Of a stretch of DNA of 41,320 nucleotides, positions 1 through 41,320 are shown in pieces (the first letter of the stretch is position 1; each line of letters begins with the position of its first letter). The notes under the pieces are model-generated. The model ran no database searches and was not told the DNA's origin. It saw only the letters and a list, made by a program, of their open reading frames with translations. A program made the position numbers and the translations under genes. This DNA is from a bacterium (lineage in GTDB: Bacteria > Patescibacteriota > Gracilibacteria > JAHISY01), in NCBI GenBank assembly GCA_021779375.1, contig JAJYAT010000008.1, positions 1-41,320 on the forward strand, written 5' to 3'.

Positions 1-1
1 T

Positions 2-88
2 AATCACAATGAAGCTGAGGTAAAGAAATATGTACAGAACCAACTTAAAACCCTCGATCGTGCTGAAGCACAGCTTCAGTTAATCTAA
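2..88 (+). CDS. C-terminal end of an unidentified protein (5' end outside window)
   Basis: An open frame enters from the left edge and ends at a TAA at 86-88, giving 28 residues ending in AEAQLQLI. The fragment is polar and probably helical (many Glu, Lys and Gln). It is too short to assign to a family. A GC-rich hairpin that looks like a terminator follows 9 bases later, which supports this being a real gene end. Within the frame, 62-79 form a CTGAAGC/GCTTCAG inverted repeat. Confidence 0.5.
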   Translation, partial: NHNEAEVKKYVQNQLKTLDRAEAQLQLI

Positions 89-97
89 CTTGAAAAT

Positions 98-117
98 CTC
101 GGGGGCTTGCCCCCGAG
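98..117 (+). terminator. Hairpin after the left-edge gene
   Basis: CTCGGGGGC at 98-106 and GCCCCCGAG at 109-117 form a perfect 9-bp stem around a 2-base gap. A T-rich stretch follows. It lies between two convergent genes (left-edge gene and polX), so it may stop both. The T-tract is not continuous, so intrinsic termination is likely but not certain. Confidence 0.6.
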
Positions 118-173
118 TGATTTAATTCTTAAAAGAAGGTTTGATTTTATTAGCTAAATCTATTTTGTCAAAT

Positions 174-1121
174 CTAAAACTCTCTTTTCTCAGGAGACAG
201 ACACTGCTTGCCGAGTTTTTGGTAAATCGCTTTTTCGGTCAAGCCAGCGAGCATTTTGGAGTTTTCGAAAAGTCCGTATTCATTAAGCTTCCAGCCTTTT
301 TTAATCGCGATTTTGCGCAGATAAATGTTGTGATTTTTGTTGCCCGTGAAATACAAAAGCGCCGCACCGAAACTTTTTGCAGGTACGATTCTGAGATCGA
401 CTTGCATTCCATTTTGCAAAAGCAGGGAAGCCTTGGTCGTGCCGCGTCCGAGAATTTTCTGCGCTTCAGGTAGTTCGGTGAAAACCGCAAAAGCTTTGGC
501 TGGATTTTTCGCGGTGGCGAGTAGGTCGATGTCGCCGATGGTCGGACGTCGTCGGCGCAGGCTGCCGGCGATTTCGATGCGCTCGACGACTTGCGCGTGG
601 CGCATTTGGCGCACGATTTTTTCCGCGATTTTGCGCGTCTCGCCGAAAGGACGACGTTCGGTTTTGTGTCCGCGCAGCAGCTGAATTCCGTCCAAAATAT
701 TCGCGACAGTCTTGGCACGCACGCCCGGCAGTTTTTCAAGTTCACCATTTTTTGCCGCTTTTTCCAGTTCGCGCAGATTTTTGATTTCCAACTTTTCATA
801 GAATTTCCGGGCAGTTTTCGGTCCGAGTCCGGGGATTTTCAAAATTTTCAAAAAGCCTTTGGGAAAATTTTTGCGTTCGTTTTCGAGAAATTCGATTTTG
901 CCACTTGCGCCAAATTCCAAAATTTTCGCGACCAAATCAGTCCCGAGTCCGGGCAGCGCGTCGAGTTCCTCCGCCGAAAATTCGTTCGCCGAGCGTGGCA
1001 AATTTTCTACGACCGCTGCGCCGGCGCGGTATGCAGCTACGCGAAAGACGTTCGCGTTTTCGAGTTCGAGTAAATCGGCAATCTCGCGAAACGCGGCGGC
1101 AATTTTTTGATTCAGGTTCAT
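174..1121 (-). CDS. polX: X-family DNA polymerase (pol beta-like), without PHP domain
   Basis: This 315-residue protein should be a nucleotidyltransferase for gap-filling DNA repair. Three helix-hairpin-helix segments are visible (LDALPGLGTD near 53-62, ILKIPGLGPKTA near 93-104, LEKLPGVRAKT near 128-138). The palm carries the GS motif at 186-187 and the three metal-binding aspartates D197, D199 and D242. The stretch YFTGNKNHNIYLRK and the NEYGLF box at 280-285 are typical of bacterial PolX. Bacterial PolX usually runs to about 570 residues with a C-terminal PHP nuclease; here the protein ends just after the polymerase domain, so it should lack that exonuclease. I chose the ATG at 1121 because it overlaps the ymdB stop as ATGA and matches the family N-terminus; the longer frame upstream is read-through of ymdB. 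Confidence 0.9.
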   Translation of the reverse strand: MNLNQKIAAAFREIADLLELENANVFRVAAYRAGAAVVENLPRSANEFSAEELDALPGLGTDLVAKILEFGASGKIEFLENERKNFPKGFLKILKIPGLGPKTARKFYEKLEIKNLRELEKAAKNGELEKLPGVRAKTVANILDGIQLLRGHKTERRPFGETRKIAEKIVRQMRHAQVVERIEIAGSLRRRRPTIGDIDLLATAKNPAKAFAVFTELPEAQKILGRGTTKASLLLQNGMQVDLRIVPAKSFGAALLYFTGNKNHNIYLRKIAIKKGWKLNEYGLFENSKMLAGLTEKAIYQKLGKQCLSPEKREF

Positions 1122-1927
1122 TCGACAAGTTCGTAAATGCGCTCGATTTTCAACGCTTTTCCATTCGCATTGGTCTCGACTAGGACGCCCGAGACGACGA
1201 TTGGTCGACCTTCCGCCATTTCGAGTTTCGCAGGAAGCTGGGTCAAAAATCTTTTGAGCGCGGCTTCCGGCTTCGCGCCGATCGCGGAATTCAACACGCC
1301 GCAAAATCCGGCGTCCGAGATGAAGGCCGTGCCATTCGGCAAAATCCGTTCGTCGGCAGTTTGCACGTGCGTGTGTGTGCCGACGATGGCGCTCACCTTG
1401 CCATCGAGAAAATGTCCGAGCATCGATTTTTCACTCGTCGCTTCGGCGTGAAAGTCGAGAAAGATATTTTTGATTTTCAATTTCTTGGCTTCGGCGATCA
1501 ATTTTTCCGCGGCAAAAAAAGGATTATCGAGCGGATCGCCCATAAAAATTCTTCCCATTAAATTACCGACGAACAATTTTTCTTGGACCCCCGCCTTCGC
1601 GGGGGCAAGCTTTTCCAAAACAAAAAAGCCGTGACCCGGGACGCCGTCTGGATAATTCGCGGGGCGGGTGAGCGGAAAAGCTTTTTTCGCGAAGAGCTCT
1701 TCGTAGCCGACCGCGTCAAAAATATGGTTGCCGCTCGTGAAGCCGTCGATGCCAGCGGCGGCGAGCTCAGCGAGTTGGCGCTCAGTCGGACCGCGACCGT
1801 GCGCGAGATTTTCGGCATTCGCGAGGACGAAGTCGGGCTGAAATTTCTCAAGTAATTTTGGCAGGATTTCTTTCAGACCAATGCGTCCGAATTTGCCGTA
1901 AATATCGCCGAAAAATAGGATTTTCAT
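1118..1927 (-). CDS. ymdB: YmdB-family metallophosphoesterase (2',3'-cAMP phosphodiesterase type)
   Basis: This 269-residue protein matches the YmdB/DR1281 family of calcineurin-like phosphoesterases, known in Bacillus to cleave 2',3'-cyclic nucleotides. Metal-ligand motifs are in order: GDIYGKFGR with D8, NAEN at 37-40, GNHIFD with N67 and H68, a FHAEATSEK segment, and GTHTHVQTADERI. Residues about 107-114 (LAPAKAGV) come from a palindromic repeat at 1588-1605 that sits in frame in the gene. The start codon lies 7 bases after a TAAAAT box, so the transcript is probably leaderless. It is divergent from yraN across only 16 bp and overlaps polX by 4 bp, suggesting a two-gene operon. Confidence 0.93.
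   Translation of the reverse strand: MKILFFGDIYGKFGRIGLKEILPKLLEKFQPDFVLANAENLAHGRGPTERQLAELAAAGIDGFTSGNHIFDAVGYEELFAKKAFPLTRPANYPDGVPGHGFFVLEKLAPAKAGVQEKLFVGNLMGRIFMGDPLDNPFFAAEKLIAEAKKLKIKNIFLDFHAEATSEKSMLGHFLDGKVSAIVGTHTHVQTADERILPNGTAFISDAGFCGVLNSAIGAKPEAALKRFLTQLPAKLEMAEGRPIVVSGVLVETNANGKALKIERIYELVE
1588..1605. repeat. Palindromic repeat inside ymdB
   Basis: CCCCCGC at 1588-1594 and GCGGGGG at 1599-1605 pair around a CTTC loop. The surrounding TTGGACCCC..GGGG context resembles the dispersed GGATTCCCGC..GCGGGAA elements at 33989 and 35286. It is read in frame as part of a PAKAGVQ-like peptide, the usual translation of this element type, so the gene has tolerated it. Confidence 0.7.
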
Positions 1928-1943
1928 GAGATAATTTTAGCAA
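1928..1943. promoter_or_regulatory. Compact divergent promoter between ymdB and yraN
   Basis: Only 16 bp separate the two ATGs. On the minus strand TAAAAT ends 7 bases before the ymdB start. On the plus strand GATAAT ends 9 bases before the yraN start. The two -10 boxes overlap on opposite strands. Any -35 element or regulator site must lie inside the opposite coding sequence, and both mRNAs would start at or next to the start codon. Confidence 0.55.
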
Positions 1944-2282
1944 ATGAGTTTCAAAAAGAATTTCGGCAATGACGGTGAAATTTTGGCTGGCAAATTTCTC
2001 GCGAGTCGGGGACTTGAGATTTTGGAAACGAATTTTCATGCCAAAGACGGCGAGGTCGATTTGATTTGCCGCGACCGTGCGGAAATCGTCTTCGTCGAAG
2101 TGAAAGCGCGGCGGTCGGCGAAATTTGGCGCGGCAATCGAGGCTGTCGGTGAAGCGAAACTGGAAAAAATCGTGGCGGCGGGTCAAAAATTTCTGCTCGA
2201 AAATTCGCTCGAAAATGCCGACTGGCGCGTAGATCTCATCACGATTGAAGACGGCAAATTGAAGTGGTTGAAAGGAATTTAA
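1944..2282 (+). CDS. yraN: YraN/UPF0102-family nuclease-fold protein
   Basis: This 112-residue protein has the length and layout of the UPF0102 (YraN) family, which has an endonuclease-like fold and is thought to act in DNA metabolism. The visible signature is GEILAGKFLASRG, then AKDGEVDLICRD with the acidic pair, then IVFVEVKAR, equivalent to the D/E-x-K motif of restriction-like nucleases. A DWRVDLITI segment lies near the end. No molecular activity is firmly established for the family. The stop codon runs directly into a tandem repeat array, and the next transcription unit comes from the opposite strand. Confidence 0.9.
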   Translation: MSFKKNFGNDGEILAGKFLASRGLEILETNFHAKDGEVDLICRDRAEIVFVEVKARRSAKFGAAIEAVGEAKLEKIVAAGQKFLLENSLENADWRVDLITIEDGKLKWLKGI

Positions 2283-2345
2283 GTCATAAGTCATAAGTCA
2301 TAAGTCATAAGTCATAAGTATTAAGTTTGTAAGAACTAAGAACTA
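2281..2345. repeat. Tandem 7-mer array (AAGTCAT) with degenerate tail
   Basis: Starting inside the yraN stop codon, AAGTCAT is repeated five times (2281-2315), then decays to AAGTATT and AAGTTTG, followed by an AACTAAGAACTAAAAAC type sequence. The 15-mer TCATAAGTATTAAGT at 2312-2326 occurs identically at 22774-22788, beside a four-helix-bundle gene. Similar words recur in many spacers of the window. Confidence 0.85.
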
Positions 2346-2846
2346 AAAACCCCCTCGTCAGAAAATTTATAATCCAACAAGGGGGTTTGATCCGCTCGAA
2401 TGAAATTCTCGCACTCAAATTAGTTTCAAATTTGAAGCGAAAAATTACGATTTCGTGCGGGCTGCGTGAGGGACCGAGCCTCTCGCGTTCCCACTCTTCT
2501 TCGGTAGATTCGGGAGCTACCTCTCCGATTGTAAGTCGCCGGAGCGACCATCAATCTTTCTGTTCTCGAGCCGTTTAGATTTTTTAGGTGAAAATGACTC
2601 GCGAAAGAAAATTGCCTTTCGGTGGCGGGATCGTTTCGGCGCGATCCGCGATCGAAAAGTAGGAAGTGAGCCCAGTCTGTCTGTCACGGATTCCGTCGAA
2701 GAAAATTTTTTAAATTAACTTCGGCAGGACTCGGGACGAACCCGAATGCCAAAACAAACAAAAATTTGACCGGACTCGCTTCCTACCCGAAAGGTTTTTT
2801 TAAAGATGAGATGTGAAGAGTTCGTTTTTGTTTTTAGTTTTGAACT
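2345..2846 (-). ncRNA. Unassigned structured RNA, about 500 nt
   Basis: No protein gene is credible between yraN and gmk, yet the segment is full of helices and has its own minus-strand promoter and terminator. A 19-position long-range helix joins 2768-2786 with 2659-2677; read on the minus strand all but one position pair, using two G-U wobbles, while the plus strand has more mismatches. Local stems include GTCGC/GCGAC at 2535-2548 inside GATTG/CAATC, CGAAAG/CTTTCG at 2602-2621, and a bulged GCGGGATCG/CGATCCGC pair at 2625-2649. I looked for hallmarks of RNase P RNA (the conserved P4 strands in their order), tmRNA (tRNA-like ends, tag frame), SRP RNA and 6S RNA and found none convincing. The class is unknown to me; a very divergent RNase P RNA is the main alternative. 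Confidence 0.6.
2347..2388 (-). terminator. Rho-independent terminator of the minus-strand RNA
   Basis: AAACCCCCT at 2347-2355 and AGGGGGTTT at 2380-2388 form a 9-bp stem around a 24-base loop. Read on the minus strand, the hairpin ends in a T5 run. Read on the plus strand, the stem is followed by GA, so the minus strand is the better terminator orientation. It closes the RNA that starts near 2846. Confidence 0.65.
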
Positions 2847-2852
2847 GTTTAT

Positions 2853-2881
2853 ATTTTAACAAAATTATCTAAAAAAGTCAA
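2853..2881 (-). promoter_or_regulatory. Strong extended -10 promoter for the structured RNA
   Basis: On the minus strand TTGACT (2881-2876) is followed by a 17-base spacer and TAAAAT (2858-2853), with TGT directly before the -10, giving an extended -10 box. This is the best sigma70-type promoter in the window. It points away from gmk into the RNA gene, with a predicted start near 2846. Confidence 0.8.
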
Positions 2882-2956
2882 TCAGGCGTGGCGCGAAAAT
2901 AATTTATTCCATCTTCGCCGAGGCTTCGACGGATTGTGCGTTAAAATATCGGACAA

Positions 2957-3556
2957 TTGAGCACGAAAATCTTCAAAATGATTGGCAAACTTTTTCTCAT
3001 CGTCGGACCGAGCGGAGTCGGCAAAGGCACGCTCGTGCATGCTTTGCGACGCAATCACCCGGAATTTTATTTTCCGCCATCGGCGACGACACGCGCGCCG
3101 CGCGCAGGCGAGACGGAAGGGGATCAGTATTTTTTCGTGTCAGATGAGCGCTTCGAAAAGCTGCAGCACGAAAATAAATTCCTCGAAACTGCGGTCGTCC
3201 ATGCGGCGGAAAAATACGGTACGCTGCGCGAGCCAATCGAGGCAGCGATTGCCGCAGGCAAAGTCGTGATTCGCGAAGTCGATATTCAAGGGCTTAAAAC
3301 GATTCGTCAAAATTTTCCACGTGAAAAATTCACGGCGATTTTCATCGTACCGCCGGATTTCGCGACGCTTGCTCGGAGAATTCACAAACGCCAGCCGGAT
3401 ATGTCAGACACGGAATTAGCGCATCGATTGGAGTCGGCGAAAGCCGAACTAATCCAAAAAGATTTAGCTGATTTCGAAGTGGTGTCGGGCGAAGACGCGA
3501 TTGGCAAAATGGTTGCCGAAGTCGAGGCAATTATTGCGCGTGAGTTGTGCGAATAA
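2957..3556 (+). CDS. gmk: Guanylate kinase
   Basis: Gmk phosphorylates GMP to GDP. The P-loop GPSGVGKGT is near the N-terminus, followed by the GMP-binding stretch with TTRAPRAGE and GDQYFF, then REVDIQG, and the lid segment RIHKRQPDMSDTELAHRL. The length of 199 residues is normal. Two starts are possible: TTG at 2957, 8 bases after a TTAAAAT box and so fitting the leaderless pattern of this genome, or ATG at 2978, which gives MIGKLFLIVG. I keep the longer form because of the promoter spacing, but the ATG is nearly as likely. The gene is convergent with ftsX, with 2 bp between stops. Confidence 0.92.
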   Translation: MSTKIFKMIGKLFLIVGPSGVGKGTLVHALRRNHPEFYFPPSATTRAPRAGETEGDQYFFVSDERFEKLQHENKFLETAVVHAAEKYGTLREPIEAAIAAGKVVIREVDIQGLKTIRQNFPREKFTAIFIVPPDFATLARRIHKRQPDMSDTELAHRLESAKAELIQKDLADFEVVSGEDAIGKMVAEVEAIIARELCE

Positions 3557-3558
3557 TT

Positions 3559-4518
3559 TTAGTGCAAAATTACCTCGCGGCTGGAGAGATATTTGCGTGT
3601 CGCGATGATACTTGCGAGCGTGCCAATCGTGATGGCGGCGAGAATTTGCCAAGCCAAAATCAACGCGAAATGATTGCTGAAATTCGTCGTCGTCATTGAG
3701 AGCATTTCACCGAAGCTACCAAATTGATTGGCGGAAAAAGCGCTCGTGTCGAAGTGCGCGATGCCGAGAAAGAAAATTCCAGCGCTCACGAGACTGGCGG
3801 CGAAACCAAAAAAAATACCTTCAAAAATAAACGGCAGGCGAATGAATTGGCGTGTCGCGCCGACGAGTCGCATGATGCCGATTTCGAGTCCGCGCGTAAA
3901 AATCGCGAGGCGCAGAACGGCGACGATGATCAGAATTCCGAGTCCGGAAAAAATGAGTATCGCAGCGAGACTGATATTGGTGAGCGTGCGGTCGAGCGCG
4001 ATGATCTTCTCAGCGGCCGTGATGGCGAGTGTGCCGGTCGCTGGTTCAGCGAGATTAAAAAGTCCGCTGTAACGACTCGTATCGAGAAAGCTAATAATTT
4101 CACTGTGCAAGTCAGCATTGGCTGAAATCACGAGTGTCGCAGGCAGCGGAGAACTTTTCGTGTTGGCGCTGAGCCAGGTCGCGAGCTGCCTATTCGACTG
4201 TCCGAAATTCGCGACAAAATTTCGGAACGCCTCATCGCTGGAAATAAATTTGACTGAGCGGATTCCAGGAAAGTTGGATTGCAGCTCAGATTCAATCGCA
4301 TTCACCTGAAAATCTTCGACTGGCTTCACGAAATTGAGCGCGAGATCGAGTCGCGAATTGACTACCGAGAGCGCGGTTTTTTGAAATTCATTCGCGAACA
4401 AAATTCCATTAAACAGCATAAAAAGCAGCGTAATCACGCTGACTGCGACGATGCTCGTGAGACCATTGCGCCAAATATTTTGGCCGGTCATCCGCAAAAT
4501 TCGGAGAAATAAAATCAT
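3559..4518 (-). CDS. ftsX: Cell-division permease FtsX
   Basis: This 319-residue membrane protein has the FtsX layout: a cytoplasmic N-terminus, one membrane helix (about 22-42, TSIVAVSVITLLFML), a large extracytoplasmic domain with the residues SVKFISSDEAF, and three C-terminal helices including ILIIVAVLRLAIFTRGLEIGIMRLVGAT split by the conserved GIMRLVGAT loop. FtsX pairs with the ATPase FtsE to activate wall hydrolases at division; FtsE is not in the window. The start overlaps the stop of the upstream nucleotidyltransferase as ATGA, so the two are translationally coupled. Confidence 0.88.
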   Translation of the reverse strand: MILFLRILRMTGQNIWRNGLTSIVAVSVITLLFMLFNGILFANEFQKTALSVVNSRLDLALNFVKPVEDFQVNAIESELQSNFPGIRSVKFISSDEAFRNFVANFGQSNRQLATWLSANTKSSPLPATLVISANADLHSEIISFLDTSRYSGLFNLAEPATGTLAITAAEKIIALDRTLTNISLAAILIFSGLGILIIVAVLRLAIFTRGLEIGIMRLVGATRQFIRLPFIFEGIFFGFAASLVSAGIFFLGIAHFDTSAFSANQFGSFGEMLSMTTTNFSNHFALILAWQILAAITIGTLASIIATRKYLSSREVILH

Positions 4519-4919
4519 TTTTTGAGAAGGAGAGACGATTTATATTTTTCAGGTTGGAATGATTTTAGCCGAATTATTTTCGGAGTGAGCTTGATTTTTT
4601 TCAATTTCGTTTTTAGCTCAGCAGGCGTGAAAGTCTTTTGGTCGAAGCCAAGCGCGATGATGTTTGGTTGGATTTTAATTACTGGTTTTAGAAAGTCTTG
4701 CGGATCGCCGAGTCGTGCGGCGAAAACATTGCCCGCATGCGCGACAGTCGCGAGTCGGCTACGCTCGGAAAAATGCGGACGCCGATTCTTGATTTTGGCG
4801 ACATTCGCATCGCGGGCGACGACGACGAACACTTGTCCTAGTCTCGCCGCTTGCGCGAAAAAATTCTCATGCCCGGGGTGTAGACCGTCGAATGTTCCGA
4901 AGATGAGGACTTTTTTCAC
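4515..4919 (-). CDS. Cytidylyltransferase-like nucleotidyltransferase
   Basis: This 134-residue protein has the nucleotidyltransferase signature GTFDGLHPGHENFF, with the HxGH motif that binds nucleotide triphosphate phosphates, and RRPHFSERSRLATV equivalent to the R/S-E-R region. Size and motifs fit small CTP:glycerol-3-phosphate cytidylyltransferase or archaeal-type FAD synthetase relatives; the substrate cannot be told. The start is GTG at 4919, 8 bases after a minus-strand TAAAAT box. The gene is divergent from gatC and overlaps ftsX by 4 bp. Confidence 0.85.
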   Translation of the reverse strand: MKKVLIFGTFDGLHPGHENFFAQAARLGQVFVVVARDANVAKIKNRRPHFSERSRLATVAHAGNVFAARLGDPQDFLKPVIKIQPNIIALGFDQKTFTPAELKTKLKKIKLTPKIIRLKSFQPEKYKSSLLLKK

Positions 4920-4964
4920 CTCGCAATTTTAGCAGTCCAATTTTTTTGTTAAAATCCCCCGGAA

Positions 4965-5252
4965 ATGCAAATTACCAAAGACCTTGTCGTCAAAATTGCG
5001 AAGCTCGCGCGGATTCGGCTCGACGATTCCGAGACCGAAAAATTTACGACGCAGCTCGGCGCAATCGTCGGCTTCATCGAAAAACTGAATTCCGTCGATA
5101 CAGCTGGGGTTGCCGAGACGAATCAAGTCAACGGCATGGAAAATGTTTTGCGTGAGGATGAGATTGAGAATTTCCCGAAAATGAACGAGCTGATTGCCTG
5201 CTCACAGCACCCGCTGGAAAACAATCAAATTAAAATTAAGAAATCGATTTGA
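4965..5252 (+). CDS. gatC: Asp/Glu-tRNA amidotransferase subunit C
   Basis: GatC (95 residues) is the small linker subunit of the GatCAB complex, which converts Asp-tRNA(Asn) and Glu-tRNA(Gln) to the amides. The N-terminal VVKIAKLARIRLDDSETEKF and the later NVLREDEI match the family. A TTAAAAT box ends 10 bases before the ATG. The stop overlaps the gatA start. GatB is not in the window. Confidence 0.92.
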   Translation: MQITKDLVVKIAKLARIRLDDSETEKFTTQLGAIVGFIEKLNSVDTAGVAETNQVNGMENVLREDEIENFPKMNELIACSQHPLENNQIKIKKSI

Positions 5253-6679
5253 GCGAAATTACTTCTTTAAATCTCGTCGAGACAAGAAAGTTATTGTCTG
5301 AAAAAAAAGCTTCTGCCGCAGAGGTTTCCGCGGCTTATTCGCAAAGAATTGCGGTGCTCGACCCCAAAATCGAAAGTTACCTTTTCGTCGCGCAAGATCA
5401 GGCGAGCGAAAATCTGACCGGTAGTTTGGGCGGAATTCCAATCGCGCACAAAGATGTTTTCTGCACGTCCGGAATGCCGACGACCGCCGCTTCCAAAATT
5501 TTGGAAAATTATGTCCCGCCTTTTGACGCGACCGCGGTCGCAAAATTGAAGCAGGCGGGGAGTGTGATTCTCGGTAAAGTGAACACGGACGAATTCACGA
5601 TGGGTGCTTCGACGGAAACTTCGGCTTTCAAAAAAACGCGCAATCCCTGGGATCTGGCGCGCGTGCCGGGCGGCAGTTCCGGCGGATCGGCGGCGGCAGT
5701 TGCGGCGGATTTGTGCGTTTTCGCGACGGCGACAGACACGGGTGGTTCGATTCGCCAGCCGTCTTCCTTTTGTGGTGTGACCGGGCTGAAGCCGACTTAC
5801 GGTCGGATTTCGCGTTATGGTGTGATCTCGATGGCGAGCTCGCTTGACACGATTGGCGTGATTACGAAGAGCGTAGCAGACGCGGCGATTGCGCTCGAAA
5901 TTCTCGCGGGTCAAGATTCGAAAGACGCGACGACTGGTTCCGCGCCAGTGGAAAAATATTCTGAGAATTTACGTACTGATCTAAAAGGCTTGAAAATAGG
6001 TATTCCGCGTGAATATTTCGTCGAAGGTTTGGACGCGGGAGTCGAAGAAGTAATTCGGGCGGCGATTGACCAGCTTAAAAAACTCGGCGCGGAGATTGTC
6101 GAAATTTCTTTGCCGCACACCGAATTCGCCGTGCCGACTTATTACGTCGTCGCGAGTTCCGAAATTTCGGCGAACATGGCGCGTTTCGATGGTATTCGCT
6201 ATGGTCCGACAATCAAAAACGAAGACGCGGCGAACTTAGTTGAAATGTATTTCGAGAATCGCACGCTCGGTTTTGGCGATGAAGTGAAACGCCGCATCAT
6301 GCTCGGGACTTTCGCGCTGTCGGCGGGCTATGCTGATAAGTTTTACAAAAAAGCCTTGCAAGTTCGGACGCTGATTAAAAAAGATTTTGACGACGCTTTC
6401 ACAGGTGTCGACTTGATCGCTGCGCCGGTCGCGCCGACCACGGCTTTCAAACTCGGCGAGAAGATCGACGATCCGGTACAAATGTATCTCGCTGACATTT
6501 TCACTGCACCGGCGAGTCTCGCAGGTGTGCCGGCGATTTCCGTTCCGGCTGGATTTTCCGCCGATTTGCCGGTCGGATTGCAACTCATCGCGCCGCAATT
6601 CGCCGAAGCGAAATTGCTCGCCGCGGCGCACGCTTTCCAGATTACGACTGATTTTCACCTGCAAAAACCAACCATTTAA
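5249..6679 (+). CDS. gatA: Asp/Glu-tRNA amidotransferase subunit A (glutaminase)
   Basis: GatA hydrolyses glutamine and passes ammonia to GatB. The 476-residue protein carries the amidase signature GGSSGGSAAAVAADL and the Lys/cis-Ser/Ser triad as K68, S143 and S167, with the expected spacing. The start is a TTG that overlaps the gatC stop (TTGA); no ATG fits the family N-terminus, MSEITSLNLVETRKLL, better. The reductase gene follows with no gap. Confidence 0.93.
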   Translation: MSEITSLNLVETRKLLSEKKASAAEVSAAYSQRIAVLDPKIESYLFVAQDQASENLTGSLGGIPIAHKDVFCTSGMPTTAASKILENYVPPFDATAVAKLKQAGSVILGKVNTDEFTMGASTETSAFKKTRNPWDLARVPGGSSGGSAAAVAADLCVFATATDTGGSIRQPSSFCGVTGLKPTYGRISRYGVISMASSLDTIGVITKSVADAAIALEILAGQDSKDATTGSAPVEKYSENLRTDLKGLKIGIPREYFVEGLDAGVEEVIRAAIDQLKKLGAEIVEISLPHTEFAVPTYYVVASSEISANMARFDGIRYGPTIKNEDAANLVEMYFENRTLGFGDEVKRRIMLGTFALSAGYADKFYKKALQVRTLIKKDFDDAFTGVDLIAAPVAPTTAFKLGEKIDDPVQMYLADIFTAPASLAGVPAISVPAGFSADLPVGLQLIAPQFAEAKLLAAAHAFQITTDFHLQKPTI

Positions 6680-7417
6680 ATGCCGCCCCAAAAAATCATC
6701 GCGCAGGTCGAATCGCACCGGGAGTTGGCGCGCGACATTTTCGAAAAAACTTTTCGGTTGGTTGAGCCGGCCGAGTTGCAATACGAGGCGGGGAATTATG
6801 TTTCGTTGCGCGTCGCGGATGGCAAAACGCCCGCGGTTTTTCGTGCTTACACTTTCGCGAGCGACGGGCATGATCCGCAGACTTTCAAAATCATTTTCAA
6901 ACTCTTTCGCACCGAGAGCGGCGAGGAGGGCAGAGGCAGTGGTTTTCTCAAAAATTTAAAAGTCGGTGAGTCGGCCGAATTCTTCGGACCGGCAGGAGTG
7001 GGAAGTTTCGTGCCCAAGATGGGCGACGAATCACCACTTTGGTTGCTCGGGACGGGGACGGGGATTGCGCCGCTTTGTGCCGTCGCGACAAAATTGTCGC
7101 GTGCGAAATCATCGCGTCCGATTAAGCTTTTTCTCGGTGTCTCTTTCGCTGAAGAAATTTTTTACCTTGCGGAATTTGAAAAATTGAAAAAGGAAAATCC
7201 GAACTTCAACTTCACCATCGCAGTCTCGCGTCCGCCGCAAGACTTCTCTGGAATTTCGGGACGCTTGCCGGAAGTGCTGGCACAGACAGATATTCCGCGC
7301 AATTTGGAAGTCTTAATTTGCGGCTCGGAAGTTTCGGCTGCGGGTATTAAAAATAAGCTGATTGAGCTCGGCGTGCCGGCGGAAAATATCGACGCGGAGG
7401 GCTACGGCGCAGTTTGA
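6680..7417 (+). CDS. FAD/NAD(P)-binding oxidoreductase, ferredoxin-NADP reductase type
   Basis: The 245-residue protein has the two-domain FNR fold. RAYTFAS near residue 55 is the flavin-binding RxYTxxS motif, GVGSFVP leads to the second domain, and WLLGTGTGIAPL is the NAD(P) pyrophosphate-binding loop. The C-terminal EVLICGSEVSA is the usual CG motif. No iron-sulfur cysteines are visible, so the electron partner must be another protein, possibly a ferredoxin. It directly follows gatA and is probably co-transcribed. Its last 16 bp overlap the end of the convergent surface-protein gene. Confidence 0.85.
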   Translation: MPPQKIIAQVESHRELARDIFEKTFRLVEPAELQYEAGNYVSLRVADGKTPAVFRAYTFASDGHDPQTFKIIFKLFRTESGEEGRGSGFLKNLKVGESAEFFGPAGVGSFVPKMGDESPLWLLGTGTGIAPLCAVATKLSRAKSSRPIKLFLGVSFAEEIFYLAEFEKLKKENPNFNFTIAVSRPPQDFSGISGRLPEVLAQTDIPRNLEVLICGSEVSAAGIKNKLIELGVPAENIDAEGYGAV

Positions 7418-10400
7418 TTTTTTCTGCGAAAAATCCAGATTCCGCCGATTCCAGCGAGAATCAAAATTCCGCCAGCGAGTGCGATTTTTTGCCAGTCGGA
7501 ATTTTCAATGACCGGTGCAGCGGATTTCACGCTCGGTTTGACCGTTTCGAATTCTAAAACGCGGGTGGGTGAGCGTGTTCCATCGGCGAGTTCGCTCATA
7601 ATCGTGAGCGTATGTTTTCCGAGCGTCAAAGCTTTCGGTGGGCGGATGACGAAGTCGCCAAGCGTGTTGTCGACGACGATGGCTTTGGGCAGGTCGTCAA
7701 AAAACGCAATCACGCGCGCAGCGTAAAAAGTATTGCCGTAAAAGGCAGGTTGATTTTCCTCAAAAATTTCTGAGGTGCCTGCGAAAATTTGCGGTGGCAG
7801 CAGCATGAAATCGAGATTGATTGTGATATTTTTACTTGCCACAGTTTTACCGTTTTCTTTGATTTGTAATTCATAATCTCCAGCGGGGAGTGTCGTCTGT
7901 GCCAAGGTCGCAAAGCCGCCGCGCGCATCTGTGATAGTTTCGCCGAGTGCGATTTCTGTGTTAGCTGCAGCGACTGCGACAAGCGTGATAATTGTATTTG
8001 CTGTGGCAGTGCCGGTTAAAAATGGTCGCGGACTGGTGATTTTTTCCGGGAGATTCGTGAATCCGACAGTTGTCGGCAAATTCGTAGTCAGCGCGTCAGT
8101 GCCGAATTTCAAAATCTCGTCACCATCCGAAATTCCGTCACCATCCGAATCGAAGCTAAATGGATTGCTGCCAAGTTCGAGCTCGAGTTTGTCCGCGAGC
8201 CCGTCACCATCTGAGTCGCGCAGACCCAGTGAAAGTTCGCCGAGCGTGAAATGCGCGTCATTTTTTTGCAGGGCAAACGAGTTCAAATCCAAAAATCCAA
8301 CCAGTCGTGCGGCGTCTGCGTCCGAAATTTTGCCGAAAACATTTATGAGCGTCGTGAGTGGCAAGAGGTTATCAAGCTTGAAATTTTTTGCGGCGAGCTC
8401 ATGCGCCAGTTGCTCGATTTTTGACACGGACGGATTTTCCTTGTCGGCGAGTTTCCCAATTTCCTGGGCGATGGTGAGTGCGGCATTTAAATCGCCAATC
8501 GTCTCGGCGTTTGGAACTTCTCCACTCGGTAAAATCGCGGGATTTACAGTTGCGAGCATTTTTTCATTTTGTGCTGAGATACCCCAGACGACCAGTTTTT
8601 TTAATTTGGTCGTGATGGCTGCGCGTAATTTGGCGAGTGCGGAATTTTGCGCGGCGTCACTTGTCTCAAGCTCGCTCGTGTCTGCTGGTAGGCGCGTGAT
8701 GACGACACCGGCTGATTTGGTTGTACCGCTGGCATCCTCAAATTCAAAAATAATTTTACGTGTGCCAAAGTCGGGGAGGGTGATGCGGAATTCTTTCTCC
8801 GTGTAATTTTCCCAGGCGCTGCCGGCAAGTCGCATTTTCACTGCGCCCATCGCTTGCGGTTTGACATTCACAAAATCCTTTTGCGTTAGATATTTTCCAC
8901 TTACGAGTTGACCAGGATATAAAACTTCGACGCTGGCAGCGTGAATTTTGCCATCGGAGATTTCGTTTACGTCTGGTGAAGGATTGATTAGGACAAGTCC
9001 GGCGTGGTCGGTGAGTAATCCGACAATCGCGGTGATTTGAGGTGCGGAGTCTTCAGCATTGATTTCCAAAATTGTGGTTGGTTCGACGATTGCTGGTATT
9101 TCGAGCTCGCGACCGTCGGCAAAATAAATTGAAAGTACATCGCTCGAGCTGATTGGTTCCGAAAAATCCAGCTCAATTTTTCCAGTCTCGTTTTTGATTT
9201 TCGTCAGGCGGGGAGGTGTCTTATCATAGTTCACCACGAAAACAGTCTCGCCGTCGCGTTCGCCGTCTGCGCCCTCGGCGCGAATATGAAAGTAGCTTTC
9301 GCCTTCACTTACGCGAATTCCATCGACGAAAAAATCAGTCGTGAATTTCGTCTCATTTGTAATTTTACGCAGGGAAGTTGCGGCGGGATTTTTATCCAAA
9401 GTGTAATAAAACTTCTCGCCGATACCACTCCAGGCGAGACTGATGAGATCGTCATTGCCGATGTCTGCTGGCGAAAACCACTCGCCGCTTGCAAACTCCG
9501 CGCGCTGCTCTTCCCCGCTGCCGACCGCGATTTTCGAGATACCGACGAGCTTTACCTCTTTCACTCCCACGACTGCGAAGAGCGTCATGTGATCGACCCA
9601 GACGGAAATTGTTTTGCCATCAGGACTGACTTTGCCACCGTTTTCTCCACCTTTTGCGTCTACGGTCTTAATCCAATCATTCGCCGTCTCATCGAAATGA
9701 TAAATGCGAGGATCCTTTTTATTTTCCGTCGGCAGGGTCAGTAAGACCGGTTGGTCAAACTTGATTGAGCCACTTGAGCTACCCACGGTGACAGCGTTAT
9801 TAATTTCTAGATTTGCATCAGTGATAGGCGGAGGAGTTTCGACGACTTCCGGGGCGTAAATCACACCCTCATAGTTTTGGCTGCCAGCACCACTGCTACC
9901 ACTCGTCACGTTTGTCGCGGCTGCAATTTCAACTTTTGCCGTGTTTGTCGAAGAGATGAGCTCAACATTCGTAGGAATTTTTCCTCCGGTTTGAGGTAAG
10001 ATTGGCTGAGAGGTTTTGAGATCGGTGGTTTGGTTTTCCAGTTTTTTTGCCTCAATCACGCGCACTTCGATTTTATTTTCATTTGGCGCAGCGACTGTTG
10101 TTTTGCCATTTGTGTCGACTGTCACGTCACGGAAGCTTTTCCAAATATTGGAATTTGGATCGACATATCCGACTTCTATGATTTTCCTCTCGTCGGTTTT
10201 GCTTACAGTTTTCGTCTCGGCGAGAGCAGCTTTCAAATCAACCGTGGTTTGTGTAGTTTGAGTTTCTGTCTTTGTTGCGGTTGTTGGAACGGTCGTAGGC
10301 GTTTCGATAGTCGGAGTAGTCACCGTAGTCGTCGTCGTAGTCGTAGGTAAATTACTACTTGTCGATTTTTTGTAAATCGTAGAGTCAGTAAGAATTTTCG

Positions 10401-11565
10401 ATTCATAGCCGAAACTGTTGGCGAATTTAATCAAGAGTGTCTTGAGTCCTTCTTCGTTATTGCAGCTCAAAATATTGAAATTTGTGGTGCCGTCAGCATT
10501 CAATTTGCCGTTTTCTGGGTAAGTGATCCAATTGCTCCAAGTTTTGCCATCATTGCAACTCAGCGCGACCTTGCCAGATTCTATTTGCGCATTGAATTTT
10601 AAAAGTGGTGTCGCAGTGTTGGTCGTGCCAGCGTCGTCCGCGATTTCGAAAGACAGAGCCACTGGTGCTGTCACTGACATGGAAAATGGATTTTGCGAAA
10701 CGCCGATATTTTTATTTGCATCGAGTGAGCCGGTGCTGCCAGGACTTGGCAAAAGCAGATTTGCAGCTTTTCCATTCGCTAGTCCGATTGAGCTGGTCTG
10801 TCCGAGTGCCAGCGCGGTCGTCGAAGCATAGTCAAGATATTCGTTAGTTTTCAGGCTTTGATTGGTCTGGATTTGGTATTTGAAAGTGAGTGTATTCGTT
10901 CCGCTTCCACTGAAGTAAAAAGCCGTTCCACCATTATTTAGTGCGAGTGTCGGTGTGCCTGTGACAAAAACATTGCCGGTGAATTGAATTTGGATTGGAA
11001 TGATCTGGTCAATCAAATAGTTACTGTTCTCTGCCGAGCTTGTCACATTCACGACTACCGGAGTCACATTCGCCAGAACCTGCACATTGTTCGCGATTTG
11101 CGCCGTCACGCTGCCACTACCCAGGACCGCGCCGTTCGAGTTTTTCGTTAAAATCCGAATCAAGTATTCGCCTTTTGTGGCAGGATTGGTAATTCCGCCG
11201 TTGGCGATTGCGACCTCGACTGTCCCAGCTGGGAAATTTTGCGAGAGCGTGAGTACGATTTTTTTGTCGGTATTCGAATAGGTAATTGTACTGACCGGGC
11301 CAATTGGGACGATTATGTCTTCAACTCTATTCAAAGCGAAGCCAAAATCCGGGAAACTAAGCTCAATGGTATCGCCTGCGGTGAGATTACTCGTCGTCGC
11401 AAAGTTAATCGCGTGGGCGCTCGTCTCACTTATACCCTGACTCGCGAGCGCGTCGCTACCGATTATGAGTGTCGCCGCTTCGATTGGCGGAAGTTGTGCA
11501 GCTAAAAGTGTGAGTGCAAGCAAGCTTGCTCCAAATTTTTGGAAGCGCGAGAGTATTTTTGTCAT
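7402..11565 (-). CDS. Large surface-anchored Ig-domain protein with calcium-type repeats
   Basis: The 1387-residue protein starts with a signal peptide (Lys/Arg head, then GASLLALTLLAAQLPPIEAA) and ends with a hydrophobic helix IALAGGILILAGIGGIWIF followed by RRKNQTAP, so it should span the membrane at its end with its body outside. Residues about 180-290 match a beta-sandwich repeat common in surface proteins (TPTLALNNGG, GSGTNTLTF, LDYASTTALAL). A Thr-rich linker at about 408-441 may be glycosylated. Two DSDGDG thrombospondin-type-3 calcium motifs lie at about 1113-1145, followed by an Ig-like domain. I chose ATG 11565 because upstream in-frame starts lie within or before the TAAAAT box ending at the ATG of 11589. 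The role is probably envelope structure or adhesion. Confidence 0.82.
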   Translation of the reverse strand: MTKILSRFQKFGASLLALTLLAAQLPPIEAATLIIGSDALASQGISETSAHAINFATTSNLTAGDTIELSFPDFGFALNRVEDIIVPIGPVSTITYSNTDKKIVLTLSQNFPAGTVEVAIANGGITNPATKGEYLIRILTKNSNGAVLGSGSVTAQIANNVQVLANVTPVVVNVTSSAENSNYLIDQIIPIQIQFTGNVFVTGTPTLALNNGGTAFYFSGSGTNTLTFKYQIQTNQSLKTNEYLDYASTTALALGQTSSIGLANGKAANLLLPSPGSTGSLDANKNIGVSQNPFSMSVTAPVALSFEIADDAGTTNTATPLLKFNAQIESGKVALSCNDGKTWSNWITYPENGKLNADGTTNFNILSCNNEEGLKTLLIKFANSFGYESKILTDSTIYKKSTSSNLPTTTTTTTVTTPTIETPTTVPTTATKTETQTTQTTVDLKAALAETKTVSKTDERKIIEVGYVDPNSNIWKSFRDVTVDTNGKTTVAAPNENKIEVRVIEAKKLENQTTDLKTSQPILPQTGGKIPTNVELISSTNTAKVEIAAATNVTSGSSGAGSQNYEGVIYAPEVVETPPPITDANLEINNAVTVGSSSGSIKFDQPVLLTLPTENKKDPRIYHFDETANDWIKTVDAKGGENGGKVSPDGKTISVWVDHMTLFAVVGVKEVKLVGISKIAVGSGEEQRAEFASGEWFSPADIGNDDLISLAWSGIGEKFYYTLDKNPAATSLRKITNETKFTTDFFVDGIRVSEGESYFHIRAEGADGERDGETVFVVNYDKTPPRLTKIKNETGKIELDFSEPISSSDVLSIYFADGRELEIPAIVEPTTILEINAEDSAPQITAIVGLLTDHAGLVLINPSPDVNEISDGKIHAASVEVLYPGQLVSGKYLTQKDFVNVKPQAMGAVKMRLAGSAWENYTEKEFRITLPDFGTRKIIFEFEDASGTTKSAGVVITRLPADTSELETSDAAQNSALAKLRAAITTKLKKLVVWGISAQNEKMLATVNPAILPSGEVPNAETIGDLNAALTIAQEIGKLADKENPSVSKIEQLAHELAAKNFKLDNLLPLTTLINVFGKISDADAARLVGFLDLNSFALQKNDAHFTLGELSLGLRDSDGDGLADKLELELGSNPFSFDSDGDGISDGDEILKFGTDALTTNLPTTVGFTNLPEKITSPRPFLTGTATANTIITLVAVAAANTEIALGETITDARGGFATLAQTTLPAGDYELQIKENGKTVASKNITINLDFMLLPPQIFAGTSEIFEENQPAFYGNTFYAARVIAFFDDLPKAIVVDNTLGDFVIRPPKALTLGKHTLTIMSELADGTRSPTRVLEFETVKPSVKSAAPVIENSDWQKIALAGGILILAGIGGIWIFRRKNQTAP

Positions 11566-11616
11566 TTTTTTGTTTTTAAATCTTTTCATTTTAGCAAAAA
11601 AAGGCGGAAAAATCAA

Positions 11617-11834
11617 TTTTAGAAAATGATTTTCGGCGAGGGGAGTGAGCGCTTTGACCTTTGTGTTTTCAGAAAATAAATTAGCTTTTTCCTGCCGGCA
11701 ACAAACTAAAACGCGGAAGGGTCTTTCTTTAAAGATTTTTCCGAGAGAAACGAGGTTCTCAACACCACCTCACACAAGATACATTGTGTGAGGTTAGCTC
11801 GAACTGTCCTCCAGGGCTGATTTCGATAATTTAA
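11617..11834. other. Spacer between gdhA and the surface-protein gene, with stem-loops
   Basis: This spacer has no plausible gene. It contains a perfect 10-bp inverted repeat, CCTCACACAA at 11773-11782 and TTGTGTGAGG at 11789-11798, about 36 bases after the gdhA stop. No T-run follows in either direction, so a classical terminator is not supported. A second weaker stem (CGGAA/TTCCG on the minus strand) encloses a CTTTAAAG palindrome. It may be the processed 3' end of gdhA mRNA or a leader for the surface protein. Confidence 0.45.
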
Positions 11835-13097
11835 TCAGACTGAGTCAGAGCAACTCTCTGCTGCCGAATGTTTTTCCGCGAAGGCTTGCTCGATTCGGCG
11901 CAGTGCCAAAATGTAACTTCCGTTGCGCAAATCAGTTTTGAATTCAGCTGCAGTATTCGCGACGTCCGCAAACGCCGTTTTTTGGGATTTTTCCAATTTC
12001 GCCGCGACATCCGCCTCGCTCCATTTTTCGCCTCGTAGATTTTGTTCCCATTCGTAAAAGCTGACGGTAACTCCCCCTGCATTCGTGAGCACATCCGGCA
12101 AGACGGTAGTGCCTTGTTTTTCAAGTAGTTCGTGTGCTTCCGGCGTAGTCGGACCGTTCGCCAGCTCGGCGACGATCTTCGCTCGGACTGAATCAACATT
12201 CTTGACAGTAAGCTGATTTTCCAGTGCGGCCAGAATGAGAATATCGCATTCCGAAGCCAAAAGTTGCTCATTTGAAATTTGTTCACCTACTGCGGCGGTG
12301 ACACTTCCCTTCTCATCTTTAATTTTTTCCACGGCGGTGATATCAAGTCCGTTCGCATTGTAAACTCCGCCGCGTGAATCACTCACGGCGACGATTTTCG
12401 CACCTTTACCTGCCAAGATTTTTGCCATCCAGGCGCCCGCGTTGCCAAATCCCTGAATCGCGATACGCATGCCTGCAACCTTTTCATTTTTCGTTGCGAG
12501 AAAAGCCTCCAAAACATGTACGCCACCAGCGGCTGTCGCGGAGTCGCGTCCGAGTGAACCGCCGTTATCCAGTGTCTTGCCAGTGACGACAGCGAGGTAG
12601 TCGTCTTCATTTGGATGAATTTTGTGATATTCGTCCGCGATCCAATTCATGATTTGACCATTCGTGCGGACATCTGGCGCGGGTACGTCGCGGCGCGGAC
12701 CGATGATTGGCGCGATGGCGCGGGTGAATTCGCGCGTCAATTGTTCGAGTTCGCATTCAGACAACTGCGTCGAATCAACTTCGATGCCGCCCTTTCCTCC
12801 GCCGTACGGAATGTCGACGACAGCGCATTTGATCGACATCCAACCCGCGAGCGCCTTCACTTCTTCCATGTCGACTTGCGGATGAAAACGCACTCCCCCT
12901 TTCGCCGGACCGCGCAAAGTATTGTGCTGGACACGGAAGCCGCGGAACATTTCCAGCTTGCCGTTGTCGCGATGAATGTGGAAGTTCACGGTCAAAACGC
13001 GCTCCGGTTCATTCATGATTAGTCGCATTTCCGGAGAAAGATTCATCGTCGCGCCAGCTCGGGCAATCAGCTTTTGTGTGTTTTCATACAAGCTCAT
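11835..13097 (-). CDS. gdhA: Glutamate dehydrogenase
   Basis: The 420-residue enzyme interconverts glutamate with 2-oxoglutarate and ammonia. The family signature GGVRFHPQVD, the catalytic-lysine segment VDIPYGGGKGG and the Rossmann loop IQGFGNAGAW are all present. NAGGVTVSFYEWEQN is typical of Glu/Leu/Phe/Val dehydrogenases of the GudB/RocG type. Cofactor preference cannot be told from these motifs. The gene sits between the surface protein and the MgtC/DUF4010 gene on the same strand but with spacers of more than 100 bp, so it is probably its own unit. Confidence 0.95.
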   Translation of the reverse strand: MSLYENTQKLIARAGATMNLSPEMRLIMNEPERVLTVNFHIHRDNGKLEMFRGFRVQHNTLRGPAKGGVRFHPQVDMEEVKALAGWMSIKCAVVDIPYGGGKGGIEVDSTQLSECELEQLTREFTRAIAPIIGPRRDVPAPDVRTNGQIMNWIADEYHKIHPNEDDYLAVVTGKTLDNGGSLGRDSATAAGGVHVLEAFLATKNEKVAGMRIAIQGFGNAGAWMAKILAGKGAKIVAVSDSRGGVYNANGLDITAVEKIKDEKGSVTAAVGEQISNEQLLASECDILILAALENQLTVKNVDSVRAKIVAELANGPTTPEAHELLEKQGTTVLPDVLTNAGGVTVSFYEWEQNLRGEKWSEADVAAKLEKSQKTAFADVANTAAEFKTDLRNGSYILALRRIEQAFAEKHSAAESCSDSV

Positions 13098-13220
13098 TTT
13101 AAGGAAGTTAAAAACTAGTTTTGAATTATAATCGTTTTTTCTTGTGTGATAAAGTCATAATTGCTTGACTTATTATTCAAAAAATTGCCTTAGTCATTAG
13201 TTTTTAAGCAATTTATCAAG

Positions 13221-14486
13221 TTAAATCGTGAAAATAGCCGCTAATCCGGCGGCTAAAATAATTGAAAACGCGATGAGAGCTTGTCGGAAAATCTGGCGGT
13301 CGCCGAAGATTTGAATAATCGAAAGTTTGACGAGCGTATTCACGAGGACGGCAATCGTGATGCCATTCACGGCGGTCGAGTGTGCGAGCTCCCCTGACCC
13401 GGCGAGGCGCGCGAGTGAAATCGTGATGGCATCGACATCGGCGAGTCCGGAAAAAGCTGCCGCGGCATAAACTCCTTGCGTGCCAAAAAACGCGTTTGCG
13501 AAATGCGCGACGAACAAAATTAAAATGTAAAAGAGAGCGAATTTAAGTGCGGGTGCAAGTTGGAACGGACTTGAGAGTTTGAGTTCATTTTTCGATTTCT
13601 GCTGTCGGTCGGCGCGGCTCGACATTTGCCACAAGAAAATCAAAACTCCGCCGCTCGCGAGCAACATCGTGCCGAGTGAAAGTGCCAGCTGCGGTAAGAG
13701 CGTGCGATTCAAAACAAAAACTTCGAAGCCGACGCGCAGAAGCATCACGGAGCTGGCGAGGACGATCGCAATCGTGAATGGCGTGGTGATTTTGCTATTG
13801 CGCTTCGACTCGACCGACATCGCACTCGTCACTGCCGTCGAGCTGGCTAGACCGCCGACTATTCCAGTTAGGCTTAAACCTTTTTGTGAACCTATGATTT
13901 TGGTCAGGACATAGCCGACGAAGCTAATCGCCGAGATAAAAACAACCATCAACCAAGCATTGCGCAGGCTCACAATCCCCCATGGATCAATCGGCTCAGT
14001 CGGCAAAATCGGTAAAACCACGCAAGAAACAATGATGAATTTAATCGTCGCGAGAAATTCATCCTCTTTTATTTTTTTCAAAAAGTCCCGAATCCATTTC
14101 TTCGTGGCGAGGATGAGGACGACTGTGACGCCGACTGTGGTCGCGACCAGTGGCGAACTGAAGGCAATCATCCCGACCAAAAAAGTCGCCACGGCGGCGA
14201 GCTCGGAGGTGATGCCCGCAAAATTTTGCCGCCAGTACTCCGCTAGTAAAAACGCGCTGACTGCCAAAAATACTCCGCCGAGCGCGACTACACCAACTAT
14301 GTTTGCGAGGTATGCGCCGACGAACCCGAGGATGCTGAGTAGCGTGAAAGTGCGCAAACCTGAAAACTCGACGCCGGTTTTGCGCGCGTCTTTGCCGATT
14401 TTCGTGACTTCACGCTCTGCGCCGATGAGGGCGCCGAGTCCAATCGCGACAGCGAAATTTACGAGGAGTGCAAGGTCACCATTCAT
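13221..14486 (-). CDS. MgtC/DUF4010-family membrane protein
   Basis: The 421-residue protein has about eleven hydrophobic helices. The N-terminal half matches the MgtC/SapB domain (AVAIGLGALIGAERE, then FSGLRTFTLLSILGFVGAYLA), and the C-terminal half matches DUF4010 (GGLASSTAVTSAM, GLADVDAITISLARL). Such proteins are presumed inner-membrane transporters or regulators with no settled substrate. A TAAAAT box lies 9 bases before the ATG. A diverged copy of part of this gene, with 45 identical bases, occurs at 25140-25228. Confidence 0.85.
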   Translation of the reverse strand: MNGDLALLVNFAVAIGLGALIGAEREVTKIGKDARKTGVEFSGLRTFTLLSILGFVGAYLANIVGVVALGGVFLAVSAFLLAEYWRQNFAGITSELAAVATFLVGMIAFSSPLVATTVGVTVVLILATKKWIRDFLKKIKEDEFLATIKFIIVSCVVLPILPTEPIDPWGIVSLRNAWLMVVFISAISFVGYVLTKIIGSQKGLSLTGIVGGLASSTAVTSAMSVESKRNSKITTPFTIAIVLASSVMLLRVGFEVFVLNRTLLPQLALSLGTMLLASGGVLIFLWQMSSRADRQQKSKNELKLSSPFQLAPALKFALFYILILFVAHFANAFFGTQGVYAAAAFSGLADVDAITISLARLAGSGELAHSTAVNGITIAVLVNTLVKLSIIQIFGDRQIFRQALIAFSIILAAGLAAIFTI

Positions 14487-14525
14487 CGAGACGAGATTTT
14501 ACGATTATTCAGAAAAAAAACGAAC

Positions 14526-14553
14526 TTGACTTTTTGACCCAAAAGCGTAAAGT
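14526..14553 (+). promoter_or_regulatory. Promoter of the carbonic-anhydrase-like gene
   Basis: TTGACT at 14526-14531, a 16-base spacer and TAAAGT at 14548-14553 form a sigma70-type promoter. The predicted transcript start is near 14560, leaving a short leader of about 18 bases with no Shine-Dalgarno site before the ATG at 14578. Confidence 0.6.
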
Positions 14554-14577
14554 TCCGCCCAACTTAATTTTTAGAAA

Positions 14578-15549
14578 ATGACTGAAGTTTATGGAGAGCC
14601 TACCGAGCAGGAAGATATTGAAGGAGAATTTGGTGAGGGTTCCGTATTTTTGAGTCAGAAGGATTATCCCGAAAAAGGACAGCATGATTTTGATATGAAA
14701 CGCATCAATCGCATTTCACAGGTTTTTCATAAACCGGAGATTAAAGAAGCTTTTAAAAGCGATGGAATTGTGAAATGTATGGATGGCGGAACAGAGGGAG
14801 GTTTGCGCATGGCTGGTTCGGGTGTCTTGCTTCCACGCAAACAATTAGCTTTACCACGGAATCACCCGATGGCGGATTTCTTCCAAGGATTTGGTATTGA
14901 ACTCACTGGTGAATCAGAAAAAGTTTTGTTGCCCGATGATGATTATTTAGATATTTTGAGAGATTTGACACTAAAAAACATTATCAAAGGCATTTCGGCG
15001 CACGCCGAATGTGGTGCCGCAAATGGCGATCTTGGTCGAATTTTCCAAACCTTGGGCGTTGCACAACAAGTCGTCGCAGCGATGATGGCAGATTCACGCT
15101 GGCAGTCAGTCGTTGATGCTCATGCGGCATTCTTCTCTGAAACACTTGCAAATGAGCTTAAAGTGAATTATTCGTGGATTCCTCTCGAGGAGATGAGTCG
15201 CGAGTCGCATGGACACAAGGAAGAGGCTTTTTATGTCGACTTGATTGGCGGAACGCGACCAGATGTTGCTTTTGATAGCAGTAAGCTTCAAGACGAGGTT
15301 CCGAACGGTTTTACGATTCATCCTGCGCTTTCGGACTGGGCAAATGTTTTTCATCGCATCGAAATTTCGCTTGGTATTGCAAAAGTTGAAAAGAGATTTA
15401 CACCGCAAAACCCTTTTGTGGTTTTCATTATTGATGACCCACTACACTCTCGTGTGACGAAGGAAATTATTCATGGTATCAAAAACGCCACGAAAAAGTT
15501 CGGCGATTGTGTTGTCATCAAGCAGGTCGCGCCAAACCTTAAAAATTAG
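14578..15549 (+). CDS. Carbonic-anhydrase-like protein of unknown function
   Basis: I do not recognise the full-length 323-residue protein. Two short motifs resemble the zinc site of beta-carbonic anhydrases: IVKCMDGG (C67, D69) for the CxDxR motif, and ISAHAECGAA (H142, C145) for HxxCG. The spacing of about 75 residues is reasonable for that fold. The arginine that normally pairs with the aspartate is replaced by glycine at 71, so the active site is not canonical. The C-terminal 150 residues (VDLIGGTRPDVAF, FVVFIIDDPLHSRVTKEI) have no match I know. Base composition is more AT-rich than in the neighbouring genes. It overlaps the convergent aminotransferase by 4 bp at the stop codons. Confidence 0.5.
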   Translation: MTEVYGEPTEQEDIEGEFGEGSVFLSQKDYPEKGQHDFDMKRINRISQVFHKPEIKEAFKSDGIVKCMDGGTEGGLRMAGSGVLLPRKQLALPRNHPMADFFQGFGIELTGESEKVLLPDDDYLDILRDLTLKNIIKGISAHAECGAANGDLGRIFQTLGVAQQVVAAMMADSRWQSVVDAHAAFFSETLANELKVNYSWIPLEEMSRESHGHKEEAFYVDLIGGTRPDVAFDSSKLQDEVPNGFTIHPALSDWANVFHRIEISLGIAKVEKRFTPQNPFVVFIIDDPLHSRVTKEIIHGIKNATKKFGDCVVIKQVAPNLKN

Positions 15550-17066
15550 TTCGCCAAATATTCTTTGATTTTGCTGGCGGCGGCGGAGACTTGTTCAGTC
15601 GTGAGATTTGGCAAGCTAGCGCGGGCGAAGTTTTTGCGATCCTCGGCGGCGCGATCCTCTTGCGAGAAAAATAAATTCGAGGGAATCAGCACGACGCCAA
15701 GCTTGGCAAGGTCGAGAAATTTTTGCTCGGCCGGGACAGCCTTCTTCGCTGCGCTCGCAATCGAATTCAGGTCGATTAGCGAATAATAAAAATTATGCGG
15801 ATAAGGTAGTCCGAGTCCGTCATACCAGACTTGCATATTTTCTTTCACGATTTCCGTATAGCGCGCGCGCTCCGGTGCGCCGAGTAGGACGTGGCAAATG
15901 CCGAGGATTTGGCTGGGACCGGGGACGAAAGTCGTGTGGCGGAATTCGCCGAGGACACCGCCCGGTGCTTTCGCATCGTGGAGATAGGTTTTGACATCCA
16001 TCCCCTTCGGCAGATATTCAGCCAACTTCTCTGTGATGAATTTGTTTGCTTCGTCGAGGACGATGTATTCGCCGAAACGGCAGCCCGTCGCGCGTTCGAT
16101 TTTTGATCGCGCGTCGATGCGAATCGTGCGTTTCGGTGCGAATTTGAGAATCGATTTTTTGCCCGGATGAAAAGCAGAATAAACTTCATCGCTCAAGATG
16201 ATTGTATTTTTTTGCTCGGCGAAATCAGCCAGCATTTTGAGACTCGCCTCATTTTTATTTAAGCCGGTTGGATTGTCCGGATCGACGAGGACGATGACTT
16301 TCGGATTGCTTTCGGCGACTTTCGCGAAAGCGTCCGGCGCGAATTGTCCGGTCGCAGGATCAGCGGAGACGCAGGTAATTTTGAGTCCGCGCGCCTGCAT
16401 GATGCCCATGTACGGAAAATAAACTGGCGAAGTAATCATGACTTCATCGCCCGGTTTCAGCAGTCCCGCACCCTCGACGCCGAAGGCTTTGAAAAATGTG
16501 CCAATCGCGTGGCTCGCTCCATTCGTGAAAACCAAATCAGAGTATTTCACTTCGACACCGAGATTGTGTGAATGAAAATCAGCAATGACGACGCGCGTGA
16601 GCAGCTCGCCATAAGGATCGTGGTAGCAGCCGCCTGAGACAGTCGAATATTTGAAAAGCTCGAATAGGACTTCGAATTTGCCCCAATTCAAACCTTGGTT
16701 CTTCGCAGCCTCAATTATTTTTGCCAAAAATTCATCAAGGTCGGCGAGCAGCTCCGCCGCGACTTTCGCCGCATAATTCTCTTTCGCGAACTTTTCGATT
16801 TCTCCCAGAATTTCCGCTTCTGAATTTTTCGTGCGGTCTTTGAAGTGCGTCTCGAAATTATTTAGCACCGTGTCGAGCGCGACGAGGAATGCATAAAATC
16901 GACGGCTTCTTACATTTGGCGCGAAACCATATCCCGGATCGCCGCGACTGAGGTCGAGCACTTTGTCGATTCCGACTGCGTCTTTGGCGATTTTCGCGAG
17001 GAGGCGAAAAATCACAAACGGATTGTCCACCGCGAGATCAAAACCAAATTCATTTTGCGTGAGCAT
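15546..17066 (-). CDS. PLP-dependent class I/II aminotransferase, aspartate 4-decarboxylase-like
   Basis: The 506-residue protein is a fold-type I PLP enzyme. VFTNGASHAIGTFFKAF is the cofactor-loop region, VLVDPDNPTGLN holds the NPTG motif, IILSDEVYSAF the D-x-Y pair, and IDARSKIERATGCRFGEYIV carries the Schiff-base lysine in the SK motif followed by the G-R-x-G box. It is about 100 residues longer than a normal aspartate aminotransferase; the extra N-terminal helical part and the LDLSRGDPGYGF opening recall bifunctional aspartate aminotransferase/4-decarboxylases. Substrate remains open; aspartate or a related amino acid is my best guess. Confidence 0.75.
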   Translation of the reverse strand: MLTQNEFGFDLAVDNPFVIFRLLAKIAKDAVGIDKVLDLSRGDPGYGFAPNVRSRRFYAFLVALDTVLNNFETHFKDRTKNSEAEILGEIEKFAKENYAAKVAAELLADLDEFLAKIIEAAKNQGLNWGKFEVLFELFKYSTVSGGCYHDPYGELLTRVVIADFHSHNLGVEVKYSDLVFTNGASHAIGTFFKAFGVEGAGLLKPGDEVMITSPVYFPYMGIMQARGLKITCVSADPATGQFAPDAFAKVAESNPKVIVLVDPDNPTGLNKNEASLKMLADFAEQKNTIILSDEVYSAFHPGKKSILKFAPKRTIRIDARSKIERATGCRFGEYIVLDEANKFITEKLAEYLPKGMDVKTYLHDAKAPGGVLGEFRHTTFVPGPSQILGICHVLLGAPERARYTEIVKENMQVWYDGLGLPYPHNFYYSLIDLNSIASAAKKAVPAEQKFLDLAKLGVVLIPSNLFFSQEDRAAEDRKNFARASLPNLTTEQVSAAASKIKEYLAN

Positions 17067-17116
17067 CTCGAAAGAATTTAAAACCCGACGAGTTTAACAA
17101 AATTTAAATTAGGTGA

Positions 17117-17770
17117 CTAATCTCCAGTTGATCCATCAGGTTCGAACCTCGCATCCAAAATCGCATTTTGTAATTCAGTCGAATTTTTCGATTGCTCTAA
17201 GAGATTTTTTTTGGTGTCAAAATCAAACCCTAAAAACTTTTCTGCGGCACTTTCATCAATAGTAAAAAACATTTGAAGTTGCCTGTCGTCAAACCCGTAA
17301 TAAAGCTGAGCAATTTCTCCAACACCAATTGATGCTAAAGATCGTATCGCAATCTTGTCCGAAGAATCTTTGATATGTTCGCTAAGTCTAGTCAAAATTT
17401 CTGACGATAACTCAGTCAATTTCTCGTAAAATAATCCAGAGTAGGGTTCTCCTTCTTGATAATCTGCATCAAGCCGACTTTTTAGATTAGCATTTAAAAT
17501 AATTTCTCTAATTAGCAGTTCTTTGGAATTTTTAGCGTCAACCATTCTTTGAATTTCCTCACCCATTCTTTGCTTAAATGCATCAAAATTTTCATCTCGA
17601 TTATCTGAATCGCCAGTTGTTTGCGCTATTTGTGGTCGGATTTTTCCACGAGCCTCAAAAGCCGTCTCCAGCATGGTTAGTGCTTCTTTGGAAATTCCAC
17701 CGCCTTTGATTGGAGCTGCGTTTGCCGTAATCGCAGTTTCAAGTTCATTGCCACTACGTTTATGGGTCAT
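17117..17770 (-). CDS. Hypothetical protein, helical
   Basis: I do not recognise this 217-residue protein. It has no signal peptide or membrane helix. It is rich in charged residues and probably mostly helical from residue 60 onward (FDAFKQRMGEEIQRMV, LLIREIILNANLKSRL). The N-terminal 60 residues look disordered. Codon use is more AT-rich than in the flanking aminotransferase and glycosyltransferase, which it shares with the other orphan genes at 20377, 23998, 24868 and 37520. The start ATG at 17770 is followed by MTHKRSGNELE. It stands alone on the minus strand. Confidence 0.65.
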   Translation of the reverse strand: MTHKRSGNELETAITANAAPIKGGGISKEALTMLETAFEARGKIRPQIAQTTGDSDNRDENFDAFKQRMGEEIQRMVDAKNSKELLIREIILNANLKSRLDADYQEGEPYSGLFYEKLTELSSEILTRLSEHIKDSSDKIAIRSLASIGVGEIAQLYYGFDDRQLQMFFTIDESAAEKFLGFDFDTKKNLLEQSKNSTELQNAILDARFEPDGSTGD

Positions 17771-17884
17771 GATTTTTAGGGGTTAAAAGAAGGTAGAATT
17801 TTATTTCCGTCCTGACCACAAAGCAATGATTTTCCGAAAAACTGAACACATTTAATGTTCCCATTTTTTCGCTAAAATCTGCGC

Positions 17885-19069
17885 GTGAAAATAATCGTCG
17901 ATCTTCGCGCGCTCGCTGGCGACCAAATCTCTGGCGTCAAGATTTACCTACGCAATACGCTCGCCGAGATTTTTCGCCTCGACAAGAAAAACAGCTATTT
18001 TTTATGGTTTAATTCAGCGACGGAGAATTTCCCTGAGCTCGACATCCCCCACTCCCCGCGCTTCAAAAAGATTCACACGAAATTTTCGAATCGACTTTTG
18101 AATTTCCGGCTGCGCTTCTTCGACACGCCGCGACTTGATGAGCTCATCTTCGCGGGCAGTCAGCGCGCTGAGAAGATTGATCTTTTTTGGCTGCCGGATC
18201 CGCGTCCGGTCGCGCTCTCGGACGATTGCCGCCTCGTCGTGACGCTGCACGATCTCGCACCGGCGCGCTTCCCGCAATTTTTTTCCGCCAAAACAAGGCT
18301 GTGGCAGCGTTTTTTGAATTCCCAAAAAATTGCGCAGGCCGCCGATCGGGTTCTCGCGGTTTCGAATTTCACGCAGAGCGAGCTCAAGGAATTTTGGAAA
18401 ATTCCGGCGGAGAAAATCGCCGTCACGCCACTCGCCGCCCGAATTTCCGCCCAAAAAATTCGTCCCAAAAAACTACCGAAAAGATTTATTCTCGCGCTTT
18501 CGACGCTGGAGCCGCGCAAAAATTTGCGCACGCTCGTCCGCGCCTTCGCCGAGCTGCAAAAGGAGAACTTGTCCTCGACCCGGATCGGGGATCCGAACAA
18601 AGTTGAGCTCGTGATTGCCGGTGACTTCGACCGCAAAATTTTCGCTGATCCGGAGATCATGAAACACGGAGCACGGAGCACGGAACACGGAGCACGGAAC
18701 ATGAAGCACAAGATTCATTTCCTCGGTGCGGTTTCCGAGGCGGAAAAAGCTGGATTGCTTGCGGCGGCGGAGGTTTTTTGTTTTCCGTCAATTTACGAAG
18801 GTTTCGGGCTGCCACCGCTCGAGGCGGCTGTCGCCGGCACGCCGATTTTGGCGGCGGATATTCCCCCGCTGCGCGAAGTGCTCGGCACGGCGGCGCAATT
18901 CGTCGCGCCGGAAAATATCGATGCGTGGCGTGTCGCGCTCGCGAAAATTCTCGCTGACAAAAAGTTGCGACAGAAAATGTCGGCGGCGGGCAAAGCGCGG
19001 GCGCGTAAATTCAGCTGGAGAAACACGGCAAAAAAAACGCTTGCTGCGTTTGGCGAGGTGGTAAAATAA
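17885..19069 (+). CDS. GT4-family glycosyltransferase
   Basis: The 394-residue protein transfers a sugar from a nucleotide donor, probably in envelope or surface polysaccharide synthesis. It opens with IIVDLRALAGDQISGVKIYL, typical of GT-B enzymes. FILALSTLEPRKNLRTLVRAF is the donor-domain start, and FCFPSIYEGFGLPPLEA holds the EX7E signature. The start is GTG at 17885, 6 bases after TAAAAT. Residues about 258-277 (MKHGARSTEHGARNMKHK) derive from an in-frame repeat array at 18658-18710 placed between two conserved strands of the donor domain. The gene precedes proA with a palindrome in between. Confidence 0.88.
   Translation: MKIIVDLRALAGDQISGVKIYLRNTLAEIFRLDKKNSYFLWFNSATENFPELDIPHSPRFKKIHTKFSNRLLNFRLRFFDTPRLDELIFAGSQRAEKIDLFWLPDPRPVALSDDCRLVVTLHDLAPARFPQFFSAKTRLWQRFLNSQKIAQAADRVLAVSNFTQSELKEFWKIPAEKIAVTPLAARISAQKIRPKKLPKRFILALSTLEPRKNLRTLVRAFAELQKENLSSTRIGDPNKVELVIAGDFDRKIFADPEIMKHGARSTEHGARNMKHKIHFLGAVSEAEKAGLLAAAEVFCFPSIYEGFGLPPLEAAVAGTPILAADIPPLREVLGTAAQFVAPENIDAWRVALAKILADKKLRQKMSAAGKARARKFSWRNTAKKTLAAFGEVVK
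18658..18710. repeat. In-frame CACGGAGCACGGAA-type array inside the glycosyltransferase gene
   Basis: Units of the form CACGGAGCACGGAA repeat about four times and end in GGAACATGAAGC (18696-18707). That 12-mer occurs identically at 27500-27511 in the rplW-rplB spacer, preceded by related CATGGAA units. The array keeps frame and adds about 18 residues. It shows that the spacer repeat family can enter genes. Confidence 0.75.
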
Positions 19070-19078
19070 GCGCGATAA

Positions 19079-19108
19079 GTTAACCCACGAGATATCTCGT
19101 GGGTTAAC
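19079..19108. repeat. Perfect 30-bp palindrome upstream of proA
   Basis: GTTAACCCACGAGAT at 19079-19093 is followed directly by its exact reverse complement to 19108. It lies 9 bp after the glycosyltransferase stop and 19 bp before the proA GTG. A related palindrome with the same GTTAACCCAC arms lies inside proA at 19982-20011. No T-run follows. It could be a terminator-like hairpin, a processing site or a mobile repeat. Confidence 0.85.
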
Positions 19109-19127
19109 GAACTTGTAAATTGAAAAA

Positions 19128-20393
19128 GTGAAGCTACAAAAACAACTCGCTGCCGCTCAGAAAAGTTCGCGCTTGCTCGCGACGCTCGCGACCGCTGATA
19201 AGAATTTCGCGCTGAAAAAAATCGCGGACGCGCTGGAGCAAAATTACGCGGTGATTGAAAAAGCAAATGTTCAGGATTTGAAGAAAATTTCCGCTGACAA
19301 ATACGATCGGCTGAAATTCGATCGCGCCAGAATTTTCGGCTCGGCGGCGGAAGTCCGCAAAATCGCGACACTCTCCAATCCAGTCGGACGAGTTCTTGAG
19401 ATTGCGAAACCGCGCGCGAAATTCAAGCTGGAAAAAATCTCGACGCCGCTTGGTGTGATTGCGATGATTTACGAATCGCGCCCAAATGTGACGGTCGATG
19501 CGATTTCGCTCGCTCTGAAATCAGGTAATGCCATCGTGCTGCGTGGCTCGGCGGATGCGCTGAATTCGAATCGGGCGATTGTCAAAATTATTCGCGCCAG
19601 TCTGAAATCAAGCAAAACTCCACTCGACGCAATTCAATTCATCGACTCGCCCGATCGCAAAATCGTCGGTGAACTTTTGCAGGCGCGTGAATTTGTCGAT
19701 CTCGTGATTCCACGCGGCGGTCGCGGGCTGATTGATTTCGTCGCGCAGAATTCTCTGATTCCGACGATCGAGACGGGCGCGAGCGTCGTCCACATTTTCG
19801 CCGATCAAAATATTTCTGACCTCGATAAGGCGGTCAAGATTATCGTGAATTCCAAAACGCGCCGCACCACGATTTGCAATGCGCTCGACACCTTGCTGGT
19901 TCACGAGAAAATCGCGCCGAAACTTTTCGCGCAGCTTTTGCCAGAATTAGCAAAACGCGGAGTGAAAATTCATTCAGCTAAGTTAACCCACCGGTTAACT
20001 GGTGGGTTAACGGTTAAAACTTATGCGCCTGAGTTCGACCGTGAATGGTTGTCTTTGGATTTGAATTTGAAAATCGTCAAAAGCCTCGACGAGGCACTCG
20101 CGCACATCGCGAAGTATTCTCTCAAACACACCGAAGCGATTATCTCGCGCGACCAAAAAGCCATCGACCGCTTCCTCTGCGAAGTCGACGCGGCTTGCGT
20201 CTATGCCAATCTCTCGACGCAATTCTCAGACGGAGGCGAATTCGGACTCGGCGCGGAAATCGGAATCTCGACGCAAAAAATGCACGCCCGCGGGCCATTT
20301 GCGCTGGAGGCGCTCACTTCTTACAAATGGGTCGGGCGCGGTCACGGGGAAATTCGCGGCGGCGGCGAGACAGCACCTAGCTGTTCGATTTAG
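19128..20393 (+). CDS. proA: Gamma-glutamyl phosphate reductase
   Basis: ProA reduces glutamyl phosphate to glutamate semialdehyde in proline synthesis. The 421-residue protein has PLGVIAMIYESRPNVTVDA, LKSGNAIVLRGS, the catalytic cysteine in RRTTICNALDTLLVH, and a DGGEFGLGAEIGIST tail, all diagnostic. The start is GTG at 19128; no ATG fits. Residues about 285-298 (AKLTHRLTGGLTVK) are encoded by a palindromic repeat and replace a loop that varies in the family. ProB is not in the window. The last 17 bp overlap the end of the convergent orphan gene. Confidence 0.94.
   Translation: MKLQKQLAAAQKSSRLLATLATADKNFALKKIADALEQNYAVIEKANVQDLKKISADKYDRLKFDRARIFGSAAEVRKIATLSNPVGRVLEIAKPRAKFKLEKISTPLGVIAMIYESRPNVTVDAISLALKSGNAIVLRGSADALNSNRAIVKIIRASLKSSKTPLDAIQFIDSPDRKIVGELLQAREFVDLVIPRGGRGLIDFVAQNSLIPTIETGASVVHIFADQNISDLDKAVKIIVNSKTRRTTICNALDTLLVHEKIAPKLFAQLLPELAKRGVKIHSAKLTHRLTGGLTVKTYAPEFDREWLSLDLNLKIVKSLDEALAHIAKYSLKHTEAIISRDQKAIDRFLCEVDAACVYANLSTQFSDGGEFGLGAEIGISTQKMHARGPFALEALTSYKWVGRGHGEIRGGGETAPSCSI
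19982..20011. repeat. Palindromic repeat inside proA
   Basis: GTTAACCCACC at 19982-19992 and GGTGGGTTAAC at 20001-20011 form an 11-bp perfect stem around a GTTAAC core. The arms match the palindrome at 19079-19108 for 10 bp on each side, including the preceding TAA. It is translated in frame as part of ProA. Confidence 0.8.
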
Positions 20394-21201
20394 CTTTTGC
20401 GAACATTTTCCAAGGTTTTCCACCTTTTGGAGATTGCACCAGAGTTGGTTTGCGACCCTGGTCAGGATTGCCCAGTTTTATAGGTTCGACTTCTTTGCCT
20501 GTTGGTGTGCTGGAGGCTGGTTTGTTTGGACTTAAGCTGTTGTTGTTTTGGAGTGGTCTCAAGATTTCTAACCGGAGACTCCCACCCTCTCCGAGTTTTA
20601 TTCTGCAGTGATTTTCCAAAAAATCAGATTTCAGGCTAGCTACCAAAGACGACTTGGCGCCATAGACTGTGAATCCACAATTTTCGTCTGGCTGGGAAAC
20701 TGAATTAGAGTTGAGCCTCTGTTGAATGCTATTCATAAAAACTGCCAACATGTCTGGAGAAATTTCTTTTCTCTCGACCAAAAATTTTCCACTGACTCGG
20801 ACGTCAACTCTGCCATCAGCCGGCAGAACTTCTGGGGTCTTAGTTCTACTCGGGTGAGATTGGGATGTTTTATCGATTGAAACGCGTGTCGCGCTTCGCA
20901 TATTAGAAATATTTGCACGAAGACTATCGTGAAAACTCTTTTCAATCACGTCATCGGGATACATTGATCCTGCTGCAAAGTTGGCGCGTTGAGTCTTCAT
21001 GAATTTTTCTACCTTGATTAAGTCAGCATCATGGAAAGTGGCGGAATCATTATTTGATCCAAAACCAGTTGCTCCCAAGACATTCCTAACTGATTCCAGT
21101 TGACGTCCGCATACCCTCAGTCCACCGCCACGATCTACAACCATGCAGCCGCTAAAAGTGACGTCGACGATTTTATCCTCAGGTTCGTTTCGGTTTTGCA
21201 T
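20377..21201 (-). CDS. Hypothetical protein with disordered C-terminus
   Basis: I do not recognise this 274-residue protein. It has no signal peptide or membrane helix. The first 180 residues contain beta-prone stretches (KIVDVTFSGCMVVDRGGGLRV, GRVDVRVSGKFLVERKEI) and a few cysteines without a metal-site pattern. The last 70 residues are rich in Pro, Ser, Lys and Gly and look disordered. Codon use is AT-richer than in proA. It overlaps proA tail to tail by 17 bp, so the two 3' ends share sequence. Confidence 0.65.
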   Translation of the reverse strand: MQNRNEPEDKIVDVTFSGCMVVDRGGGLRVCGRQLESVRNVLGATGFGSNNDSATFHDADLIKVEKFMKTQRANFAAGSMYPDDVIEKSFHDSLRANISNMRSATRVSIDKTSQSHPSRTKTPEVLPADGRVDVRVSGKFLVERKEISPDMLAVFMNSIQQRLNSNSVSQPDENCGFTVYGAKSSLVASLKSDFLENHCRIKLGEGGSLRLEILRPLQNNNSLSPNKPASSTPTGKEVEPIKLGNPDQGRKPTLVQSPKGGKPWKMFAKAKSNS

Positions 21202-21359
21202 ATTTTAAATTAAAATTAAGATTCAATCTTAGCCGTAAATCTGCTTTTCGCAAATCGAATTTTCTCTGATTTACGAAAGCTCACACGGCTGATTGCGGCG
21301 GATTATGTAAAATGCTTGTGCACAAGTGATTTAAAGGTCTGTTTAGTTAATTTTTGTTA
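21202..21359. other. Spacer with palindromes
   Basis: No gene is visible. CGTAAATC at 21235-21242 is complementary to GATTTACG at 21269-21276, and AGC/GCT flanks extend the symmetry. CTTGTGCACAAG at 21315-21326 is a perfect 12-bp palindrome resembling a regulator site. Neither is followed by a T-run. Both lie between two minus-strand genes. Confidence 0.4.
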
Positions 21360-21575
21360 TCAGCTCTTGGGCAGGTCGGACTCTTCGACCACTTCAATCT
21401 CCCAATTGATTTTTGAAAGATCGGCTATTTTCACGACTTGAGTTGGTGTTAAATCTTCTTCATTCAGAGCTAGTCCGCTGATTTCCCCGCCCTTCAATAA
21501 AAACAAAATTCCAGCTGTGAAGATTAGACCGAGCGAGAGTGTGATGAGACTTTTTTTGGTGGAGAGCTGAAACAT
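21360..21575 (-). CDS. Small single-span membrane protein
   Basis: This 71-residue ORF starts MFQLSTKKSLITLSLG and has one membrane helix (about 9-28), followed by an acidic tail (NEEDLTPTQVVKIADL, EVVEESDLPKS). A lysine pair before the helix predicts the tail outside. I chose ATG 21575; a TTG 33 bases upstream would add 11 residues. No family is recognised. It is divergent from lysY/argC with about 130 bp between starts. Confidence 0.5.
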   Translation of the reverse strand: MFQLSTKKSLITLSLGLIFTAGILFLLKGGEISGLALNEEDLTPTQVVKIADLSKINWEIEVVEESDLPKS

Positions 21576-21706
21576 TTTGGATTGGGTTTTAATTGGTGTG
21601 AGTTTCAAGATTTGAATTCTGGAAAAAGACCGCGCGAGATTCTACTCTTTTTTCTGATAAAGTCAAGCCTCTTTTCAAAAGACTTTTTCCAGTTTAAAAT
21701 GCTTTT

Positions 21707-22759
21707 ATGCAAAAACTTACTGCAGCCGTGATTGGCGCATCTGGTTATGTCGGCGGAGAAATTGTGCGCCTCTTGCTCGGTCATCCCAATCTCGAAATCA
21801 AATTCGCGACGAGCGAAAATTTCGCCGGCAAAGCAATTGGGAAAGTTCATCCGAATTTGCGCGGCGCGACGGATTTAAAATTTTCCAAAATCTCCGAGGT
21901 CGAAGAAGGCCTGCCTGCCGGTAGGCAGGTGGATGTTCTTTTCTCCTGTCTCCCTCACGGCGCACTCGCGACCAGGATTTCTGCGCTCGAAAAATTGGGC
22001 GATATCATCATCGACTCGTCGGCTGATTTTCGATTTAGAAAAAAAGAAGATTTCACGAAGTGGTATCCTGATGCGCCAGTCGCCGAGGGCATGGAGAAAT
22101 GGGTTTACGGTTTGCCTGAAATTCACCGCGAGGAAATTAAAAAATCCAAACGCATCGCAGTCCCCGGCTGCACCGCGACTTCCGCGATTCTCGCGATGCT
22201 ACCGCTGCTCGGGATTGTCGATACTTCCAAGATTATTTTTGATCTCAAAGTTGCGTCGAGCGGATCCGGCAATAAACCTTCAATCGGTTCGCACCATCCG
22301 GAGCGCGCCGGAGTTTTGCGCAGCTACAAACTGTCTGGTCACCGCCACACTGGCGAAGCGATTCAGGAATTACATTTGCCTAATGTGCCGGGCTACTCGA
22401 TTACTTCGACGCCGGAAGTCCGCGGCATCGTTTGCCACGCGCACGCTTTTCTCACTGCGCCGATTTCCGACAAAGACATTTGGAAACTCTTCCGCGAAAA
22501 GTATTCGAACGAGCCATTCGTTCGCGTCGTCAAAGAGATTTCCGGCATTCACTCTCTGCCTGAGCCGAAGATTTTGTCCGGCACGAATTTCTGCGATGTC
22601 GGTTGGCAGCTCGACGAGAATTCCAATCAGATCATCGCAGTCGCTGCGCTCGATAATCTCGGCAAAGGTGCGGCGGGCGCGGCGATCCAAAATGCGAATC
22701 TCGCCTGCGGTTTCGCCGAAAAAGCGGGTCTCGAATTTTTAGGTTTACATCCACTCTAA
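21707..22759 (+). CDS. lysY: LysY/ArgC-type acylphosphate reductase
   Basis: The 350-residue protein belongs to the N-acetyl-glutamyl-phosphate reductase family and most resembles LysY, which reduces LysW-bound acylphosphates in lysine or arginine synthesis. It has IGASGYVGGEIVRLL (NADP loop), the catalytic cysteine C155 in AVPGCTATSAI, and the LysY-like boxes SHHPERAG, SGHRHTGEA and GLHPL at the end. Residues about 68-74 (GLPAGRQ) come from a palindromic repeat. TAAAAT ends 6 bases before the ATG. It is grouped with lysZ at 23157, separated by a four-helix-bundle ORF. A classical ArgC is the alternative. Confidence 0.85.
   Translation: MQKLTAAVIGASGYVGGEIVRLLLGHPNLEIKFATSENFAGKAIGKVHPNLRGATDLKFSKISEVEEGLPAGRQVDVLFSCLPHGALATRISALEKLGDIIIDSSADFRFRKKEDFTKWYPDAPVAEGMEKWVYGLPEIHREEIKKSKRIAVPGCTATSAILAMLPLLGIVDTSKIIFDLKVASSGSGNKPSIGSHHPERAGVLRSYKLSGHRHTGEAIQELHLPNVPGYSITSTPEVRGIVCHAHAFLTAPISDKDIWKLFREKYSNEPFVRVVKEISGIHSLPEPKILSGTNFCDVGWQLDENSNQIIAVAALDNLGKGAAGAAIQNANLACGFAEKAGLEFLGLHPL
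21910..21929. repeat. Palindromic repeat inside lysY/argC
   Basis: CCTGCCT at 21910-21916 and AGGCAGG at 21923-21929 form a 7-bp stem around a CCGG core. Translated, it gives the LPAGRQ peptide that is the typical reading of this element type. It is in frame and lies in a surface region between the cofactor domain and the catalytic domain. Confidence 0.75.
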
Positions 22760-22770
22760 ACCTAAGTCAT

Positions 22771-22786
22771 AAATCATAAGTATTAA
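22771..22786 (+). repeat. Left inverted repeat of four-helix-bundle cassette 1
   Basis: AAATCATAAGTATTAA is complementary at 15 of 16 positions to 23148-23163. Together they bracket the four-helix-bundle ORF. The left copy sits in a longer AAGTCATAA-rich spacer (22762-22795). Confidence 0.75.
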
Positions 22787-22794
22787 GTCATAAG

Positions 22795-23151
22795 TTGGAT
22801 GATATTAAGAAAAGGACGAAAATCTTTTCAATTGAAATTATTAAATTGGTCGCGCAATTTTCTTGGAAGAACCCGGTTCTGGATATTCTTGGTAAACAGC
22901 TTTTGCGTTCGGCGACTTCGGTTTCGGCGAATTTGGTCGAAGGGTGTGGCAGCGTGAGTGAAAAAGAATTTTTAAATTTTCTGGCGATTGCGCGAAAGTC
23001 GGCACTCGAAACACAACATTGGTTAGATTTGATCGTCGAGAGTAAAACGCTGCCTGCCAAAATAATTCAGCCATTCCAAAAAGAAGCGGTTGAGATTGGT
23101 AAAATTCTCACGACGATTTTAAAAAATAAGAAATTAAAACTTAAAATTTAA
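22795..23151 (+). CDS. Four-helix-bundle protein, S23/IVS type (copy 1)
   Basis: The 118-residue protein matches the family first found in intervening sequences of 23S rRNA genes, small four-helix-bundle proteins without an established activity. Typical positions are LLRSATSVSANLVEGCGSVS, then KEFLNFLAIARKSALETQHWL. The start is TTG; the nearby ATG at 22799 is out of frame. The ORF is enclosed by a 16-bp near-perfect inverted repeat (22771-22786 and 23148-23163). It interrupts the lysY-lysZ pair, and its stop is 5 bp before lysZ. Confidence 0.85.
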   Translation: MDDIKKRTKIFSIEIIKLVAQFSWKNPVLDILGKQLLRSATSVSANLVEGCGSVSEKEFLNFLAIARKSALETQHWLDLIVESKTLPAKIIQPFQKEAVEIGKILTTILKNKKLKLKI

Positions 23152-23163
23152 GACTTATGATTT
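23148..23163 (-). repeat. Right inverted repeat of four-helix-bundle cassette 1
   Basis: TTAAGACTTATGATTT is complementary to 22771-22786 with one mismatch. It overlaps the four-helix-bundle stop and the first codons of lysZ (ATG ATT), so the lysZ start lies within the repeat. Confidence 0.75.
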
Positions 23164-23954
23164 ATATTTTGAAGTTTGGCGGCGGTGATGGAATCGATTT
23201 TGCTGCGCTCGCGCGCAATGCAGCGGCTCTCCAAAATTCTGGTGAAAAGATTGTGATTGTCGTCGGTGCGAATGCTGAGCTTTCGCGTGTGCAAAAAGAG
23301 CGCGGAATCACTCCGCGCATGATTACTTCTGAGCGCGGTGAGAAATCGCGCTGGACGGATGAGACGACGCTCGAATTATTGAAAGAAGTTTACGGTGGCA
23401 CCGCCGAAAAAGTCGCCACGAAAATTTCCGAATTTGGCGGTGCAGCAGTCGCGCAAATCGGCTCGAAAGACAATTTAATTTTCGCCAAGCAACACGGTCG
23501 GATGCGCATCGTCGAGGATGGCAAAGTGAAAGTCGTCGAAGGTGATCTCACCGGCTCGATTGAGAAAGTTGATGTCGCAGCGATTAAAAAAATTCTGGCG
23601 GACAAAAAAATTCTCGTCGTCGCTCCCCCGGCGGCTGCTGATGGTTCGACCGAGGTGAATGTCGACGGCGACAAAATCGCCTCGAAAATCGCGGTCGAAA
23701 TGCAAGCTGACAAATTAATTTTTTTCGCGAACACGCCCGGCTTACTGGAAAATGTCGAAAACGAAGCGAGCTTGATTCGTGAAATCCCAATTCAAAAGGC
23801 TGACGACTTCGCAGTCGGTCGCATGAAGAAAAAAATTCTCGCGGCGAAGCGCGCGATCGAGGCGGGTGTCGGCGAAGTAATTTTCGCAGACGGGAGAATT
23901 TCAGAAAATCCAATCGACGCTGCGCTGGCAGGTAAAGGGACGAAAGTTTTTTGA
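23157..23954 (+). CDS. lysZ: LysZ-type [LysW]-glutamate/aminoadipate kinase
   Basis: The 265-residue protein is an amino-acid kinase of the ArgB family and matches LysZ most closely. It opens ILKFGGGDGIDFAALARNAA and has SRWTDETTLELL, NPIDAALAGKGTKVF, the GKVKVVEGDLTGSIEKV segment and the FANTPGLLENV and GRMKKKILAAKRAIEAG boxes seen in LysZ. LysZ phosphorylates the carboxyl of glutamate or aminoadipate attached to the carrier LysW, and LysY then reduces it. No lysW-like small zinc protein, lysX or lysJK is in the window. The start codon lies in a repeat arm. Confidence 0.85.
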   Translation: MIYILKFGGGDGIDFAALARNAAALQNSGEKIVIVVGANAELSRVQKERGITPRMITSERGEKSRWTDETTLELLKEVYGGTAEKVATKISEFGGAAVAQIGSKDNLIFAKQHGRMRIVEDGKVKVVEGDLTGSIEKVDVAAIKKILADKKILVVAPPAAADGSTEVNVDGDKIASKIAVEMQADKLIFFANTPGLLENVENEASLIREIPIQKADDFAVGRMKKKILAAKRAIEAGVGEVIFADGRISENPIDAALAGKGTKVF

Positions 23955-23997
23955 AAAATTTAAACTATCGAATAAAATATAGTGCTAATTTTTAGAC

Positions 23998-24390
23998 ATG
24001 CCATTTGGTATCACAGAGCGTAAGCCAAGCAGAGACGAGGTTAAGTTTTTCAGAAAGCAATATCGGATACGATCCAAAAATCCAGATTTTGATCACCATG
24101 ATTTTTTTTACGACATGGCGTTGACAACTGGATTCCAAGTTTTATGTGGAGGTGTTCGAGATAGCATACGTTCAGTGGCAAAAAGCGAATTCAGCAAAAA
24201 AAGAAATAAATTTATAAAACCTGTGGATTTTGCAAAAGTTATCCCATATAAAGAAGGTTCGAAATTAGCTGAGTGGGAAAATCCTTTTGGTTTTTTTCCG
24301 GAAATACAAAAAGTTATATCTTCGAAAAAGAATATTAAGATTTGGCGTTTTGCTTTTCTGGAAAAAATCACTAAAATCCTTTCACTCTAA
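23998..24390 (+). CDS. Hypothetical protein
   Basis: I do not recognise this 130-residue protein. It is basic and aromatic ([36 protein letters not shown]). The region 34-52 is hydrophobic and aromatic but contains charged residues, so a membrane helix is doubtful. The coding sequence is AT-richer than lysZ and rpsJ. It sits directly upstream of rpsJ, ending 8 bases before that start; the TAAAAT box at about 24371-24376 near its end may serve rpsJ. Confidence 0.6.
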
Positions 24391-24398
24391 TTTTTTTT

Positions 24399-24773
24399 AT
24401 GGAAGCTACTGCCAAAACGAAAACTTTGAAAGCTTCGAAAGCGACGAAAAAATCGCTCTCTGATAGCAAACCGTCGATTCGCATCGTCGTCCGTGCTTTC
24501 GATCATCGCATCGTCGATGAAGCGACGAAGACGATTGTCGATACCGCGCTCCGCAGTGGCGCGATTATTTCCGGACCGATTCCGATGCCGACGCAGAAAG
24601 AAATTTTCACAGTCAACCGCGCGACTTTCAAACACAAGACCGCGAAAGAACAATTTGAAATGCGCACACACAAAAGATTGATTGACATCAAAGAATCCAC
24701 ACCCAATACAGTTTCGTCATTGCAGACGCTCACTCTCCCGAGTGGTGTCGATGTCGAGATTAAAATGGCGTAA
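24399..24773 (+). CDS. rpsJ: Ribosomal protein S10
   Basis: S10 (124 residues) is a 30S head protein and NusB partner. The core starts at about residue 26 ([18 protein letters not shown]) and includes [16 protein letters not shown] and [12 protein letters not shown]. The first 25 residues are a Lys/Ala/Ser-rich extension absent from most S10 proteins. It has its own terminator and is separated from rplC by an orphan ORF and a new promoter, so the S10 operon is split here. Confidence 0.95.
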
Positions 24774-24782
24774 GTGGTTCAG

Positions 24783-24794
24783 GGTTCGGAGGGT
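24783..24794. repeat. Spacer repeat word after rpsJ
   Basis: GGTTCGGAGGGT at 24783-24794 lies in a GGTTCAGGGTTCGGAGGG-type stretch just after rpsJ. The identical 12-mer occurs at 35138-35149, just after rpsE. Both follow a ribosomal protein stop directly. Confidence 0.6.
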
Positions 24795-24831
24795 TCAAGG
24801 TCAATTGGTTGGCAAAGGTTTCCAGTTTTCG

Positions 24832-24864
24832 GAGTGCGTGCAAAAATGCGCACTCTAATTTTTA
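24832..24864 (+). terminator. Rho-independent terminator after rpsJ
   Basis: GAGTGCG at 24832-24838 pairs with CGCACTC at 24849-24855 around a 10-base loop, followed by TAATTTTT. It overlaps the spacer just before the next ATG (24868), so rpsJ transcription should largely end here. Confidence 0.7.
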
Positions 24865-24867
24865 AAA

Positions 24868-25164
24868 ATGAATACAGGCGAAAAAGGTCGGTATCAAATT
24901 ATCGAAATTAGCTCAATTGGTGATGGACGCATTGCGGTTCGTAGCTGTGTTGGCTTGGCTCTTTTAGATCGGGCTGGTCTTCCGCTTGTGCGGACTAGTG
25001 AAAACAAGACTAAGCCAATCGAAGTTGCTGATGTTTCTTTAGCGATTGAGGCGGCGATCAAAGGATTAATTCGAAATGATGTTCATAGTGTGTTTATTAT
25101 TTCATGGCATGGTAAACGCGAGGATACAGTTTATCAAGTGTATTCACGAGGACGGCAATCGTGA
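24868..25164 (+). CDS. Hypothetical protein whose last codons lie in a DUF4010-gene fragment
   Basis: I do not recognise this 98-residue protein. The body (YQIIEISSIGDGRIAVRSCVG, DVSLAIEAAIKGLIRNDVHSVFIISWHG) reads like a compact alpha/beta domain. The last 8 residues (VYSRGRQS) and stop are encoded by sequence that is 45/45 identical to bases 13336-13380 of the DUF4010 gene, read from the opposite strand. The C-terminus may therefore have been replaced by a recombination event. Composition is AT-rich, as in other orphans of the window. Confidence 0.5.
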   Translation: MNTGEKGRYQIIEISSIGDGRIAVRSCVGLALLDRAGLPLVRTSENKTKPIEVADVSLAIEAAIKGLIRNDVHSVFIISWHGKREDTVYQVYSRGRQS

Positions 25165-25228
25165 TGCCATTCACGGCGGTCGAGCAAGAGAACTCTCCCG
25201 AGCTGGCGCGAGGCGCCGAGCGAAATCG
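25140..25228 (-). pseudogene. Fragment of an MgtC/DUF4010 gene
   Basis: Bases 25140-25184 equal 13336-13380 exactly; 25185-25228 continue at lower similarity and carry a +1 frameshift relative to the intact gene. The minus-strand reading STAVNGITIAVLVNT is preserved, and the part before it reads SSGEFSC against GSGELAH. Nothing similar is visible on either side. Confidence 0.75.
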
Positions 25229-25285
25229 CTTTAAAGTTAGTCTTTTATATAAATGTAGTTTGACTAAAAAAATCTAAAAAAAGAT

Positions 25286-25313
25286 TTGCATTTAAAAAAA
25301 GTTTAGGTAAAAT
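25286..25313 (+). promoter_or_regulatory. Promoter of the rplC ribosomal operon
   Basis: TTGCAT at 25286-25291, a 16-base spacer and TAAAAT at 25308-25313 form a promoter. The predicted start is near 25320. A long A-rich stretch upstream of the -35 could act as an UP element. Confidence 0.7.
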
Positions 25314-25319
25314 TCTCGC

Positions 25320-25413
25320 GCTTCGAAATCCGAAGCCTTAAAAATAGTTAACCACGCTGCTGAGGCTCCTGCACTTGCGGGACTTAAGTTCAACGCAGCT
25401 CTAACCTCTTCCA
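25320..25413 (+). promoter_or_regulatory. Structured leader of the rplC operon
   Basis: This leader of about 94 bases is unusual in a genome where most transcripts seem leaderless. GCTTCG/CGAAGC (25320-25336) forms a first hairpin. GCTGC at 25356-25360 pairs with GCAGC at 25395-25399 and encloses CCTGC/GCGGG at 25368-25381. In other bacteria S10-operon leaders bind L4, encoded in this operon, so autoregulation is plausible. I do not see a known leader class. Confidence 0.5.
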
Positions 25414-25998
25414 ATGACTGGAATACTCGGCCGCAAAGTCGGCATGACGCGTGTAATCGCGGATGACGGTGGTGTGATCCCCGTCTCGGTAATTGAATGC
25501 TCTCCTAACGAGATCACTCAAATCAAAACAACCGAGAAGGATGGATATCCCGCGTTAATCCTCGGTTTCGACGAATTGAAAAAGCCACAAAAAACTCGGA
25601 AGTTTCGCCACCTCGCTGAATTCAAAATCGAATCAGAGTCGGAGCAGAAAAAAGGCGACAAAATTTCTGTCGCGGAATTCTCGGAAATCAAATTGGTCAA
25701 AGTTTCCGGCATCTCCAAAGGTAAAGGTACAGCCGGTGTCATCAAGCGTCACAACTTCTCCCGTGGACCAGAGAGTCACGGCAGCCATCATCATCGCCAA
25801 CCGGGCTCCAGCTCGGGTGCGGTGACGGGTACTGGTCGCGTCCCGAAAGGAAAAAGATTTCCAGGGCGCATGGGAAGCGATAAAGTCACCAAAAGAAACG
25901 TTCCACTTGTCGCAGTCGATCTCGAAAAAAATCTACTCGTCGTGAAAGGTTCGCTTCCTGGTTCGGTTGGCACACTCATCAGAATCGAAGCCAATTAA
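25414..25998 (+). CDS. rplC: Ribosomal protein L3
   Basis: L3 (194 residues) starts MTGILGRKVGMTRVI and has the loop GPESHGSHHHRQPGSSSG that reaches the peptidyl-transferase area, then GTGRVPKGKRFPGRMGSDKVT. The bases before the ATG, CCTCTTCCA, lack a Shine-Dalgarno site. It is the first gene after the operon leader and is followed by a small membrane-protein gene rather than rplD. Confidence 0.97.
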   Translation: MTGILGRKVGMTRVIADDGGVIPVSVIECSPNEITQIKTTEKDGYPALILGFDELKKPQKTRKFRHLAEFKIESESEQKKGDKISVAEFSEIKLVKVSGISKGKGTAGVIKRHNFSRGPESHGSHHHRQPGSSSGAVTGTGRVPKGKRFPGRMGSDKVTKRNVPLVAVDLEKNLLVVKGSLPGSVGTLIRIEAN

Positions 25999-26037
25999 AA
26001 AAATTCGCACTCTAAACTTCAAACTAAACTTCAAAGC

Positions 26038-26319
26038 ATGAAGCTCAAATGCAAACTTCTCGAAAACGGCGGCATCGGTCAAATCATTCTCGCGGCATGG
26101 ATCATCTTCTCGGTCGTCTTCGTCGCTAATAGCATCTGGCAAAATTTTCAGGTCAACCAGGTCAATAAAGCTGCACAAGCTGGTTATCAGCAGGCGGTCG
26201 TCGATCTCATCAAGCAGGCCGAGACTTGCCAACCCTTCCCGGTTAATCTCAATGAGACTTCGATTCAGCTCCAAGAACTCAACTGCCAGACTCCAGCGAC
26301 CGCGGCAATTATAAAATAA
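26038..26319 (+). CDS. Small membrane protein inserted between rplC and rplD
   Basis: I do not recognise this 93-residue protein. It has one N-terminal membrane helix (about 13-34, IGQIILAAWIIFSVVFVAN), then a soluble tail with a probable coiled region (QVNQVNKAAQAGYQQAVVDLIKQAE) and two cysteines (C60 and C83) that could form a disulfide outside. The base composition resembles the neighbouring ribosomal genes, so it seems long resident. A hairpin follows it. The shape resembles small divisome or secretion accessory proteins, but this is only shape. Confidence 0.65.
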   Translation: MKLKCKLLENGGIGQIILAAWIIFSVVFVANSIWQNFQVNQVNKAAQAGYQQAVVDLIKQAETCQPFPVNLNETSIQLQELNCQTPATAAIIK

Positions 26320-26345
26320 TTTACATTCAATTTCCAACATTCAGC

Positions 26346-26364
26346 CCGCTTAGCGGCGGGTTTA
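26346..26364 (+). terminator. Short hairpin between the membrane-protein gene and rplD
   Basis: CCCGC and GCGGG pair around a TTAGCG loop, followed by TTTAAAT. The stem is short and the T-tract weak, so it may attenuate rather than stop transcription. It lies about 15 bases before the rplD GTG. Confidence 0.45.
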
Positions 26365-26378
26365 AATCCTTTACTCTC

Positions 26379-27080
26379 GTGAAAGCCCCAATTTACTCAC
26401 AGGACGGTTCGAAAACAGGCGAGATTGAACTTCCCGCTTCCCTCTTCGAAGCTAAGATTAATCCAGTGCTGGTGCATACCGCACTCGTACGCCAACACGC
26501 GAACAAGCGTATTTCTCCAGCGCACACGCTCAAACGCAGTGAGGTCGCCCATTCGACGATTAAAATTCTCCGCCAAAAAGGATCAGGTAACGCGCGCCGC
26601 GGTGATCGTGTCTCGCCAATTATGCGTGGTGGAGGTGTCGCCTGGGGACCGCGCAACGATCGCAATTTCAGTCGCGCGATGCCGAAGAAAGCGCGCCGAC
26701 TGGCACTTGCTTCCATGCTGACTTCCAAAGCTCGGGATTCCAAAATTATCGCGCTCGAAAGTTTCGAATTGAAAGCACCGAAGACTAAAGAATTTATGAA
26801 GTTGCTTGCGAAATTGCCGGCGAGCCGTTCGACTTTGGTCGTCCACAATCGCAATGCGACACTGATCAAATCAGCTCAGAATCTCGAATTCGTGAAGCCG
26901 CTCTTTGTCAATTTGCTTAATCCGCACGATCTCACGAAGTTCGACCAAATTTTATTCGAAAAATCCGCGCTCCTCGAGCTTACCAATATTTTCAAAATCG
27001 AGGCGAAGGTGGAAAAACCGGCCGCAAAATCTTCTTCCAAATCTAAATCCAAGAAGGAGGAAACTGCGGGCGTCGTATAA
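26379..27080 (+). CDS. rplD: Ribosomal protein L4
   Basis: L4 (233 residues) has the signature RQKGSGNARRGDRVSPIMRGGGVAWGP and the C-terminal domain NLLNPHDLTKFDQILFEKSAL. The start is GTG at 26379. A Lys/Ser-rich tail of about 25 residues follows the core. The last four codons and the stop (27066-27080) are also the 5' end of a tRNA-Gly gene. L4 is the usual autoregulator of S10 operons. Confidence 0.95.
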   Translation: MKAPIYSQDGSKTGEIELPASLFEAKINPVLVHTALVRQHANKRISPAHTLKRSEVAHSTIKILRQKGSGNARRGDRVSPIMRGGGVAWGPRNDRNFSRAMPKKARRLALASMLTSKARDSKIIALESFELKAPKTKEFMKLLAKLPASRSTLVVHNRNATLIKSAQNLEFVKPLFVNLLNPHDLTKFDQILFEKSALLELTNIFKIEAKVEKPAAKSSSKSKSKKEETAGVV

Positions 27081-27140
27081 TGGTTATTATGCCAGCCTTC
27101 CAAGCTGGAGACGGCGGTTCGATTCCGCTCGCCCGCTCCA
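27066..27140 (+). tRNA. tRNA-Gly (anticodon TCC), overlapping rplD
   Basis: The acceptor strand GCGGGCG (27066-27072) pairs with CGCCCGC (27130-27136), followed by T and an encoded CCA. The anticodon stem CCAGC/GCTGG (27092-27096, 27104-27108) holds loop CTTCCAA with TCC at 27099-27101. The T arm shows GGTTCGATTCC. Its first 15 bases are the last four codons and stop of rplD. It lies inside the ribosomal operon on the same strand, so it must be cut from an mRNA precursor unless a promoter lies within rplD. Confidence 0.93.
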
Positions 27141-27168
27141 TTCTTCGCTCCTTCGGAGCTTCGAATGG
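27138..27168 (+). other. Hairpin directly after tRNA-Gly
   Basis: CCATTC at 27138-27143 pairs with GAATGG at 27163-27168, enclosing GCTCC/GGAGC at 27147-27159. The stem starts on the tRNA CCA end. No T-run follows, so it is more likely a processing signal or repeat than a terminator. Confidence 0.45.
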
Positions 27169-27193
27169 CTCAGCCAAAAACTCTAAATAACTT

Positions 27194-27487
27194 ATGAATC
27201 GCCTCCACGAAATTATCGTTCGCCCGCTCGACACTGAAAAATCTTTCGGTGGACAGAAGTCCGGCAAATTCTCCTTCATCGTCAAAAATGGCGCGACGAA
27301 GAATGAAGTCGCTGATGCCGTCGAGAAATATTACGGCGTGAAAGTGAAATCAGTCTGCACTTCCAAAATTCAACCCAAAACTCGCAAAGCTGGTCGGCGC
27401 GAAGTTGAAAAACGCGGCGTTGCGAAGAAAGCGATCGTCACCACAGTTGGTGCGAAAATGATTGATATTAACAAGATTAAAGCCTGA
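27194..27487 (+). CDS. rplW: Ribosomal protein L23
   Basis: L23 (97 residues) sits at the exit tunnel and docks trigger factor and SRP. It has IIVRPLDTEKSF, FIVKNGATKNEVADAVEKYYGVKV and CTSKIQPKTRKAGRR, all typical. It normally follows rplD directly; here a tRNA and hairpin lie between. The spacer before rplB carries the CATGGAA repeat words. Confidence 0.96.
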   Translation: MNRLHEIIVRPLDTEKSFGGQKSGKFSFIVKNGATKNEVADAVEKYYGVKVKSVCTSKIQPKTRKAGRREVEKRGVAKKAIVTTVGAKMIDINKIKA

Positions 27488-27548
27488 AACATGGAACATG
27501 GAACATGAAGCTCTAAAAACTATTAACTAAAAACTAGAAACTACTTAG
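27488..27548. repeat. CATGGAA and AACTA repeat words in the rplW-rplB spacer
   Basis: ACATGGA occurs twice, then GGAACATGAAGC (27500-27511, identical to 18696-18707 inside the glycosyltransferase), then AACTATTAACTAAAAACTAG-type words. No Shine-Dalgarno site precedes rplB. Confidence 0.7.
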
Positions 27549-28406
27549 ATGCCTGTCAAAATTTACAAACGTAACGACGCGGGACGACGCCAGATGAGTG
27601 TCGTCGATCGCAGCGTGCTTGCGAAGAAACCGACTGAAAAACGGCTGATTACGCGCCTGAATAAAAAAGCCGGTCGTAATAATCTCGGTCGGATTACCTG
27701 CCGCCAACGTGGTGGTGGAGAAAAACGCAATTACCGCTTGATTGACTTCGATCAGACGGCGAAATCCGGTATTCCAGGCAAGATTGCGGCGCTCGAATAC
27801 GATCCGAATCGCTCGGCATGGATTGCGCTCGTCGTCTATCCTGATGGAGACAAGAGATACCACCTCGCAGCGCACGGCTCCAAAGTCGGCGACAAGATGC
27901 TGACTGCGGAAAAGACGAAGATTAAAAATGGCAATCGCTGCCAAATTCAAAATATTCCTGCCGGTTTCGAAATCTTCAACGTCGAACTGAAGCCAAAAAA
28001 AGGCGGACAAATGGCTCGCTCCGCGGGTAGCCGCGCCAAAGTTGTTTCGACTGATAAAGACATGGCGCAAATCCAGCTCCCCTCTTCTGAAATCCGTCTC
28101 GTTCCCAAGATTTGTTTTGCGACTATCGGAGTCGCGGCAAACATCGACCATTCCAACCAGAGAATCGGTAAAGCTGGTCGTGTGCGCCACATGGGTCGTC
28201 GTCCGCAAGTTCGCGGTAAAGTCATGAACCCTTGCGACCATCCGCATGGTGGAGGTGAAGCGCGCAACTCGATCGGTATGAAAGCGCCGAAAACACCGTG
28301 GGGTGCGCTCGCGCTCGGTGTGAAAACTCGCAAGAAAAACAAGTATTCAGCCAAATTGATTCTCAAACGCCGCAAACCGGGAAGATTCTCCCGCCGTAGA
28401 AAATAG
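27549..28406 (+). CDS. rplB: Ribosomal protein L2
   Basis: L2 (285 residues) organises the peptidyl-transferase centre. RNNLGRITCRQRGGGEKR, the catalytic-site histidine region NPCDHPHGGGEARN and the basic end KPGRFSRRRK are present. The N-terminus MPVKIYKRNDAGRRQMSV is slightly short of the classical form. Length and motifs are otherwise normal. Confidence 0.97.
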   Translation: MPVKIYKRNDAGRRQMSVVDRSVLAKKPTEKRLITRLNKKAGRNNLGRITCRQRGGGEKRNYRLIDFDQTAKSGIPGKIAALEYDPNRSAWIALVVYPDGDKRYHLAAHGSKVGDKMLTAEKTKIKNGNRCQIQNIPAGFEIFNVELKPKKGGQMARSAGSRAKVVSTDKDMAQIQLPSSEIRLVPKICFATIGVAANIDHSNQRIGKAGRVRHMGRRPQVRGKVMNPCDHPHGGGEARNSIGMKAPKTPWGALALGVKTRKKNKYSAKLILKRRKPGRFSRRRK

Positions 28407-28473
28407 TGTTAGTGAGTAGTGTTAGTGTTAAGTAAATAGTGAAAAATTTTCAATTCTAAATTTTCAATTCTAA
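28407..28473. repeat. Direct repeats in the rplB-rpsS spacer
   Basis: TTTTCAATTCTAAA-type units occur twice in tandem just before the rpsS ATG. Upstream of them GTTAGTGAGTAGTGTTAGTG shows a second short repeat. Both belong to the window-wide class of AT-rich spacer words. Confidence 0.65.
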
Positions 28474-28749
28474 ATGACCCGCTCCGCCAAAAAAGGACCG
28501 TACCTCGACCCGAAGCTTCTGAAGAAAATTCAGAATCTCCCGGCCGAAGCCAAGAAAAAACCAGTCAAGACTTGGTCGCGCGCTTGCGTCATTCCGCCGG
28601 AATTCGTCGGCTTCACCTTCGCCGTCCACAACGGCAAACAACATCTTCCTGTCTTCATCACCGAGCAAATGGTCGGTCACCGTCTCGGTGAATTCTCACC
28701 AACCCGCACATGGCGGCACCACGGTGGCAAAAAAGCCAAAGAAGCCTAG
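28474..28749 (+). CDS. rpsS: Ribosomal protein S19
   Basis: S19 (91 residues) lies in the 30S head. It has [41 protein letters not shown] and [18 protein letters not shown], all diagnostic. The length is normal. Confidence 0.97.
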
Positions 28750-28804
28750 GAAATAAGGAGTAAGGACTAAGTTAGTAAGAATTAAGAATTAAGTTTAAAT
28801 TTAA

Positions 28805-29242
28805 ATGAAAGCATACCTCCGCCAGACCCGCATTTCTCCCAAAAAAGTGAACGTTGTCGCTGCGCTCGTCCGCGGTAAAAAAGTCAACGAAGCGCTCACT
28901 ATTCTGAAATTCACGCCGAAACGCAGTGCGCCGATCATCGCCAAATTGATTGCTTCGGCTGCCGCGAATGCGGAAAACAATTTCAAACAAGACCGTGAAA
29001 ACCTGATGATTTCGAAACTTTCCGTCGATGCCGGCATGACACTGAAGCGCGGTTTGCCGGTCTCGAAAGGTCGCTGGCATCCGATTCTGAAACGCAGCTC
29101 ACGTTTGCTCGTCGAGCTTTCCCCGGTCGTCGCTGCAGCGGAAAGTAAAAACGAAAAGGTAAAAGCTAAAAAGAGCGACGAGAAAACTGAGAAGCCGAAA
29201 GTTAAAAAACCTGTGAAAAAAGCAGAACCAGTAAATTCTTAA
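28805..29242 (+). CDS. rplV: Ribosomal protein L22
   Basis: L22 (145 residues) lines the exit tunnel. RQTRISPKKVNVVAALVRGK and LVDAG-type segment LSVDAGMTLKRGLPVSKGRW match the family. The last 35 residues (from about 111) are a Lys/Glu-rich tail not found in standard L22. The preceding spacer, 28750-28804, carries AAGAATTAAGAATTAAG repeats. Confidence 0.95.
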   Translation: MKAYLRQTRISPKKVNVVAALVRGKKVNEALTILKFTPKRSAPIIAKLIASAAANAENNFKQDRENLMISKLSVDAGMTLKRGLPVSKGRWHPILKRSSRLLVELSPVVAAAESKNEKVKAKKSDEKTEKPKVKKPVKKAEPVNS

Positions 29243-29259
29243 TCCTTAATCCTTAAACT

Positions 29260-30009
29260 GTGGGTCAGAAAGTTAATCCAAAATCGTTTCGGCTCGGCAC
29301 GATCAGATCGTGGAGCTCGCGCTGGTTCTCGAAAAAGAACTATGTGAACTTGCTTCACCGCGACATCACGCTCCGTAAGGCGATCAAAGAACGTTTGAAA
29401 GAGTCTGGTGTCGGTGATATCGAGATCGAGCGTAGCTCCGGACATGTGAAAGTCAACGTCCACAGTTCGAAGCCGGGCATGGTCATCGGTCGCGCCGGTG
29501 CGGCACTGGAAGAACTGAAGAACGACATCGCACAACAATTCGGCGATAAGATTGAGATTAACATCATCGAAGTCGCGAAGCCGGATACAGTCGCTCAATT
29601 AATCGCCGAGTCGGTCGCGAATCAAATCGAACGCCGTATGCCCTTCCGCCGTGTCGCGAAGCAGGCTGTCAAAAAAGGCATGGACGCTGGTTTGCGCGGA
29701 ATCAAGATTCGTGTCGCTGGTCGTCTGAATGGTGCTGACATCTCCCGTGAAGAAACTTTCAAAGAAGGCAATATTCCGCTGCACACGATTCGCGCGGACG
29801 TTGACTACGGTGAAATCCCGGCGAGCACGACTTACGGACAGATTGGTGTGAAAGTCTGGACTTACCGTGGAGAAATCTTCCTGAAGGATGCGACCGCTGT
29901 CCAGAAAGAAGCCGACCAAAATTGGCTCGCGGAATCACGCAAAGACACTTCCAAGAAAGAAGCCAAAGGTCGCCTAGAGGAAGAACTCGCAACTGAAGCT
30001 AAAAAATAA
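29260..30009 (+). CDS. rpsC: Ribosomal protein S3
   Basis: S3 (249 residues) guards the mRNA entry. It begins [20 protein letters not shown] and carries the KH loop [35 protein letters not shown] and [19 protein letters not shown] are the C-terminal domain. The start is GTG at 29260. A charged tail of about 35 residues follows the core. Confidence 0.97.
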
Positions 30010-30017
30010 TTTGTAAA

Positions 30018-30437
30018 ATGTTATTTCCTAAAAAGACTAAATTTCGAAAATGGCACCGCAATCGCGGCTCGCTCAAAGGCGTCGCCGTGCGCGGTAGTCG
30101 CGTCGCATTCGGATCCTTCGGCATGAAGATTGTCGAGCGCAGTGAGCTCACCTCACGCCAAATCGAAGCGGCACGCCGTGCGATTCAACGCTATCTGAAA
30201 CGTGGCGGCAAACTCTGGATCCGCGTCTTCCCTCACAAACCAATTACACAGAAAGCGGCGGAAGTGCCGATGGGCTCGGGAAAAGGTTCAGTCGAGTACT
30301 ATGTCGCGGCGCTCAAAGCCGGCACGGTCGTCTTCGAACTCGAAGGCGTGACCGTCGAGCAAGCCCGTGAAGCCTTCGAGCTCGCCTCCCATAAGTTTCC
30401 GGTCAAGACCAAATTTGTAACCAAAGAACACGAATAA
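30018..30437 (+). CDS. rplP: Ribosomal protein L16
   Basis: L16 (139 residues) sits by the A site. [17 protein letters not shown] and [19 protein letters not shown] plus [17 protein letters not shown] are diagnostic. It starts 8 bp after rpsC with no ribosome binding site visible. Confidence 0.97.
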
Positions 30438-30438
30438 A

Positions 30439-30852
30439 ATGCTGACATTTTCTGAAATCGCGCAACTCTCCGACCGTGATCTCCACGAGGAAGTGACGCG
30501 CACGCGCGACACACTTTTCCGCCAAAAAATGGGCGTGAGAACAAATCATTTGAAAGATTTACATCTCATCAAAATCCTCAAAAAATATCTCGCCCAGCTT
30601 CTGACGGAAGCAGCTCGCCGCACCAAATTCGGCGACAAAGTCGAAAAGACCTCCGACGCGGTCGGCAAGAAAGCCAAAGAATTTTCAGCTGAGATCGAGA
30701 AAAAGCAGACGACCAAGAAAGAAAAAGCTGCTCCGAAAAAAGCGGAAAAGCCTGAAGTGGTCGAAGCAGAAAAAATTGAAGCCAAATCCAGCAAAGATGT
30801 GAAAGTCAAAAAAGTCGAAGCGAAAGGACTTTTTAAAAAATCTGAAAAATAA
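30439..30852 (+). CDS. rpmC: Ribosomal protein L29 with long C-terminal tail
   Basis: The first 66 residues are L29 (LSDRDLHEEVTRTRDTLFRQK, HLIKILKKYLAQLLTEAARR). The following 70 residues are Lys, Glu and Ala rich and end in KGLFKKSEK. Standard L29 is about 65 residues, so the protein is twice the usual length. A similar GLFK motif occurs in the tail of L5. Confidence 0.92.
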   Translation: MLTFSEIAQLSDRDLHEEVTRTRDTLFRQKMGVRTNHLKDLHLIKILKKYLAQLLTEAARRTKFGDKVEKTSDAVGKKAKEFSAEIEKKQTTKKEKAAPKKAEKPEVVEAEKIEAKSSKDVKVKKVEAKGLFKKSEK

Positions 30853-30862
30853 TCTTATTTAA

Positions 30863-31231
30863 ATGCGCAGCAAAACAGGCATCGTCATCTCGAACGTCAA
30901 CCAGAAAACGATCGTCGTCCGTGTCGATCGTGAGGTGAGCCATCCGATTTACAAGAAGAATTACCGCGTCTCGAAAAAATTCCACGCTCACGACGAGAAA
31001 AACGAAGCCGAAGTCGGCGACGTCGTGGAAATCATCGAGTCGATTCCCCTCTCGAAGCTGAAGAATTGGAAGCTCGTGAAAATCATTTCCAAGAATGCGA
31101 AAGTGGTCGACCAGCCCGCCGCCGTCGAGAGTGCTTCCGAGCGCGAGCTGAAAGAGTCGGTCGCCAAAGAAAAAACTGCTCCGAAAATCGAAAAAGCCAA
31201 ATCTGAAAATAATTCTGCCACAGCCAAATGA
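30863..31231 (+). CDS. rpsQ: Ribosomal protein S17 with C-terminal tail
   Basis: The first 80 residues are S17 ([50 protein letters not shown]). The remaining 40 residues are a charged, probably disordered extension. The stop overlaps the rplN start as ATGA, so translation is coupled. Confidence 0.94.
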
Positions 31232-31596
31232 TCCAAAATGAAACTTTTCTCGAAGTTGCTGACAACACTGGTGCGAAACTAGTGCAATGCTTCAAAGTCT
31301 TGGGCGGCAGCCACAGACGCTACGCGCACATCGGTGATGTGATTGTCGTCTCGGTCAAAGAAGCTACACCCAAAGCGATTGCCAAAAGAAAAAGCATTCA
31401 AAAAGCCGTGATCGTGCGCACCAAAAATACTATTCGCCGCAAAGATGGTAGCGCGCTGCGCTTCGATGAAAATGCGGTCGTGATTATCGACGAGAAGGGC
31501 GAGCCGAAAGGCACCCGCGTCTTCGGACCGATTGCGCGCGAACTGCGTGAAAAAGGCTACCAGAAAATTATTTCTCAAGCTCCGGATGTTCTCTAG
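31228..31596 (+). CDS. rplN: Ribosomal protein L14
   Basis: L14 (122 residues) forms bridge B8 and binds L19. [48 protein letters not shown] and [24 protein letters not shown] are typical. The length is standard, with no tail, unlike several of its neighbours. Confidence 0.97.
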
Positions 31597-31624
31597 ATCC
31601 TAAATCTTAAATCATAATTTCGCA

Positions 31625-31957
31625 ATGAAAATTCTCTCCTCCGATCTCGTCCAAATCATCGCCGGTAAATACAAGGGTAAAACTGGCAAAGTGATGCGTG
31701 CAATTCCGAAAGAAGGCAAAGTCATTGTCGAAAAAGTCAACATCGTGACGAAGCACATCAAGAAACGCGCCGACGGTACGCCTGGTCAGATCGTGAAATT
31801 CGAGAAACCGATTGATGTCTCGAATGTCAAAATCATCTGCCCGCACTGTAAAAAACCGGCGCGCGTCGGTTATCGCATTCTCGCTAACGGCAAAAAAACG
31901 CGCTTCTGCAAAAAATGCAACGAAGGCATTATTAACCCGAAAATCTCCAAACAATGA
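31625..31957 (+). CDS. rplX: Ribosomal protein L24, zinc-binding form
   Basis: L24 (110 residues) has the KOW segment QIIAGKYKGKTGKVMRAIPK. The second half has two CxxC pairs (CPHCKKPARVGY and FCKKCNEG), predicting a zinc site. The spacer before it contains CTTAAATCATAA, one of the recurrent spacer words. The stop overlaps the rplE start. Confidence 0.95.
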   Translation: MKILSSDLVQIIAGKYKGKTGKVMRAIPKEGKVIVEKVNIVTKHIKKRADGTPGQIVKFEKPIDVSNVKIICPHCKKPARVGYRILANGKKTRFCKKCNEGIINPKISKQ

Positions 31958-32691
31958 AAGCATTTGATTTAGCCGCAATCGTCAAAACTGAAATTTTGCC
32001 CGCCGTCGGTAAGAAAATTGGCGCGAAAAATATTCATGCGATTCCCCACGTCGACAAAGTAAAAGTCTCGGTCGGTGTCGGCAAGCTCGCGCGCAAAGGT
32101 GGTTCGTCGAATTCGATGGATGAGACAATTCTCGCGAAAGTCGCCAAGAATCTTGCGACCATCACGAATCAGAAAGCGCGCACACATCTTTCGAAGAAAG
32201 CGATTTCGAATTTCAAATTGCGCGAGGGTATGCCAATCGGTCTCTCGGTCACGCTGCGCGGCACGCGTGCGCTCGACTTCATTTCCAAATTGGTGAATAT
32301 CGCGCTTCCCCGCGTTCGCGATTTCCGTGGTATTCCGCTCAAAAGTTTCGACGGCAATGGCAACTATTCGCTCGGACTCAAGGATTTCACTGTTTTCCCT
32401 GAGGTGCGACCAGAGGACGCCGAATTCGTGCACGGTCTCGAAATCACGGTTTGCACGACGGCGCGTTCCGATTCCGATGCCAAGGCGCTGCTCACCGCGC
32501 TCGGTTTTCCTTTTCAGAAAGATACTTCCAAATCTGATGCGGCTGAAGATGCTGCCAAAAAAGCTTTAGCTGACGCGCAAAAAGCGGCGGCGGAGGCGGC
32601 GAAAGCAGCCGGATTATTCAAAGAAGAGAAACCGAAAATCGAACCGGCTCCAGCAGCTCCCGCGCCTGCAGCCGAAAAAGCTAAAAAATAA
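31954..32691 (+). CDS. rplE: Ribosomal protein L5 with Ala-rich tail
   Basis: L5 (245 residues) binds 5S rRNA. VDKVKVSVGVGKLARKGG, AISNFKLREGMPIGLSVTLRG and RVRDFRGIPLKSFDGNGNYSLGL are diagnostic. The core ends at about residue 185. The last 60 residues are Ala/Lys/Pro rich (DAQKAAAEAAKAAGLFKEEK, then EPAPAAPAPAAEKAKK), partly able to form an Ala-rich helix. Confidence 0.95.
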   Translation: MKAFDLAAIVKTEILPAVGKKIGAKNIHAIPHVDKVKVSVGVGKLARKGGSSNSMDETILAKVAKNLATITNQKARTHLSKKAISNFKLREGMPIGLSVTLRGTRALDFISKLVNIALPRVRDFRGIPLKSFDGNGNYSLGLKDFTVFPEVRPEDAEFVHGLEITVCTTARSDSDAKALLTALGFPFQKDTSKSDAAEDAAKKALADAQKAAAEAAKAAGLFKEEKPKIEPAPAAPAPAAEKAKK

Positions 32692-32705
32692 TTTTTTAAT
32701 TCCAA

Positions 32706-32930
32706 ATGGCTAAAACTTCATCCATCGTCAAAGCTGCCCGCTTCAAACGCAAAGTCGCCAATGCTCTGGCTGCCGGCGTGAAACCCAAAAAAGCGACTCG
32801 CGTCGTGAACCGCTGCCGCATTTGCGGACGCAATCGTAGCTACATGCGCCGCTTCCAAATGTGCCGAATCTGTTTCCGCGAATTGGCTTCACGCGGCGAA
32901 ATCGTCGGAGTTAAAAAAGCGAGCTGGTAG
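32706..32930 (+). CDS. rpsN: Ribosomal protein S14, zinc form
   Basis: S14 (74 residues) of the zinc type: [20 protein letters not shown] holds the two CxxC pairs, followed by [18 protein letters not shown]. The length is slightly above the usual 61 because of an N-terminal basic extension ([20 protein letters not shown]). The ATG is preceded by AATTCCAA. Confidence 0.96.
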
Positions 32931-33035
32931 ATTAAGTCTTAAATATTAAGTCATAAATAATTAACTAAAAAATTTATCCCACAATTCATAAATCATAAAA
33001 AATTTTAGGGCTTATGAATTAATACTTAAAAAATT
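32931..33035. repeat. AT-rich repeat spacer between rpsN and rpsH
   Basis: The spacer holds AAGTCTTAAATATTAAGTCATAAATAAT-like words and an inverted repeat, ATTCATAA facing TTATGAAT around the AATCATAA...GGGC loop (about 32983-33018). It resembles the arms of four-helix-bundle cassette 1 (AAATCATAAG, TTAAG) without any ORF in between. It is the longest gap in the rplW-rpsE run. Confidence 0.65.
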
Positions 33036-33416
33036 ATGATAACCGATCCAATTGCCGACATGCTCACGCGAATCCGCAACGCGCAAAACGCGCGTAAGGA
33101 AGTCGTGCGCGTTCCTCATTCGAAGCAAAAACTCGCGATTTTAAAAGTGCTCGAGGCGAGTGAATTTGTCGGGAAAATCGAAGAAAACACTTCTGAGAAA
33201 TTTCCAATCCTCGAAGTGAGCCTCAAGAAAGGCGGCGCATTTCAATTCAACCGCGTCTCGAAACCGGGTCGCCGCGTCTATGTCAAATCAACCGAAATTA
33301 AACCAGTCTTAAATGGTCTCGGCATTGCCGTGATTTCGACTTCGGCTGGATTTCTCACGAATAAAGAGGCGCACCAAAAGAAACTCGGTGGTGAAGTTAT
33401 CTGCGAAATTTATTAA
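33036..33416 (+). CDS. rpsH: Ribosomal protein S8
   Basis: S8 (126 residues) binds 16S rRNA early in assembly. ITDPIADMLTRIRNAQNARK, SKPGRRVYVKSTEIKPVLNGLGIAVISTSAG and the end GGEVICEIY are typical. The length is standard. Confidence 0.97.
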   Translation: MITDPIADMLTRIRNAQNARKEVVRVPHSKQKLAILKVLEASEFVGKIEENTSEKFPILEVSLKKGGAFQFNRVSKPGRRVYVKSTEIKPVLNGLGIAVISTSAGFLTNKEAHQKKLGGEVICEIY

Positions 33417-33429
33417 TTCCAAAATTCAA

Positions 33430-33972
33430 ATGAGTCGAATTGGCAAAAATCCCGTCCCCATTCCAGCCGGTGTCACCGCTGAGATTTCCGGAAATTCCGC
33501 GAAAATCAAAGGACCCAAAGGTGAATTGAAGCAGAGTTTCAATGCGCTCGTCGAAATTAAAAAAGACGGCGAGACGATTGTCGTCACTCCGAAAAATGAC
33601 TCGAAGGAAGCGCGTGCTCTGTGGGGATTGACACGCACTTTACTCGCGAACATGGTCGAGGGCGTGACCAAGGGCTTCGAGAAAAAATTGATTATCACTG
33701 GTGTCGGCTACAAAGTCGCGGCGAAAGGTAGAGATCTCGAGCTGCAGCTTGGTTTCTCGCATCCGGTTCCGATCAAAGCTCCGGCGGGAATCGATTTCGA
33801 AATCGACGTGAAGAAAAATACGATTATCACCCGTGGAATCGACAAGCAGCTCGTCGGTGAAGTCGCCGCAAACATTCGCAAGTGGCGCAAACCGGAACCT
33901 TACAAAGGCAAAGGTATTGCTTACGCTGGAGAACACATTCCACGCAAGGCTGGTAAATCGGCCGCTAAATAA
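33430..33972 (+). CDS. rplF: Ribosomal protein L6
   Basis: L6 (180 residues) starts [15 protein letters not shown] and ends with the conserved [16 protein letters not shown] segment. I chose ATG 33430 on family length; an in-frame start at 33388 would overlap rpsH and add 14 unmatched residues. The ATG follows AATTCCAAAATTCAA. Confidence 0.96.
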
Positions 33973-33988
33973 GCGCATGCGCATACTC

Positions 33989-34008
33989 ATTCCCGTGCAA
34001 GCGGGAAT
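33989..34008. repeat. Palindromic ATTCCCG repeat after rplF
   Basis: ATTCCCG at 33989-33995 and CGGGAAT at 34002-34008 form a 7-bp stem. A GCGCATGCGC palindrome lies just before it at 33973-33982. It belongs to the same type as 35286-35365. Confidence 0.7.
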
Positions 34009-34025
34009 CTAAATCTAAAATTCCA

Positions 34026-34373
34026 ATGAAAACAGCTAAAAAATTACTCGACCGTACCGCTCGCAAACGCCGCATCCGCGCGCGTGTAAACGGCAACGCG
34101 CTGCGTCCGCGTCTCGCCGTTTTCAAATCGACGACTGCGATTTACGCGCAAATCATCGACGACACTGCAGGTAAGACACTCGCTTCGGCAAGCTCGCTTA
34201 AAATTAAAAAAGGTACGAAAGCTGAGAAAGCAGCGGAAGTCGGCAAATTGGTTGCGACGGCCGCGCAGGCTGCCAAAATCGAAGCGGTCGTTTTCGACCG
34301 CGGCGGATTCCTCTACTCCGGTCGTGTCAAAATTCTCGCTGATGCTGCGCGTGCTGCCGGTCTGAAATTTTAA
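34026..34373 (+). CDS. rplR: Ribosomal protein L18
   Basis: L18 (115 residues) binds 5S rRNA with L5. [34 protein letters not shown] and [26 protein letters not shown] are diagnostic. The length is standard. ATG is preceded by AAATTCCA. Confidence 0.97.
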
Positions 34374-34420
34374 TTAGAAAGCAATTCTAAGAATTACCAA
34401 CTACTAACTATCAACTCTCA

Positions 34421-35116
34421 ATGAACACTCCTAATGACAAACGTAAACGCCGCAGTCATGGTCCGCGCGAAGAAAAAGAATTCGAGGAATACATGTTGCA
34501 GCTCGATCGTGTGACGCGTGTCGTGAAAGGTGGTCGCCGCATGCGTTTTCGCGCGACAGTCATCATCGGTGATCGCGCTGGTCGCGTCGGCATCGGTCTT
34601 GGCAAAGGCGCCGATGTTCAAATTGCGGCGCGCAAAGCAGCGTCTGATGCGAAGAAAAATTTGATTACAGTGCCGATTGTGAATGATACGATTCCGCACG
34701 CTGCCAAATTGAAATACAAAGCTGCGCGTGTCCTTATCATCCCGGCGGCTCCGGGAACCGGTCTCATCGCTGGCTCTGCTGTGCGCAAGATGCTCGAATT
34801 AGCCGGCGTCAAAAATGTGCTTTCCAAAAGTTTTGGCACGACGAATCGCGTCGTACTCGGTCAGGCGATGCTGCGTATTTTGAGCGAATTGAAATTGACC
34901 GAGGCTGCCAAAAAATTCACCGCTGAATTGAAAAGGCAAAAAGACGACGAGAAGAAGAAACGTCAGGCTGCGCAAAAAGGTTCCGAAAAAGTTGGTCGCC
35001 GCCGCTCCCCGCGTAAAGACGATGCGAAAAAAGAACCGAGCGATTTGAAAGTAGCTGCGAAGAAAGTCGAGAAAGAGAAAGGTCGTCTCGAGCAGGAGAT
35101 TGAACAGAAAGCCTAG
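34421..35116 (+). CDS. rpsE: Ribosomal protein S5 with C-terminal tail
   Basis: S5 (231 residues) has VTRVVKGGRRMRFRATVIIGD, GRVGIGLGKGADVQIAARKA and IIPAAPGTGLIAGSAVRKML. The core ends at about 170; the last 60 residues are Lys/Arg/Glu-rich and probably helical or disordered. It is the last gene of the cluster: L30, L15 and secY, which usually follow, are not here. Confidence 0.96.
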   Translation: MNTPNDKRKRRSHGPREEKEFEEYMLQLDRVTRVVKGGRRMRFRATVIIGDRAGRVGIGLGKGADVQIAARKAASDAKKNLITVPIVNDTIPHAAKLKYKAARVLIIPAAPGTGLIAGSAVRKMLELAGVKNVLSKSFGTTNRVVLGQAMLRILSELKLTEAAKKFTAELKRQKDDEKKKRQAAQKGSEKVGRRRSPRKDDAKKEPSDLKVAAKKVEKEKGRLEQEIEQKA

Positions 35117-35285
35117 CGTGGAGGGTCATTGGTCATTGGTTCGGAGGGTCGTTGAGTCATTAAATCGTTAAGTTTTGTGCTGGGTTTAATTTGTAATTCG
35201 AACCTGCATATTTGGGCTAATAGAAAAATGGACAGTTCATTTATAAAATTGAACTTGCGGAAGAACTTGAACTTGCGGGAGATTT
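35117..35285. repeat. Repeat-rich spacer after rpsE
   Basis: No gene is visible. GTCATTGGTCATTGGTTCGG-type words include GGTTCGGAGGGT (35138-35149), shared with the spacer after rpsJ. Further on GAACTTGCGGAAG and GAACTTGAACTTGCGGGAG repeat. No clear terminator of the ribosomal operon is seen here. Confidence 0.55.
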
Positions 35286-35365
35286 TGTCATTCCCGGCTT
35301 GACCGGGAATCCAGAATTTTGCACGAGCCTTCTTTTTTTGGATTCCCGCTTTCGCGGGAAGGACA
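35286..35365. repeat. Bipartite palindromic element
   Basis: TGTCATTCCCG near 35286-35296 and CGGGAAGGACA near 35355-35365 are outer complementary ends. Each half carries its own stem (TTCCCGG..CCGGGAA and TTCCCGC..GCGGGAA), and the middle is T-rich. This is the complete form of the widespread VLPAKAGIQ-type element; partial forms occur at 1588 and 33989. It may also act as the terminator of the ribosomal operon. Confidence 0.8.
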
Positions 35366-35483
35366 AAGGCATGTCGGAACAACGAAAGCGAAGCTGGGGC
35401 TAACAATCAAGAACTTAAATTACGAGACTTGAAAATTCGAAAATTTTTCCCAGCTCAAACTTGAATTAGTTTCGAGATTTGCG
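35366..35483. other. Spacer without recognisable features
   Basis: No ORF, clear promoter or strong hairpin is seen between the palindromic element and the end of the TauE/SafE gene. Confidence 0.4.
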
Positions 35484-36218
35484 CTAAAAAAACAGTGTCT
35501 TAATCGCAGCAAGCAAAACTAGAATCAAGAAAGCTTTTTTGAGCCAGGTTGGTTTTGTTTTGAAAGTTAAATGCGCGCCGAGCAGTCCCCCGAGGATCGC
35601 GCCCAGAATTACCGGAAGTTCGAAGCCCGTGAATTTCGCGCCGAAAAGCAAGTAGCTCGCGACGGCGACACTATTGCCGATGACTTCAGTCAGGCGCGTA
35701 TTCACGATGGCGCAATGCAGGCTGAAATTGAGCGCGAGCGTCAAAACCAAAATAATCATATTGCTGGTCGCGCCGCCGAGTCCACCGTAAAGCCCGAAGA
35801 GAAATCCGATTGCAGGCAGGATTTTTTGGAAAATTTTTTGGTGGTGGAGTTTTTCGATTTTCCAATCTTTCAGTAAAAAAACCGCACCGCCGAGCAAGAC
35901 GAAGGGTATGATTTTCGTTAAAAAGCCGACATCGAGCGAAGTCGCGATTTTGGCAGCGAGCGCGTAGCCGAGGATATTTCCCGCCAAAAATTTGGCGATA
36001 GTGCGCCAATCAAATTCAGTCCGGTGATTTTTCAGAAAATACGAGCTGCCGCTTGCGGCTGCTGTGAGCGCGAAAATGCGCGAGAGCAGGAGCGTCTCGA
36101 ATCCATTCAATCCCAAGAATAAAAAGCTCGGCACGACGAACAAAAAACTTCCGCCGACTGGGACGGCGACGAGACCGCCGCAGAAAGCGATCGCGAAAAA
36201 CGCAAGCGACTCAATCAT
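35484..36218 (-). CDS. TauE/SafE-family permease
   Basis: The 244-residue protein has about seven or eight hydrophobic helices and the family features VAVPVGGSFLFVVPSFLFLG and FLFGLYGGLGGATSNMIILVL, two related half-repeats with Gly-rich loops. Members export sulfite, sulfoacetate or other organic anions; the substrate is unknown here. It overlaps pyrC by 4 bp and is downstream of it, so the two are coupled. Confidence 0.82.
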   Translation of the reverse strand: MIESLAFFAIAFCGGLVAVPVGGSFLFVVPSFLFLGLNGFETLLLSRIFALTAAASGSSYFLKNHRTEFDWRTIAKFLAGNILGYALAAKIATSLDVGFLTKIIPFVLLGGAVFLLKDWKIEKLHHQKIFQKILPAIGFLFGLYGGLGGATSNMIILVLTLALNFSLHCAIVNTRLTEVIGNSVAVASYLLFGAKFTGFELPVILGAILGGLLGAHLTFKTKPTWLKKAFLILVLLAAIKTLFF

Positions 36219-37516
36219 TTTTGCAGCTCACCTTTGCGTACCATCAGCGCGCCGCCGACCAAGACATCGGTCGCTTTGCCAAAAACTTTGCGGCCATGAA
36301 ATGGCGTGTTTCTGCCTTTCGAGGCGAACTTATTTTTGTCGATGATCCATTCCATATTCGGATCGAAGATTGAGAGATCGGCAATCGCGCCTTCCTCGAT
36401 TCGTCCGCGGTCTGAGCGGATAATTTTAGCTGGATTGATAGTCAATTTTGCAAAAAAATCTTCGAGCGACATTTTGTGTTTTTTCACTAACTCGGAAAAA
36501 GTCAGCGCGAAAAGTGTTTCGAGTCCAGTGATGCCGACAGCGGCTTCAGCGAAAGGCACGAATTTCTCGACCAAGAGATGCGGAGCGTGATCGGAAATCA
36601 GCGCGTCGAGCGTGCTGTCCAGGATGCCGGCGATTAACTGCTGGCGGTCGGCTTCGCTGCGTAGTGGTGGATCAACTTTCGCGGCGGTACAGTAATTGGC
36701 GCAAGCTGCGTCCGTCAAAAGCAAATGATGCGCGGTCGTGTCGGCGGTGATTGGCAAACCGGATTTTTTTGCAGCGCGAATCAATTCGACTGAGCGACCA
36801 GTCGAGACGTGGGTGAAATGATAAGGTGTTGGCGTTTCGCGCAGAAGCTCGATGGTGCGCGCGACGACCAAAGCCTCAGTCGTGGTCGGCGAACCCGGCA
36901 AACCGAGCTGCGTCGCCATCCAGCCTTCGTTCATGACAGCACCGTCTTTGAGATCAGCGTCTTCGGGGTGCGTCAAAATCGGCATACCGAAAGTTTGGCA
37001 ATATTCCAGCGCCAATTTTCTCAGTCCCATGCCGCTCGTCTCGGCGCAGTCGTCGATAATCATCGATGCGCCCGCTTCGCGCATTTCCCAAATCTCGGCG
37101 AGTTCGTGGCCTTCCATTTTTTTCGTCAAAGATCCGGCGGTGAGGACATTCACGATTCCCGCCTCGCGACCTTTCTCGAGCACGAATTTCACTGTCGTCT
37201 GATTGTCGATAGTCGGATTCGTATTCGGCATGCCGAGAATCGTCGTGATCCCGCCGAGTGCCGCGGCGCGGCTCGCCGTCGCGATGGTTTCCTTGTCTTC
37301 GCGTCCGGGTTCGCGCAGGTGGACGTGCATGTCGACGAGTCCGGCGGTCACTAATTTACCTTTCGCATTCAGGACGATATCCGCACCAGGTCGGTCGAGA
37401 TTCGCTTTGATTTTGGCAATCTTGCCGTCGCGAATGAAAATATCAGCGACGCGCACAGAATTTCTCTTGTTCGCCGGATTCACGACTTGGCCGTTCTGGA
37501 TGAGAATTGTCTTCAT
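36215..37516 (-). CDS. pyrC: Dihydroorotase
   Basis: The 433-residue class I dihydroorotase closes carbamoyl aspartate to dihydroorotate. The zinc site opens with VDMHVHLREPG (H64, H66), followed by TTILGMPNTNPTIDN, the HVSTGRSVELI histidine, and the aspartate segment LISDHAPH. The end KVFGKATDVLVGGALMVRKGEL is typical. It lies in a run with the orphan at 37520 and pyrB; pyrB is the preceding enzyme of the pathway. Confidence 0.94.
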   Translation of the reverse strand: MKTILIQNGQVVNPANKRNSVRVADIFIRDGKIAKIKANLDRPGADIVLNAKGKLVTAGLVDMHVHLREPGREDKETIATASRAAALGGITTILGMPNTNPTIDNQTTVKFVLEKGREAGIVNVLTAGSLTKKMEGHELAEIWEMREAGASMIIDDCAETSGMGLRKLALEYCQTFGMPILTHPEDADLKDGAVMNEGWMATQLGLPGSPTTTEALVVARTIELLRETPTPYHFTHVSTGRSVELIRAAKKSGLPITADTTAHHLLLTDAACANYCTAAKVDPPLRSEADRQQLIAGILDSTLDALISDHAPHLLVEKFVPFAEAAVGITGLETLFALTFSELVKKHKMSLEDFFAKLTINPAKIIRSDRGRIEEGAIADLSIFDPNMEWIIDKNKFASKGRNTPFHGRKVFGKATDVLVGGALMVRKGELQK

Positions 37517-37519
37517 GAA

Positions 37520-38008
37520 TTAGTTTTGGCAAAAATTAATGATGAATTTGGATTGATCTATTGCGAACTGCACTTCATTTTTAATAGCCGCTTTACATTC
37601 AGTTATTAAGGACTGAGCTTTTTCGATATCCTTAGCTGGTTTTTTAGCTATAATCATAGTTTCGAGCTTCCCAGATAATGTATCTAAATCGTTAGAGCAA
37701 GATCTTTTCAGCGCGTTAATAAAAAATGTGGACATTTTATTTTCTAAACCGTCAGGCATTCTCATGTCTCTAATGGAATTATTAACGGCATCTATTCTTT
37801 CCAGTATTTCTTTTCGCCAGTCTCTAGTTGCTGAATCAGCTTGTTCTAATAAGCTTTCTCCTATCGCTACGATTTCTTTACTTATTTTGACTATTTGCTC
37901 GCGCTTGCTTTTATCAAGCAATTCCAAGTCATCTTCACTGATTTTTCCTCCCAATTTATCTCGCTCCTTGGTTGCTTCATCATCGTGATTTATAGAAATT
38001 TCTACCAT
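37520..38008 (-). CDS. Hypothetical helical protein between pyrC and pyrB
   Basis: I do not recognise this 162-residue protein. It is highly charged and probably all-helical (DDLELLDKSKREQIVKISKE, LEKAQSLITECKAAIKN-like repeats), with no membrane helix or signal. Two cysteines near the C-terminus show no metal motif. Its codon use is clearly AT-richer than that of pyrB and pyrC. It overlaps pyrB by 7 bp and ends 3 bp before pyrC, so it is embedded in the operon. Confidence 0.65.
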   Translation of the reverse strand: MVEISINHDDEATKERDKLGGKISEDDLELLDKSKREQIVKISKEIVAIGESLLEQADSATRDWRKEILERIDAVNNSIRDMRMPDGLENKMSTFFINALKRSCSNDLDTLSGKLETMIIAKKPAKDIEKAQSLITECKAAIKNEVQFAIDQSKFIINFCQN

Positions 38009-38988
38009 GGTTGTTTCTTCTTAGTTTTGTTCGTCGCGAGCAGCCACTCGACTGCCATGCGAATCGGCAAACCATTCTCGACCATTTGTTGGACGAGACA
38101 ATTCGGTGATTCTAAAACTTCGGTGCGTAAATCGAACTCACGGATGACCGGACCGGCGTGGAGAATCACGGCGTCTTTTTTCGCGAGCGCGACACGCGGA
38201 AGATTCAGGCAATAATTTTTCGAATACTCGCGACCGGTGGCGACGAATTTACCTGCGGCTCGCTCTGTCTGCAGGCGAATCGCGTGAATCGCGTCGCAGC
38301 CTGGCAGAGCGTCTTCGATTTTGTAAAAAACTTTAACGCCCCAATTTTCGACACCTTTCGGAATTAAAGTTTGCGGCGCAGCGAGGCGCAGCTCGAAGCC
38401 GAGTTTCTGATAAAGCCGTACCTGGCTGCCGAAAACCCGCGAATGCAAAGCGTCGCCAACGAAAAGATAAGTCAGTTTTTTATTCCCAAATTTCTCGCGC
38501 AAAGTCAGAAGCTCGAGCAAAGCCTGGGTCGGATGCTCGTGCCAGCCGTCGCCAGCATTCACGACGGAAGCGCGGACGAGACTCGAGAGCTGAAAGGCGG
38601 CTCCGGAATTCGCATCGCGGATAATTAAAATATCGGCGTTTAGCGCGTCGAGCGTGCGCGCAGAATCCCCCAGTGTTTCGCCTTTCTTGCCGCTCGAAGC
38701 TGAGCCAGCGAGATTGATCACGTCTGCGCCGAGGTGTTTGCCGGCGAGCTCGAAAGAGCTGCGCGTGCGCGTGGAATTCTCGTTGAAAAAATTAACAATG
38801 GTTTTGCCTTTCAAGAGATCGCATTTTTTCGCGCCGTCGGTGATGAATTTCTTGAAAACTCGCGCGACAGCCAAAATCAGCTCGAGGTCGTCGAGCGTGA
38901 TATTTTCGACTGAAATGAGGTCTAAATTGGAAAGATTTTTCGCTTTGCGCGTCTTTTTCAGCTCCGCAAGTAAGTTTGCAGTCGTCAT
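38002..38988 (-). CDS. pyrB: Aspartate carbamoyltransferase catalytic subunit
   Basis: The 328-residue enzyme joins carbamoyl phosphate and aspartate. STRTR at 72-76 and HPTQALLEL from 152 bind the substrates; SASSGKKGETLGDSART holds the mobile loop lysine. I chose ATG 38988 because the family N-terminus begins here; the open frame runs further up with no homologous sequence. No pyrI follows. Confidence 0.94.
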   Translation of the reverse strand: MTTANLLAELKKTRKAKNLSNLDLISVENITLDDLELILAVARVFKKFITDGAKKCDLLKGKTIVNFFNENSTRTRSSFELAGKHLGADVINLAGSASSGKKGETLGDSARTLDALNADILIIRDANSGAAFQLSSLVRASVVNAGDGWHEHPTQALLELLTLREKFGNKKLTYLFVGDALHSRVFGSQVRLYQKLGFELRLAAPQTLIPKGVENWGVKVFYKIEDALPGCDAIHAIRLQTERAAGKFVATGREYSKNYCLNLPRVALAKKDAVILHAGPVIREFDLRTEVLESPNCLVQQMVENGLPIRMAVEWLLATNKTKKKQPW

Positions 38989-39046
38989 CCGAGGAGCGAG
39001 TGTAAATGAAAAAAATCGATAAGGCAAATCAGAGAAAATTCCAAAT

Positions 39047-39061
39047 ACCAATTTCCAAATA
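39047..39061 (+). repeat. Left inverted repeat of four-helix-bundle cassette 2
   Basis: ACCAATTTCCAAATA is complementary to 39467-39481 at 14 of 15 positions. It lies in a longer TTCCAAATACCA direct-repeat stretch (about 39038-39068). Confidence 0.7.
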
Positions 39062-39097
39062 CCAAATAAGCTTCAAATCATAAATTCCAATTCCAGA

Positions 39098-39445
39098 TTA
39101 ACTTTTTTGGAGAATCGCACTTAAAATTTTCTTCAACTCCATCGCTTCGGCTGCAAGGAGGTTCGCTTTTTTTGCGACATCTTCGAGATTTGTTTCTGCG
39201 ACTAATCTCAACCAATAAATTGATTCCTTAGCTTCTTTGCGTGAAATTTTGACGCGCATTGCAAAATCTTTTTTACTCAAAGCTTCATTTGCCTCGATAT
39301 AATTTGCGCCGACAGATCCGCTTGAGCGAATCACTTGCTTGGAATACTCAAAATTCGAAGTGTTCGGAGGCAGAGTTTTGCAAAACAAAGCCACGTTTTT
39401 CGTGAATTCAAAAGTCCTTTTTTCGAGATCGAAAATTTTCTCCAT
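39098..39445 (-). CDS. Four-helix-bundle protein, S23/IVS type (copy 2)
   Basis: The 115-residue protein is a second member of the S23-like family: SKQVIRSSGSVGANYIEANE and DFAMRVKISRKEAKESIYWLRL match the family consensus. It differs strongly in sequence from the copy at 22795. It lies between pyrB and purH on their strand. Both sides carry complementary AT-rich repeats (39047-39061 and 39467-39481), as for copy 1. Function is unknown. Confidence 0.85.
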   Translation of the reverse strand: MEKIFDLEKRTFEFTKNVALFCKTLPPNTSNFEYSKQVIRSSGSVGANYIEANEALSKKDFAMRVKISRKEAKESIYWLRLVAETNLEDVAKKANLLAAEAMELKKILSAILQKS

Positions 39446-39466
39446 TCGAATTTGAGATTTTGGAAT

Positions 39467-39481
39467 TATTTGGAATTTGGT
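39467..39481 (-). repeat. Right inverted repeat of four-helix-bundle cassette 2
   Basis: TATTTGGAATTTGGT is complementary to 39047-39061 with one mismatch and is preceded by TTTGGAATT, a tandem version. It lies 21 bp upstream of the four-helix-bundle ATG and 24 bp downstream of the purH stop. Confidence 0.7.
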
Positions 39482-39505
39482 TTTTGCAGTTTGGTATTTT
39501 TTCTT

Positions 39506-41011
39506 TCAGTGTTTGAAACCGCGCACGCCTGAAGTCACCATCGCGACATTCGCACGGTCGGCGGCGATGATCGAGTCTCCATCACGAATCGAGCCGCCCG
39601 GCTGAATGATCGCGGCGATGCCGGCATGTGCTGCGACTGTCACCGAATCGTCAAACGGGAAAAAGGCGTCGCTCGCGAGGACGGCACCGCTGGCGCGTGT
39701 GCCAGCTTTCGCGAGGGCGATTTCGACGGCGTCGACACGCGCGGTCTGTCCTGCGCCGATGCCGACGGCGACTTCATCCTTCGCGATGACGATCGCGTTG
39801 GATTTCGCGTGTTTGCAGACTTTCGCGGCGAAGATAAGATCGTGAATTTGTGCCGTCGTTGGCGGTTTTTTCGTCACGATTTTCAAATCTTGTTCCGTGA
39901 CGACGCGCGTGTCGCGTTTCTGGACCAAGACTCCCCCGCCGATTTTTTTGAAATCCAATTCGTCTGGATCATTCTCGAATTTACCGATTGCCAGCAAGCG
40001 CAAGTTTTTCTTTTTCTGCAAAATCTCAAGCGCACTTTTCTCGAAGCTCGGCGCGATGATGACTTCCATGAAAAGCGGCTGAATGATTTCCGCGCATTTT
40101 TTATCAACTGGACGATTAAGCGCGATGATTCCGCCGAAAGGAGATTTTTTGTCGGCGTTCAAAGCTTTATCCAGTGCGCCGGAAATCGTCGCGTCACTCG
40201 CGACGCCGCAAGGATTGGCATGTTTGATGATGGCAGCGGTTGGTTTCGCGAATTCAAATGGAATGCGAATCGCGAAATCCGCGTCCATCAAATTATTGAA
40301 GCTCAGCTCTTTGCCACCGAGTACTTCCGCATTCGCGAGGCAGCTCTGCGAATTCCCGACTTCGTGAAAAAGTACGGCGGTTTGGTGGGGATTTTCGCCG
40401 TAGCGCAGAGTTTTTTGAAATTCGAAAACAGGCAGTTCATTTTCTGCGCCGAGGAAATTCGCAATCAGCGCGTCGTATTTTTGCGTCAGGGCAAATGTCT
40501 CGGCTGCCAACTTTTGACGTTCAGCTTTCGAGATGCCCTTTTTCAAATTTTCAAGAATTTCAGAATATTGCTCAGGATCGGTGACGACAATAACCGACTC
40601 GAAATTTTTCGCCGCAGCACGCAATAAGCTCACGCCGCCGATATCAATTTCCTCGATGGCATCGGCAAATTTCACATTTTTCTGGGCAATTGTTTTGGCG
40701 AAAGGATAAAGATTGACGCAAACCAAGTCGATTTTCGGAATGCCGAATTTCGCGAGTTCGGCGGCATCACTTTTCGTCGCGCGGGCCAAAATTCCGCCAA
40801 AAACTTTGGGATGCAAAGTTTTAACGCGTCCGCCGAGGATTTCTGGAAAGCCGGTCAAATCTTCGACGCGTGTCGCGGCGACCTTATTTTTCCGCAGAAA
40901 ATCGAAAGTGCCGCCAGTCGAGAGAATCGTGAAATTTAATTTCACCAGTCCACGCGCGAATTCGGCGAGACCAGTTTTGTCGGAAACGGAAATTAACGCG
41001 GTTTTTTGCAC
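39506..41011 (-). CDS. purH: Bifunctional AICAR transformylase/IMP cyclohydrolase
   Basis: The 501-residue protein performs the last two steps of IMP synthesis. The cyclohydrolase domain shows ISVSDKTGLAEFA, STGGT and GGRVKTLHPKVFGGILA. The transformylase domain shows LRYGENPHQTA and IIKHANPCGVA (catalytic Lys-His), then AAIIQPGGSIRDGDSI and MVTSGVRGFKH. The start is GTG at 41011, 8 bases after a TAAAAT box. The length is standard. Confidence 0.95.
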   Translation of the reverse strand: MQKTALISVSDKTGLAEFARGLVKLNFTILSTGGTFDFLRKNKVAATRVEDLTGFPEILGGRVKTLHPKVFGGILARATKSDAAELAKFGIPKIDLVCVNLYPFAKTIAQKNVKFADAIEEIDIGGVSLLRAAAKNFESVIVVTDPEQYSEILENLKKGISKAERQKLAAETFALTQKYDALIANFLGAENELPVFEFQKTLRYGENPHQTAVLFHEVGNSQSCLANAEVLGGKELSFNNLMDADFAIRIPFEFAKPTAAIIKHANPCGVASDATISGALDKALNADKKSPFGGIIALNRPVDKKCAEIIQPLFMEVIIAPSFEKSALEILQKKKNLRLLAIGKFENDPDELDFKKIGGGVLVQKRDTRVVTEQDLKIVTKKPPTTAQIHDLIFAAKVCKHAKSNAIVIAKDEVAVGIGAGQTARVDAVEIALAKAGTRASGAVLASDAFFPFDDSVTVAAHAGIAAIIQPGGSIRDGDSIIAADRANVAMVTSGVRGFKH

Positions 41012-41095
41012 CGGCGGAGATTTTAGCAGAAAACTTTTGACAAGCCGAAAATATTGAGAGAAAATTTAGCCTTAATTTTTTTAACCTTCAAAATC

Positions 41096-41203
41096 ATGAC
41101 TGAGATAGAGTCGCAAAGTGAATTTGAAATTTTTGCAAAATGGTACAATCGTTTTTTAAAACATCCACTAGAGGGTATTCCGTCAGCATGGACCGTTTTC
41201 TAA
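41096..41203 (+). CDS. Short ORF, possibly the start of a gene cut by the IS element
   Basis: A 35-codon frame begins MTEIESQSEFEIFAKWYNRF and ends at 41201-41203, overlapping the transposase stop by 3 bp. The first 25 codons are protein-like and AT-rich. The end probably lies in the IS border, so the rest of the gene may be beyond the window. It could also be chance. Confidence 0.3.
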   Translation: MTEIESQSEFEIFAKWYNRFLKHPLEGIPSAWTVF

Positions 41204-41320
41204 CCAATAGCTTGGAAACACTTTAGGGGTGAGAGCATCCCTAAAGCAAGATGGGGACGCTCGGTGTTGTAGTAAGGCAAGTACCTATTCAGAGCTCTTT
41301 GGCAAAGGATTGGCTCTAGC
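41200..41320 (-). mobile_element. C-terminal end of an integrase-core transposase (5' end outside window)
   Basis: The minus-strand frame reads RYLPYYNTERPHLALGMLSP and ends at a TAG at 41200-41202. YYNTERPH with a following P-rich stretch is the typical end of DDE integrase-core transposases of IS481/IS3-like families. The outer border of the element is not resolved; it should lie between the stop and about 41140. Confidence 0.85.

Follow-up and report, generated by a model that had tools for sequence, protein, structure and literature searches.

A conserved structured RNA gene predicted between yraN and gmk in one family of Gracilibacteria

The spacer between yraN and gmk in the genome of an uncultured gracilibacterium almost certainly carries a conserved gene for a structured non-coding RNA on the minus strand (2881-2345), with a transcript predicted from its boundaries. 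The window, the whole stretch of 41,320 nucleotides analyzed here, is contig C1 of a 1.07 Mb genome (G000) that is 98% complete on 14 contigs. A promoter, a terminator, the lack of a conserved open reading frame, and covariation are general hallmarks of free-standing structured RNAs in bacteria, and all four are found at this locus. Judged from its sequence, the spacer RNA is a family-specific structured RNA that fits no known Rfam family. We infer that it is transcribed and abundant.

Gene boundaries and setting

The gene is present in a single copy in G000. It is enclosed by two plus-strand genes and delimited by its own signals:

1944-2282, plus strand: yraN, flanking the RNA gene on the terminator side
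2345-2385, minus strand: intrinsic terminator read from the sequence, a C5/G5 hairpin (2350-2385) followed by T5; each homologue ends likewise
2853-2881, minus strand: extended -10 promoter, TTGACT-N17(TG)-TAAAAT, with 10 of 12 matches plus the TG
2957-3556, plus strand: gmk, flanking the RNA gene on the promoter side

A preliminary description of this DNA had proposed a minus-strand promoter, TTGACT-17-TGT-TAAAAT, and a terminal hairpin with a T5 run; both are confirmed at these positions. A sigma-70 extended -10 promoter of this kind is predicted from sequence to start transcription near 2846. The architecture TTGACT-17-TGn-TAnAnT recurs in all four homologues, and in all four a hairpin with a T run forms the 3' end. 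The same description regarded the promoter as a strong one in a genome of weak ones, which holds only in part: of the 157 genomic sites that agree with the consensus in 10 or more of 12 positions, it ranks seventh, and about 25 other sites are of comparable quality, mostly located immediately 5' of a start codon. Among the consensus-like TTGANA-17-TGnTAAAAT promoters of G000, about 20 nt mostly separate the -10 box from the start codon, so that the 5' leaders would be very short. Another strong extended -10 promoter is located just downstream of a tRNA (G000:C14:50037, minus strand; L079 about 10037). No open frame starts there for about 170 nt and Rfam matches the tRNA only, and this promoter could drive another non-coding RNA or a long leader.

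The view that the spacer lacks a credible open reading frame is borne out, as the RNA strand has no frame longer than 57 codons and none is preserved across the homologues. A coding gene was rejected, given that the frames of G000 and two relatives (G003, G004) are out of register. A short tandem repeat (TAAGTCA x 5.7, 2280-2326) lies between yraN and the terminator.

Homologues and distribution

Three further species of the family have homologues adjoining gmk: G004 and G003, of the same genus, and G005, of a sister genus. Those relatives with the RNA that have names are Candidatus Gracilibacteria or Peribacteraceae assembled from metagenomes, which makes G000 a CPR bacterium. In a DNA search of 60 relatives, the G004 homologue was 73% identical over query positions 20-555, a stretch that begins with the -35 box and closes with the terminator hairpin. 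The same search recovered the G003 homologue in three pieces. The G005 version occupies the yraN-gmk spacer of its genome and is shorter (about 310 nt, compared with about 500 nt in G000); it scored 56.7 bits (E 6e-14) with a model of domain A that was derived from the three sequences of the genus and excluded G005. The far side of the spacer RNA is occupied by yraN in both G003 and G005, while the G004 contig stops before that gene. In a further genome, G002, the gmk contig begins inside gmk and the spacer is absent from the assembly. A model built without G000 (R3) scored G000 at only 25.6 bits with the 5' strand displaced; the 90-nt insert on helix H2, described below, is probably too long for this model to bridge.

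One member of the genus departs from this pattern. G001 is 96% complete and has a different gene upstream of gmk. Upstream of its gmk, only the 3' domain was matched, weakly and on the expected strand (L037 2058-2178, 14.4 bits); in this rearranged neighborhood, the match may mark a remnant of the RNA that has lost its 5' part. With no more than this match, the RNA would be dispensable for some of the genus, unless the assembly misses it.

Outside the family, searches of up to 353 genomes of the class and of a 380-genome sample of the phylum detected no convincing homologue. A pattern scan of GTDB contigs returned nothing beyond the three known relatives, and IMG/VR and phage records yielded no match to the spacer RNA. 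Filters in the large genome searches were strict and could have missed diverged homologues. The class-genome search gave a weak single model match in G071. A weak single model match in G202 was set aside, as it lies just past a start codon in apparently protein-coding sequence; likewise, a second match in G000 (C12:103267) and matches in G002, G040, and G059 were discarded because they share only promoter and A-rich leader similarity. A literature search on non-coding RNA in Gracilibacteria or CPR found nothing relevant.

Secondary structure, strand, and covariation

The predicted fold of the transcript has two domains, A on the 5' side and B on the 3' side, with a variable insert on one helix of domain A. 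The elements are as follows, in order of transcription by their first strand:

2787-2794, minus strand: H1, 5' strand, CCUUUCGG, pairing with 2615-2622; invariant in all four homologues
2768-2786, minus strand: H2, 5' strand, GUAGGAAGCGAGUCCGGUC, pairing with 2659-2677; two compensatory pairs
2678-2767, minus strand: apical H2 insert, a variable module of about 90 nt, delimited by the alignment and the G005 sequence
2659-2677, minus strand: H2, 3' strand, GACUGGGCUCACUUCCUAC, sharing the compensatory changes of the 5' strand
2654-2665, minus strand: UUCCUACUUUUC, the end of the H2 3' strand plus the almost invariant linker; a 12-position complement of 2488-2499
2625-2649, minus strand: H3, hairpin GCGGAUCG...CGAUCCCGC with a bulged C; two compensatory pairs
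2615-2622, minus strand: H1, 3' strand, CCGAAAGG, closing the three-way junction; invariant in all four homologues
2503-2521, minus strand: B1, hairpin GGUAG...CUACC; two compensatory pairs across the four homologues
2488-2499, minus strand: GAAGAGUGGGAA in domain B, which could instead pair with 2654-2665
2457-2494, minus strand: B2, helix GUGGGA-AC-GCG-A-GAG / CUC-A-CGC-A-GCCCGC with a conserved A-A mismatch
2411-2438, minus strand: B3, hairpin; three compensatory pairs in three sequences

Domain A is a three-way junction of H1, H2, and H3, its helices joined by an almost invariant linker, UUUUCG. In H2, a conserved C-A or A-C mismatch separates eight outer pairs from eight to nine inner ones; besides its two compensatory pairs, the helix has several one-sided G-U changes. 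Its insert is present in G000 and G004, and in G003 and G005 it is reduced to a short loop. In domain B, the B1 hairpin reads GGCAG/CUGCC in G003 and GGUGG/CCACC in G005, with one of its two compensatory pairs arising within the genus. The core strand of B2 is conserved in G003, G004, and G005 and weakly in G001, with one compensatory pair in G005. B3, which is not visible in G005, is followed by the terminator. In G000, the 5' leader (ACUCUUC) can also pair with domain B, but this pairing was dropped, as the other homologues do not keep it.

The RNA strand folds more stably than dinucleotide shuffles. In G000, its z-score is -7.6 with the terminator and -5.5 without, compared with -4.4 and -3.0 for the opposite strand. 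Values for the RNA strand of the homologues range from -5.0 to -7.7 with the terminator and from -2.9 to -6.5 without. G005 is an exception in that, relative to shuffles, its opposite strand folds equally well as the RNA strand.

G-U pairs provide a further indication of the strand. Summed over the conserved helices and homologues, there are 17 G-U pairs and 6 mismatches when the minus strand is read, versus 3 and 20 when the plus strand is read; the asymmetry in G-U pairs indicates that the minus strand is the RNA. The preliminary description drew the same conclusion from the 19-position pairing now designated H2, stating that its wobbles occur on the minus strand exclusively. The pairing is real and conserved in position, and the direction of the argument is right, but the argument was overstated for this helix: the minus strand has 16 Watson-Crick pairs, two G-U pairs, and one A-C mismatch, whereas the plus strand also has one G-U pair, together with two mismatches.

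The covariation across relatives that the description had put forward as a check is present, with compensatory changes among homologues from three other genomes. Ten base pairs are doubly changed and still paired in a hand alignment, which covers two to four sequences per helix and is biased towards structure. Automatic counts were made on MAFFT alignments of three sequences per domain. These gave 95.8% paired cells in domain A and 98.8% in domain B, with four doubly changed pairs in each domain and at most one when the partners were slid. The observed covariation measures were reached by 16-33 of 500 shuffles for domain A, and most of those for domain B by 6 of 500. With only four full homologues, covariation is thus statistically modest. 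Since the sequences are few and the shuffles are exceeded moderately, the case for strand and structure rests on synteny, boundaries, covariation, and G-U asymmetry together.

Domains A and B might also exchange strands. In all four homologues, the best downstream partner of UUCCUACUUUUC is the GAAGAGUGGGAA region, where a strand of the form GAARARGUGGGAA is complementary to the end of H2 and the linker. Pairing energies are -15.3, -15.2, -13.4, and -11.4 kcal/mol in the four homologues, and when the downstream part was shuffled 500 times, an equally good partner arose in 0, 1, 11, and 8 cases, respectively. This complementarity suggests that the domains may swap strands and adopt two conformations. 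We treat the exchange as a lead only: the segment was picked after looking, the sequences are related, no pair covaries among the four homologues, and the thermodynamic model assigns the exchanged pairing a probability of at most 0.11, so that the predicted equilibrium favors H2.

Possible roles and relation to known RNAs

Our preferred reading, held with middling confidence, is that the spacer RNA acts in trans as a housekeeping-type RNA and is most likely the RNA part of a ribonucleoprotein. Transcription would start near 2846 and end near 2345, and the product would fold into domains A and B, possibly alternating between two conformations. This reading draws on the gene having its own promoter and terminator, no reading frame and no same-strand gene directly behind it to regulate, and on the retention of its place and core over two genera. 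A more ambitious version appears rather improbable: that the RNA represents a new housekeeping-type class (a ribozyme, a ribonucleoprotein core, or a binder of RNA polymerase or the ribosome), peculiar to a single gracilibacterial family, whose mechanism is strand exchange between the domains.

A less likely but still considerable alternative is that the RNA is a trans-acting base-pairing regulator, or a CsrB-like sponge for a global RNA-binding protein, rather than a scaffold or ribozyme. Its free-standing gene with promoter and terminator would suit such a role, as would the near-invariant linker ACUUUUCG. However, its hairpin loops show no array of GGA motifs, the RNA is longer and more branched than most base-pairing small RNAs, and motif scans of six-frame translations, a weak test, detected no Hfq or CsrA.

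The constant proximity of gmk, with yraN convergent wherever it is visible, raises the question of whether the RNA is a cis element or leader (riboswitch or attenuator) or an antisense regulator of either gene. This is unlikely from the arrangement of the locus. The RNA is directed away from gmk, its expected 5' end (2846) lies outside that gene with no overlap, and its own terminator precedes yraN, which is on the opposite strand. No same-strand gene directly follows the terminator; the nearest further minus-strand gene (1118-1927) lies past it, with the convergent yraN in between.

We consider it very unlikely that the spacer holds a divergent universal RNA missed by the Rfam models. The preliminary description found tmRNA, RNase P RNA, SRP RNA, and 6S RNA unrecognizable here, in agreement with the models. 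An Rfam 15 scan of the window and two homologous loci found no family at gathering score in the region and none plausible at E <= 10, where the matches are sub-threshold, mostly eukaryotic, and at chance level. Specifically, the region has no match to RNase P RNA (RF00010) at gathering score or E <= 10, to tmRNA (RF00023) by covariance model or ARAGORN, or to 6S RNA (RF00013) at E <= 10. The spacer RNA resembles tmRNA and RNase P RNA in its size range and housekeeping-type gene with a strong promoter, but fits neither model, and the genuine molecules are encoded elsewhere in G000 (RNase P RNA at G000:C6:359-708, 181 bits; tmRNA at G000:C10:317-750, 125.9 bits). It shares with 6S RNA a free-standing bacterial gene with its own promoter, and a scan of roughly 590 kb with the full set of Rfam models gave no 6S RNA match; yet 6S RNA is a single interrupted hairpin, whereas the spacer RNA has a branched, two-domain fold. 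The place of SRP RNA, expected in most bacteria, is likewise vacant in this lineage, as its models (RF00169, RF01854) are silent in G000 and in 20-29 relatives. The SRP54 GTPase domain of Ffh/FtsY (PF00448) also had no match in the 98% complete G000, while 14 of 14 control genomes matched; SRP subunits have already been reported as absent from many CPR (PMC8080830). With neither SRP RNA nor an SRP54 domain detected, there is no sign of an SRP for the RNA to serve, which argues against such a role, and SRP RNA was dropped as a candidate. Identity with RNase P RNA, tmRNA, or SRP RNA is largely refuted.

Associations with phages or mobile elements exist for certain large structured RNAs, GOLLD and ROOL among them, but the idea that the spacer RNA is left over from a mobile element, an intron, or a phage RNA is scarcely credible for a single-copy gene in G000 that occupies the same site by a housekeeping gene in four species and has no match in phage records or IMG/VR.

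Large structured RNAs beyond the universal set are rare, and several proved to be ribozymes or unusual assemblies. In the parts of this lineage searched, Rfam recognizes little besides tRNA, rRNA, RNase P RNA, and tmRNA; the spacer RNA is kept across two genera of this ultra-small, gene-poor CPR lineage. Its defined core of about 100 nt and testable structure make probing and the identification of partners straightforward. A close comparison is with OLE, GOLLD, and ROOL, large orphan RNAs of bacteria (PMC12286853). The spacer RNA differs from these in its confinement to one family of Gracilibacteria, its lack of a phage link, and the absence of a sequence or covariance-model match to them or to other large non-coding RNAs of Rfam in the window and two homologous loci. 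Like them, it is long, branched, conserved, and non-coding, and their function too was unclear when they were found.
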